The position numbers and the translations under genes are program-made. Shown here one piece after another: positions 1-64,000 of a stretch of 64,000 bases of DNA. Origin of the DNA: Dysidea avara (lineage: Eukaryota > Porifera > Demospongiae > Dictyoceratida > Dysideidae). Under the pieces are notes generated by a model. The model searched no databases, had not been told where the DNA came from, and saw only the letters and a list, made by a program, of their open reading frames with translations. The DNA lies in contig NC_089273.1 of assembly GCF_963678975.1 (NCBI RefSeq), positions 24,136,356-24,200,355 on the forward strand, given 5' to 3'. The first letter of the stretch is position 1. Every line of letters begins with the position of its first letter.

Positions 1-255
1 AAGCTGCGTCATTGTGATATTGAGCAACTGCTATGCATGATATGAAAGCAACTTTCGTAGCAATGTTGTGACTTGCCATGCAACACTCGCCCATATGGAA
101 CCAACTGAAAAAGAAATCAAGGGTACGTGCAACCCTCCCAAAGATAAAGACAGTACTAGTGTTGGCAGCTTTGTACAAAGGGTGGAGCAACAGCTACTTT
201 TCCACTGATCTCCAGTTTCATTTTTTCCCCAGTGATTTTCATTGGTAGCTACTAG

Positions 256-1110
256 TTGTTGTGCAATTGCTTTTTAGCTGTTAAGTTAACTACTGCTTAC
301 ACTATGGAGGATAGCATCCCTGGTGATGTTCCTGTTACCACAGAATCCACAGATACAGCTTCTACCATGAAGGGTAGCAAAATAGCTCCTCAATATTTCA
401 TCAAATGCAAGAATAACAACTCCAAGAAATGGGATGGCAAGATTTTAAGCATAGATGAGGAGATCCAGTTATATTATGAAATAGATACAAGCCAAAAGAG
501 TACCTGTCTAGGTCAACTGTAAAAGACTATACATGTAATACTACTATTATCTATGGGGTGATATTTTACTAGTTTCGCATGGCTACCAGGAATTCAAGAG
601 CCTAAAATGCTTTTTTTCTAATAAAAATTCCTACCCTGATTTAGCACATTAAAATTTTATACACAGACATACAACACATTGTTACTAAAAATTGAGTGAT
701 TTGTAGATTTTGAGGTGGATCCTAATGACATAAAAAGGCTAATCTAACAACAAGGAGTTATGCTGCAGCATAAAAGGAAATACGATAAACATCCTTTCAA
801 CTACATTCCAGCAAATTCAGCGGCCAAACAACACTACTACTACTTCAGGAAGTTGCAACAACCAGTACTACGGTCACTACTCCTGTATTCCAGCAGCCAG
901 TTACTATGACCAGTACTCAATAACAGACCCACCTGCAGTTACCACCTCCAGTACTGCATACCAACAGATGGTTACTGCTGGCACTATTTCCATCTTCCAA
1001 CAGGCAGTTACCGTGACCATCACTTCTCAACACCAACAGTTACTGGTACAGAACTGGTACTATTCCTGTCTTCCGGTAGCCAGTGGATGTTACTACTAAT
1101 TATTTCATCC
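256..1110 (+). pseudogene. Decayed coding-like stretch, Thr/Gln-rich
   Basis: An 88-codon open frame (256-522, with an ATG near 304 inside it) is followed after about 300 bp by sequence that reads as Thr/Ser/Val/Gln-rich peptide in shifting frames. Short motifs such as FQQPVT and FQQAVTVT recur at about 865-920 and 990-1030. Stops and frame changes interrupt it. The recurring FQQ-plus-Thr pattern suggests an old low-complexity coding region rather than random sequence, but I do not recognise a family and no clean splice sites were found. It may equally be a transposon remnant. Confidence 0.2.
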
Positions 1111-1439
1111 AGACTCCAAGCCTAAGTGAGCAAATTAGTTCTATACACTGAAGAACTCACTGATAATGTGGAATTTCTGTTGTCAGAATCAGTAGGAGAG
1201 AATAGGACCATGCCAGCAGTACCTTTACCAATTCCTCCTCTTCAAAGATCATTTCTGCAACCCATACACTCAAGGTCAAGGTGTAGAGAAGACTTGAGCA
1301 ACATTCCCTTGTAAACCATAGCACAAACTGTTGAAGTGGTAGAACGCCTGACTAGTGTGTAGGAGGTGGTGGGTTAGAATTCATGTGTTGGCAATTGTTG
1401 TTTTTTTCTGTTCTAAACAGCACCTTTTTGTGCACACCT

Positions 1440-2515
1440 TTTTAAAACTCAACTATTAGCTGACAAATTTTCAACTAGAGTAGGGACCATAGCACATTGA
1501 TAAAAGGTACTGAAACAAGCTGGAGTAGTGCACGATATTAAATCACAATAAAACAATACAAAGTGTTATATCCCTACTGTGCTCAAGACACCGTGCACTA
1601 CACCAGCTTGTTTCAGTACTTTATCTATGTGCTATGGTCCCTACTCTAGTCGAAAATTCCGATTTTTTTTCTGTGTAGTTGTTTGTTAACTTATTTTGTA
1701 AATAATTATCATAACTGGTGAACCCACACATACTGCATCTGAAATGGCGCTGTACACCCCAATTATCATCTGAAAAGTTACTTTTCGTTGTCAGCTATGT
1801 TCAACCTATTACTCAACATTTCGAATCAGGAACTGTTTGAAAAGCACCTCTGCAATCCACGCATACAAAAGGAAAGAAATGGTGCCACACGCTCCAGTTA
1901 TATCAGTTATAGCCTGAAATGTGAAGCATCCATTATGCTTCGTTGTCGACTACGTTCAACCCGTTACACAGCAGCACGAATCAAGAACTGTTGGAAAAGT
2001 ACTTCTGCAAATAAAATAGCCACTATGAAAAATACGGATGATTTCCATTATGAAGGGAAATCATCACTAACTACCACCAAATCAACACTTTTGCTGTCAA
2101 CAAAGATGAATGGTACACAAAGAAGGACACTGGTAAGTCCATGAAGAATACATTGTACATACTGCAGTATGCCAAAAGGCACCTGTTGGGCCAAAGCGAC
2201 GTCGAACAGTGAAAATTCCAGTCCATAGTCTTAGCCATTATCGAGTTACGCTTGTCTGAAGGCATCAGTCAGTTACTCAGTCAGTAATCACAGAAAATTC
2301 CATTAAAATTAATATTAAAAAATAAATAAATAAATTCCGTAGCAACTTGTTGAAAGCATTATGTGTTGATCTGAAAGCTTGTTTGGGCTTAGTTTTACCT
2401 AACCAATACCACCTCATCGTCATATGGCTGGATTTTGGGTGATGTTACTTCGTGAGCCACACCTACTCCTTTGTGGTCCCTACTATACAGCACTATCGTA
2501 CTGTATGATAGTATC
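1440..2515 (+). repeat. Dispersed repeat A, copy 1
   Basis: This stretch of about 1.05 kb is clearly homologous, in inverted orientation, to 37815-39790. Shared landmarks in order are the hairpin element at 1468-1658, a block around 1900-2150 (translating to ...STRYTAARIKNC...), the segment near 2160-2290 with GCCAAAAGGCACCT, the ACTGACTGAGTAACTGACT block, the CAACAAGTTGCTAC block near 2340, and ACCACAAAGGAGTAGGTGTG near 2460-2480. No intact transposase or reverse transcriptase is present, so it is probably a non-autonomous element. The open frames inside it are remnants or chance. Confidence 0.7.
1468..1658. mobile_element. Foldback/MITE within repeat A (copy 1)
   Basis: Inverted repeat. 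The left arm begins TTTTCAACTAGAGTAGGGAC and the right arm ends with its complement (GTCCCTACTCTAGTCGAAAA). Both arms carry GTACTGAAACAAGCTGG and GTAGTGCACG-like blocks around a short AT-rich centre. A second copy lies at 39520-39773. Confidence 0.75.
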
Positions 2516-3021
2516 TTCACATGAAAAGCGTGTATCAATACAGGATTTTAGCAAAATCAATGCCCATCATCTGGCAATTGGAGTGTTGTGTAGTAAATCA
2601 ATATGTCCTTTTGTTTTTATAAGGCGATGAAGGCACTGGTGAAGGGAAGGATCATTGAAAAGTTGCGCTACATTCCTGTTAAGAACCAAAGACAAAACAG
2701 TGGTGATTTGTGCACCTCCCTTAACCCAATCTGATCAAAATCAACCTGGGTTTAATCCCAGCCTAGGTCATAGCTTTTTTTCTAGGTTTTGGGACCACCT
2801 TTTTATTTTATCTGTTCCATGTTTCTTTCTTTTTTTTCTTTAATTTTTTTTATTTTTATCCACAAACTTTTATGCTCACAGTTTTTCAGCACTGGTGACA
2901 AACAACTTTGGTGTTTTGCATTATTAATTTTAGTATACTTGCAGGATGGCATAACCCATTTTTAAAAAGTAACCACCATGAATACTCAACTACATAGCTA
3001 CAAGGTGTTTAATGCTTGGTC

Positions 3022-3869
3022 GGGGGTTATTCAGTGGACTGGACTACTGGACTGGAACACTGGACTGGACTACTGGACTGACATATTTTTGGTTTTTGCA
3101 CATTCTATATGGTTGGATTTACGGAGTCTTGCTAGTAAGCACCCTTAGGGCACCTGCAGCCCACTTCTAAATGCTGAAGATGAACAGTGGAATACGTGAA
3201 AACTGTCTCTTAATATTTTCGCTGCTGTTTATTATGCCACTATACAACACTTATTCCTTACCCTGGTGTGTAGTAATTGAATGTGACAGCAATAGTTAAC
3301 CAGCAATCAACTAGCCAGTAGACAATATCTTTCAAGATATCCTTAGAGCAAGCTTGAGGAGCAAGCTAGTCTCGCCAGTATGGCCAGACCTCTAGACTTG
3401 TCTCTAGTTCAGTGCAGGGGCTTACCAATTAGAGATTTTTCAGTATGGGCACTTATAATCGTTAACTGATAAGCCCCTGCACTGAGACAGAAGTCTGGCA
3501 GCGAGACTAGCTTGCTCGCTCCTCAAGCTTGCTCTAAGGATGTAACTCAAAGGATACCGTCTACTGGCTAGTTGATTGCTGATTAACTATTGCTGTCACA
3601 ATCAATTCCCTGCACTGCTTGCAGCATTACTATACACCAGGGTAAGAAATAAGTGTTGTATAGTGGCATAATGAACAGTAGCGAAATTATCAAGATAAGA
3701 GACAGTTTTCGCATATTCCATTGTTCGTCTTCAGCATTTAGAAGTGGGCTGCAGGTGCCCTAAGGGTACTTACTGGAAAGACTCCATAAATCCAACCATA
3801 GAATGTGCAAAAATCAAAAATATGTCAGTCCAGTAGTCCAGTAGTCCAGTCCACTGAATAGTAACCCCC
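3022..3869. mobile_element. 848-bp long-TIR element (MULE-like, non-autonomous)
   Basis: Two arms of about 400 bp are near-perfect reverse complements. The ends are GGGGGTTATTCAGTGGACTG at the left and its complement at the right, followed inward by tandem GGACTACTGGACT blocks, GGGCACCTGCAGCCCACTTC and the AGCAAGCTTGAGGAGCAAGC tip. The element is flanked by an exact 10-bp direct repeat ATGCTTGGTC (3012-3021 and 3870-3879), a target-site duplication. Long TIRs with a 9-10-bp duplication are typical of Mutator-like elements; that assignment is inferred, as no transposase is present. Confidence 0.8.
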
Positions 3870-4483
3870 ATGCTTGGTCTCTGTTTCTGGCATTAAAACA
3901 TTTAATGTGAATACAGTCCTGCACGTAGGGCAGGTATCAATGCTAGTATCTACTAAAATAAAGTTTTGTTATAATACAACATGACAATTGAGAAATTGAC
4001 ATAGTAAAGCTATTTCCTTAGTAATACCAAGAATAGTTCGTATCTTTGAGGGAATTATAGATGTTCCTCTATACTGCGTAATCCTCCAAAAAACATGTTT
4101 GCCATTTCTTCGCTTCATCCAGGACAATGATCCCAAACATAGTCCTGGGCAGCTCAGTAGTTCTACAGTAATTCTCACACATCATGCTGGCCAATTTTAT
4201 CATGGTGGGTGATTACAAGTTTGCTTTACACATATTTGCCATCAAATTTAGACATTTTGAGTCATGCCTGTCTTAAGGATAAATTCTTTAATAATCTCCT
4301 ATAAAGACCTCTTGCAGGAATGTTAAGTAGAGAAATACACTGTATTGGTAGAACCAACAATGATGAGTGATTTTTAAGTATCGTGAAATATTCAGTGTTG
4401 TAAATAGTGGGTTTAATATTGATTGTAATACTAAGTAGGCAGTATCGCTCATTCCTAACACACATACACACACACACACTTAC

Positions 4484-4607
4484 GGAGTAACACCAGAACA
4501 CACTCCCAATGGAACACGGTAAGTATATGTGTCCATGTCCTGACTAACTCCTCCCAACGTCTCTCCCAACTGAAGTGTTGTGATAGAACAAGCATGCTCT
4601 ACAACCT
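4484..4607 (-). CDS. ALDH6A1: ALDH6A1 coding exon 6 (last one in window)
   Basis: 124 bp encoding QVVEHACSITTLQLGETLG... through YRVPLGVCSGVTP, matching the family just before the nucleotide-binding core. Acceptor CACACAG, donor GTAAGTGTG. The exon ends in phase 2. Confidence 0.92.
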
Positions 4608-4956
4608 CTGTGTGTACAAGAGGGACTATACAAGTATGTACTTTTATTTTTCTAGTAACACACTATCATCCTCTACATTTTATTGCTACTAAAACTAATC
4701 CCACAATAATAAGCTATGCTGTAACTTGAAATTTTATAATGAAATTATTGTTGTAGGTGCATATGTCGAAAATGCAAAATCAATCATGATACTACATATA
4801 AACACTCACGTAGTCCACGGGTGACATCTCCTACAGCATCTGCCAATATTTTTCCTTGTTCCCTTGTGATTGACTGAGCTAGCTCATCCTATAAAACACA
4901 CACATCATATCTGCATTGCAGGGCTACATTTCTACATGTAGGTTTTCTATTCCACA

Positions 4957-5006
<50 letters not shown>

Positions 5007-7434
5007 CATACACCAATGCACCATGTTATCTCTTATCAGATGCTGCAGGTTAAACATCACTCGTTGCCTGCTCATCACTGACGTGTTACTCCAAGCAGGG
5101 AAGGCATCCTCAGCCGCCTTCACAGCACTATTCATCTCTTCCCGCGTACTGCATGGAACCCTACTGATCACTTCATTGGTAGCCTGCATAGTGGGGGAAT
5201 ACTCATATGTACATACATACACACAGTACTGTACATTAAATTGCCACTAACACATATATTGTACTGTATGTATATGTAATAGTTGTAACACGGGCATACA
5301 TATCAGGCAAAGCCTGAATTCCCCGTGTTACAGCTAATATGTAACACTTACTAGGCTGATAGCCTTATCAATCACCCAAGCCAATACGAGTGCAGCCACT
5401 GGATGTATTATATATGCATACCTAAAATTTTCAATTATGGGTCAGCAGCTAGTACGTTCTAGTTAGGTTTAGTTATGATAAACATACATATCCTAGAGAT
5501 ATCACAGAGAATTTCCGTTACGTGAGTTTAATGTTTTAATGAGTGCTATTGAATCGTTTATGGAAAAACTACATAGTTCACTAAAGGCCTAGACAGGTAA
5601 GCTTGCTTGTAGAGTGGTTACTTCGTACAGAGTGGTAGCTTCGTGATGGGGGTGTGTCCGTATTCAAAAACATACGGAAACGGTTGATGAATAAGCTATA
5701 GCACTAGTTTTCACCTTAGCCCAATGTTTTTTAACTCGTACGATGGCAAGGATAACAAAACGATCTCCGTCTGAGTGGTTTTCATAGCAAAATCCAAGTC
5801 ATGCATCCTAATCACGTGAGTGTTGATCGATCCCCACAATCGATTTCAACATCAAGTCTATATAATCACTTGTAGCCCGGTCTACATTTTGTATGAAGCC
5901 CATCTAGCTGGGCTACATACGTAATGTAGCCCGGGTGGCACCTTTGATCTGAGGTGTGAAAGTGTTACATATGTATATATGTATACCTGTTTGTACTACT
6001 GTAGTGAAAGATAATCATAGTGTAATGTAAAAGAATAGGGAATTTGTGAGCCCAGTGTCTATTAATTAAGACCAGGGTGTATATCCACCTAGTATTTAAT
6101 GGGAGCAGTACTTATTAAAATATGTAGTGTATACAGTACATACTGTATGGCAAGTATTTCAGGTAAGAAATGTTTTTATGCAGCTTGGATTCAACTTTGG
6201 AATCTACATTCATAACAGTCAACCACGAGGTGAGTCTGCCAAGCACAAGGAAAAACAGTGATACTGTCAAATTTGTGTCAGTAGTGTGTGGTGCAGTCAA
6301 GTAAGCTGGCACACCATACCTTGAGCATAAAAAAGTTCACGCATCCGTAGCTCTGTGATCCATTATCAAATTGGAATCATTTTTATAGTACAAACGCCCT
6401 CCACCTTAGCACTGCACATACCAAATTTGAACTAGGTTGCCCATGCAATTGTAAAAATATGAAGTTTCACAGTTCAGCTAAATTTCTTCTTTTTTTCTTT
6501 CTTCATTTAGGGGGCTCTGGGGGCTTAAAATATTCTTTTCACCCATTTTACAAAAACCATTACAAACTGCAAACGCGTATCTCAGTTTTCTAGAACTTTA
6601 ACAATGTAGAGGCAAAACCACATACCAAGTTTGGTGCAAATGAGAGGAATAGTCATAGAGCTACAGTGCATTACAAAAAGGCCAACTTTTTGGCATACCA
6701 ACATGCCTACAGGGTAAACCACTAACTTAAAAATTAGCAAGCATATATCAAGGCTCAAACCTTTTGAGGTTTAAAAGAAGTCACAGTGACAATTATAGAG
6801 CTATTGTACAAGTAAAAATCAACCTAGTGTACAAGTTGATGTTGTGATACTTCTAAAAACCAGGTGCCATGTAGCTAGCTAACTCATCTGGAATTAACCA
6901 ATAGGTTTTTTGGTGGTGCAATAATACATAAGTAATTTTTTTTGCAATTCTCGGATTTCATAATTCATGAAGTTTTCGTAATTCTTCAATTATGTTGCCA
7001 TGCACTACTAAGGAAGTGTTTGTTAAACAAACCACTTTTAACAACATACTAGACACAGAAGTATCTTCTAAACTGTTTTATTGTGTTTTTCCCACAAATT
7101 CTCTTGACAAAGCCTCAGAACTTCTCTTCATTTTTGTTTGCGTACATAGGGGATACACCCCCTTCCCAAATCAGAGGGATAGGTTTGTTCTGGTAGTCTA
7201 CAAGGCTAGCACTGCTGTTTCTCCATTTGTAAAACCCAAAGGGAAAGTAATTCACAAAGTCTGAGGAAAGTCACCACACCCATGTTTCAGACCGCCAAAA
7301 AGAAACCACCTCAGAGCAAAGTTTACCTGTGCGGATGTTTAGTATAGCCTTCATTTTGCCTTTATTTCTTACATAAAGCTGTTTTTACCATTTAACGATG
7401 TTGCTCACGTGGGTGCGTACAGACAAACATATAG

Positions 7435-7492
<58 letters not shown>

Positions 7493-10400
7493 TTACAAAA
7501 AAAAAGTGGACGCACGCCTGGTTTAAAAACTGCAGGGTCAAAATATTCTAATAGAACAGTAACCAAAAGTTTAAAAAGTGCACAGAAAATGTAAAAAAAA
7601 GTATAATCTTTTCCAGGGCTTAATCCAGGGACCTCCACACCTAACTGCCAAACCCTTTCCACTGAACCATTGTGGTCACCTGATCAAATCACTGCCTTAT
7701 ATTTCTTGTTCATTTGTGACAGTTTATAACTTAATAGATCAATCAATGGAAAGTCTATATTCTTCTAGAACTTTCTATGTGTGTTACATTAGAGGAAAAA
7801 AAGTACCTCCTTTTGGCCACACAGTCTGGCAACTAATTAGTTCAAGGACATCAAATGAAACCAAACACCAGACCAACACAGGAAGTCACAATATATGAGG
7901 AGTATGAATTTGGCCAATACATCAAGATGAATCACACTGGAATAAACACACAGTACTGCACTAGCTGAATGAATGGGAAGCTAGCACACATGCTTGTTTG
8001 CCAGTAAAATTAAGTTAACCAATACTATTATGGTGCTGCACCACTATATCACTAAAATAATGATGTGAAGCAGTACAATGGCTGGAATGATTGGCATAGA
8101 TGCACACCTCTCGCTACCAATGAATAAACTAGTTAGCAATGAATAAACTAGTTAGCAACGAATTAACCAAACATCAAGGCAGTAAAATCGTTCCTTGCAG
8201 CAGCCAATGTTAGCCTTGCCTTCTTGTTCCTTCTGTGTTACAAAAGGGCACCTTTGATTTGTCATGCCCCATAGTACAAATTAGTTAGAATACACCCTTT
8301 CAGTTTGTATCTGATTTGTAAAAAATCTGATTTGTAAACAACTCCACCCTCAGGCCTATGGCCCTTGGGTATATTGTTTACAAATCAGATACAAACCTCA
8401 TGGGTGTGTTACAACTACTACTTGTCTACACTCTAGATCTTCTACCAACTCAACTGTTTTAATTCATAGCTTTCGGCTGAAAATCTATAAACTATTTAGC
8501 CTGGCTTTAATTTTGACAAATACAGTACTAGCCTCCTGTGGTCATAAAGATTTTTTTTAAAAAGAGACTACTTCAGTATAAAAATACTGCTTTTCGGCAG
8601 TGCCCTCAATACATACATACATACATACATACATACATACATACGTACGTACAATAATTAAATAGACTACATCTACCTACACATATACAATTAGTACAAT
8701 GACTGATACAGGGTTTTGAATTGCTGAAGTTTCCTTGTTGCAAATAAGAGGATTTTAAATATTTTATACAATAAAGCATTTAACACCAGCTGCATAAAAC
8801 AATTATTACAATGCATGTCCATGAAAAGCAATTTAATAACTTCATAAAAGTATCACTAAGCAGTCGTCAGATTCATCTATAGCCCTGCATAACAATATTC
8901 TTACATACACATGCTAGTACTGCATATACAACTACAGTCCCATTTCTTACCGGGTTGTGCAGATCAATCCAGGTGTCTGTCTTGGACTCCACAAACTTTC
9001 CATTGATAAACATCTTGGTAGTGTCCGGCTAGTAACAGTATGAATCAACACCAAATTGTTTCAGTCATAAGCAATGGTACTTGTATATACAGTGGGCTGT
9101 TCTACTTCTCAACGGAACAATGATTTATAATGCATTATTGTTACTGGGTACTTGACAATTTGTATAGGTAATCCAGGGCTCTGCCCAGAAATTCCTGAGT
9201 GGTGGCCTAAAGTTAACATGAACTGATATGCTGTGTGTTATATTAGGGTATATTGCACATGTATTAGTGATATATGTAAGAATTGTACTGGTCGGATTTA
9301 AGAGGGTACTGGTCGGTTTTTAGAGGTACTGGTCACTTTGAACCACTGCCGACCAATGTGGGCAGAACCCTGGTAATCACACACATTTGAGTACAATTAG
9401 GGAATAATTGTATGAGTAACAGTCAAAATTACACGAGGCGAAGCCGAGTGCAATTTTGGCTGTTACGAGTACAATTATTCCATAATTGCACTCAAATGCG
9501 TGTGATTGCCTACTAATCACATAGTGACCACCCTTCATGGTTTGTAGTACACATCTATCCAGTTCTATGTGGCCATTAACTTCCACCAGGTGAATGCATC
9601 ATCCTTCTTTGTATCACATTATTTGTTGTTGCACTTAAAAGGCTTCACATGTCAGTAATTCTGGTTGGCTACTCAAAATGTCTACATATGTTGTACTTAA
9701 AAGGCTTCTATTTTGATCAGCTATTTATATCACTTTCTTGTTGCACTTAAAAGGCTTCTGTTATTTTGCTATTTCATTGGCTATTTTACAGTGCAATTAC
9801 AGAAACTAGGCCATGCGATTTGAGATTAATTGCACTCCTACTATTGGGACTAATGTATGGCAAACTAAATCACTATGTGATTAATGAGGTAAATCTTAAC
9901 AACGTAGATGTGATATGATATGATAGTTGTGATATGGAAGAACTGAAATATATGAGTAGCCGACTGCACTAGCTGTTACATAACAAGTCCAGTACGTTGG
10001 TGAACAACCCAGCTACACTGTTACAGGCTACCATGAATCTGGAAATGATTTGTAAGAGCAACCCTTTTATAATGGGGTGATTTGTACTAATAATCTGTTT
10101 GTCACAGATTTCTGCTCATCATGAGAACTACCAGTCCATCAGAACAAAACAAATACAACTTAATTGTATGATGATTGAGACTATTTAAATAAATTATTAT
10201 GTGTGACCATGACAATTACTCTAAGCCATACATCGGTAATTAGTGCATACATAAGGGTACATGAGAGGAGATGGATTCCATTAAAAAATATTATTTCTTT
10301 ACATAACTTGGCCATGTACAGTGTAGTCTGCTTATTTTTGGGAACAAATTATTAACAGTTGGTATTTGGAATTGTTAATATGGCTACAAGCTCTAGGATT

Positions 10401-11048
10401 GGTCATGTGTCACTTATAGTTTCAAAGAATGGAGCTACAGTACCTAGATCCCATTGGTATATATTATGCTGGTTACGTATATGCGACTGGGTCTGGGAAA
10501 ACCAGTCTTGTTGCCCATGACAACAGATTTGATTTATTTGGCTGGCTGTGGATTGTGGAGCGTGTGTGCCTGGTTTTCTGAAATTGTTTTCGTAAAAGTG
10601 TCTGTGTGTTAAGTGGTTTGTTTAACAAGCGTGGCATAGCAACGTAAATGTATTACGAAAGTTTAATGAATTATGAAATCTGAAATTACAATAAATTAAT
10701 TAATTGATGCTTTAATGCAAAACCAAAACATTAGATAGAAATAATAACATAATTAGATTACAGGGACACATATATTATCTATGATCACATATAGCCTAGC
10801 CTTTAGTACTGAAATGTGTGTACAAATACATAATCAACTTACCAATGATGAAGTGAAACATCTTGCGTACTGGCGGCAGAAACATGACAACTTCTAAATG
10901 TATATTTTAAAAAAAAGATTAAGTCTTTTGCTATTAAACATCAACTTCGACATCAACAAACAACAGCACCAGCAAATTTAATGGTGATTATTAAATATAC
11001 CTACAAACATCTCACCTGAACGGATCTAGAAGATTTCCAACCCAACAT
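4484..11048 (-). CDS. ALDH6A1: Methylmalonate-semialdehyde dehydrogenase, 5' part (six exons)
   Basis: Mitochondrial CoA-acylating aldehyde dehydrogenase of valine, thymine and uracil catabolism; it converts methylmalonate and malonate semialdehydes to propionyl- and acetyl-CoA. Coding exons in order are 11016-11048, 10843-10893, 8951-9028, 5022-5183, 4810-4888 and 4484-4607, giving 175 codons plus two bases. Each junction keeps frame; all introns end AG and begin GT, although the 5022 donor (GTGCAT) is weak. The protein starts with an Arg/Ser/Cys-rich presequence lacking acids (MLGWKSSRSVQ then KLSCFCRQYARCFTSSL), then MFINGKFVESKTDTW, LHNPATNEVISRVP, ITREQGKILADAVGDV and VVEHACSITTL, all diagnostic of the family. 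Full length is about 535 residues, so catalytic Cys and most of the NAD fold are outside. The next exon (F-N-F-P-A) was not found in 1-4483, implying a final intron of at least 4.4 kb. Confidence 0.93.
4810..4888 (-). CDS. ALDH6A1: ALDH6A1 coding exon 5
   Basis: 79 bp encoding DELAQSITREQGKILADAVG then DVTRGL, with one base carried over. Acceptor TTTATAG, donor GTGAGT. Confidence 0.92.
4957..5002. repeat. (CA)n microsatellite
   Basis: About 23 uninterrupted CA units in the intron just after ALDH6A1 exon 4. Open frames over it are artefacts. Confidence 0.95.
5022..5183 (-). CDS. ALDH6A1: ALDH6A1 coding exon 4
   Basis: 162 bp encoding 54 residues beginning ATNEVISRVPCSTREEM and including AFPAWSNTSVMSRQR. 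The acceptor is CTATGCAG. The 3' boundary is set by alignment to the family (LIRDNM followed directly by DELAQSIT), which forces a weak GTGCAT donor next to a long CA/TG microsatellite in the intron. Confidence 0.88.
5283..5334. repeat. Hairpin in ALDH6A1 intron
   Basis: TGTAACACGGG is mirrored by CCCCGTGTTACA, with an inner CAGGCAAAGCCTG loop. It resembles the short palindromes seen elsewhere in the window. Confidence 0.6.
5335..7430. other. Intron interior, no gene recognised
   Basis: This stretch of ALDH6A1 intron 3 holds no convincing exon. It contains a GTAGCCCGG-type repeat at 5875-5940 and a block at about 6470-6700 similar in wording to the tails of the composite units at 50-58 kb (phrases like CGTATCTCAGTTTTCTAGAA and ACCAAGTTTGGTGCAAATGA). 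A segment at about 6905-7035 matches 10606-10700 in inverted orientation. Confidence 0.5.
7437..7491. repeat. (AC)n microsatellite
   Basis: About 27 AC units in the ALDH6A1 intron. Confidence 0.95.
8290..8395. repeat. Small inverted repeat
   Basis: GTTTGTATCTGATTTGTAAA at the left is mirrored by TTTACAAATCAGATACAAAC at the right, around a GGCCTATGGCC centre; intronic. Confidence 0.6.
8609..8652. repeat. (ATAC)n microsatellite
   Basis: About ten tandem ATAC units, ending in ACGTACGTAC. Confidence 0.95.
8951..9028 (-). CDS. ALDH6A1: ALDH6A1 coding exon 3
   Basis: 78 bp encoding 26 residues that include TKMFINGKFVESKTDTW and end LHNP, the start of the mature dehydrogenase. Acceptor ...ACTAG, donor GTAAGA. 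Confidence 0.93.
9370..9545. repeat. Palindrome with GGCGAAGCC tip
   Basis: An outer pair (ATTAGGGAATAATTGTA against TACAATTATTCCATAATTG) and an inner pair (GTAACAGTCAAAATTACAC against GTGCAATTTTGGCTGTTAC) close on a GAGGCGAAGCCGAG tip. It lies in ALDH6A1 intron 2. Confidence 0.75.
9632..9765 (+). repeat. Three spaced copies of a CACTTAAAAGGCTTC motif
   Basis: GTTGCACTTAAAAGGCTTC-like 19-mers occur near 9632, 9692 and 9742, about 50-60 bp apart, in ALDH6A1 intron 2. Function unknown. Confidence 0.6.
10843..10893 (-). CDS. ALDH6A1: ALDH6A1 coding exon 2 (rest of presequence)
   Basis: 51 bp, phase 0 on both sides. Acceptor CATTTAG and donor GTAAGTTG. It encodes KLSCFCRQYARCFTSSL, basic with no acidic residues. 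Only this frame links exon 1 to the conserved exon 3 without a stop. Confidence 0.8.
11016..11048 (-). CDS. ALDH6A1: ALDH6A1 coding exon 1 (start codon, presequence)
   Basis: ATG at 11048-11046 followed by ten codons (MLGWKSSRSVQ) and a CAG|GTGAG donor. The start was chosen because it is the first ATG in the frame that joins exon 2 in phase 0 and because the resulting N-terminus is basic and Ser-rich, as expected for mitochondrial import. Upstream sequence 11050-11130 is locally GC-rich with an inverted CCAAT box (ATTGGCTTAC on the minus strand), consistent with 5' UTR or promoter. Confidence 0.75.
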
Positions 11049-11306
11049 CCGGTCCAGTAAGCCAATCCGGCCTTCGAGCAGCAGTTAATTCTTTTGAAGG
11101 CGCCCGGCCACTGAGTCCCACTCAGAAAGGTGCCTGTAAATTTATTAGTAAGCGCTCTCTTAAAGCAGACCTCTCAACTCTCACGATTTAGTCACGATTT
11201 CAGTTCTGATATCACGACCGTTTGCTGATCTTACGGTTTCTAACGATTTTCAATAAAATTTCCTAAGGCACGCTTAACTCGACGCTAAATCTCCTGATTT
11301 AAGCCT

Positions 11307-11379
11307 AGTCTTGTCCCTAGCCACCCACGCGCTTGACCTTCGCGTGATCGAGCGTGTGGGCGGCTGGGGACGAGACTAA
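11307..11379. repeat. GC-rich 72-bp hairpin
   Basis: AGTCTTGTCCCTAGCCACCC is mirrored by GGGCGGCTGGGGACGAGACT around a GCGCTTGACC/TGATCGAGCG inner stem. It is unusually GC-rich for this window and lies about 260 bp upstream of the ALDH6A1 start. Confidence 0.7.
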
Positions 11380-11497
11380 TTAAGCCCCAAACGTCTTGTA
11401 GCAGGTATCACGTGGTCAGTGAATAGAATAGGTCAGATACCTTACCAACCGCAGTTAACTTAAGGCGTTGGTGTGTTCAATCTGATGTTTAGTGTAC

Positions 11498-11990
11498 ATT
11501 GTGACTCAACTCGTCCTATATAGCTACCACAGCTCACATCCTAGGAGGCTGTCCTGTTGCCTTACCGCAACAGAGATATACATACTGTCACAATCAAGTT
11601 CTTCACCTTCTGGCCTCTAAACTCAAAGAAATGTTTAGTGACAATCCATCTATCCATGTTTTTGCTGACCTTCAGGGTTTACGAGCTAGTGAAGCACCTC
11701 AAGCCACTGTTCCATCTACCTTACTGATCATACCTTACAGGCCAGATATCGTTGTATATAACTCAGGCAAACCCTCTGTTGCTTTACTTGAACTAACCTG
11801 CCCTCTAGACTCATAACACAATATTCAATCTGCTCGGGTCTAGAAAACAAAACAAGGCTGAGTATCATCAACTGCTTGCAGAATTTGATCACTTACAGAT
11901 CCCAAACTATTATGAAACTTTTGAAATTAGTGTGCTAGGTCACTACCTACTTACCTTCTTCCATTCAGAACATCAAGAACTTTAATTGGC
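11498..11990 (+). pseudogene. Remnant of retroelement RT C-terminus (zinc knuckle plus endonuclease-like domain)
   Basis: Conceptual translation in three frames gives CDSTRP, then TTAHILGGCPVALPQQR, QVLHLLASKLKEMF, RPDIVVYNSGKP, LLELTCPLDS and, after a frameshift near 11817-11850, KQNKAEYHQLLAEF. The Cys-Cys-His knuckle followed by RPDhVhh and LLELT is the arrangement of the C-terminal zinc finger and restriction-like endonuclease of R2-type and related non-LTR elements. I see no polymerase domain upstream, so it is a 5'-truncated, frameshifted fossil. Only 11631-11816 stays open. The family is assigned by motif wording, not by a search. Confidence 0.65.
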
Positions 11991-11999
11991 ATGCATTGT

Positions 12000-13300
12000 A
12001 CAACTTTGTGTGACCACCAAATCTTCCATCCGAAAGATCCTCAACAATGTTGCTCATCAATGTATGACATGTTTGCAAAAGATTTTCTTGGCCAGGAATT
12101 GTAGTGATTGGTCAACCAAACACTTAACTTAATTTTGTCTTGTAATTATTTTTGTTGCTGTTGTTGTTAGTCTTTTCTTATTTTATTTTTTACATGTACA
12201 CACTTCTTGCCGTCCCTACAAGATTTCATTTTGCTTGATTTGATTGTGGTCACACGAGACCGAGGACTAATAATGAATTGTATGTATCATCTTATTACTA
12301 ATGATGGTTCTCTCTCTGTGGGGGAGTCTCTGTATTTTGAACTGGAAATTTTTGACTGTGTCACGAGTCAATACATTGCCAAACTCAATGAGCTGAGCAT
12401 TATCTGAAGGTGAAATCCTTTGAGAAAAGACTCAGCACACATGGAAGGTGAAGAATGAGGTGAAATCCTACTAGTTGTGTTATTACAAAATAATGTTTAT
12501 AGCTTAATTTCGCTTGTTGTGAGGTGTACTTGTGCGGAAAATCTGTGCTGAACACTCTGGATACTGATTACTCAAGAAATGAGAGGTAATTTCGATGAGG
12601 AATTACTGGTGAACTAGTACATCGACTGAGTTGAAAGACTGATATCACGTGATTCAACAATGGAGCAGATCAGGTTCTTGTCATCTACATGGCTAGTAAG
12701 CTACACTGTAGCATAGAGATATTATAAGCAGCAAACAGCAGTATTGTACCCACATAGCTAGCCTTTTAAGCATTTTTTTGTTGTTAAAACAAATGTGTGT
12801 GCATGAGTCCCATCAAGGCTTACAGCTGCATGGGGGATGGGTGGCTGGCTTTCTCACAACCAGGTCTGCGCCCAGGTTGAGAGGTCTGCCCTCTTCTTGT
12901 GGAGGAAAAGTCATGTGTAATATACTTGACCATGTATATAGTCACATGTTTGGGAAGTACTCTCGGATGAGTTGGAGTTTGGTGAAATAGCGCCATTAGC
13001 GGGTGCTTGTATAAAAGGAAGCTTAGGCAGGGTGTGTATCATTTAATTATAACTTTAGTGAGTTACTCTGGTAATCTGCTTGATCATATGCATAATGGCA
13101 TGAGATGTCATGATATCCCTGTCCCACCAGACTTGAGCTATCAAACATATGTGTGAAGATGCACCACCATGCACAGAAACAAGGGACACAACATACAGTC
13201 ACCACTTCACTCGATTGTCATAATCATAATTAAACTCTCTGGGTCAAGGTTGAGACCAACTGCAGTACAAGTGCTCAAATTAACAATGATAATTTAATTT
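12000..13300. other. No gene recognised
   Basis: Contains the probable 3' trailer of the retroelement remnant (T/GTT-rich to about 12200), then unremarkable AT-rich sequence. Short open frames at 12207-12407 and 12778-12990 show no recognisable motif. Confidence 0.4.
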
Positions 13301-13318
13301 GATGTGCAGTGAATAAGG

Positions 13319-13604
13319 GGGTGGCACTCCAATATATCCTGTACTCTGATCTTCATCCTCGATCAAAATAAAAGTCAAACAAGAAATTTGCAGTAGGTCA
13401 AAAGATAAGTTTGTTCATGAAGTACATGCCACAATTGATACTTTTAGAATTACAGCATAACCTTAAATTACAAAAATTTGGTCAAGAATCAAGCATGGAT
13501 TTTAGTGTAAGTCAAGGATCAAAGCTTAATTTTCGGGTTTGACAACTTTGATCGAGGATGAAGATCGGAGCATAGGGTATATTGGAGTGCCACCCTATTG
13601 AGTG
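13319..13604. mobile_element. Foldback element
   Basis: The left arm GGGTGGCACTCCAATATA... continues with CTGATCTTCATCCTCGATCA; the right arm is its complement (TGATCGAGGATGAAGATCGG to TATTGGAGTGCCACCC). The total is about 285 bp with arms of about 50 bp and AT-rich middle sequence containing repeated GTCAAG/AAAG blocks. MITE-like, with no coding capacity. Confidence 0.75.
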
Positions 13605-13934
13605 AAGTGATAGTTAAAGCACCAAGACTTCGACTGCCACCGCAGGTACACCTGTCTATGTGACAACATGCACTGCAATGGCTGATACAGTAGCCACATA
13701 TATATGTTAGGGTCCGCAATTTGAAATTTTGCAAATAAATTCCCCTACCATTGTGGGATGTTCATTGTAGCATTCTATTCCTAGATCTACCATGAAACTG
13801 GAGGCACAATGTCTTGTCTTCACAGAAATATCAATTTTTAGTATCTCATGAGATGCAGATTTTATTTTAAATTTCTTGTTCCATACAAAGTACTGGATAA
13901 GACTTGGTTCCAGTCACAGTGTTGCTTTCTTTCT

Positions 13935-14990
13935 TTTTTTAAATCAGGAAATGAAACATGTATTTTCGAATTCAAGTGCTGCCCTGCCAGCCAAGAAAAG
14001 ACAACCAATTGCAACTCTTCCCTATAGTGATTTGATAAGGTTGGATGCATAGTCTGTTAGTCTCGAAAGGAACTAAAACTTCTCACCATCCGGGTGAAGA
14101 GTTTAAAAATTACTGTGTGTTATTCCACGAGATTCTCTTAATGATGCCAAAATCCTTTCCAGTACTTCTGATGCCACAGCCACAGTGGTCATATAATTTT
14201 GTTTAGAATGATGATAAACGATAGTTCAAAAAGTTTGGTAGTAGCAGCAGTTGGTGTTTCTGTGATTATGATGTTGTATACCAGCAGCTTGCCAGGAGTT
14301 CCATCTATCCTGAATCAAAAATGAAAGATTTTGTACTTTTTTGGTTTGTTTTGGGATATTTTGTAACATGGTGGTGATGTAGGGTGATCTAGTAAAGATT
14401 TGAAGCTGCTGTGGAGCATGAGAAGTGAAGTCAAATTTAGATGATTTGTCTGCCTCCTCCTGTGGTACAGAGCTTAGCTATAGAACAACACATGGAAGCT
14501 TTGGGTGAAATAATAATTGACAACCGCTGGTACCAAACAGGGATGCCTTTTGCCATAGTTCTAGATAATAGGGCCACCCAATTTTTGATTCTATTGATGT
14601 TCAACGTGGATCAGTAATGGCAACAATTTGATTCATTGACACAGGATAGGGCAGAGTTTGCTTCTCTGCCCACAGTTTGAGCGAGGCAGAGACTTTTATA
14701 TATTTGAAATGCTGCATTTGTGAAAACAAAAAAGAAAATCTATAATTACATGTAATCATTGTTGTGGCTGCAGAAGCTCTGGAAATGGCTAGAGAGGACA
14801 ATATAATTTTTAATGATTTGACACTTATCACCCAGATGGTGAAAAGGCTCAGATCTTTTCTAGCTTAACAACACAGGCAGACTATGCATCCAGCTATATC
14901 AAAATACTATGAGGAAGAGTTGGTTTCTCTTGTCCTGGGTTGTAGGGCAGTTTGGAATCGTATTTCTCTATTTTTTTTTAAATTTACCAA
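13935..14990. mobile_element. Element with long imperfect inverted repeats
   Basis: The reverse complement of about 13935-14105 matches 14822-14990. Shared blocks are CACCC(A/G)GATGGTGA, the AGACTATGCATCCA segment, TATCAAA(A/T)(T/C)ACTAT, G(G/A)GAAGAGTTG and a pyrimidine-rich end. The two arms translate to related peptides (MHPTLSNHYREELQ and MHPAISKYYEEELV), so they may be duplicated coding remnants rather than transposon ends. The interior holds a short open stretch at 14491-14617 with no recognised domain. Confidence 0.5.
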
Positions 14991-14999
14991 AAAAGCAAC

Positions 15000-16060
15000 C
15001 CTGTGCAAGGCACCCATGCAGCCAATCATTTGCTTATTACTGTAGAGACAGTACGTACTTTTTAACTACAACAACTCTGGATATGATCTGGCTAACTGCT
15101 CTAGTTACCTGTTATACAGTTTATTTAAACAACAATGCATTGCTAGTGTTACAGGTGCATAATTGCTCTGTTTAGTATCACTCCAGATATAGGAGATGAA
15201 AACAAGTGATCTGCTAGATTTGGATACTGGTAGGTAGCTAATGAAATTCCTACATTTTGTAACTTGCTGTGACCAAATATAAGTAATGTCATAGGTTCAA
15301 AATTGCTGGATATATAGCCTGCATTCCAATGAACTTTTGTAACATTAACATCAACACTACAAACAAGTTTTACATTAATTTGACAATTTTCTGAAACCTC
15401 TAGAAGTGTTTAGGAATTTTAAGATGGAAATTTAAAAGATATTATTCTCTTTATCGGATCATTTTGATGCATTTGTATTTTAAATGCTTTACAACACATC
15501 TGTACATTATTGTAAGTTCACACACATGTGTGTACACATGTAAAAACATTGGTATAGTGTGTACCGATAGTCTCATATACTGGTGGCTGAAAACTGAAGT
15601 ATGTAAATATATCTAGCTAATAAGAAAAGTGCTGGACCTGCAAAAACAGAGCATGCTGCAGTATGTAGGCACTAATTACTCACATCACTTAGGATTAGAA
15701 TATCTGTATTTGGAACTTGACTTATATTATTTATTTAGCAAAGGATGGAATTGAGTGCATGCCCTACCAAAAATATCATTAAAGGTTATGTAGTTGGCAA
15801 AAAAAAAAATTAGTGCATGAAATGTGTTAAATTACAGTACCTGTATGAGCAATTTAAATATTGTAAGAAAAGCACGTATATACCAGCTAGATGAGTTAGC
15901 TATCCTATACTAGAATGTATATGTGATAGCATGATAGCAAATCTTGATCTCCTCATTGTAATTATACTATTACATACCATTTGCTGAAGAATATCAAACT
16001 TTCTTACAGCAAGTACAAAAGCTATTGCAGTTGCATTACTGCAGTTATTTTTGAGGCACT
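15000..16060. other. No gene recognised
   Basis: AT-rich intergenic sequence downstream of the NLR locus; nothing beyond short runs and scattered stops. Confidence 0.5.
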
Positions 16061-16078
16061 GCATGTTTAATTATTTTT

Positions 16079-16378
16079 AGGGTTCAAACAAATATTTTAT
16101 TATTCGAATATCATTTCTGGTATTCGAATATTCATTTCAAAGGAAATATATAACATCAGTGCGTAGAGTACATGGAAATTCTTGATCTTACATAAGCATA
16201 TCTATGACATAAGTGATCAAATCATGTTGATTCTGAATTGTATTAAAGAGACATCTTGTACAACAGGATTATTGATATCCTGTCCATACCAATTAATGCT
16301 GAAAAAGAATATTCGAATATTCGGTAGTTGTGAATAAAGAATATTCGAATAGTAAAAACCACTATTCATTTGAGCCCT
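16079..16378. mobile_element. hAT-like MITE, 300 bp
   Basis: Ends AGGGTTCAAACAAATA... and ...TATTCATTTGAGCCCT form a terminal inverted repeat, with internal palindromic TATTCGAATATTC blocks on both sides. An AATTATTTT direct repeat flanks it (from about 16069 and from 16379), consistent with an 8-9-bp target duplication. AGGG(T/C)TCAAA-type ends and 8-bp duplications fit the hAT superfamily; this is inferred from ends only. It lies just 3' of the NLR stop codon. Confidence 0.7.
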
Positions 16379-16601
16379 AATTATTTTGTGTAAAAGAAAT
16401 CACTTTAAATGTGTTGCATATTGTATCTCAATCAAAATTATAATAAGTATTGTACTAAGGCTAATTCCATAAAGGATGTAGTAATGGTGCATACAGTATA
16501 ATAATTAGAAAACAATGAGTGATATATTTACAGTACATATGAGTGCATTCCATAGCAACTTTTTCTTTATAACCATGTGTAGTGTGGCTAAACATTCTTG
16601 T

Positions 16602-19600
16602 CTAAAAGTTACAGTAGTTCAGTAATGTGAGAGAAGAAAGGATTCTTCTAATCATATGTTCACCGCCGCATTCAAATTCACATTCAGAAAAGTCCAAATG
16701 TTTTAAAGCAGAGTTTTTGAGAAGAGCTGATGCTATGCCAGCAGCTGCTTTGTTACTAATTATTGTGCAGCTTAAATCAAGATGTTCTAAGGTAGAAATT
16801 GACTGTAAAGCACTTGCAATATTTAGAAGTCCTTCTTCTTTTACTTTGCATTCAAAAAGTGATAAATGTATTAATGGTAAATGATGCTGAATTGCAAATG
16901 AGATTTCTTTTGCGGCTTCATTTGGAATGCAAATTGAATCTAAAATAAGAGTCTGAATAGAATAGGATTGCTGCAAACTAGTAGCTACCACTATCACCCC
17001 TTCTTGCTGTAATTTGGTTTTGGATAAATTGAGATAGGAGAGACAAGTGCAATTAGCAATGATAATTGCAAGAAACGTTGCTGTTTCATTATTTATAACA
17101 CAAGACTCCAAATTCAAATGTTGCAAAGATGTCATGCTAACGAGTGCAGACATAATAGCTTGACCATTTAATGCTGATAACACAGTCCAAGAAAAATTTA
17201 AGTATTTAATTGCACTACTTTTGATGGCTTTAGCAATTGCTACAGAATCTTGATAATCTATTGTATTGCTGCTTAAATCCAAAGAGTGCAAATTTAGTTT
17301 AGCACTAACTAAAGGATTAAATAGCTGCACAGATTTTATTTCTGTGTTTGCTAAATTCAAATAGTTTAAATTTTTATTGCAAAAACCAAGGTTTGCCATC
17401 TGCCTTGCGACCTCTTCATTAACCCTGTTTGATGCAATATCCAGATGCCGCAGTGTACTAATGCTATCGAATGCTTTCAATATTGCTAAAAATCCAGTTT
17501 CATTTATCCCACACTGTGCCACATTAAGATGCTCTAATTTTGTATTGCTTCTAATAGCAGCAGCTAAACATATAGCTACTTTGTCATTAATTGGGTTTAA
17601 TGATGCATTCAAGTATCTCAAATTTTTTGCTGCTTTAAACGCATTGAATAGAACAAGACTATCCTCTCCAGAAAAGCAGTTGGAAATATTCAAATGTTCC
17701 AGTGAATAATGACATTTTAAAGCAATAGCTATTCTTTCAGCAGCTTGTCTAGTAATCTTGATTTTGCTAATGTCAAGATGGCATAAAAATGTGAGATCAG
17801 TTAAAGAATCTCCAATAGTCTGAACTGCAACATCTTCCAAGTTGCAGTTGCTGATATTCAAATATTTTAAAGTATTCTTTGTATCACGTAAAAGATGTCC
17901 TATACTTATTGCAACACGAATACCTCTCAGGTAATTTTGACTAATATTTAAATGTTGCAAGGTAGAAAATTTATGCATTTTCACAAATTTTTCAATGTGC
18001 AATGCAGACAGACAACAGTTAGACATATTTAAATGCTGTAGTATGGTACTTTTACTAAAAAGAAATGCTAACTTTTGAGCTACATAGTCACTAATGACAT
18101 TTGACTCAATGTTGAAATACTTTAGCACATTAATTGACACCAGTCTATTCACAATTTGTTGTAAATGAGAACTCTTCAAGTGGCAATTTGATAAATCCAA
18201 GTGTTCCAACTTTGAGTAGTAAACAATAGATGCTAAAATACTTGTAGATGAAGAAATGCAGTTAGAACTCATGTTTAAGTATGTTAATGTCCCTATTTGA
18301 TTAAAAGCAAAAGTCTTAAGTGCTATCGAACTTGTGTTTAGTCTAAAGCAATTGGGAAGGTTCAATTTGTTGAGTGAACTATTAGCATCAATGACATCTC
18401 CTAACTTTGTAGCAGAAACATTGGTGACAATATTATTTCCTAGATCAAGGCTTATCAAAGTACTTATCTTTGACAGTGCATCAAATATCTTAACTATTCC
18501 AGTGTCTCGTAAGTTGCAACTATTTAAATTCAAGTGCTCCAATGACATGTTGTGGTTGATAATTGAAGCTACCTCAACAGCAGACTCATCATTAATAGTA
18601 TTATAACTCACATCAATATACTTTAGGCTTGATGTATTTCTGAGAGCCTTAGCTACAGTTTTTATAACTGATGTTGATAATTCACATTTAATCATGCTAA
18701 GGTGACACATAGATTGATAATTGTTGCAAAGTATCATCATATCTCTTGCAACATCATCAGTTATGTTACAACTTGCAATTTCCAGTATGTGAAGTGTACC
18801 ATTGATAAGTAATCCTTTTAACATTTTAATCACTAGGTTTAGATCAGCGCTTCCTGTAAATACAAATTCATACCTCCTCTTACACATTGACAAAATTCCA
18901 CTTAGTGTTGGAAGAGCTCTGAATATTGGTTTTACATATTCTTTAGGCCTTGACTGATCTTCTTTGTAGCTGACACAAGTAATATAGCAATTACTCTGTA
19001 GACTTCCATATTTTATGCTTTCTTGTTCAATGCACAGTGTACTACAATGCAATGTTTTAATGGTTCTTTCCATTTGCTGAAACTGATGAAGACTGTTACG
19101 GAAATATAATTTAGAATGGTGATTTATGTTATCAAATAAAATACATTCTGATTCCAATAAACAGTTTATCATCACAATATTTATCAAACTTTTTTGAGCA
19201 CTTTGCATATCATAGTGGTAAGTAGAAGTGATAGATAAGTTGTATAATACTACAGTAACAGAATCAGTGTTAAACAATGTTGACTTATGAGGTTGGTGTG
19301 CTTCTGGTGAATTCACCTGTACAGTTGTAATAGCATCTAACAGGTCTATATCAGTTAGCTCATTGTCACAGAAATTTATTTCAGATACTTTACAAATTAT
19401 AATTATTTCAGCAATAAGTACGGCTGACCCTGCTTGTAATTTATTGTGTGATAGATTCAATGATGTAATAGTAGACTTATTATTCTTCAAAGATTGTAAC
19501 ATCACATAAATCTCATTATATCTTATACCGCAACCAGAGAAATCTATCACTTTCCACTGTCTGTAGACATTTGATAAAATCAAGGTAAGCTCATCATTTA

Positions 19601-20798
19601 TTAAAGGATTGTCACAATCAATTAACTGCCACTGATCAATAGGTAAATTTTCTAGTATATTTTTTACTAAACAGTGATCTAAACAATTGCCATATAACCT
19701 ATTTTCTGTCATACAAATGTAGGCAATTTTCTGTTTTAAATGCTCACCAAGCTTTTGACAGACTTTAAAAACACAGGCATCTCTTAAGCGTGGTTCAATC
19801 ATATACACTGCAAGATTTTCAGTATGCATATTAAAGCTTTGGAAAATTGTATCTTTGTCAAACAAAATAATACCTTGGAAACAATAAAATGAGCATTTTG
19901 TTATGTGATATTCAACAATAATTGATCTAAGAAAAGTAACCTGATTATCAATGATGCAATTTCCTAACAGAACTGAAGAAACCATTTTCCCACCTACTTT
20001 GTTAATGATAACCAGTGGAATTCCAAGATCTAAATTGAGAATCTTTTTTCCACTATAATAATCATTTATAATTGAATTTATTATTGCTTTCTTATGAATT
20101 TTATTGTCGCATACTATTAGTATTTTTATAATAGTATGTTTCATAGCATTGATGATACAACTGGTACTATCTGATGTGACTTGATTGCTTGAAATATCTA
20201 GTTTCTTTATGCAGTTAGGCAGAATTTGCACAGAAAGTAATAACTCGCAAAACAAGTTACACAATTTATCTGTTAGCTCACACCTATCAATAGTTAGACT
20301 GCCACAGTGCATCAGTTTCTCGCATAGTGCTGGTCCTATAGTACATTGATCCTTTGTGAAGAGCACACATTGTGACAATTCAATTGTTGCTAGACTATCA
20401 CCAGTAGTTTGCAATGCTTTGAGTAACAGATCTTGTTCCATGCTAAATGCAAATAAATTTGTACTCGAGCTTATTATGTATCGAATTTTCTTTTTGAAAC
20501 TTTTGAGGTAATGGATAAACTTAACTGCTGTTGCATTAGAACGACCTACCTCAAATAAGGTAATGCTGACACCCAGATCTTCTTTCAGTATGGAAACAAC
20601 AGTTTTCAAAGTTTGCAAGTCCAAACAGTTGGAAATAAAGAGTTCATGTATAGGATACTTATCACATAGCAATTTACAAAATGACTTGGAAAGATTGTAT
20701 TTTTGTAGACATGCCTGTGATAGTATGTCCCAAGAGTTCATCTTCAGAGCAGATTTACTGTAGTCTGTTGTTTTAATAGCAACTATTTTTATTCCTAT
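16602..20798 (-). CDS. NLR locus, C-terminal LRR segment (about 1,379 codons from ATG 20741)
   Basis: Long intronless open frame. An ATG lies at 20741, but the frame is already open to the MITE edge near 20798, so this may not be a true start. The first 450 or so residues continue the super-repeat seen upstream (signature ILNLDLGIPLVIINKVGG near 20013, a VIDFSGCGI unit). From about residue 690 to the end, 25 or so tandem 28-residue LRRs of the ribonuclease-inhibitor class alternate between an EHLNLSNC-like and a KYLDIS-N-I-NDE-A-like type, a 56-residue double repeat. It ends in a natural stop after LLNYCNF. There is no transmembrane segment or signal peptide. Role inferred: ligand-sensing or autoinhibitory LRR tail of an NLR. 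It could also be an independent LRR-only gene, because its frame does not join the upstream segment even when the MITE is removed. Confidence 0.85.
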   Translation of the reverse strand: MGIKIVAIKTTDYSKSALKMNSWDILSQACLQKYNLSKSFCKLLCDKYPIHELFISNCLDLQTLKTVVSILKEDLGVSITLFEVGRSNATAVKFIHYLKSFKKKIRYIISSSTNLFAFSMEQDLLLKALQTTGDSLATIELSQCVLFTKDQCTIGPALCEKLMHCGSLTIDRCELTDKLCNLFCELLLSVQILPNCIKKLDISSNQVTSDSTSCIINAMKHTIIKILIVCDNKIHKKAIINSIINDYYSGKKILNLDLGIPLVIINKVGGKMVSSVLLGNCIIDNQVTFLRSIIVEYHITKCSFYCFQGIILFDKDTIFQSFNMHTENLAVYMIEPRLRDACVFKVCQKLGEHLKQKIAYICMTENRLYGNCLDHCLVKNILENLPIDQWQLIDCDNPLINDELTLILSNVYRQWKVIDFSGCGIRYNEIYVMLQSLKNNKSTITSLNLSHNKLQAGSAVLIAEIIIICKVSEINFCDNELTDIDLLDAITTVQVNSPEAHQPHKSTLFNTDSVTVVLYNLSITSTYHYDMQSAQKSLINIVMINCLLESECILFDNINHHSKLYFRNSLHQFQQMERTIKTLHCSTLCIEQESIKYGSLQSNCYITCVSYKEDQSRPKEYVKPIFRALPTLSGILSMCKRRYEFVFTGSADLNLVIKMLKGLLINGTLHILEIASCNITDDVARDMMILCNNYQSMCHLSMIKCELSTSVIKTVAKALRNTSSLKYIDVSYNTINDESAVEVASIINHNMSLEHLNLNSCNLRDTGIVKIFDALSKISTLISLDLGNNIVTNVSATKLGDVIDANSSLNKLNLPNCFRLNTSSIALKTFAFNQIGTLTYLNMSSNCISSSTSILASIVYYSKLEHLDLSNCHLKSSHLQQIVNRLVSINVLKYFNIESNVISDYVAQKLAFLFSKSTILQHLNMSNCCLSALHIEKFVKMHKFSTLQHLNISQNYLRGIRVAISIGHLLRDTKNTLKYLNISNCNLEDVAVQTIGDSLTDLTFLCHLDISKIKITRQAAERIAIALKCHYSLEHLNISNCFSGEDSLVLFNAFKAAKNLRYLNASLNPINDKVAICLAAAIRSNTKLEHLNVAQCGINETGFLAILKAFDSISTLRHLDIASNRVNEEVARQMANLGFCNKNLNYLNLANTEIKSVQLFNPLVSAKLNLHSLDLSSNTIDYQDSVAIAKAIKSSAIKYLNFSWTVLSALNGQAIMSALVSMTSLQHLNLESCVINNETATFLAIIIANCTCLSYLNLSKTKLQQEGVIVVATSLQQSYSIQTLILDSICIPNEAAKEISFAIQHHLPLIHLSLFECKVKEEGLLNIASALQSISTLEHLDLSCTIISNKAAAGIASALLKNSALKHLDFSECEFECGGEHMIRRILSSLTLLNYCNF

Positions 20799-20799
20799 A

Positions 20800-21036
20800 T
20801 GTGACCCGGTCTGCGAAAAGGGCTCTTATAGCCTTTCCAATTATCCATGTTTGGCTAATCGTAACTCTTAATCTACTAAAGCTATCACCATGTAATTACA
20901 CCCACAGCTACTGCCAGGTTAGGGTTGTTGAGTGACCAAATTGTAGGCTTGTACCATATTCACCAGTCAAGTTATGGGTTACCATATATATGCAATTGGA
21001 AAGGCTATAAGAGCCCTTTTCGCAGACTGGGTCACA
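20800..21036. mobile_element. 237-bp MITE between two LRR segments
   Basis: Terminal inverted repeats of about 46 bp, TGTGACCCGGTCTGCGAAAA and its near-perfect complement, flanked by TATA on both sides (20796-20799 and 21037-21040). A TA or TATA duplication suggests a Tc1/mariner-type or related origin, which is inferred. The 636-codon LRR segment terminates inside its end. A TGTGACCGGATTTGC fragment at about 53222 resembles its tip. Confidence 0.8.
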
Positions 21037-22966
21037 TATAACAATTCAACAGCTTTAGTTTTGATAAACGTTTAATGTTCACAGCATGCTCAAAATCATC
21101 ACATGTGATCATTATTTTACCCTTTTCACAAATCATTTTAGTTGAATAGGATTTGGAGAATTGCAGTAATGTCATTTGCAGTTCTACAACATTCCACACA
21201 ATATGCTTCTTGTTGGCATGTAAAATAAAAAGTATATTGTTTACTGCCTCTGCAGTGTTACACGTGGAGAAACACAATACCTTTGTTTGAGATTCTGCAT
21301 ACCTTTTTGCAATTCTAATAAATTCAATAATCACATCGTTATCTAAAATTTTATTTCTAACAGCGGCTTCACACCTTTGATTTGCACACTTCCATCTTGG
21401 AAAAAGAACTGAAACCTGATCCATTTCTTGTTTTATAATTAAACCACCAGCATGAATACAATTCTCATCATCAGCAATAAACTTTGAAATATGTGAAGAG
21501 CAGATTAGTTCTCCTGATTGTGACTTAAAGGACTCTGACACAACATGTTGAGTATGACTACTATAAATTGTCTCATTTACAATTAATGGAATTTTATGAA
21601 CAAAATTTCTAATCTTTTTATCTGTGCAAATAATTTCATTTGTTAACGTGGAATTCCTACTTACCACTGTTCTCCTGTAAGAACATATCAGCTTATTAAT
21701 AACACAGTAATGTAATAATTTGGTAAGAGTTGTGATGCAGGAAGATGTCAAAGCATTTCTTGTCAAATTAAGTTCATTAATGTAAATTTCCTTTTTCTTA
21801 CTGAAAATTTCTTCACAAAGAATCCTACAGCCTTCATTTCCTATATTGCACCCTGACAGATCAATAGTATTCCACATTCTTGAATTGTCAATGTTTTTCA
21901 ATATCAACATAGTTAATGCATAGTTACTCGGTTTCAAAGTATTTATTGATTGATTATTTTGCAACAATGCTGAAATGAAGTCACTATTTTTTGCATTAGA
22001 AATCAACATTGATTTTGACACTAATATAAATCTAATGTTCTTCATTATGCGCTTAGCATTTATAAGCTTAATAACTTTACTGATTTCATTATCCGTCAAA
22101 TTAGCATTGCACATAATAATTTCATCAATATTAGAATGATTCATTAGTGTCATCAAAGCATTATCTAAATCACACTGCAAAATATTGCAGTTCAGTATAT
22201 ATAATGTATATTTAGAAATATTGTAATCAGACAAATCTTCAAAGAGCGATCCAATGTATTCAGAAATGTTTATTCTATTTACAATAAAAACTGCTGCACA
22301 ATTTTGTATACTTTTTGATGAAGAGCTCAGATTGTTTAGAACGACCAAGGGTGTTTGTGATACAATACAAGTCAATGTATCATTGCCTTTGTGATATTCT
22401 GTAAGAATCAAGTCATCAATGTTCTTACTCCAACTTGTAATACACCTGATTACAATTCTTTTAATACTTTGATGCTGAATGTTAAAACTTATGTCAAAGT
22501 ATGAGATCATAAAGTCATTTGATGCAAACTTCAAATTATTTTTTAATGTTTGAACCCTGAAGTGATCATAGAAAATTGAGTTAAACAGTATATTATACAC
22601 ATTCAGTTTGTCATTAGATGAAGTAGTGATGCATTGAGCAAAGGGTGTCACCTTGTGATGAAATGTTGGTTGGAAAAAAAGTGAAAAGATTATATCTGCT
22701 AACATCTCATTTTCAACACCTACAATAAGGGCAGCGATATTGAAAACTTGACCATCAAATACACTAGACGCTATATTAATTATTTCAGTAGTTTTGTCAT
22801 CTACAAGGAAAAACTCATAGAAGTTACCCTTATAATCTAACATTGAGAGCTCCATGACTTGCTCAGTCAATAAGTGCTTTAACAAGTATACACTGTAAAC
22901 ATTATTTGTGTTGTCTCCAAGAGTAGTGCCTCTATTGACCAACAGTGGAATTTTATGCTTAAAGTT
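21032..22966 (-). CDS. NLR locus, LRR super-repeat segment 3
   Basis: Open frame of about 640 codons. It begins inside a repeat unit: its first codons complete the NF-K-H-K-IPL signature begun in the preceding frame, showing a single-base frameshift at about 22966-22970 rather than a new gene. The nominal first codon (22942) is TTG, not ATG. Units visible are one short unit with TPLVVLNN near 22346 and one full unit with MWNTIDLSGCNIGNEGC, YINELNLTRNALTS and NFVHKIPLIVNE near 21588. The terminal part (WNVVELQMTLL, IKRLSKLKLLNCY) is cut by the MITE, whose TGA is used as stop. Predicted LRR solenoid, cytosolic. Confidence 0.8.
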   Translation of the reverse strand, partial: NFKHKIPLLVNRGTTLGDNTNNVYSVYLLKHLLTEQVMELSMLDYKGNFYEFFLVDDKTTEIINIASSVFDGQVFNIAALIVGVENEMLADIIFSLFFQPTFHHKVTPFAQCITTSSNDKLNVYNILFNSIFYDHFRVQTLKNNLKFASNDFMISYFDISFNIQHQSIKRIVIRCITSWSKNIDDLILTEYHKGNDTLTCIVSQTPLVVLNNLSSSSKSIQNCAAVFIVNRINISEYIGSLFEDLSDYNISKYTLYILNCNILQCDLDNALMTLMNHSNIDEIIMCNANLTDNEISKVIKLINAKRIMKNIRFILVSKSMLISNAKNSDFISALLQNNQSINTLKPSNYALTMLILKNIDNSRMWNTIDLSGCNIGNEGCRILCEEIFSKKKEIYINELNLTRNALTSSCITTLTKLLHYCVINKLICSYRRTVVSRNSTLTNEIICTDKKIRNFVHKIPLIVNETIYSSHTQHVVSESFKSQSGELICSSHISKFIADDENCIHAGGLIIKQEMDQVSVLFPRWKCANQRCEAAVRNKILDNDVIIEFIRIAKRYAESQTKVLCFSTCNTAEAVNNILFILHANKKHIVWNVVELQMTLLQFSKSYSTKMICEKGKIMITCDDFEHAVNIKRLSKLKLLNCYM

Positions 22967-25900
22967 ACAAAATAATGTTTTTGTATGAATGGTAGCGAAG
23001 CTGCAACAATTTCATGAAATTGTCTGTCAAATTTTGTGTTATAATTAGATTTTCAATAACACAATGGGTTAGTAAATCAATGAAAATCACAACTGACACT
23101 GATGTCAACATGTTGCAAGACAGATTCAAAACTTTTATATAACTGGTTTTACCACATTTAGAAAAACATTCGCAAAATATTTCCATTCCTGTGTCACCAA
23201 TTTTACATCCTGATAAATCGATAGTGTTCCAATAGTTTGAGTGACTAACAAAGACATTTTTAAGCTGGGATATTTGAATATCACAGTTAACTACAGAAAA
23301 AGAATTAATTGCTGGTTTACACTGCATTATTGCAGAAATGACTTGAGCGTTTGAAATGTTGGAAAATAGTTTTGTAGCTGACACAAAAACGTAATTTGTC
23401 TGTAATCTAGAATGATCTTTTAGAAGTTCAACTATTGTCTGTGCTACGTCATCTTCCAAATCAATCAAACACAGAGCAATTTTAATACAAGAATCAAATA
23501 AATTGTACTTTGGTAATGTACATGTATACAACACATTTTTGAGTTCATTTGTCATCACCTTACTCTTAAGAATATACAACGTATGAGCAGAAATTTTAGA
23601 ATCCGATGAATCAGAAACAGTTTTCATTAGCTTACACAGACATTCATCAACTTCATTGCTGTTTATGAGGATTGATGCATACCATTGCTCTGATGATCTA
23701 ACATGATTCATTAAAACTAGTGGAATGCTTAGATTCAAGTTGAGCAGTGGTGCTCCAGTACAAAATTGTTTAAGAATAACATCAGCAACCATGTTGTCCA
23801 GCTTAAGAGAGCTGTGTATCACCAGCTTTTGGATGGTGCAATGTTGAAGATATTGGGTGATTAAGTTATCTATGTCAATACATTGAGAAGATAATTTTAA
23901 AATTCTAACATGTTTTATTGAACATTTATTACCAAGAAAAGTAAACAATGCAACCCTTTTAATAGCAGCATGGCATGTCAAAAGATCAAACACATCCAAA
24001 GATGTCATTTTATTATGAATTTTAAGGCAACACAATTGTTGCAAGCACCAAGTAATCAAAGGTAAACTTTCAGCACTTTCAAAGACTGAGTTAACTTTTA
24101 ATAATGAATTTTTTAGCAGCACTTTAAACACAGTAGATAATTCCTTCTTTTCATCCAAGACAATAATTTCATATGCTTGTCCATCTTTATCTAACAAACA
24201 TGGTAGCAGATCATTTTCATTAGGCTCATAATTTACTAGATAGATGTTGTAAATATTAGTTGTGTTATTCACATCTGATCTGTTGATCACCAGAGGAATT
24301 CCACGCTTAAAATTAGCAATACTTTGAAAGGATTGGCGATGATCATGTAGTAGTTTTGTAAAACTGTTGTCTCTAATAAAATTATCTAATAGTATCAACT
24401 TCTCAATAATACAAAATTGAAGTATTTTAAGGATATGATAAATGGAGCTTACAGTTAAAGAGTTGTTTGACAAATTTAGCACCTTAATATGCACTGCGTT
24501 AGTGAATAATGAATTGTTTTCACTAATAATTTTAATGATTTTATCTTCCATTTTACACCCAGATAGATCAATATTGTGCCAAACTCTTGAAACAGTGCTA
24601 AATCCACCAATTATTTGTCCAATTTCAAAATTGTCATTAGACACAGTTAAATCCACTATTGAAGGATTTTCATTTATTGCTGTAGCAAATAATTGCTCAT
24701 TAGATGTGTCAGCAAATATTTTAGTTGCAGAAGTTATAAGATATTCAAGTTTTAATGTTCTCTGTAATTCTTTAAGGTACCTATAAAGTGTGACCACTGC
24801 TACATCACACAGGTTGGTCTCCAGTATGAAAACACGTGCATAATTATGTACCAAGTAATGAAATAATGAGAGATCACTCTTTGGCAAATCACTTAGCATA
24901 ACATGGCTATTCAAGAGAAACAGTTCATAATGAGCATCATCAAATATTCTAAAACCTCCCAAAAAATTGCATGCATTTTTGTTATTTAAATCAAATTTTT
25001 TAAGGAAGACAGAAGCAAACAATTTGTCCTGTTCAGCACAATTGTTTACAACTACTAATGGAATATCTAAGACAAAATTCTGAATGCTCATTCCACCATA
25101 ATGATACGCTGTGAGGACATATTGTTCAAATCCCTGAATGCCACTATGAGAAATAATCAGTGTTTCAATAACACAGTTGCACAAGCAATCAAGAATAGTA
25201 GTAGGTTTGAGGAAATTGTGGGAAAAATCTAATTCTTTAAGAAAGTTTATTGCACTTTGGTTTGAGAACAAAACTCTGCAAACATTTTGAAACATAATAT
25301 TGTTCAGTTTATAGCAGCATATTTTTAGATTCCTTATGTATTTGCATTTAATAGAGATTGTGGCTAGTTCATAGTAGTTAACAATGGTACAGTTCACTAT
25401 TTCCAATGTTAATATTGATGGACAATTTTCTAAAACTTGTAATAGTTTATGTTGATGTACCCCATAAGCAATCAATTTTTTTTGATTAAAAAGTATAAAA
25501 TCAACATTTCTTTTAAGAGTTGGTAATTTTATCAGCAATTCAACCAAAAGCATATCACAAACTCCATTCTCAAATATGGATATTTCGTGAAAGTCATTGC
25601 TTAGAAGAAGCTGGCAATCATGCACATTGCTGATACAAAAAGAATTTATAATTACAAGCTTATTTGCTGGTGCAGGATGGCAGATTCTTTGGCTTGTTTC
25701 AGTTGTAATTTTACAGTTGACCAAATAGCTAATTGAATGTACTGAGTCGCATGCTATGCTATTCTCTGAGTGGATAGATGTACAGTGGTTTATTATGGTT
25801 AATGGAATTCCATTATTGAAATTAAGTATGTTGTTTTTAAGTACTCCACATTTCAGTTTGTTAAAAACATAACCAGATGAAGAAATTTTAATCATTTCAA

Positions 25901-28900
25901 AGTGGCAGAATTCCAAGGACTTTATTAATGGATGCAAACAAGATACTGTCAATACATTTCCTGAACAATCCAGCTCTTTGATATAATGTAAATGTTCCCC
26001 ACTAAAGAAAGACTGACATGTGGTAGTACATAATTTATATCCAATCAAACATGATGAAATATCAATTTTCTTAATTTGATTACTTTTGCCAGAATAATTA
26101 AGTCTTGTCAGCTTTGTAATAACATTTACAGCTTTCTCACTCAATATAAAGCTGTCTTGAACTACACGAAGAATAATGTCCTGATTTGTATATAAAACTG
26201 CAAAGCTATTTTCCAGTCTGTGAAATATTCTGTTTGTAAAATAAACATTGAATAGCTGCATATCTGAATCAAACAGTGATTCAAATTCTTCATCGATCAA
26301 TGCAAGTGATGTAGTATAGATGTCACATAGTAAATGTTGCTCAATTCTGTGTACTGATGAATACATTTTAAATTGTGGATTGTGTTTCCTTAAATTAGTC
26401 CCAATAATAACCAGTGGAACTCCAAGTTTAAAATTAAGAATTTCCTTACCATTGTCAAATTCTGCAATCATATGTCTTGTAAAATCATATCCAGTCCAGC
26501 TGTTATTGGAGATTATTAGTTTCTTAAGAACACCATAATTAAGTGCACCAATTATGGAAACAACAGAAGCTGTGGTTAGTTGAGTGTTGGACAAATTTAG
26601 CACTTCAAAGTAGTTTTCACCTTTATAGTAAGACCACCATTCACAAAGAACTTTGCAACCTTTGTCACCTAAATTACACCCAGAGAGATCAAGTGTATTC
26701 CATCTTCTTGAAATGGACCACATCAGTGCATCTTTAAATCGGTGTTCTAAATTGCTACACTGAGATATTAGCAAGTGATCAATCGATAAGTTATTTGTTA
26801 GTACCGTAGTAACCAATTGATCACAATGTAAGTTGGTTATCACCCTTTTGTCAGAAACCATGACATATTGAACGCATTTTTCCTTTTCTTTTTTTATAAA
26901 GAGAGCAAAATCTGTGATTTGTTGACTGGTTAAATTTGCTTCATATAAAATAAAGTTGAAATTGTCAGGTAGTTGACAGCAAATATTTGATAAGTCATTT
27001 ACGTTTGAAATCATATTTACAAAACAAACCCTAATTTTGCAATCTGTTAGTTGATGAATCACGTTATTAATGTCACTTTCTTTGATTTCATCCAATTTAA
27101 GAAAAGCTGTACTAACAGCTTGTGGTGATTCCCTTAATCCTTGCACATTATTTAGAATAATTAATGGGATTCCATGAAGTAAGTTTTGTATTTTGAGCCC
27201 AGCATATATTTCAGTGAGGATACCCTCAATTACAGAATCATTATTAATAAAATTGTTTGAAATATCAAGCTTTTCAATGACACAGTATTGTAATGCCTTG
27301 GTAATTTCCTTCAAGCAAAACAGTCCATTATCTGAAATATTTAAAAGCTTGATGTATGATATTACACTTGTGCTAGAAAATACACTATTAGATAACGTTT
27401 GGAAGTGGTTTTCATTTAAACCACATTTGCATACATGGAGTTTCCTTAGTGCTTTAAATTTATTTGACATATAATCTTCGATTTCATAAATCACATCTTC
27501 AGGAATATCACAATCAGTTATTTCAACTGTAAAAACACATTCAGGATTACAAAGTTGAAGAGCTTTAATAATGTGATGATGTGCTACTCTAAACACGAAC
27601 ACTTGTGTGCTGGACAACAGTAAACATCTAATTCTGTTAGGATACAATTGAATAGGAATAATAATTTTTGTTAGGCCATCTTCTGAATTATCAAATACAC
27701 CAACAGCACAAAAAGGATTTGAATGTAAAAATGACACAATATCATCTAGTCGATTTGAGGTAAGGAAATTAAAGCATATGATTTCCTGAATGAGACAGTT
27801 ACTTTCTGATAAAGCACACGACAGCTCATCCAAGTTATTAATTAGTTTGTAGTTGCTGACATAAACAGTTGCAGTCATTTCCAATTCCTGCAGTTCTACT
27901 TCAGTGACAGCTAAGCCTTTAGTGTTATTAATAACCATCAGTGAAATACCTGTAGAAAAGTTACGAATCAGTTTCTCGGCAAAGTAGTATGATATCATGA
28001 TGTCTTTAATTTTCGTGTACATGTTTTCATTGGAAATAATCAGCTTTTCAACACTACAAGAAATTAGAAGTTTATTAAAAATATCAAGAAATGCTGACGT
28101 AAGAGGGTGATTTGATATGTCCAGTTCTTTAATATGTTTCAGCTGACTGGATTTGCCAAAGAGTGATTCATAAAGGAATTCACAATCATCATCTTTAATG
28201 TTGCTTTTAGACATGTCAAGAACATTAATACTTGTCTTATTCCTAATCATAGTGAAAATTATCTCCTGAACAACATCATCAATAATACCCGATTTAAAAG
28301 AAATAATTCTGATTTTGGATTTGGAAATGTTATTCTCAACTGAAAAGACCGCATCAAATTTATTTTTCATAGCAAAAATATCACAAAATAGCTCAGTGCT
28401 GATCATGAAGTAATCCAAATTATTACCAATTGTAGAAGAGCCACTTGGTACATAGATAGCTACATAATCAAATCCTGGAGTACTGGAGTTACTGACTGCA
28501 GAATGAATTGACATTGGAATTTTCAATTCAAAGTTTACTAGTTTGTCAAAGTATGAAGAAAGTGATTCATTGAAAGCCTCAATATTTATAGGGACTGGTG
28601 AAATAACAAGCTTTTTAACACTGCAAATTTGGAGTAGCTTAATAAAAGTGATTGCAGATTCTAATGTCAAACAGCTGTAGCCAATGTCTAACTTATTAAT
28701 GTGAATCCTACATTTCTTCAGTGAAAAGCATTCACAAATAGTTTTAAGTCCCTCATTTTTTATGCTGCTTCCTGACAGATCAATAGTATCCCAGACATTT
28801 CTATTACTTTCTGAAAAGAAGGTACAAAGCTCTGATATTTGAATACCACAATTCCTTATTTGAACATAATTAACAGTTGAAGCGCAATGTCGTAATCCTT

Positions 28901-29190
28901 CAGTAATTTGAACTTCATTGGCTCTAAATGCCATTAATTTTGTGTTGCCTGTCAATACAAAAGTGTGATTACTATTATTACCATCATTAAGACTATCTGC
29001 TAATGTCTGCACAGTGCTGTCTTGTAAATTGGACTGAAATATGTGAATTGTAGTGAATGAATTTTTGCAAAGCTGTAAAAGTTCACATATAATTTCTTCA
29101 TCTTTAAAAGTATTATTGAAAAGGAAAATATTATCATGTACCACGGTAGTGGTATCATGTACCACGGTAGTGGTACATAATAGGGATCAG
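22965..29190 (-). CDS. NLR locus, LRR super-repeat segment 2 (about 2,070 codons)
   Basis: 6.2 kb without an intron or stop. It holds about nine super-repeat units. A typical unit reads W-x-T-I-DLSGC-x-I-G-D-x-G, then I-K-x-LNLS-x-N-x-LT, then C-x-I-E-K-L-I-I-S, then a Tyr/Gly-containing stretch and the signature I-L-N-F-x3-I-P-L-V-I-I-N, followed by a more variable region with a SATKLFA or SNKRVI-like strand. Signatures sit near 28513, 27939, 27168, 26414, 25804, 25077, 24292 and 23727; spacing alternates loosely between about 570-610 and 730-785 bp. There is no ATG start: the first in-frame codon after the stop is within a tandem 20-bp duplication (29145-29185). The frame ends at 22965 by a one-base shift. 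The segment is preceded by about 1 kb of non-LRR sequence, so its link to the NACHT exon is inferred from order and repeat type. Confidence 0.85.
29145..29185. repeat. Tandem 20-bp duplication at LRR segment edge
   Basis: Two exact adjacent copies of ATCATGTACCACGGTAGTGG, each itself partly palindromic (TACCACGGTAGTGGTA), at the 5' boundary of the long LRR frame. It is followed by AATAGGGATCA, which also occurs near 30182 in the foldback element. Confidence 0.8.
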
Positions 29191-29472
29191 GCAGAAATTT
29201 TTCAAAACACTCTAATAGAACGCACGCCAAAAGCAGCCTTCCGGGCTTTAGATTTTATTTCTAAAACATTCTAGACCTTTCTTTTGTGTTTACAACACTA
29301 GCCAACAAGTATTAAAAGTAAGGGAAATGGTTTTAGGTGTTTTTAAAAATTTTGAAAATGGTTAGATTCTCCATCTTCTTTCTTTCTTCTTTCTTGTTTC
29401 GCGCGCCTACAGCTCGTAGGAAGTAGATATCAGCCCTAAAAACGTATGGCGTATTTAAAAAAACATTCTTAC

Positions 29473-29553
29473 CCAGGTCTGTGTGGTATTAAAATCTTCC
29501 CTCTCTAATGCGATTGCGAGATATAGAGCAAGAATCACTCTTCGAGACGCCAT
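29473..29553 (-). CDS. Candidate first coding exon, family unknown
   Basis: An ATG (29553) opens 27 codons, MASRRVILALYLAIALERED then FNTTQTW, ending exactly at a TGG|GTAAGA donor. The local base composition is more GC-rich than its surroundings. The mildly hydrophobic, Arg-flanked stretch could be a signal anchor or part of a transposon protein. No second exon could be assigned with confidence; a TTTTAG acceptor at about 29270 leads into a frame that stops. It may be a start for a gene including the long LRR frame, or chance. Confidence 0.22.
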
Positions 29554-30141
29554 TCGATCGAGAAGCCATACAGATGATAATATAGAATTGTTTAAAATTC
29601 CATTGCTTTAGCTCACAGGACTAAAATGCATCAAGTTGTATCACACTAAACATTAAACATAACTATTGTTCACTGAAACTCGGGTTTTAGACTTCCTTCA
29701 TTACGAGACAGTGAAGGGGGTGTGGCCCGCACCTCGTCACTTAAACTATTACTGTACGCCTTTCGTGTATACTTTCTATTATATTCTTCAGCTGTTTACC
29801 AGCTAAGAGTCGACATAACAAGGCTTGTAAGCTATTGGAACACACTGGTAAATTTCGAATTGAAAAGGGGTGTGTCCCTTCCGTACGCGATTGAAAAATA
29901 AAAAGCGGGATACTCCGTATACTCAGCACTTTAATTGGAGTCGACCACGTTTTGTCAAGCGTGTGTTGAAGAGGAAGAGGACAATGATTAAACTTAATTA
30001 TGTAATTGTTTATTAAACTTATTTATGTAATTGTTTATTGCCAGTTGATATTACAATGGGTTTCTTTATTAAACAATCATGTACTGTTGAACGTATATTT
30101 AAGAAGTAGTCCATGTGCATGGACATGAAAAAAATCATGAA

Positions 30142-30526
30142 ACTAGTGGGGCAAAAAAATTATTAATTTTCAACAAGTAGAATAGGGATCAAAGATTTGA
30201 TTTTGAAAAAAACTGCGTAAACAAGAAGTAATAGGGATGATAATCCACAAAATTCTATGCATCATCAGTTCAAAGCAAGTTATTTGAATAGTGTACACTC
30301 AATTTGCGATTCCTATTTCAACTTGTGGTTAAATTTTGTTAAAATGTTGAAATAGGAATCGCAAATTGAGTGTACACTATTCAAATAACTTGCTTTGAAC
30401 TGATGATGCATAGAATTTTGTGGATTATCATCCCTATTACTTCTTGTTTACGCAGTTTTTTTCAAAATCAAATCTTTGATCCCTATTCTACTTGTTGAAA
30501 ATTAATAATTTTTTTGCCCCACTAGT
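30142..30526. mobile_element. 385-bp foldback element in the LRR region
   Basis: Near-perfect inverted repeat with arms of about 180 bp. Ends are ACTAGTGGGGCAAAAAAATT and its complement; inner blocks include AATAGGGATCAAAG, GATGATAATCCACAAAATTC and AGTGTACACTCAATTTGCGA, around a 24-bp spacer. The LRR frame coming from the NACHT side enters the right end and stops at once, so the element truncates that frame. No coding capacity. Confidence 0.85.
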
Positions 30527-30700
30527 ACAAAATACTGGTGTCTTTAAAGTTGATTGCTGAATGCAATAATGACCTGTTCATTTCACAATTAACTAAGAAC
30601 ACATTAGTAAACAAAGAGGAACCCTTTGGTGTAGACTCATCAACAAAGTCATTTAATATTGTTAATGGTGTTTTATTCTTGAAATTAAAAAAAATTACTT
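30522..30700 (-). CDS. NLR LRR segment 1, continuation after frameshift
   Basis: About 57 codons continuing the preceding LRR frame: NFKNKTPLTILND supplies the repeat signature, then FLVNCEMNRSLLHSA as in the variable part of other units. The frame change sits in a run of eight T on the coding strand (about 30690-30697); one T fewer would make both frames continuous. The frame ends in the foldback element. Confidence 0.75.
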
Positions 30701-31877
30701 TCAACATTGATCTTGGCTAAAATAGCATCACACAATATCTTGTTAGGAATTGTATTATTTTTCACATTAAGATGCTTTATCAAGCAATGTTCAAGGGTCT
30801 CCAATATTGTGTTCAAGGCTGAATTAGTTGGGTTGCACTGTGAGATGTCAAAAACATCGAAGAAAAGATTTTGGTTTTGTTCTGTCATACATGAAATGAG
30901 TACTTTAAAATTTTCATCACCAATTTTGCAGTTCATTAATTTGATAGTTACTAAATCATCAATTTGATTAGCATGATGCTGCATTAAAAAATATTTGCAT
31001 GCTTGGGATACTTTTTGCATATTAGAGTTATATGCTAACAGTTTCGTTTTGGACTGCAGGATATATTCAATGTTAACTAACGTGCCTTTAGCAATAAATT
31101 TTTGAAGTCCTGATGAGATTTCAGAGGCAGCATGATCTTGCAAGTCAGTTTCGTACACACTCACTAAACTGAAATTAGCAAAAATATAACCAATTACCAC
31201 TGGAAGATCATTAAGTTGAAAACCGGAATTCCAGAAGTAGAGACTACAGTCACCATTTGTAGCACATAAAAGTTTCATATCTTCCTTCCTATTAAATTTG
31301 GTGTAGATGAAATAAAAACTTGATTTAAAATTGAGGATTTTTTCAACATGAATTTTTGTAGCTCTCTGTACAGTAACATACTTGGCAAACACAATATCGT
31401 CAAATGCTTGATAAGTGATGGTATTACTGCCTACAGCTAATCGTTCTACTTTAAGAGTGTAGCAAAGATCAATGATTTTGTCAATCACTGAAGATGTTAA
31501 GTGATTGAAGGACAAGTTTATATATTTGATTGATATTTTTGTTTCAGTATTTCCTGTGCATATCCTATGGAATTCCCCTAGACCATTGTCTCCTATGTAA
31601 CACCTTGATAAATTCAGTGAATTCCAAGTTTTTGTTGCTGATTGTGTAAGAAAGAAGCAAAAAGTGTAAACATCACTGAGCAACAATGCATTTCCACTGA
31701 GATCAATACTATTCTCTGACAAATAGCTTCCAACAAGTTGCACCAAATGATCGTCACCTGTTTCCAAGAAACATTGAAATAAGTGAAGACAACTCACCTT
31801 GTTGCTTAAGGTTTCCTGTGCTATATTTGCAGTGCCTAAAACTTTGCTAGCTAAAACAGACTTACGTCCAGACAATT
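30685..31877 (-). CDS. NLR LRR segment 1 (post-NACHT linker and first LRR units)
   Basis: About 397 codons. It opens with LSGRKSV, apparently the direct continuation of HFL in the NACHT frame, through a one-base offset at about 31876. It then reads VSCLHLFQCFLETGDD, a linker helix typical of sponge NLRs between NACHT and LRR, SENSIDLSGNALLLSDV, and the first LRR unit (WNSLNLSRCYIGDNG, YINLSFNHLTSS). A second unit ends near the T8 run. The nominal first codon (31875) is TTG. Family knowledge says this region caps the LRR; the function of this copy is not tested. Confidence 0.85.
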
Positions 31878-33072
31878 AAGAAGTGCTTCAATGCGAATGA
31901 CTTTCCACAAGTCAGACCGGCATACATAATACTGGTGTTTAGAAATCTTGGGTCCCAAAAATTTTCTTTCAAGATTTGAATTTGTTTTTTATCACTGGAT
32001 GTTGCAATGTAATATGCAGCTAGAAACTCTTGAATTGAAAAATGTAAATAGTTGTAAGAGACATGAGATGATCCTTCACGAAAATTACGATATTCCACAA
32101 CCTTTAGTAGACCTAATGTATTAAATTTTCCAACATATTTTGGGCAGTCAGTAGCTATATCACAATCATTGAAAACAAGTTTTTCCTCACCTAGAAAAAC
32201 ATAAGCTAATTTAGCTAACACATGTAGCTGCTGTTTGTAAGATGAAGGTAAACATTCTAGAGTGTGTCCCTTTAGTGATACATTCTTTTCTTTCCATAAA
32301 TATCTTGAAATTGTAATCATTATAAAAAGCTTGTTAATTTCAGTTTGGGTTTTTGGAAGGGCATTGTCAGATTCTAGTGACTCTTTAAACAGACATATTA
32401 ATATGGTCATGTTGAGTGGAATATAGCATAAGCTATCGATAAAGGCATTCGTTTCTAGGTAGTGCTCCATTTTCTGAATTTCTTCAACATTACCTTTCAA
32501 ACTTCTGTGAATATACTCTTTTCTATCTTCTTTGGTGAAGCCAAGAATTTCTACCCTACAGTCAACCATGTCGTGTAAAGAAGCAGAAGCAATAGGTCGT
32601 GATGTTATAACCAACCCACAAAGTTTCAAAATTTTATGACTCATTATTTTACCAATAAGAGAATCTTTCCTTATGCTCTCAGAAATTTCACCATAGCCAT
32701 CAAACACGATCACACAGTGCTCCCCTGATGTGCTTTCTAAATACTCCATAACTGCTTCAACTGTTGAATTTTTTTGATAGGAATTTGTAACATAGCAAAC
32801 AAACTGCTCTAAAGATTTGACCTGCTGTATGTAAGGATCACGTAGCGATATTAAAAACAACAATGATTTTTCCTGTAAAATATTTTTATTAGCCCATTGA
32901 AATGCTATTTCTTTTGATAAAATAGTTTTACCAATACCAGGTGCTCCTTCTATTAAAATTATGTTAGGCTTGGTGTACTCTGTATTCTCATCATCAGAAA
33001 TTTGTGCTGAAAAAATATCAGATATATCTTTTGTTGCTTGAGCAACAAAAGATATATAAAACTGCTCTAGTC
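31862..33072 (-). CDS. NACHT NTPase exon of an NLR-type protein
   Basis: About 403 codons beginning after a TTTGTATGTTTCAG acceptor (exon starts 33072; the first residue is a Gly shared with the previous exon, then LEQFYISFV). Visible motifs are P-loop GAPGIGKT (coding 32930-32960), VIVFDGYGEI as Walker B, LVITSRP as sensor 1, and a winged-helix end with FNTLGLLKVVEY and YNYLHFSIQEFLAAYYIA. This is the STAND/NACHT arrangement of NLRs, which use nucleotide-driven oligomerisation for immune signalling. One acidic residue of the usual DGxDE Walker B is Gly here (DGYGE). The frame ends HFLIVWT-stop at 31862, one base out of register with the LRR frame that follows, so the locus is frameshifted or the assembly has an indel. 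Confidence 0.92.
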
Positions 33073-33344
33073 CTGAAACATACAAAGTACTTTTAGTTTA
33101 TCCTCTTTATAATGAACACTTTTGGATCTGTAATTTTAGACCTATATATAATTTTTTTGTTCAATACAAGTTTTCCTCCTGACTGGATGGGTCCAAAAAT
33201 TTTTAAAACTAGAGCAGTTTTTTTGTAGGTTGAGCAGTATACCTCTTGTGATATCATTAACAGTCAATATACAAGTACAGTGATAGTATACTGCCCTAAT
33301 TGGAATACAAGCACACACAACATATTATAGGGACTGAACTATAC

Positions 33345-33413
33345 CTGTCTCTGTTTGCATGAGATTATAGATGTTCTTTTCAATAGTAATAGGAGCACAC
33401 ACAACATACGTGA
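33345..33413 (-). CDS. Probable short exon upstream of NACHT exon
   Basis: 69 bp between a TTTTTTGTCAAATTCAG acceptor and an ACAG|GTATAG donor. It reads TYVVCAPITIEKNIYNLMQ then TETG, and its single carried-over base completes the Gly codon that begins the NACHT exon. The frame is consistent with the downstream exon. No DEATH, CARD or other effector domain is encoded, and none was recognised further upstream (33420-36000), so the true N-terminus is missing or too distant. Confidence 0.5.
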
Positions 33414-33419
33414 CTGAAT

Positions 33420-36270
33420 TTGACAAAAAATGGCTTCGACGCACATAGCTTTGTTAGGAGATATGGCGATATTAAGTAATCATTATGTAACTTAGTACCA
33501 ACAGCTGTAAAAACAAAATTTGCACCGATTATTCATCTATTTACTAGCCATGGAGGTGTATAAGTTTGTAATACCCAAAATATGCCCTGTTTTGGGTAGC
33601 TTTTTTCAAGTGGGTATAATATCACAGGTGGTAGTAGTAATAGGATGGGAGGCTGGGGATGGTCTTAATATAGTATAAAATGGACCAAGAAGATGAATGG
33701 AATCCAGAGGCCAAGTTTGGGTCCTCTGTGGCCCTCAAATCACTCCAAATTGATTTGAGAACACTATTGGTGAGCTCTCTGTAAAGTCCCAGCTCACTAC
33801 ACACCATTACAACGAAACCATGGCCATTTAATGGTGCCAATCTTCCACTTGTGGCTTTGACAGGGTTGGAAGAAAGATGCTACAGAAACCAGACTTGCCA
33901 GTCCTGAGAGAAATACATAGTGGAATATGTTAATGTATTAGACCAGCAATCCATTTCTGGTAAAAACGTAAGTTTGATTTTGTGTGTGTGGAAGCCGGGT
34001 TAAATGAAATCCGGTCACATTCACAGAATGAACTTTCCACCTGGCTCTTATTTATGATGTTTGATGCTCTGTTTACTGGTGCTCTGTTAAGTTAACAGTT
34101 AACATACCCTTAATAACAAAGCACACTGTTGGATAGCACTGTTGAATTTAACCCTGGCTAGTTGGATGAACTTTTGCTATCATAAACTCTGTAAACTACT
34201 GATAATTATAGCAACACTATGGCAAGGCTGTTTTGTGACCAAATAAGCATAGCCATATATGATGGTTTTAGGTTGGATGGTTTCATAAAATGGATTAGTT
34301 TTGGTTCAGGCCTGTAGCATTCTGTCCAAGCATAATACAGGCATAAAGGTCTGGAGTGCTATCATGCTAGCACATTAGGTGAATATGGAAAATTGATTAA
34401 TATCTTAAAATGTAAACTTGTAATACACCACAAAAAGTTGCTATTTACCTACTAGTCTCTAATAGAACAGTCATAGTGAGTGCAATAAATGCTCTAATAG
34501 AGCATTCATAAATAAATAAATAAATAAAAATTCAAGGATGATGTTATAAATGCTAAAGAAATATAATGAAATATTCCCAAAGGGAGGCCATTTCTTATCA
34601 ACATTACACAATTAATTGCCAGGTGGCTAGACTACTCTTTTTCATTCAGAAGGGGAATGATGAAGTTGGTAGTAAATCATTTAAAAAAATATGGAATTAA
34701 ATCAAAATCTTGTGTCCTCTTCTTCTATTCTCTCACATCACATTATAGATCAGAAATAGGCAAATTGTTGAAGAATAAGAAACCAATGTTGTCAAATCCA
34801 TTTGTCACCAATATGTATCTTCAACATGCTATCAATTGTCCATCTATCTTCAACATGCTGCAAAAGAAAGTCTGCTTTTACCTCTCTTCCCATTGAACAG
34901 CATGGGTTACATCTAGATGTTATTTGTTTACATGTAGGTTGTCTTCTGATTGCGCTTGTCGCAGTGACTATTCAGTGTCGTCATGGTGTCTTTTCTACCA
35001 CCTGACATAACAATAATTGTGCACTTCTGTCATCTGAACTTTACCACAATATGTTAATTCATCTGCACCCACTAACTTGGAAGAGTCTAGATATAGGACT
35101 GCTGTCTGTGATTGGTTATAATGCCCATTTTGACATACATGCTACAGACTTTGGGGTGACCAACATCAGCATGAATCTTGACATCCCTGTCCTTTTCTCT
35201 TTTACTCCTCCAATAGTCATCCTCCTTGAGGCTTACTTCTTGTAGGTATGAACAGGAGAAGTGTTGTGTATACCAGAAAGGCTTCAAGAGGTCAAGACAT
35301 TCTCTTGACATTTTTAACATGTGGTGTTATTGGTAGGGATGACGTAAAAAGGAAACAGGGAAATCAGGAGGACAGTCACTCATATTAATAAAGGAATCCT
35401 ATTCTAGAAATATGGCACTTTCATTTTACAAATAAGACAACCAGTAAAATTCCCAAATGATAAAAGTATATTGATGACAACAATATTCTCTGATCCTTTT
35501 CCAGGGTTGTAGAGCTAAGATTTTAACTTATTTTATGGTGGTTTTGCATTCAAGAGCAACACATATGTTGGGTGTGGGAAACTGAGCAGCTAATGCATTG
35601 AATCTTGTGTTGAATTGCAGGAAGTGACCTTAAACAATACTGGACTGCACCAAGTTACATCAATATAGATGATGGAAGGACAATTCTTGCAAGTATTTAA
35701 GTTATATTATAAAACTGCTATTCAATCACATTGTATTGTAACAGGTTGACTTCTGATATCACATTATGAAAACAAACCACATGTTTATTGTAAGTATTAC
35801 ATGCACAGAATCAAGTTGATAACACAATTTTGTATTATGCAATGCATACAACAGGCGCATATACAGGAATTTTGAAAAGGGGTTTCCACTACAGCTAAGT
35901 GACTGTTATATTAGAGTAGTTTATATTGCCTGACTGCTTTATTAGAGTATCTCAATCTTTTCACCAAAATCATAATTCAGAACAATGCTATCACGTTAGA
36001 AATTATTATTTAACTAAGATAAAAGTATAAAATGTGTTCTGTTCCATGATAGATTTCAGATTCTGGAAACCTGAAGTTTCAATTTCTTAATGTTTCAAGT
36101 AGTGTGTAAAATCCAAATGGAAACCCCCTCGGTACTACCCTAATTACAAAGTACATATGTTCCAGTTGTATGCACAGAATTTGTATAGAAGAATGACAGA
36201 TAAGTTTTATAAGGTTAAAAATAATTTTTGGGAGCACATAGATGAGTTGTTAATAGTGTCAGGAGGAATG
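33420..36270. other. No confident gene
   Basis: AT-rich sequence upstream of the NLR. Short open frames (33622-33840 minus, 35051-35245 plus) have no recognisable domain. It contains a (TAAA)n tract at 34500-34530 and three copies of the CTCTATTAGAG-type motif (34457, 35899, 35931). Confidence 0.4.
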
Positions 36271-36281
36271 TCACTGTAAGG

Positions 36282-37163
36282 CAGGGGCGTATTTAGCCCA
36301 AACATGATGCCTGGGCAAGCCCATTTACCTGTACACCTAGTCCAGTGAACAACCTGTGTGGGTTCATACGTGCATTCATCAAATTGTTGTTTTCAAGTGC
36401 ATAGCATGGTTAGCTACAGTTATGAACTCTTATCTGTATGCATATAGAATAGGTTATCAGTCTGCATTCACTCCCTACTAATCTCTAGCTATGACGCATG
36501 TATCGATTGTGGGACTGCCACACAACAGAATACTTCCAACTCATATTGAACAATACTACTGAACCGATAGATTTCTTGCACTGACTTGTACTTGTGCGGA
36601 TCACAAAACTGTCCTGACACCGGTTCATCTATGTACTCAGTGGGGGCATCCATTCCTTACAACCACCCACAAACTCTACCACACCCTACTGGGTGATCCT
36701 ACAAAGTATCATCAGCAGTTATTCCCTGGATATTTCTTCATCGTAGTTGTATCACAATAAATCCGGGCACCGATTATTCAGCATTAGACCTTTAGCTGCT
36801 GATATCAAGCAGCAAAACAGCTAGTCGTCTTGAGTATTTTCACTTCACGCAGTCTATATACAGGCAAACTCCGAACTATCATCATTTCTACAAATTGGCA
36901 CTATTCATTTTGGATGGGCACATCTCCGTTTTTCAGATTTAAATATAGTAACTTGTAATCTATGGAGCCATTATTAGAAGTTAGACTCTTAATTAAATGT
37001 GCAGCACTTATTTTCCATGCAAGAATTCGCTGCAAGCATTCGCTACAGTCAGTGGTACTCTAACTGTAATTAATAAACTGTGAACAGTGTATTTTCATGT
37101 GCGGCTGCCATGCCAGAAGATTTTGCAAATGCCCGGGTATGCCCGGGTGTAGGTACGCCACTG
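36282..37163. mobile_element. DNA transposon remnant, 882 bp
   Basis: Ends CAGGGGCGTA and TACGCCACTG form a terminal inverted repeat (CAGNGGCGTA). Imperfect inner matches continue (GCCTGGGCAAGCCCATTT against GCAAATGCCCGGGTATGC). No transposase frame is evident. Similar ends occur at 44127-45057. Confidence 0.6.
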
Positions 37164-38040
37164 TTGTAGGACGTACACCAAAGTACAGTGACAGTACAAT
37201 CAGTGGTAGTACACACAAGGTCAAATCATATGGTGACAATAGCCTGTCACCAGTAAAAGACTGGTTGTCAAGAGCTCAAATTTCATCATAAGAAAAAAAG
37301 TATATATGTACAATAATATGTTTGCACTTCAATGAAGTGTAGAAAAATTTTAATGGATACCAATCTAGGGAATAGAATCCTAAAGTACCAAGAGCATCAG
37401 AACATAAACTAGCTACTCTATTGATGTGATAATTATGGTTTGGAATTTAATGCATCATCAAAACTGTTCAATTCTAGACAACACAAAACTTGGACTGTTA
37501 GTAAAGGAAAAGTGTAGTGTTGGTAAAGGATCTGTGTGCAAATGTAGAAGATCTTTTTACTCTTACTTTCTCATATACAATGTAATTACTTATATAATAC
37601 TATATAACCAAGAAGCCAATATACTGTACAACTATACTGTATAATAACAGAAGAATATTCATGCTGACCATGGAACAGCTAAGTATGTACTCAGATACAA
37701 TACAATTAAAATTACATTAGCTATCCCTTGCTGAGCTGGAAAACATATAGTATAATTTTAATGTATAAATGTTGTATAAATGTTTATAATACATTACACA
37801 TCTATTGTTTATATCATACAGTATGATAGTACTGTATAGTAGAGACCACAGAGGAGTAAGCATGGCCCGCGAAAATAACATCACCCAAAACCAGCCTCAG
37901 TTTTCCCTGATATTGATGAGGCAGTATTGCATAGGTAAACCTAAACCCAAACAAGCTTTCAGATCAACCCGAAATGTTTTCAACAAGTTGCTACAGAATT
38001 TTAAAAATAATTTATTTAATGGAATTTTCTACTGACTAAC

Positions 38041-38859
38041 CATAGATAATAGAGTAAAGGGATAGGAAACGCAAGCGATTTCCGGTTTGATTTCCGTTAC
38101 GCGTGACTTGAAAGGACAAGACAGTTTTGTGAGAATTAGTGCTCTAAGCAGCGTAAATAGTAATCCAACAGACTACAGTAAGTATTTAGGCCTATGTGAG
38201 AGATTTTGGCGAGAGAATTCAGACCGTAGATTTTGTAACAAAGCGTATCGCATTAACCGTGATTGTTACACGCTGTCACACTTTCGCTCATCGTACCTTC
38301 ATGCCTCGTCCATACCGCTTCTTTTATAGCCGGTTCCACTTTCGAATCTTGTGGTAAGCTAGGCGTGTCACCAACACAGTCTTTTACCGTTGCGTTGTAC
38401 TGCAAGGTGGTTTAAACTTTTGGTTAAAAATGGAAGATACTTAGTCGTTTCTTCAAGCAACAGTTCTTGTTTTGCTCCGATATTTCCTCTGGTTCCCTCT
38501 GTTAAATGGTAAGGAATACGTTTATCACAGTTAAAAGGATAGAATATATTTACGAAGAAAGTAAAGTAATTTTTGGGCCGTTTTTTTCACTTTCAATCTC
38601 CTTTAATTTTGCGTATAACTTCCTTGAGGGTTGGTACCATCCTATTTCCCTCGTTTACTTACTTGAGTTCACTGTAGCGAAGTTTCACAGTCGTTGGTTA
38701 CAAAATTCTGTCGTTACAACAATTTGTTTCTCTTTGATACAAGCGCAGCAAGCGTAACGAGTATGTCCGTGACGTACTACACGGAATTCCAATAGAAATG
38801 TACGTATTTTGTGACGTCACGTTATTGCGTTTCCTATCCCTTTACTCTATTATCTATGG
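38041..38859. mobile_element. TIR element nested in repeat A
   Basis: Perfect inverted termini of about 34 bp: CATAGATAATAGAGTAAAGG then GATAGGAAACGCAA, with complement at the right end. GACTAAC flanks both sides (38034-38040 and from 38859), compatible with a 7-bp target duplication. However, the site lies in a GACT microsatellite, so the duplication length is uncertain. No transposase recognised. Confidence 0.8.
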
Positions 38860-38861
38860 AC

Positions 38862-38893
38862 TAACTGACTGACTGACTGACTGACTGACTGCC
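38862..38893. repeat. (GACT)n microsatellite
   Basis: Seven or so GACT units at the junction of the nested element and repeat A. Confidence 0.9.
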
Positions 38894-39519
38894 TGATGAC
38901 TTCAGACAAGCATAACTTGATAATGGCTGAGGCTACGGGTTTGATATTTTCACTGTTTGACATCACTTCGACCAAAGAGGTGCCTTTTGGAATACTGCAG
39001 TACTTACAATGCATTCTTCATGGACTTGCCAGTGTCCTCTTTTCAGTTCTTTGTGTTCCATTATTTTTTTCTGGCAGCAAAAAGTGTTGATTTGGCAATA
39101 GCATGTGATGGCTTCTGAAGTTGTCCGTACTTTTCATATATAGTGGCTGTTTTGATGGCAGTGGTGCTTTTCGGACAGTTCTTGATTCGTACTGCTGTGT
39201 AACGGGTTGAAAACAGCCGACAACAAAGTGTAATGGATACTTCACTTTTCAGACAATAATTGATATAACTGGGATGTGCGGCACCATTTCTTTCCGTATG
39301 CATGGATTGCAAAGGTGCTTTCCAAGCAGTTCTAGATCCAAAATGCTGTGCAATTGGTTGAGCATAGCTGACAACAAAGCGTAATGGATACTTCACTTTT
39401 CAGATGATAATAGATATAGGGGGTACGTGGTGCCATTTCAGATGCAGTATGTATAGGTTCACCAGTCACCATAATTATTTACAAAAAAAGTTAACAAAAC
39501 ACTACACAAAAAAATTTGG

Positions 39520-39773
39520 AATTTTCAACCAGAGTAAGGACTATATATAGCACATCAATAAAAAGTACTGAAACAAGCTGGAGTAGTGCACGATATTAAA
39601 TCACAGTAAAACAATAAGAAGTGTTATATTCCTACTGTGCATTTTCTTGAGCACAGTAGGGATATAACACTTCTTATTGTTTTACTGTGATTTATTAATA
39701 CCGTGCACTACTCCAACTTGTTTCAGTATTTTTTATCAATGTGCTATGGTCCCTACTCTAGTTGAAAATTCCA
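39520..39773. mobile_element. Foldback/MITE (copy 2)
   Basis: Same family as 1468-1658, with longer and better-preserved arms: GTACTGAAACAAGCTGGAGT, CACGATATTAAATCACAGTA and AGTGTTATATTCCTACTGTG are mirrored across a TTTTCTTGAG centre. Confidence 0.8.
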
Positions 39774-39799
39774 TTTTTTTGTGTACTTGTTATATAATA

Positions 39800-41700
39800 A
39801 TTTGTTCTTATGTTTGCAACAATGCATACAGCATTTTGTAAGATTGACTTCTACTTATTTAGTTATTAAATAATTATTTAATAGTTCATTGATTACCACA
39901 TTATTTCATTGATAAGGAAGCGCAACTCTAACTAACCACAAAAATGAATGCACAAAAATATTTTAACTGTTTAATGGTGTATCTATCAATAATAGACAAA
40001 GCTACTAGTTGTCTCTTTATTTTATTGAAAGTAAGAGAAGAACATGTTTTCTTTCATCTCAAAGGGATACAACATTTCTGGTAACCTACAAGGGACATTA
40101 CGTATTATAGTTATTCAGTTGCTACAGCACCCATAGAACATGGTGCTGCAATGTGTTCTGAAATGCATTTCACCTTTTCCAACTACCCACCCACAGCTTT
40201 CATTTCTCACACACTAGATGTTTTAGCTAAAACTTTTGCAGACATACAGTAGGTGATTGTGTAGAGATATCATGCACATGAATACACACGTTTGCACGTG
40301 CAGACAGACACACATGCATGCACACACATTTGCGTGTGTGCAGACAGACAGACACACATGCATGCATGTATGCACACACATCACACAAAAATTTTCCACA
40401 ACAATTACAGAAACCAGGCACGCACCTCACAGCTGGCTAAAGCAAGGTGTATGCCTGGATATAAACATCCAGTACATACATAATCAATTCCTTGCATACT
40501 CACCAATAGCTTACCTTCTTCAGAATTTTTAATGGATTCTAGACTGTTGTACCTCTTAGCCATTACTGGACTTCAAGAATCTAATCACTATGAAATAAGA
40601 AGCCAGTATTACAGGGTATCTGAATACATCAGTACTAGTACTTCCTCACATAAAACCCAAGGCACCTTTCTTTCCAGCATTTACCCAGGTTTAAAATGAA
40701 TATATAGGAGACCTGGCATTTATTCCTGAAGGATACCAAGCATAAGTGGCACCCAGATCCAGACAAGCCCAGGTATCAGGCTACTTTTCCTTTAGCTACC
40801 CAGAGAAATCGAAGACATAAGTTGAATACAACTAAAAACAATTATTGTATAAGAATGGAAAGCCAATTACAACCCACATACATTTGAGGAAAGAACACTT
40901 GTATTGATACTGAGTCTTGTATGTACAGTTAACATAGGTAAAGCAAATAAGCAACAGATTAAATGTCCTTATGAAGATGGGAATCTGTATGTGTGAAGCA
41001 TGGCTAAACAGCTTGCCTGCATAGTGTTTGGACATGGCTATGCTATTGTAGAGCATTTATTTTACTTTAGAGTGCAATTGTAGTAACCACAAAAAAAAAA
41101 ACATTTACAGTATGCAGTGTGTTTATGCAGCATAAAAGTTTAAGAATATAAGTTTGATTATGGATCATAGTAATAAAAAGTGGCAAAAAGGTACATTGTC
41201 TACAACTGAAGATATGTGACCTGATTTTAGAATACTATCCATTTTGGCAAATTCAAAAGTTGTGGAAGTATACTGAATTGAAATTATTAAAAATATAAAA
41301 TTACACTGCTAGACTCCCAACTATCTATAAAGCTTAATAAAATTATAATTCAAAAGCTCCCAAATCCGCGCAGCAGTACTAATATTTAATAGTACACATA
41401 CAAACAGACAATAGCTACTTACCAACTTTTAGATGCAACTCTAAACAAAATCACTGTCTACTCCGAACAGGAGGTAATAATAATTTGCAGTACATACCAA
41501 ATAAGGAGTTATATTTGCTTCAACAGCAAGCTATGAATAGTCCATTCACAAAAACCAACAACTGTATGCAACTAAATTCATGGCTTTAAACCACAGCCCA
41601 CTAAATGTAAGGCTTGTTATGTGAGCACAAGTGTACTTAGTTCATGTGGTGCAAAAAGGTTCTTGTCATAAGTGTTTAAAATAAATCATGGTGTTGAACT
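39800..41700. other. No gene recognised
   Basis: AT-rich, with a CA/CATG-rich tract at about 40275-40385 (alternating ACACAC, GCATGCATG and CAGACAGACA) that generates spurious His/Thr/Cys-rich open frames on both strands. Confidence 0.5.
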
Positions 41701-41743
41701 ATGTTTTTCCAAAATCTTATTTGAAGTATTTCATTACAGCAAC

Positions 41744-42275
41744 TAAACATTACACACAACTTTTAGTCTTTGATTCACTCCCTCTGCAACATACAGGACT
41801 CTGTTATGATCCAACGCCATTCCCAGAATACTATAAAATTCTCCAAGTTGAGAACCTTTGTTGCCAAATTGTACTATCAACTGATGATCAGAGTTCCATA
41901 CTTTGATCTTATCATCATCACCATCACTATTAGCTATGATGTAACCATCTGGAGTAAGGATAATACCCCCATGGTCTAAGGCATTCTATTTTACTGATGT
42001 AAGAGCCAGTGTGGCTGAACAGTTGAATACAATTACCATGCAGGTCACTGACTGCACCATTGTCAACATCAACAGCTATTGTAACAGGATATTGAAACTG
42101 TCCTGGGGCATCACCTTCACCACCAAACGAAAACATAAAAATGCCACCTTGTTGAAATACCTGTACTCTAAAATTGTCACTGTCTACAACAAACAATTTG
42201 TTATCACTACTGAAGGCCAATCCCATTGGACAATTGAACTGCCCATCTTTACTACCTCTTATGCTGACTGCTGAT
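41744..42275 (-). pseudogene. NHL-repeat protein fragment (TRIM-like C-terminus)
   Basis: Reads AVSIRGSKDGQFNCPMGLAF, DNKLFVVDSDNFRVQVF, FSFGGEGDAPGQFQYP and NCIQLFSHTGSYISKI. After a one-base shift in a GGGG run near 41975 it continues PWGIILTPDGYIIANS, KIKVWNSDHQLIVQFG, GEFYSILGMALDH and VLYVAEGVNQRL, ending at a natural stop near 41744. These are successive NHL beta-propeller blades, as in RING/B-box/NHL proteins. A possible acceptor (TTTTTATCAG) at about 42272 would make it a last exon. No RING, B-box or upstream exon was found. The frameshift suggests a pseudogene or an assembly indel. Confidence 0.75.
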
Positions 42276-42619
42276 AAAAATTTTCCTTGCAGAGCTCCTT
42301 ATAGCCATTGATTTACAAGCCTGTTCAGCTGTTTCTTGCCTTCGTTCATTCACTTTGTCAGTCACATCAAAGTACATAATAATTATTATTATGCACTGAT
42401 TTCACTGGCGGTGAATTAATACACAATTGACCATGCTTGAATGGCTTCATACCATGGCACTCCCTGATACATAGTTAGCTATATGTTTTGGTCTTAAAAG
42501 ATTGGGTGTGTTAACCATTAACCAGTGTTTACATGTTAGATTTTACCTACTAATTAGATATCTATACAGATAATTATTATTGTTGTTCTGGTTTTTATAA
42601 TTACATTTTAAACACAATG

Positions 42620-42676
42620 CTAAAACAATTATCCTATAGACATAGCTATAACTATGTCTATAGGATAATTGTTTAG
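42620..42676. repeat. Perfect AT-rich hairpin
   Basis: AAACAATTATCCTATAGACA is followed after a TAGCTATAACTA-type centre by its exact complement. Confidence 0.85.
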
Positions 42677-42961
42677 CTGTTGACAGATACTGTATGTACT
42701 AATGAAATTACTGACAATAGCTTTATTTAAAATGTGTGCACACTGCACAGTAACAAACATTATTCAAAATTGAGTACGAAGTGCTCCTTATCAGTATACT
42801 ATGAGTCAATTACAACTGCAGCTAGCCTTTGCAGTTGTCCTAGGATTTTCATACCTTCATGCAACAGTAGCAAATGGGTAAGTAAATGTTTCAGCATGTT
42901 TCAGCATGTTTCAGCATGTTTCAATGCCAGTAGATATATACATTTGTGCAATGATAATACT

Positions 42962-43262
42962 AGTGTAAAAATAATTTTAAAATTAAAACATGGGAATGAG
43001 ATTGCTAATAAACAAGAGTCAAACAAGCCAGCATGTTAAACACACACAGAGATCTCTATTTGAACTCAATGTATTTGCTAGAAACTAAGGGAAAAAAAGG
43101 TAGTTTCAATAGATCAGGGGAAGATAAGTTCTGTGGTATAAACTTTGTTTATTTGAGTCCAAATAGAGATCTCTGTGTGTTTAACACGCTGGCTTGTTTG
43201 ACTCTACTTTTTTATAGCAACCTCTTTCCCCATGTTTTAATTTTTGAAATTATTATTACACT
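42962..43262. mobile_element. Inverted repeat element, about 300 bp
   Basis: Arms of about 110 bp: AATTTTAAAATTAAAACATG, AGAGTCAAACAAGCCAGC and CACAGAGATCTCTATTTG, mirrored in 43150-43262 with a few substitutions around a 75-bp centre. MITE-like. Confidence 0.8.
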
Positions 43263-43269
43263 AATTTAT

Positions 43270-44040
43270 TTGCTTTCATAAATTCATTTATGCATGGATA
43301 GCTAACACGATAATAAGAGTTACTGGTGGTGTTTTATATTACACAGTACTAAAACATGCTTATCAAGTTAGTCATCATGTACAGTTGTTGCTTCACTATT
43401 GAATGTACTTTTTACTATACAGCTTTGAAATTTTCAACTGCAGGCAGTGTATAGCATGCTGTGGTCAGCAATAGTATGGCTTCTGGTTTATCATATAGGC
43501 ATGCACACTTGTGTATCTATGTGATCACAATAAGTCAAGTACACAGTGGTATACAACAACATTTTTGCTCTGGTATGAGCTTAATATACTGTGGTTAAAT
43601 ATAGGTAATGACATAGGGTTTCCAAATGAACGTGTTCACTGAATAGAATCTCTTTGGTAATACATAATTTATGACAGGTATAGTAGGAATTTCTACAATA
43701 CAAGGCAAAATATAAAAAAGAAGATTCACTATGTGCTACTAGATTTTGGAAGAAATGATCAAAATTGCACATTACAAGTTTTGAGGTAAACTGTTTTAGA
43801 ATTCAAGTCAGCATAACTTGCCAAGGATAGCAAGTACGTGCATCAAATTTACACAAGGAATGCATCAATCTATTACCTTTCAGTACTTGTAGCTACTAGC
43901 TGCTTGTAGAGCTTCCTGCCAAATGAGATAGAAAATCTGCACAGTTTAGACGAGTGAAGTGCTGTAGTATCACGAGTGCTCACAAAGGGGCAGAGGGTGA
44001 AGTGGGAAAGAGTCAGACTTCTAAATGGTGGCAGACACAT
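43270..44040. other. No gene recognised
   Basis: AT-rich intergenic sequence; only short open frames without recognisable motifs. Confidence 0.45.
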
Positions 44041-44126
44041 GATTTAAGTCCAGACATAAGATTACAGGGCTATGCTAGCTTCTTAGTGGCTGAGAGATAG
44101 AGTTCAAAACGGAGGTGGACCACAAT
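44039..44126 (+). repeat. Short dispersed repeat B, copy 1
   Basis: AAGTCCAGACATAAGATTAC to GAGAGATAGAGTTCAAAACG recurs at 45062-45140 and, partly, at 45148-45205. The transposon at 44127-45057 lies exactly between the first two copies. Confidence 0.7.
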
Positions 44127-45057
44127 CAGAGGTGTAGGAAGATATTTCAGGCAGAGGTACTGAGGTGGAAGGTGGACTCAGCCCCCCAGATGCTGACAGC
44201 ATTTTCACAATTATAGCTCAAAAGCATTGGAAATTACATATTTAAGGACAAAACAATGATCACATATATGCACATACCACAGGAGCTACCTAAATATGAC
44301 ATTGTATTACAATTTACATGCAATTGTACTGGTATAAATGTCTCAGTATGTATTATATTTTGTGTATACTCTAGAATGGAAGAATGGCCTTTGCCGAATT
44401 ATACAAAAATCGTTATTTATATTAACATATCACTTATATTTATTTATTTATTTCCTGGTGTTAGCTAAATGTAAAATTAAATCATCAATTCTGTTCTGAA
44501 GCAGATGCATTAACAAGTTGTTCAGTTAACATACACTACCAGACTACTTAACATTTTGTACACTGGAGAAGGATGTTTTTGCAACTGTAACAGCTACCAT
44601 CAATAAACAGAGAGGAGGGGTACACCCAACACCCATACTTGGGTACTGACACAAAAGTACACACTTCTTATTCGATATTATCCACATTATTACTGCTACT
44701 AGCGGTGTTTGCTGTGTCATCACCTTCGCCTTCGTCACTTCAATAAACTTTATAACTGGATTTTGTTACTTGCAATCTTGTACTCCAATCCTATTCATCT
44801 CTGCACGTGGAAGACACGTGACATTGTGTTAGATTGTGAATCCATCGTTTTCTATACTTCTTCTGAATTACAAATAATCGCACTAGTGTTAAACAGCTAG
44901 CCAATGGCGAGCTGCAACGTCGGAGTCGTTGAGGTAACCGTCACAGAATCGCTAATTTTGTCTGATCACGTGATCTATTTAATAACTTTGCGGCGCGCGT
45001 AAACAAATTTGTAGGGGTGCTCCAGCACCCATTGCACCCGTGCTTCTTACGCCTCTG
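44127..45057. mobile_element. DNA transposon remnant, 931 bp
   Basis: Terminal inverted repeat CAGAGGTGTAGGAAG against CAGAGGCGTAAGAAG (complement of the right end). The interior has no recognisable transposase. Same CAG-x-GG-x-GTA type of end as 36282-37163. Confidence 0.65.
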
Positions 45058-45061
45058 ATGA

Positions 45062-45205
45062 TTGAGGTCCAGACAAGAGATTACAGGGATGTGTTGGCTT
45101 CTTAGTGGCTGAGAGATAGAGTTCAAAATGGAAGCGGACCAAAATTGAAGTCCAGATTGAGATTACAAGGCTGTGCCGGTTGGCTTCATAGTAGCTGATA
45201 TGTAG
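45062..45205 (+). repeat. Short dispersed repeat B, copies 2 and 3
   Basis: GGTCCAGACAAGAGATTACAG with GGCTTCTTAGTGGCTGAGAG is followed at once by a shorter, diverged copy (AAGTCCAGATTGAGATTACA and GGCTTCATAGTAGCTGA). Confidence 0.7.
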
Positions 45206-45914
45206 CAAAATCAACATAAAACATCTGGCTAACATTATCAGGCCATCTACCAGTAAACCTCTGATTTTTTCTAAGCCCGGACCTTCACAAGACTAGAAAC
45301 TGCCATTTGAGCTTTCCACAACACCCAGAAAAGATGTCTGTTAAAACCTTGAGTAGTACTGAGGATCAAAACTAGTAGTACGATAGTGTAGCTATCCACT
45401 GGTTTTGACTGATATGTGATTTGGATTGGAAATCTGGTCATATTTGGGAGTAAGCACTGGATATAGCAGCCAAGAAAAAGTACCATTTTCATGCACAAAA
45501 TTTGTCCAATTTTTTTAACTTTGAAGCTTCATAACATTTTGATCATGGCATATCATTGCCTGGTATTTTCAATTAGAGTAGCTACAGTGTTTGATACTTA
45601 AAGTAAATTATATCAGGGTAAGGAGTTATACCATTTTGTTTGCTAGTATGCATAGGCAGTGGAAAGGGCGGACTGGGGGGGCTGAGCCTTCCTCAGAATA
45701 ATATCTTGCTGAAATACTTTTTGGAATCGGACTGAAAACAGTGACAAATTGATATACTCTAATAGATCTCTCAAACACCCTGACCTAAAATACAATTTGG
45801 CCTATAGCAAGATACTGTAGTCACATAATTAATTTTTAAATTCATGTTACAAGCACTATAGTACGTTCGCGTTGAGCTGAATCCTCAAAAATGATTAATA
45901 ATATACAATATCTA

Positions 45915-47850
45915 TAATATATTATATAGTTATACAACGGCCACGAGTGCTCTGCCTGATATAAACACACGAGCCTGAGGGCCGTCAGGCCCGAAGGCAA
46001 GTGCGTTTATAAAGGCAGAGCACGAGTGCACGTTGTATAACTGTTATGTACCACTCACCTAATAGGTGGCCTAAGGTGGGGAGAGTCTCAAAAGACAGCT
46101 GTAACACTTATAAAGGCCAGGTTTCTAACATCGATTGTGGGTAACCAAGCCAGACGTTGCGATGACGTTCCCCCTGTAGTACTGCAGCCACCCGAGATAT
46201 TGAAAGCTAGTACGCTATGGGTTATATCACTAACCTGCATTCGCTGTTCGACTCTCATCATGTAGTGCTCAGCATGTCAGTGTACCATATAGACTAAGCA
46301 CCAGACTAATCACCATAGTGATTCTCTCGAGCGAAAAAAAGCAGCTAAATAGACAGTTTAAGTAAACTAAACCTAACTACTAAACGATACTAGTCTAATT
46401 CTTACTATTTACACTGGCTAAACTCGAATCTGGAGGCATGACAAAACTGGTTCCCACAATCGAACATAAAGGTTAGTATTATTTAGAATATATTTGTTTT
46501 ATTGAGTCATTGTCGAAGTGGACTACAGTTTAATCTGGGCTAAGATGGCACCAGACTAGTAAGGTGTATAAGTACGTTTATATGTGTAGACTAGAGTTGT
46601 GGCCACCCGCGTTGGCTTTTTCGATCGCCATTGGCTGCTTGTAAACATTATACGTATTGGTGACGTTATGGCCCACAATCGACCTTTACATGTCAAGCTA
46701 TAAAAGAATTTGAGTGATCTGTGAAATGTCTTTCCACCTATTAGGTGAGGTGTCGTAGTGGTCTTCGCCACCGGCACTTGTGCTATGCTGCACAAAACCG
46801 CAGCCAGTGCAATATCTGTATATTGCACTGCGGTCGGTGCATTATAACTTATAATGCACTCGTTGTGGTCTACAAAACCGCAACCAGTGCGTTATAAGTT
46901 ATAATGCACTCGCTGCGGTCTGCAGCAGTGCAATATACAAATTATGGCACTGGCGGTGCCTTTGAACTGCCCACGCAGAGTGGTACATAAATCTATATAT
47001 ATAATGGCGATTAGTCTGGCACTTAGTCTATATAGCAATTGAGTGATCACGCTGGCATGCTGAGCACTACATGATGAGAGTCGAACAGCGAATTCAGGTT
47101 AGTTTTATCCCATAGCGTACTAGCTTTCAATATCTCAGGTGGCTGCAGTACTGCAAGGGGGACGTCATCGCAACGTCCGGCTTGGTTACCCTCAATCGAT
47201 GTTAGAAACCTGGCCTTTATAAGTGTTACAACTGTCTTGTGAGACTCTCCCCACCTATTAGGTGAGTGGTACATAACAGTTATACAATGTGCACTCGTGC
47301 TCTACCTGTATAAATGCACTTTCCTTCGGGCCTGATGGCCCTCAGGCTAGGCACCGGCCTATTATGCCCGAAATTTTACCTAATATGCTTTTGAGCATTG
47401 CTCAAAAATTAAGCCTATTATGCTCAAAATTATGCTTTCAAAATCAAAATTATGCTCTAGAAGTGACTGTTTTATTAGAGTATATCAGCCTTTCCTGACT
47501 GCTCTATTAGAGTAAGTGACTGTTCTATTAGAGTATCTCGATCTTATTTCTGCAAAGTGTGAATAACCAACAAAGAAACGGTTTAATAAGTTGTATTACG
47601 TGTTTTTGATTATAAAATGCCCTAATAATACTATTGGCAGTGAATATTTGTTTTCTTTCAGGCGCGCGTATTGCGCATTTAATTAATTTTTCAAGCATCG
47701 TCCCTATTATGCTGGCATTATGCTTGATGCTTTTGGCCACCTATTATGCTTTAAATTATGCCGGCATAATCGGCCGGTGCCTACCTCAGGCTCGTGTGTT
47801 TATATCAGGCAGAGCACTCGTGGCCGTTATATAACTATATAATATATATC
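45915..47850. mobile_element. Long-TIR element with internal dyads
   Basis: The left arm (45915-46310) and right arm (about 47000-47850, less the nested insert) are reverse complements over about 380 bp. Landmarks are GGCCACGAGTGCTCTGCCTG, CACGAGCCTGAGGGCC, the CACTCACCTAATAGGTGG block, CTGCAGCCACCCGAGATATT and CGACTCTCATCATGTAGTGC. The centre (46740-46970) holds a series of dyads around GCAATATACAG, CGCAGCCAGTGC and TTATAAGTTATAATGCACTC. No transposase was found. It is probably a non-autonomous DNA element. Confidence 0.8.
47349..47784. mobile_element. hAT-like element nested in the long-TIR element
   Basis: Ends AGGCACCGGCCTATTATGCC and GGCATAATCGGCCGGTGCCT are inverted repeats. An exact CTCAGGCT 8-bp duplication flanks it (47341-47348 and 47785-47792), typical of hAT. 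Removing it restores the outer right arm. The interior is rich in TATTATGC(T/C) and carries three copies of the TATTAGAGTATCTC-type motif. Confidence 0.8.
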
Positions 47851-48178
47851 TAATCAAAAACATCCAAGCTGTAAAAAAAGGAGTGCGGCCCTTGAAAAGG
47901 CTATGGTGAAAAAAGATGTGAAATCCAAGGTGGCGGCCAAGAAATGGCTGTGATGGTAGGTTAATGGTAAAAATTGTAATAATGACAATTCAGGTGAATT
48001 TGGTGCCGCTTGGTAAATTGGCACAAAATTCACCTGAATTGTCGTTATTAAAATTTTTACCATTAACCTACCATCACAGCCATTTCTTGGCCGCCACCTT
48101 GGATTTCACATCTTTTTTCACCATAGCCTTTTCAAGGGCCGCACTCCTTTTTCTACAGCTTGGCTGTTTTGATTAGAT
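47848..48178. mobile_element. Hairpin element FB, copy 1 (head of composite unit 1)
   Basis: Arms of about 150 bp: TCTAATCAAAAACATCCAAG..., GCGGCCCTTGAAAAGGCTAT, GTGGCGGCCAAGAAATGGCT and AATGACAATTCAGGTGAATT, mirrored around GGTGCCGCTTGGTAAATTGG. Four copies of the family are in the window. Confidence 0.9.
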
Positions 48179-48424
48179 TTCACTTATTTTTGTATTTGTA
48201 TACCCCAAATCCAGCCTATGGCCAGCTTTGGGGCTTTTTAACCTATATATTTTTCTTTAACACAGGAAAAAGAAAAACATGAAGCAGATATTATAAATAC
48301 TTTAACTCATTCTGATTTTATCAGTAAAAGTACAAATTATATATATAATGCATATATCAAGAGTTCATAATATAAAAAGAGAGCATATATTTATTACATG
48401 TCAATTAATCCCCACAGGATAATT

Positions 48425-50205
48425 TGCAGCTGATTTCTCTACTGGGTGACTTGAAATGTAGCTGAACTCTCTACAGGGTGATCTGCTTGTATGTAGATGA
48501 ACTCTTTACAGGATTCTCTCTACAGGGTGACTTGACTCTAGCTGAACTCTCTGCAGGGTTATCTGTTTGTAGTTGAATTCTCTACAGGGTGATTTGTTTG
48601 AGCTGATGAACTCTCTACAAGGTAACTTCTTCTAGCTGATCTGTCTACAGGGTGACTTATTTCTAGCTGGTCTCTCTACAGGCCGATTTGTTTGTAGCTG
48701 AATTCTCTACAGGGTGATGTGTTTGCAGCTGAACTCTCTACATGGTGGTTGCTTTGTAGCTAAACTCTCTAATAAGTGACTTCTTCTAGCTGAACTCTCT
48801 ACAGGGTGATCTTTTCATAGCTGAACTCTCTACAGGATGATTTGTTTGCAGCTGAACTCTCTACATGATGATTTCTTTGTAGCTGAACTCTCTACAGGGT
48901 GATTTGTTTGTAGCTGAAATTCCTACAAGGTAACTTCTTCTAGCTGATCTTTCTACAGGGCGATTTGTTTGTAGCTGAGTTCTCTACAGGGTGATTTGTT
49001 TGCAGCTGACTCTCTACATGGTAGTTTCTTTGTAGCTGAACTCTCTACAATGCGACTTCTTCTAGCTGAACTCTCTACAGGGTGACTTGTTTCTAGCTGA
49101 TCTCTCTACAGGGTGACTTGTTTCTAGCTGAACTCTCTACAGGTGATTTGTTTGCAGCTGATCTCTCTACATGGTGGTTTCTTTGTAGCTGAACTCTCTA
49201 CACGGTAACTTCTTCTAGCTGATCTTTCTACAAGGTGATTTGTTTGTAGCTGAATTCTCTACAGGGTGATTTATTTGCAGCTGAACTCCCTACAAGGTGA
49301 CTTCTTCTAGCTGAACTCTCTACAGAGTGATTGATTTTTTTGCAGCTGAACTCTCCACATTGTGGTTTCTTTGTAATTGAACTCTCTACAGTGTGATTTG
49401 TTTGTAGCTGAACTCTCTACAGGGTGATTTGTTCGTAGCTGAACTTCCTACAAGGTAACTTCTTCTAGCTGATCTTTCTACAGGGCGATTTGTTTGTAGC
49501 TGAGTTCTCTACAGGGTGATTTGTTTGCAGCTGACTCTCTACATGGTAGTTTCTTTGTAGCTGAACTCTCTACAATGCGACTTCTTCTAGCTGAACTCTC
49601 TACAGGGTGACTTGTTTCTAGCTGATCTCTCTACAGGGTGACTTGTTTCTAGCTGAACTCTCTACAGGGGATTTGTATGCAGCTGAACTCTCTATAAGGT
49701 AACTTCTTCTACCTGATCTTTCTACAGGGTGATTTGTTTGTAGCTGAATTCTCTACAGGGTGACTTGTTTCTAGCTGATCTCTGTACAGGGTGACTTGTT
49801 CCTGCTGAACTCTCTACAGGTGATTTGTTTGCAGCTGAACTCTCTTACATGGTGGTTTCTTTGTAGCTGAACTCTCTACAAGGTTACTTCTTCTAGCTGA
49901 TCTCTCTACAACATGACTTGCTTCTAACCGAACTCTCTACAGTGTGATCTGTTCATAGCGGAACTTTCTACTGGGTGATTTGTTTGTAGCTGAACACTTT
50001 GCATGATTGTTTCTTTGTAACTGAACTCTCTACAAGGTAACTTCTTCTAGCTGATCTCTCTACAGGACAATTTGTTTGAGCTGAACTCTCTACATGATGG
50101 TTTCTTTGTAGCTGAACTCTCTATTAGGTACTTTCTTCTGGCTGATCTGACTACAGGGTGACTTGTTTGTAACTGAATTCCCTACAGAATAATTTGCAAT
50201 GTAAT
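48425..50205 (+). repeat. Minisatellite array 1 (about 31-bp units, unit 1)
   Basis: About 57 tandem units of about 31 bp, consensus AGCTGAACTCTCTACAGGGT then GATTTGTTTGT. Variants (TTCTTCT, TTTCTTTGT and TTTGTTTGC endings; GATC versus GAAC starts) follow in a loose order of four, making a higher-order repeat of about 124 bp. No coding potential. Confidence 0.95.
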
Positions 50206-51048
50206 ATAATTGAGTAAATTATAAATGCAGCTGAATACTTTATTAGGGTGACTGTTCTATTAGAGTATCTCTATCTCGCATTTGCTACACGTAGTTGCCT
50301 TTCGAATCATAACCCAGTGGTTTGTAATCCGATTCTTCTGTACTACTGCAAGGACTTTCTATGATGATTATTATTCCAGTTACATACTGATTTTCAGCTC
50401 ATTGCTCTAAGCAGTTTGCCTGGTAGATACGAAAACTAATAGTTTTTTATTCATAAAAATTGATTGCGTAATTTTGACACAGGTTGGGTTTTGTGTCATA
50501 TCTCTTTGGTCTTTATCCCAATTCCTTTCAAACCACAAAAAGGCACTCCTACGATGGTTGCTCCATCTACATATCAATTTTCAACTGATTCCTCACAGGA
50601 GTTTACCCTGTAGGCGTGACAGACCTTTGACCTTATTTTACGCAAATAATCGGTAATAACTCCGTGAATGTTCATCGGATTCCTACCAAAGTTGGTACAC
50701 AGATCCGCCTTAATGAGCCCTTTAAGTGTGCCAAATTTCAGCCCGATCCGAGCACGCATTCGTGTTTTATGGCGGATTTTGCGAATGTGCGAAATGAAGA
50801 AGTAGAAGAAGAAAAAAACGAAGAAATTAAAACGAAATTTTGTTCGCTCGTATCTCGGAAATGGCTGGAGCGATTTTCTTCAAATTTGGTGTGTAGACTC
50901 CCCTTACTGGCCGGCACCTCTCTAGCAAATTTGGTTCCAATCGGATAAGGGATCACAGAGCTACATAGGTGTGAAAATTGCGTTTTCTTTCTTCCTGTTA
51001 ATATACCCACGGGTGGCACGCCGGCTTCTTGGGCCCGTGTGTCTTGAT
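50206..51048 (+). repeat. Tail of composite unit 1
   Basis: About 840 bp beginning with GACTGTTCTATTAGAGTATC and TCGCATTTGCTAC, then GTTGGTACACAGATC..., an AGAAGAAGAAAA purine tract, CGTATCTCGGAAATGG and GCCGGCTTCTTGGG, ending GTGTCTTGATATA next to AT-rich sequence. A short CACGGG/CCCGTG stem flanks the GCCGGCTTCTTGG box. It is homologous to 56226-57050 and, inverted, 58022-58855. Open frames across it recur in all copies but share no codon-level conservation I can see. Confidence 0.8.
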
Positions 51049-51057
51049 ATATAATAT

Positions 51058-52737
51058 ACTATATATATATATTAATCCAACAACTGAATGTGTTACTGTA
51101 TAATACTCTCAATAGCAGCTTGACGTATTATATTGAAATACGTCAATCGATTAGCCAATAGAATTAGTATTACACTTGTTTGTCAAGGTCAAATGACAAA
51201 AATCTATAATACTAATTTGATTGGCTAAAATAGTGTGGTGTGTTTATATTAGAAGTAAATGTCCGATTTGACAACTATTGTTACCATAGTGATAGATGTC
51301 CCCAAAGTATGACACAATATGGTTGCTTAGCAACGGTTGCTAGGTAACTGTTGCTAAGATAAATCTTTTTGAGACCATAGCAACGGTTGCCAGGCAACGG
51401 TTGTTAAGTGTGATTGGACTTTTGCAGTGGTTATTTTTTGAATTTCTGTTGCCTAGTAACAGTTGCTATGATTGTCGGATTAATTTGCAATAGGACGGAT
51501 GGCTGTGGTATTCGGGATTAATAGTTCTCGCATTGTAAACAGGAAGGAAATAGTGCTCGGCTTCGCCTCGCACTATTTTACTCCTTCCTGTTTACAATGC
51601 TCGCACTATTAATCCCGAATACCACAGCTATCCATCCTATTACAAATACATATATAATATACTTAATACAACATCAATATCATGTCCTGTATAAAAACTC
51701 CAATAGCAGCTTGTGGTGTATTTTTGAAATACTACAGCAAACTAACCAATAGAATTAGTATATCACTTGTACATTTGATATACGCGTCTGATTGGTTGAA
51801 AATTTTTGATAGTGTTTAGTTGCTTTACCTGTTAGGCATGTCCGACTTGACAACTACTGTTACCATAGTAACCAATACCTGTTACTTAGCAACAGTATTG
51901 ATGTCTAGTAACCGTTGATAGGCAACCACTACTGATTCTAGAAAGATATTGACACCATAGCATCGGTTGCTAAGCAACCATCAAAAAGCATGTAATTTGG
52001 TAAGGTTTACATTTTGTTGCCTAGCAATAGTTGCTATGGATTATTGGACTGATTTTCAACAAGATTGCATGCTGCAATGCATGTGCATACTCCTTGAACA
52101 TGCTAATCACAAAGAATTACTTACCAGTATTAATAATGGTGTACAAACATTAGAAATTGCTGTTACTGCTTCCAAGTGGGAGACGAGATGTTGTATTAAC
52201 ATATATATATTAATACAACATCAATATCGTGTCCTGTACAAAAGCTCCAATAGCAGCTTGTGGTATATTTTTGATATACTACAGCAAACTAGCCAATAGA
52301 ATCAGTATATCACTTGTACATTTGATATACGCATATGATTGGCTAAGATAGTGTTTAGTTGTTTTACCAGTTAGGCATGTCCGACTTGACAACTAGTGGT
52401 ACCATAGTAACCAATACTTGTTACTTAGCAACAACACTGTTGCCTAGCAACCGTTGCTATGCAACCACCACTATTTCTAAAAATGATTTTGACACCATAG
52501 CAACGGTTGCTAAGCAACTGCCAAAAGGTAGGTCAGACATAAATTTTGTTGCCTAGCAACAGTTGCTACGGATTGTTGGACCAATTTTCAAGAAGATTGC
52601 AGGCTGCAACACATGTGCATACTCCTTCAGCATGCTAATCACAAGGAATTACTTACCAGTACTAATAATGGTGTAAAAATTTGAAAAATTGATGTTACTG
52701 CTTCCAAGTGGGAGACGAGATGTTGTATTAACATATT
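51058..52737 (+). repeat. Three tandem repeats rich in X-box-like palindromes
   Basis: A diverged copy (51058-51655) is followed by two closely matching copies of about 530 bp (51660-52205 and 52207-52737). Each has GTCCTGTA, CTCCAATAGCAGCTTG, inverted CCAAT sites (AGCCAATAGAAT, GATTGGCT), GTCCGACTTGACAACTA, then several GTTGCYNAGYAAC palindromes. The first copy ends in a hairpin at 51505-51650 with a GCTCGGCTTCGCCTCGC tip. Confidence 0.85.
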
Positions 52738-53058
52738 ATCTAATCCAAAACAGCCAAGCTGTAAAAAAAGTGTGCGGCCCTCAGAAAGGCTATGGTGAAA
52801 AAAGATGTGAAATCCAAGGTGGCGGCCAAGAAATGGCTGTGATGGTAGGTTAATGGTAAAAATTTTAACAATGACAATTCAGGTAAATTTTGTGAAGCGG
52901 CACAAAAATTCACCTGAATTGTCATTATTAAAATTTTTACCATTAACCTACCATCACAGCCATTTCTTGGCTGCCACCTTGGATTTCACATCTTTTTTCA
53001 CCATAGCCTTTCTGAGGGCCGCACACTTTTTTTACAGCTTGGCTGTTTTGGATTAGAT
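52738..53058. mobile_element. Hairpin element FB, copy 2 (head of composite unit 2)
   Basis: Best-preserved copy: arms of about 150 bp run from TCTAATCCAAAACAGCCAAG to its complement near 53058, centred on GTGAAGCGGCAC. Open frames on both strands here are mirror images of each other. Confidence 0.9.
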
Positions 53059-53324
53059 TTCATTTCTTTTTGTATTTGTATACCCCAAAGCCGGCCTATG
53101 GCCAGCTTTGGGACTTTTTTAACCTATGTTTTTTTTCTTTACTACAGGAAGAAGTAAAGATGAAGTAGATATACTTTAAATATTTTATCAGTAAATGTAT
53201 AAATTATATATATAATACATATGTGACCGGATTTGCAAAAAGGGGCCTTCCACACACATCCAATTTGCCAACTTTGACAATTGATAACTTCAGATTGGAA
53301 AGAGCTATTGCCTTGAAATTTGGG

Positions 53325-56225
53325 CAGTGGTGATTTCTTTGCAGCTGAACTCTCCACATGATGGTTTCTTTGTAGCTGAACTCTCTACAGGGAGATTTGT
53401 TTGTAGCTGAACTATCTACAAGGTAACTTCTTCTAGCTGATCTCTCTACAGGGTGATTTGTTTGTAGCTGAATTCTGTACAGGCGATGTGTTTGCAGCTG
53501 AGCTCTTTACAAAATGGTTTCTTTGTAGCTGAACTCTCTACAAAGTAACTTCTTCTAACTGATCTTTCTACAGCGTGATTTGTTTGTAGCTGAACTATCT
53601 ACAAGGTAATTTCTTCTAGCTGATCTCTCTACAGGGTGATTTGTTTGTAGCTGAATTCTGTACAGGTGATTTGTTTGCAGCTGAGCTCTTTACAGAATGG
53701 TTTCTTTGTAGCTGAACTCTCTACAAGGTAATTTCTTCTAGCTGATCTCTCTACAGGGAGATTTGTTTGTAGCTGAACTATCTACAAGGTAATTTCTTCT
53801 AGCTGATCTCTCTACAGGGTGATTTGTTTGTAGCTGAACTCTGTACAGGTGATTTGTTTGCAGCTGAGCTCTTTACAAAATTGTTTCTTTGTAGCTGAAC
53901 TCTCTACAAAGTAACTTCTTCTAACTGATCTTTCTACAGCGTGATTTGTTTGTAGCTGAACTATCTACAAGGTAATTTCTTCTAGCTGATCTCTCTACAG
54001 TGTGATTTGTTTGTAGCTGAATTCTGTACAGGTGATTTGTTTGCAGCTGAGCTCTTTACAGAATGGTTTCTTTGTAGCTGAACTCTCTACAAGGTAACTT
54101 TTCTAGCTGATGTCTCTACAAGGTGGCTAGTGTGTAGCTGAACTTTCTACATGGTGGTTTCTTTGTAACTGAACTTTCTACAAATTGACTTCTTCTAGCT
54201 GATCTTTCAATAGGGTGATTTGTTTGTAGCTTCACTCTCTACAAGGTAACTTCTTCTAGCTGATCTCTCTACAGGGAGATTTGTTTGTAACTGAACTCTC
54301 TACAGGTGATTTGTTTGAAGCTGAACTTTCTAAATGATGGTTTCTTTGTAGCTGAACTCTCTACAAGTTAACTTCTTCTAGCTGACCTCTCTACAGGGTG
54401 ATTTGTTTGTAGATGAATTCTGTACAGTTGATTTGTTTGCAGCTGAGCTCTTTACAGAATGGTTTCTTTGTAGCTGAACTCTCTGAAAGGTAACTTCTTC
54501 TAGCTGATCTTTCTATAGGGCAATTTGTTTTTGGCAGAATTTTCTACAGGGTGATTTCTTTGCAGCTCTCTCTACAGGGTGATTTGTTTGTAGCTGAACA
54601 ATCTACAAGGTAACTTCTTCTAGCTGATCTCTCTACAGGGTGGTTTCTTTGTAGCTGAACTCTCTAAAAGGTAACTTCTTCTAACTGATCTTTCTACAGG
54701 GCAATTTGTTTGTGGCTGTATTTTCTACAGGGTGATTTGTTTGCAGCTGAACTCTCTACATGGTGGTTTCTTTGAAGCTGAACTCTCTACAAAGTAATTT
54801 CTTCTAGCTGATCTCTCTACAGGGTGATTTGTTTGTAGATGAATTCTGTACAGTTGATTTGTTTGCAGCTGAGCTCTTTACAGAATGGTTTCTTTGTAGC
54901 TGAACTTTCTGAAAGGTAACTTCTTTTAACTGATCTTTCTATAGGGCAATTTGTTTTCGGCAGAATTTTCTACAGGGTGATTTCTTTGCAGCTGAACTCT
55001 CTACATGGTGGTTTCTTTGTAGCTGAACTCTCTACAAAGTAATTTCTTCTAGCTGTTCTCTCTACAGGGTGATTTGTTTGTAGCTCAATTCTGTACAGGT
55101 GATTTGTTTGCAGCTGAGCTCTTTACAGAATGGTTTCTTTGTAGCTGAACTCTCTACAAGGTAACTTCTTCTAGCTGATCTCTCTACAGGGTGATTTGTT
55201 TGTAGCTGAACGATCTACAAGGTAACTTCTTCTAACTGATCTCTCTACAGGGAGATTTGTTTGTAGCTGAACTCTCTACAGGTGATTTGTTTGAAGCTGA
55301 ACTCTATAAGTTAACTTCTTCTAGCTGATCTCTCTACATGGTGATTTGTTTGTAGCTGAATTCTGTATAGGTGATTTGTTTGCAGCTGAGCTCTTTAAAT
55401 AATGGTTTCTTTGTAGCTGAACTCTCTCAAGGTAACTTCTTCTAGCTGATGTCTTTACAGGGTCACTGGTTTGTAGCTGAATTCTCTACATGGTGGTTTC
55501 TTTGTAACTGAACTCTCTACAAGGTAACTTTTTCTAGCTCATCTTTCTACAGGGTGATTTATTTGTAGCTGAATTCTTTACAGGTGATTTGTTTGCAGCT
55601 GAGCTCTTTAAAGAATGGTTTCTTTGTAGCTGAACACTCTACAAGGTACCTTCTTCTAGCTGATGTCTCTACAAGGTCACTAGTTTGTAGCTGAGCTCTC
55701 TACATGGTGGTTTTTTTTGTAACTGAACTCTCTACAAGGTGACCTCTTCTAGCTGATCTTTCTACAGTGCGATTTGTTTGAAACCGAACTCTCTACAAGG
55801 TAACTTCTTCTAGCTGATCTCTCTACAGGGAGATTTGTTTGTAGCTGAACTCTCTACATGATGGTTTCTTTGTAGCTGAACTCTCTACAAGGTAACTTCT
55901 TCTAGCTAATCTCTCTACAGGGAGATTTGTTTGTAGCTGAACTCTCTACATGATGGTTTCTTTGTAGCTGAACTCTTTGCAAGGTAACTTCTTCTATTGA
56001 TCTCTCCACAGGGCGATTTGTTTGTAGCTGAACTCTCTACATGGTGGTTTCTTTGTAGCTGAACTCTACAAGGTGATTTTTTCTAACTGAACTATCTCTT
56101 TCCATAGTTGCATGACCTCCCTACAAGGTAACTTCTTCTAGCTGATCTCTCTACAGGGTGACTTGTGTGTAGCTGATCTCTATACAGGTTTCTTATTTCT
56201 AGCTGATCTCTTGAATTCTCTTCAG
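53325..56225 (+). repeat. Minisatellite array 2 (unit 2)
   Basis: About 93 units of the same 31-bp family. The four-variant order (GTAACTTCTTCT, GATTTGTTTGT, CTGTACAGGTGATTTG, CTCTTTACAGAATGG) is clear and gives a 120-125-bp higher-order repeat. Confidence 0.95.
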
Positions 56226-57050
56226 GGTGACTGCTCTATTAGAGTATCTCGATCTCGCACTTGCTGCACCAAGTTGGATTTCGTGTTATAACTCCGTGGC
56301 TTTAAGTCTGATTCTTCTACACCATTGATGAGCCTTTCTAAGATGATTACTCCATCTGTACAACGATTTTCAAAGCATTACCCTAAGTGGTTTATCTGGT
56401 AGGCGTGGCAAGCAGTCGTTTTTATTAGCTGATCTCGATTGCGTAATTGTTACACACTGTTGGTTTTTTCGTTGTATCTTCCTGGTTTTTAGCTCGATTT
56501 CTTTCAAACTAAAAAAGGTTTGAGGTTCAATAGTTAACCTATTCACCCACCGATTTTCAGCTTCTTCCCATACGCGGTTTACCCTGTAGGCGTGACAACA
56601 TATTGGTGTTATTTTTCGTTAATAATCGCTCATAACTCTTTGCCTGTTTATCGTATTCCAGCCAAAGTTGGTACCGAGATGCGCCTTTATATCTCCCTTC
56701 TGTGTGCCAAATTTCAAGGCAATCGGATAACGCGTTCGCGTTTTATAGCAGTTTTTGTAAGTGTGCGACAAGAAAAAGAAAAATAAGAAGAAGAAAAAAA
56801 AAAACGAAGAAACTGAGCCAATTTTTGAAGTCGCATATCTCGGGAACGCGCGAAGCGATTTCGCCCAAATTTGGAATGTGGAGTGCTGCAGTTGGAGGGA
56901 ATGTCCACAGCAAAAATCGTCTTGTTTCATCAAGGAAGCACAGAGCTACGGAGGTGCGAAAATTGCGTTTTCTTTCTTCCTGTCAATATACTCACGGGTG
57001 TTACGCGCCGGCTTCTTGGGCCGCATGACACACTACCGCGTGTCTTGATA
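56226..57050 (+). repeat. Tail of composite unit 2
   Basis: Homologous to 50206-51048; same start (GACTGCTCTATTAGAGTATC) and same end (CGCGTGTCTTGATA). The purine tract (AGAAAAAGAAAAATAAGAAG) and ATATCTCGGGAACGCG box are retained. Reverse complement of 58022-58855 with few differences. Confidence 0.85.
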
Positions 57051-57205
57051 CTACAGATATCATGGTATTCGAAATATATACCAAAAGATATACAAACTTA
57101 GAAAAGATGTTATAGTGCGAAGCCTCGCACTATGGCACCCTTTCCTAAATATGTATATCTTTTGGTATATATTTCGAATACCATGATATCTGTAGTATAA
57201 CATAT
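57045..57205. repeat. Hairpin at palindrome centre
   Basis: ATACTACAGATATCATGGTA then TTCGAAATATATACC is mirrored by the sequence to 57202, with a GTGCGAAGCCTCGCAC tip. Confidence 0.8.
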
Positions 57206-57224
57206 ACATATAATATACTATATA

Positions 57225-58018
57225 TATATTAATACCATGCCTGTTTCACTGCCCATACAAAAGTCTCAATAGTAGCAGTGAAATTTATCCCGTATTTCAC
57301 TGGTAGCAGTGAAAAAGTTGTAATTGCAATTTCATTGGCTAGAATTTATGTTAACAATGTAGCGCCAATTAGTGTTGATGCGTGTTTAGTACATAGTGAC
57401 AAATTCTGTACATAGCAACGCTAATGCACAGCATGCGTATAGTATTAACTGGGAATAGCATGGGTAGCAGTACAACAAGAGTGGTATTTATCCAAAATTT
57501 CACTGCTACCCATGCTATTACTAGTACATTATAATATACTATATATATACTATATATATATAATATACTATATATATATAATATACTATATATATAATAA
57601 TACCATACCTGTTTCACTGCCCATACAAAAGTCTCAATAGTAGCAGTGAAATTTATCCCGTATTTCACTGACAGCAGTGAAAAAGTTGTAATTGTAATTT
57701 CATTGGCTAGAATTTATGTTAACAATGTAGCACCAATTAGTGTCGACGCGTGTTTAGTGTGTTTAGTACATAGTGACAAATTGCGTACATAGCAATGCTA
57801 ATGCACAGCATGCGTATATGCAGCGAGTATGGTACTAACTGGGAATAGCATGGATAGCAGTGAAATTTGGGATAAATATCACGAGTGTTGCATTGGAAAT
57901 TTAAAATTTGGGATAAATATCACGAGTGTTGTATTGGAAATTTACCATTTCCAATACAACACTCGTGATATTTACCCCAAATTTCACTGCTACCCATGCT
58001 ATTACTAGTACATATAAT
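57225..58018 (+). repeat. Central tandem duplication of the giant palindrome
   Basis: Two copies (57225-57535 and 57598-58018) share ATACCATGCCTGTTTCACTG, AAGTCTCAATAGTAGCAGTG, TTTCATTGGCTAGAATTTAT and CATAGTGACAAATT. They are separated by a (TATA)-rich spacer of alternating ATATAATATACTATATAT. The second copy ends in a hairpin around TTACCATTTCCAATACAACA. Confidence 0.8.
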
Positions 58019-58021
58019 ATA

Positions 58022-58855
58022 CTATATATATCAAGACACACGGTAGTGTGTCGTGCAGCCCAAGAAGCCGGCGCGTAACACCCGTGAGTACATTGACAGG
58101 AAGAAAGAAAACGCAATTTTCGCATCTCCGTAGCTCTGTGCTGCCTTGATGAAACAAAACGATTTTTGCTGTGGACACTCCCTCCAACTTCAGCACTCCA
58201 CATTCCAAATTTGAGCGAAATCGCTTTAAGCGTTCCCGAGATATGCGACTTCAAAAATTGGCTTAGTTTCTTCGGGTTTTTTTTCTCTTTATTTTTCTTC
58301 CTCTTTTCGCACACTTACAAAAACTGCTATAAAACGCGAACGCCATATCCGATCGCCTTGAAATTTGGCACACAGAAAGGCGCATCTCTGTACCAACTTT
58401 GGCTGGAATACGATAAACAGGCAAAGAGTTATGAGCGATTATTCACGAAAAATAACACCAATATGTTGTCACGCCTACAGGGTAAACCGCGTATGGGAAG
58501 AAGCTGAAAATCGGTGGGTGAATAGGTTAACTATTGAACCTCAAACTTTTTGTGGTTTGAAAAAAATCGAGCTAAAAACCAGGTAGATACAACGAAAAAA
58601 CCAACAGTGTGTAACAATTACGCAATCGAGATTAGCTAATAAAAAAACGACTGCTTGCCACGCCTACCAGGTAAACCACTTGGGGTAATGCTTTGAAAAT
58701 CGCTGTACAGATGGAGTTATCATCTTAGAAAGGCTTTTCAATGGTGTAGAAGAATCAATTTAAAGCCACGGAGTTATAACACGAAATCCAACTTGGTGCA
58801 GCAAGTGCGAGATCGAAATACTCTAATAGAGCAGTCATCCTAATAGAGCAGTCAC
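58022..58855 (-). repeat. Tail of composite unit 3 (inverted)
   Basis: Starts TATATCAAGACACACGG and ends AATAGAGCAGTCACCC next to array 3; reverse complement of the unit 2 tail. Confidence 0.85.
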
Positions 58856-61425
58856 CCGAAGAGAATTCAAGAGATCAGTTAGGAACAAGTAACCTGTATA
58901 GAGATCAGCTACAAACAAGTCACCCTGTAGAGAGATCAGCCACAAACAATTCACCCAGTAGAGAGATCAGCTAGAAGAAGTTACCTTGTAGGGAATTCAT
59001 GCAACTATAGAGATAATTCAGCTAGAATAAATCACCTTGTAGAGTTCAGCTACAAAGAAACCACAATGTAGAGAGTTCAGCTACAAAAAAATCGCCCTGT
59101 AGAGAGATCAGGTAGAAGAAGTTACCTTGTAGAGAGTTCAGCTACAAAGAAACCATCATGTAGAGAGTTCAGCTGCAAACAAATCACCTGTAGAGAGTTC
59201 AGCTACAAACAAATCTCCCTGTAGAGAAATCAGCTAGGAGAAGTTTCCTTGTAGAGAGTTCAGTTACAAAGAAACCACCATGTAGAGAATTCATTTACAA
59301 ACTAGTGACCCTGTAGAGACATCAGCTAGAAGAAGTTACCTTGTAAAGAGTTCAGCTACATAGAAACCATTCTGTAAAGAGCTCAGCTGCAAACAAATCA
59401 CCTGTACAGAATTCAGCTACAAACAAATCACCCTGTAGAGAGATCAGCTAGAAGAAGTTACCTTGTTGATAGTTCAGTAGAGAGTTCAGCTGCAAAGAAA
59501 CCATCATTTGGAGAGTTCAGCTGCAAACAAATCACCTGTAGAGAATTCAACTACAAACCAATCTCCCTGTAGAGAGATCAGCTAGAAGAAGTTACCTTGT
59601 AGAGAGTTCAGTTACAAAGAAACCACCATGTAGAAAGTTCAGCTACAAACTAGTGACCTTGTGGAGACATCAGCTAGAAGAAGCTACCTTGTAGAGAGTT
59701 CAGCTACAAAGAAACCATTCTGTAAAGAGCTCAACTGCAAACAAATCACTTGTATAGAATTCAGCTACAAACAAATCACCCTGTAGAGAGATCAGCTAGA
59801 AGAAGTTACCTTGTAGAGAGTTCAACTACAAATTAAAAGAAACCATCATGTGGAGAGTTCAGCTGCAAACAAATCACCTGTAGAGAGTTCAGCTACAAAG
59901 AAACCACCATGTAGGGAGTTCAGCTAGAAGAAGTTACATTGTAGAGAGTTCAGCTACAAAGAAACTATCACGAAGAGAGTTCAGCTGCAAACAAATCTTC
60001 CTGTAGAGAGTTCAGTTAGAAGAAGTTACCTTGTAGAGGGTTCAGCTACAAAGAAACCATCATGAAGAGAGTTCAGCTACAAACAAATCACCCTGTAGAG
60101 AGATCAGCTAGAAGAAGTCACCTTGTAGAGAGTTCAGCTACAAAGAAACCACCATATAGAGAGTTCAGATGCAAACAAATCACCCTGTAGAAAAATCAGC
60201 TACAAACAAATCACCCTGTAGAAAGATCAGCTAGAAGAAGTCACCTTGTAGAGAGTTCAGCTACAAAGAAACCATCATGAAGAGAGTTCAGCTGCAAATA
60301 AATCTCCCTGTAGAGAGTTCAGTTAGAAGAAGTTACCTTGTAGAGAGTTCAGTTACAAAGAAACCATTCTGTAAAGACCTCAGCTGCAAACAAATCACCT
60401 GTATAGAATTCAGCTACAAACAAATCACCCTGTAGAGAGATCAGCTAGAAGAAATTACCTTGTAGAGAGTTCAGCTACAGTAAAAAGAAACCACCATGTA
60501 GAGAGTTCAGCTGCAAAGAAATCACCCTGTAGAAAATTCTGCCACAAACAAATTGCCCTGTAGAAAGATCAGTTAGAAGAAGTTATCTTGTAGAGAGTTC
60601 AGCTACAAAGAAACCACCATGTAGAGAGTTCAGCTAGAAGAAATTACCTTGTAGAGAGTTCAGCTACAAAGAAACCATCATCTAGATAGTTCAGCTGCAA
60701 ACAAATCACCTGTAGAGAGTTCAGCTACAAACAAATCTCCCTGTAGAGAGTTCAGTTAGAAGAAGTTACCTTGTAGAGAGTTCAGCTACAAAGAAACCAT
60801 TCTGTAAAGAGCTCAGCTGCAAACAAATCACCTGTATAGAATTCAACTACAAACAAATCACCCTGTAGCGAGATCAGCTAGAAGAAATTACCTTGTAGAG
60901 AGTTCAGCTACAGTAAAAAGAAGCCACCATGTAGAGAGTTCAGCTGCAAAGAAATCACCCTGTAGAAAATTCTGCCACAAACAAATTGCCCTGTAGAAAG
61001 ATCAGTTAGAAGAAGTTATCTTGTAGAGAGTTCAGTTACAAAGAAACCACCATGTAAAGAGTTCAGCTAGAAGAAATTATCTTGTAGAGAGTTCAGCTAC
61101 AAAGAAACCATCATCTAGATATTTCAGCTGCAAACAAATCACCTGTAGAGAGTTCAGCTACAAACAAATCTCCCTGTAGAGAGATCAGTTATAAGAAGTT
61201 ACCTTGTAGAGAGTTCAGCTACAAAGAAACCATTCTGTAAAGAGCTCAGCAGCAAAAAAATCACCTGTACAGAATCCAGCTACAAATAAATCACCCTGTA
61301 GAGAGAACAGCTAGAAGAAGTTACCTTGTTGATAGTTCAGCTACAAACAAATCACCTGTAGAGAGATCAGCTAGAAGAAGTTGCCTTGAAGAGTGTTCAG
61401 TTACATAGAAACCACCATGGACAGT
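58856..61425 (-). repeat. Minisatellite array 3 (unit 3, inverted)
   Basis: About 83 units reading on the plus strand as GTAGAGAGTTCAGCTACAAA..., i.e. the reverse complement of arrays 1 and 2, with the same variant order. Confidence 0.95.
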
Positions 61426-61806
61426 TATGTAATAAATATATGTATTATATATATAATTTGTACATTTACTGATAAAATCAAAAATTTTTAAGGTACATCT
61501 GCTTCATCTTTTCTTCTTCCTATGGTAAAGAAAAAAAGATATGTTAAAAAAGTCCCAAAGCAGGCCATATACCAGCTTTGGGGTATACAAATACAAAAAG
61601 AAGTGAAATCTAATCCAAAACGGCCAAGCTGTAAAAAAAGTGTGTGGCCCTCAAAAAGGCTATGGTGAAAAAAGATGTGAAATCCAAGGTGGCGGCCAAG
61701 AAATGGCTGTGATGGTAGGTTAATGGTAAAAATTTTAATAACGACAATTCAGGTGAATTTTGTGCCAATTTACCAAGCGGCACCAAAATTCACCTGAATT
61801 GTTGTT
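61426..61806 (-). mobile_element. Pre-satellite segment and FB copy 3 (truncated head of unit 3)
   Basis: 61426-61611 mirrors 53060-53320 (CAAAGCAGGCCATATACCAG and GTATACAAATACAAAAAG). 61612-61806 holds one full FB arm and only the first 40 or so bp of the second, so the palindrome's right end is truncated at about 61806. Confidence 0.85.
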
Positions 61807-61809
61807 GTT

Positions 61810-62735
61810 ATTATAATATACAAGTCTATACAATATGTTAACAACTTGTTTGACAGTCCTGATTTTTGGTTCAGTTATAAAATATTGATATTGGTGAGTG
61901 AAACTACATATGCATGCACTTACAGGTGTGCCAGTTGCAAAGTGTGTTGTTTCTGTTGTTTCTGTTTTCCTGTGCCTTGTAACTGTCCAGTGAACATGCT
62001 ATCATTCTCCTGATAGTCTAAGTCTATTACCAGCTGATACACAACACCAAGTACTCTTTAATTAAGTTACTGTTTGACAGTCACTTGCTATCCCATAACC
62101 TTAAGTATTGCAGTTTTGTACTGCATTGTAGTTGTAGCTGTTTTAAAATATTTAGTGCCTGTAATTCTATGAATCTAATTGTCTAGCTAAGTTAACAATA
62201 GCACAGCATTAATAGAAATAGGGTTTCCAACCCAAAGCAAGATGGTGTCTCTTTTTGTTGTTCCAGGTGATTATCACATAGACTGGGCCAACAATGTAGC
62301 ATTCTATATCAGTATAATTTTAGAACGTGTAAATAGTCGTGTGACCAAAAGCTCCATGATGGGCATAGTTTTCAATAGGAGGATGCCTCTTTTCGTTGTT
62401 TTTGGTGATTTTAACAAACTGACTTAAGATAAAACAAACAAATTATAATTCATTATTAAACTGTCTTTTGCTATTGATATCAGTTTTGGCATACATATCA
62501 AGGTATAAACCTGTAGTAATGTAAAGGAAATCTGTTTAATTATCAATGAGCTAAAACCAACCATTCATGCATGTTCCAAGTGCATTTCTAGATCCCTTTA
62601 TGCATGCATCCAGCTAATATTAAATAGAATAATTAAAATACAGTACAAATATCTTCCAAAATCTAGTTCTTCTGTTTACGTAGAGGAAAAATAAGATAGA
62701 CAAAAGCTAGCATTGCTATACAAATGCAAAAAGAA
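61810..62735. other. No gene recognised
   Basis: AT-rich sequence. A 61-codon frame at 62242-62427 contains an internal duplication (LFVVPGDYH and LFVVFGDFN) but no recognised domain. Confidence 0.45.
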
Positions 62736-62739
62736 AATT

Positions 62740-62990
62740 AATGATGTCTAATCCAAAATGGACCAGCTGTGAAAAAAGGTGTGGCCTTCCAAAAAGTACA
62801 ATATGAAAAAAAAAAGATATCAAAGGTGGTAGCCAAGAAATAGCTGTAATATACTGTCATGTAATTTATAAACATAATTATCATTGAAGTCATTTCTTGG
62901 CTGCCACCATTGATATCACATCTTTTCATACTAGCTTATACTTTTGGAACACTGCACCTTTTTCACAGCTGGACTGTTTTGGATCAGATA
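62740..62990. mobile_element. Hairpin element FB, copy 4 (diverged, solitary)
   Basis: TCTAATCCAAAATGGACCAG, GGTGGTAGCCAAGAAATAGC and CATTTCTTGGCTGCCACCAT are mirrored, but with many substitutions and no adjacent minisatellite. This shows FB can exist without the rest of the composite unit. Confidence 0.8.
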
Positions 62991-62999
62991 CATTATTTA

Positions 63000-64000
63000 C
63001 TATGATGTGATTAGCTTGTTTAATATATTCTTTGTTTAACATGAGTATGATATATCTCTTGTATAGGGTGTGCTACAGTATTTCATCTTACTATGTAAAG
63101 ACTTCTGATGTTGCTGGGAGATCCACAAGTTATGTCTATTATTATGCTTGTGGCTGGTTAGATTGGGAAAGGTGTAGAGGTACCAGGTTAGTGTTCATTT
63201 TGTGTGCATATCTATAGAAACCCAGACCAAGGTTCTTCATGGATTTAAGTGAAGCGAGGTTTGTAAACCATGAAGAACCGAGGTATGGTTCCTAACTGAC
63301 ATAGATACATAATAGGATCATTTTATATGGGTATATAAGTGGAATCATTGTGGGATTGGACAGCTGTGTTATCTTAAAATCATACAATGTTAAATACAGT
63401 AAGTGTGAAAGACTGTGCATGCTTTTGTCAGAGCTGAAGAAATTGAAGCTCACAACTTACTGCTGCTTCCTTAGCAAAGTTAGAAGTGCCAGAACTGAGA
63501 GCAGTGCTTAGGCAGTCCTTAGCTATAGTTAAGTGTCAATGAAAAATATCACGAGTCATTGAGTGTCCATAGTGTCACAACAGTGTGAAGAATAGGTGTG
63601 TAGAAACTGTAACAGTTTAAAGCCGAGGCTTGAGTGGATGATGGTGGTGAACAGTGGTCACAAGCTGTTTCTGGCTAATGGTACTGCAGCAATAAAGACC
63701 AGGCACAGTTTCAATTATGGACTACACCCACATCACTATTAACACAAGATAGCCATTCTACAAGGTAGCTTGGGGGTCTTTGTAAACTTTGCCAATAGTT
63801 TAATACTGATTTAGACCACAGCAAGTTGAAATACTCAAATTTCATTGGCTACTTACAGGTATCTAAATCCTGTAGATCCCCTGTTTATGTATCAATATAT
63901 CCCTGTGTCTGGGGCGATACAAAACACTACAATTACGTGCCTGTAACATTGGCAATGCATGGGCATTTAACTGGATACTAAGTACCATTGCAAGTTACAG
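63000..64000. other. No gene recognised
   Basis: A small inverted repeat at 63210-63295 (CCAAGGTTCTTCATGG against CCATGAAGAACCGAGG) is the only structured feature seen. Confidence 0.45.

Follow-up and report, generated by a model that had tools for sequence, protein, structure and literature searches.

The repeat-bearing region and its breaks

The window examined here is a stretch of 64,000 nucleotides from the demosponge Dysidea avara (contig NC_089273.1). Its minus strand carries a gene-like region (33,097-16,605), in which a NACHT domain is followed by about 15 compound units and an ordinary leucine-rich repeat (LRR) tail. The coding segments are five open reading frames (ORFs), which lie in differing frames or are separated by inserted DNA (Table 1). 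A relative (C2:24.0 Mb, hereafter G24), separated from the window gene by about 139 kb, is colinear with window positions 33,043-16,608, at 66, 48, 35, 30 and 28-37% identity in the successive ORFs. The counterpart of the NACHT ORF in G24 begins at window position 33,043. ORF5 is 28% identical to aa 3749-5153 and 37% identical to aa 5147-5879 of G24, and the LRR tail is shorter in the window than in G24.

Table 1. Coding segments and lesions of the gene-like region (window positions; L032 to L034 are loci in the same genome)
Feature	Position	Strand	Evidence
NACHT ORF, 411 codons	31863..33097	-	Pfam PF05729, E 1.4e-20; G24 aa 183-568, 66% identity
ORF2: helical/LRR beginning plus the initial 1.5 units	30686..31875	-	profile; G24 aa 570-972, 48%
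ORF3, 2,073 codons, 9 units	22968..29186	-	alignment and profile; G24 aa 1020-3085, 35%
ORF4, 659 codons, more units	21035..23011	-	one unit by profile, the rest by alignment only; G24 aa 3080-3747, 30%
ORF5, 1,407 codons: final two units and an ordinary LRR tail	16605..20825	-	LRR_6, E 1.5e-27
Frame break, NACHT ORF / ORF2	31862..31875	-	ORF frames; G24 alignment
Frame break inside signature, T run	30685..30716	-	site differs among three copies
Frame break at signature, ORF3 / ORF4	22965..23011	-	not present in L032 and L034
Inserted DNA, ~1.39 kb	29135..30525	.	missing from L032 and L033, both close relatives covering the site
MITE-like insertion	20791..21045	.	76-nt inverted repeats, 82% complementary; contains stops

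The first-pass annotation had described an NLR locus, and the domain content agrees with this: NACHT (PF05729) exceeds the Pfam cut-off in the window, in G24 and in a gene at C2:24.78 Mb (hereafter C2e), and the C-terminal LRRs (LRR_6/LRR_1/LRR_4) exceed theirs in window ORF5 and in the G24 tail. The window copy, however, fails as a Death-NACHT-LRR protein (NLRD) in two respects. It has no N-terminal Death domain, as no credible match to aa 1-182 of G24, the Death-bearing part, was found within the window, and the reading frame that should hold all domains is interrupted.

At its upstream end, the 1.39 kb insertion carries a perfect inverted repeat of 181 nt (30,142-30,322 / 30,346-30,526). 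At the very edge of the insertion lies a short tandem/inverted TACCACTACCGTGGTACATGATA repeat (29,132-29,182). At the site of the MITE-like element, G24 is continuous (aa 3747 to 3749). The frame breaks, the insertions and the G24 alignment rule out that the window itself encodes one protein of 5,000 residues. It is very improbable that the breaks are sequencing or assembly errors in an intact gene; one of them does sit in a T run, but the two inserted elements have inverted repeats, one of them with empty sites in two relatives, and the Death domain is missing. The window copy most likely makes no functional receptor.

The compound unit

The first-pass annotation had placed signatures of the type ILNF-x3-IPLVIIN near 30665, 28513, 27939, 27168, 26414, 25804, 25077, 24292, 23727, 22948, 22346, 21588 and 20013, and all 13 sites were confirmed. 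A relaxed pattern, which was written post hoc when the list was already known, recovered 12 of them and gave 14 matches on the minus strand between 12 and 40 kb, two of which are off the list; the site near 22,346 was recovered through the unit alignment. The strict pattern NF-x3-[IV]-P-[LM] matched seven times in the six frames of the 64 kb, every time at a listed site. Against the shuffled-sequence expectation of 0.045 per 16.5 kb strand, these seven matches rule out chance periodicity. The signature-to-signature distances in ORF3 (191, 259, 250, 204, 248, 255 and 191 residues) follow a short/long pattern, with long units of about 250 residues and short units of 191-204 (about 190-200) residues. 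The difference of about 55 residues would correspond to two LRR lengths.

Mixed unit types were scattered in the first MAFFT alignment, and an alignment of same-type rows (A3) was made instead. The profile A1, built on the nine units of ORF3 with members 17-27% identical to the first, scored above 15 bits at 14 window units, one of which is split in two pieces, and two further ORF4 units are visible by alignment only. The compound super-repeat proposed earlier is thus borne out by the unit alignment and the A1 profile, with about 15 units of about 190-200 or 250 residues each. The interval given for it, 19950..30700, does contain repeats, but these run past both ends, since A1 also matches ORF2 (31,875-30,686) and ORF5 past 19,950. 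At the first unit junction (about 31350-31290, minus strand), inspection by eye found no separate IPL strand (ILNFKSSFYFIYTKFN). The same was seen in G24 and in a second long relative, C15, and this absence suggests that the IPL strand is dispensable.

The unit profile matched ribonuclease inhibitor (RI) best (E 2.1e-14), and also NLRP1, NOD2 and CARMIL. Both features of RI-type LRRs, namely beta-alpha repeats of about 28 residues and similarity to the RI profile, were found. The signature segment had been described as a non-LRR insert after every few repeats, which proved mostly wrong. A profile of the signature and downstream part only (A6, 146 positions) matched the LRRs of RI (E 2.7e-5), NLRP9, NLRP3 and NOD2, all within positions 17-131, and these matches rule out a wholly non-LRR insert. 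Positions 1-16, the ILNF-x3-IPLVIIN strand, gave no LRR match, this stretch being too short to class. Pfam assigned the signature-plus-downstream segments neither to LRRs nor to any credible family.

In the AlphaFold2 models (pLDDT 75.4 and 80.2), an irregular strand-loop-strand (strand-turn-strand) is predicted at the signature. In the predicted strand spacing (29, 25, 39, 16, 29, 24, 28, 32, 24, 30, 27, 40 and 14), the irregular pairs 39/16 and 40/14 fall at the signatures. The loop after the signature strand varies in length more than most segments do (mean 21, sd 8.7, n 21). Profile matches and predicted structure support a unit of about 8-9 RI-type LRRs with a putative irregular strand-loop-strand at ILNF-x3-IPLVIIN.

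The insert had been suggested to be a structural spur or a ligand-contact module. The former may still hold for a small spur, because AlphaFold2 puts a strand-turn-strand at the signature. As to the latter, the signature showed no excess change (changes in 20 of 302 codon comparisons, versus 256 of 3,498 elsewhere, p 0.73) among close copies that are themselves broken, and a hypervariable contact site was rejected on the same comparison. A weak STAS-like fold resemblance downstream of the strand-loop-strand might indicate that each unit is a short LRR block plus a small STAS-like alpha/beta domain, the inserts being truly non-LRR domains. This is quite unlikely; no sequence match to STAS was found up to E 10. 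Also unlikely is a solenoid that would present about 15 ordered strand-loop-strand spurs (or small STAS-like domains) in largely fixed order and with variable loop length, giving an intracellular receptor approaching 5,900 residues many separately evolving contact sites.

Pfam LRR_6 scored 19.7 bits on ORF3, below its cut-off of 23.4. The G24 unit region (the first 3,332 residues from NACHT) is also below the Pfam LRR cut-offs, and that of C2e is above them. Because the ORF3 and G24 units score under these cut-offs (the C2e units do not), the result suggests that LRR numbers in such genes can come out too low in Pfam-based surveys. LRR motif counts, compared with the maximum of 200 shuffles, were 73 against 54 in the G24 units and 46 against 24 in the G24 tail; against the maximum of shuffles they were 37 to 33 in window ORF3 and 46 to 46 in the C15 units. 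By arithmetic from its length rather than by counting, G24 would contain on the order of 190 LRRs.

Relatives, selection and unit order

ORF3 was searched against the genome to which the window belongs (550.8 Mb, 108 contigs), and 23 of 343 candidates were scored. The search gave at least 48 matching pieces, and the unit-bearing frames include those of 5,880 (G24), 5,635 (C15), 5,115 (C2e), 3,442, 3,057 and 2,824 codons. G24 was read whole, its length being that of the stop-to-stop open frame with a putative start codon; the reading covered 5,625 codons in C15 and the initial 3,211 in C2e. G24 holds in one frame a Death domain (PF00531, 23.7 bits, cut-off 22.6), NACHT (75.8 bits), 16 unit-profile matches above 15 bits and an LRR tail over the Pfam cut-off, and its signatures are spaced by 246, 199, 263, 252, 210, 249, 245 and 196. 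The first-pass estimate of a protein near 5,000 residues is right in size, because relatives have uninterrupted frames of 5,115-5,880 codons, but it does not apply to the broken window copy.

At least 105 NACHT matches are present in the genome. Elsewhere than in G24, the Death domain is over its cut-off in the three-unit gene C12 and below it in C5, and none was listed in the Pfam scans of C4, C2b and the first 3,211 codons of C2e. Five of the 11 large-frame loci are smaller NLRs (2,298-2,603 codons) with two or three units and a half unit, then an LRR tail; four of the other six have partial unit matches and two have weak, scattered ones. By eye, L009-L014, L023, L024, L027 and L028 are NACHT genes in single frames of 1,769-3,137 codons with differing starts, and their units are partial or merely weak. 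Loci L001-L008 extend just 1.5 kb beyond NACHT, too short to show units. Another of the unit-bearing NLRs (in L016) has a RING/NHL-like ORF downstream of it (near 9179-10000). Prokaryote contigs were scanned with A3 by means of one peptide pattern; this weak test gave three matching stretches, none of which encodes a relative. An NCBIfam search found nothing relevant.

The near copies L032 and L033 have frame-breaking indels elsewhere than the window's, except at the T run near 30,690. The three copies probably decayed independently of one another, because these indels differ in place (the T run excepted). One near copy is seemingly split by about 48 kb, into C2:23922288-23926474 (L033) and 23974128-23979530 (L034), the 3' part of which sits in the 3,442-codon open frame. 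We infer that L033 and L034 are parts of one gene.

ORF3 was compared with three near copies, the codons being aligned per frame between breaks and pieces below 80% identity being left out. The dN/dS values were 0.44 (2,048 codons), 0.375 (1,399) and 0.449 (672), at dS of 0.07-0.08. When substitutions of the same types were placed at random as a neutral simulation, 1, 0 and 103 of 1000 runs, respectively, attained the synonymous count seen in the data. The first-pass annotation had named a lack of purifying selection, together with a lack of transcription, as an outcome that would speak against its reading of the region; dN/dS of ORF3 was below 1 throughout, significantly so in two of the three close-copy comparisons, the third falling short of significance. 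The aligned codons contain no stop, against 9.6, 6.7 and 3.8 expected, although four of the seven pieces of the near copies carry one stop where extending past a break. From the synonymous excess and the absent stops, therefore, constraint acted over much of the divergence of these copies. A piece of ORF2 compared with L032 (81 codons) gave dN/dS 1.24 on three synonymous changes, too few to use.

It is accordingly rather improbable, on this evidence, that decay has overtaken all of the giant subfamily, with no product made and the long frames being relics. The private frame-breaking indels of the window gene and of each near copy, and the seemingly split copy, would fit such decay, but three frames run for more than 5,000 codons without a break (at the composition of this region, a run of 5,880 open codons has a chance of about 10^-205), and dN/dS is below 1.

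The unit tree was built from 65 half-units and 117 columns, with 26 of its 62 inner branches well supported. Eight of the 14 window half-units have as their sister the G24 unit that matches them in rank, and two more fall in a small clade with it, one with the long-branched G24_u13 and one together with C15 and C2e. Of the remainder, two are paired with a differently ranked G24 unit and two are without clear placement. Each of the 11 C2e half-units has a C15 unit as its partner, and the order agrees between the two genes, with two additional units in C15. The first and last units cluster with those of NLRs with two or three units. These placements suggest an amplification of the interior units from a short ancestor, most of the unit order having then been long conserved. 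In the C15/C2e pair, the amplification seems to have been in part independent of the one in the window/G24 pair.

A probable giant subfamily of Death-domain NLRs

The locus is, in our view, likely to be a pseudogene, a broken member of a giant subfamily of Death-domain NLRs in which the LRR solenoid was lengthened by internal block duplication with its order largely kept. Blocks of about 8-9 LRRs (about 250 residues) would have been duplicated within the gene to about 15 copies, from an ancestral layout with two or three units, as still found in smaller NLRs. The long solenoid may hold the NACHT ATPase off, bind ligands, or both. Ligand binding would then let NACHT, the putative switch, oligomerise, and the Death domain could recruit a death-fold partner.

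Mammalian NLRPs serve in the assembly of egg lattices. It is conceivable, though unlikely, that the giant proteins likewise serve as structural scaffolds or rulers and do not sense microbes, with the NACHT-LRR layout put to use in assembly. Among the fold matches are chains of the oocyte cytoplasmic lattice and of the SCMC, and the unit order is largely conserved. The Death domain of G24, however, points to death-fold signalling, and the genome has its at least 105 NACHT matches, as in the sponge NLR expansion described in the available part of PMC12909245. If members of the subfamily are expressed, NLRs would have been lengthened by intragenic duplication of LRR blocks, the unit order then being largely preserved, and the growth limit of an NLR solenoid that NACHT can still switch would become testable.

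To our knowledge, no longer NLRs than these frames are known, by a wide margin, provided that they are expressed. Ribonuclease inhibitor, the LRR domain of which is the best profile match of the sponge unit, is one horseshoe of 15-16 LRRs, without a higher-order repeat as long as the sponge unit. NLRC5 is called the largest NLR in the available text of PMC7922096 (human, 1,866 residues, 20 LRRs); it likewise has a long LRR region, and the sponge frames have about three times its length. Tomato Cf-2/Cf-5 have an LRR super-motif of two LRRs, and most plant receptors have one island (PMC4030839, in the part available). The likeness to Cf-2/Cf-5 and BRI1 lies in LRR blocks duplicated as a unit and in an irregular stretch, predicted in the sponge unit, between LRR blocks; unlike in these, the sponge block has 8-9 LRRs and about 15 repeats, with the irregular stretch in most units.

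The available part of a sponge survey (PMC12909245), on a demosponge genome of 575 Mb and 15 chromosomes, describes Death-NACHT-LRR (NLRD) and NACHT-LRR (NLRX) layouts with a large expansion. Layouts and expansion are both shared with the giant subfamily. The survey sorts NLRX by 2-4, 7-22 and 15-30 LRRs, against which the unit regions of ORF3 and G24 fall below the Pfam LRR cut-offs and that of C2e above. Its figure legend names "RPT, internal repeat" among the domains, and no description of a super-repeat was found in the accessible portion of its text. At the level of titles and abstract openings, no giant sponge NLR super-repeat was found in the open-access PMC literature.

Outside the gene-like region, inspection by eye found a short ORF with NHL-repeat-like sequence at 41930-42298 on the minus strand. 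As judged by eye, the ORFs at 1743-2144 (plus strand) and 39061-39399 (minus strand) both contain RSTRYTAARIKNC-like sequence, which probably represents a dispersed repeat family.
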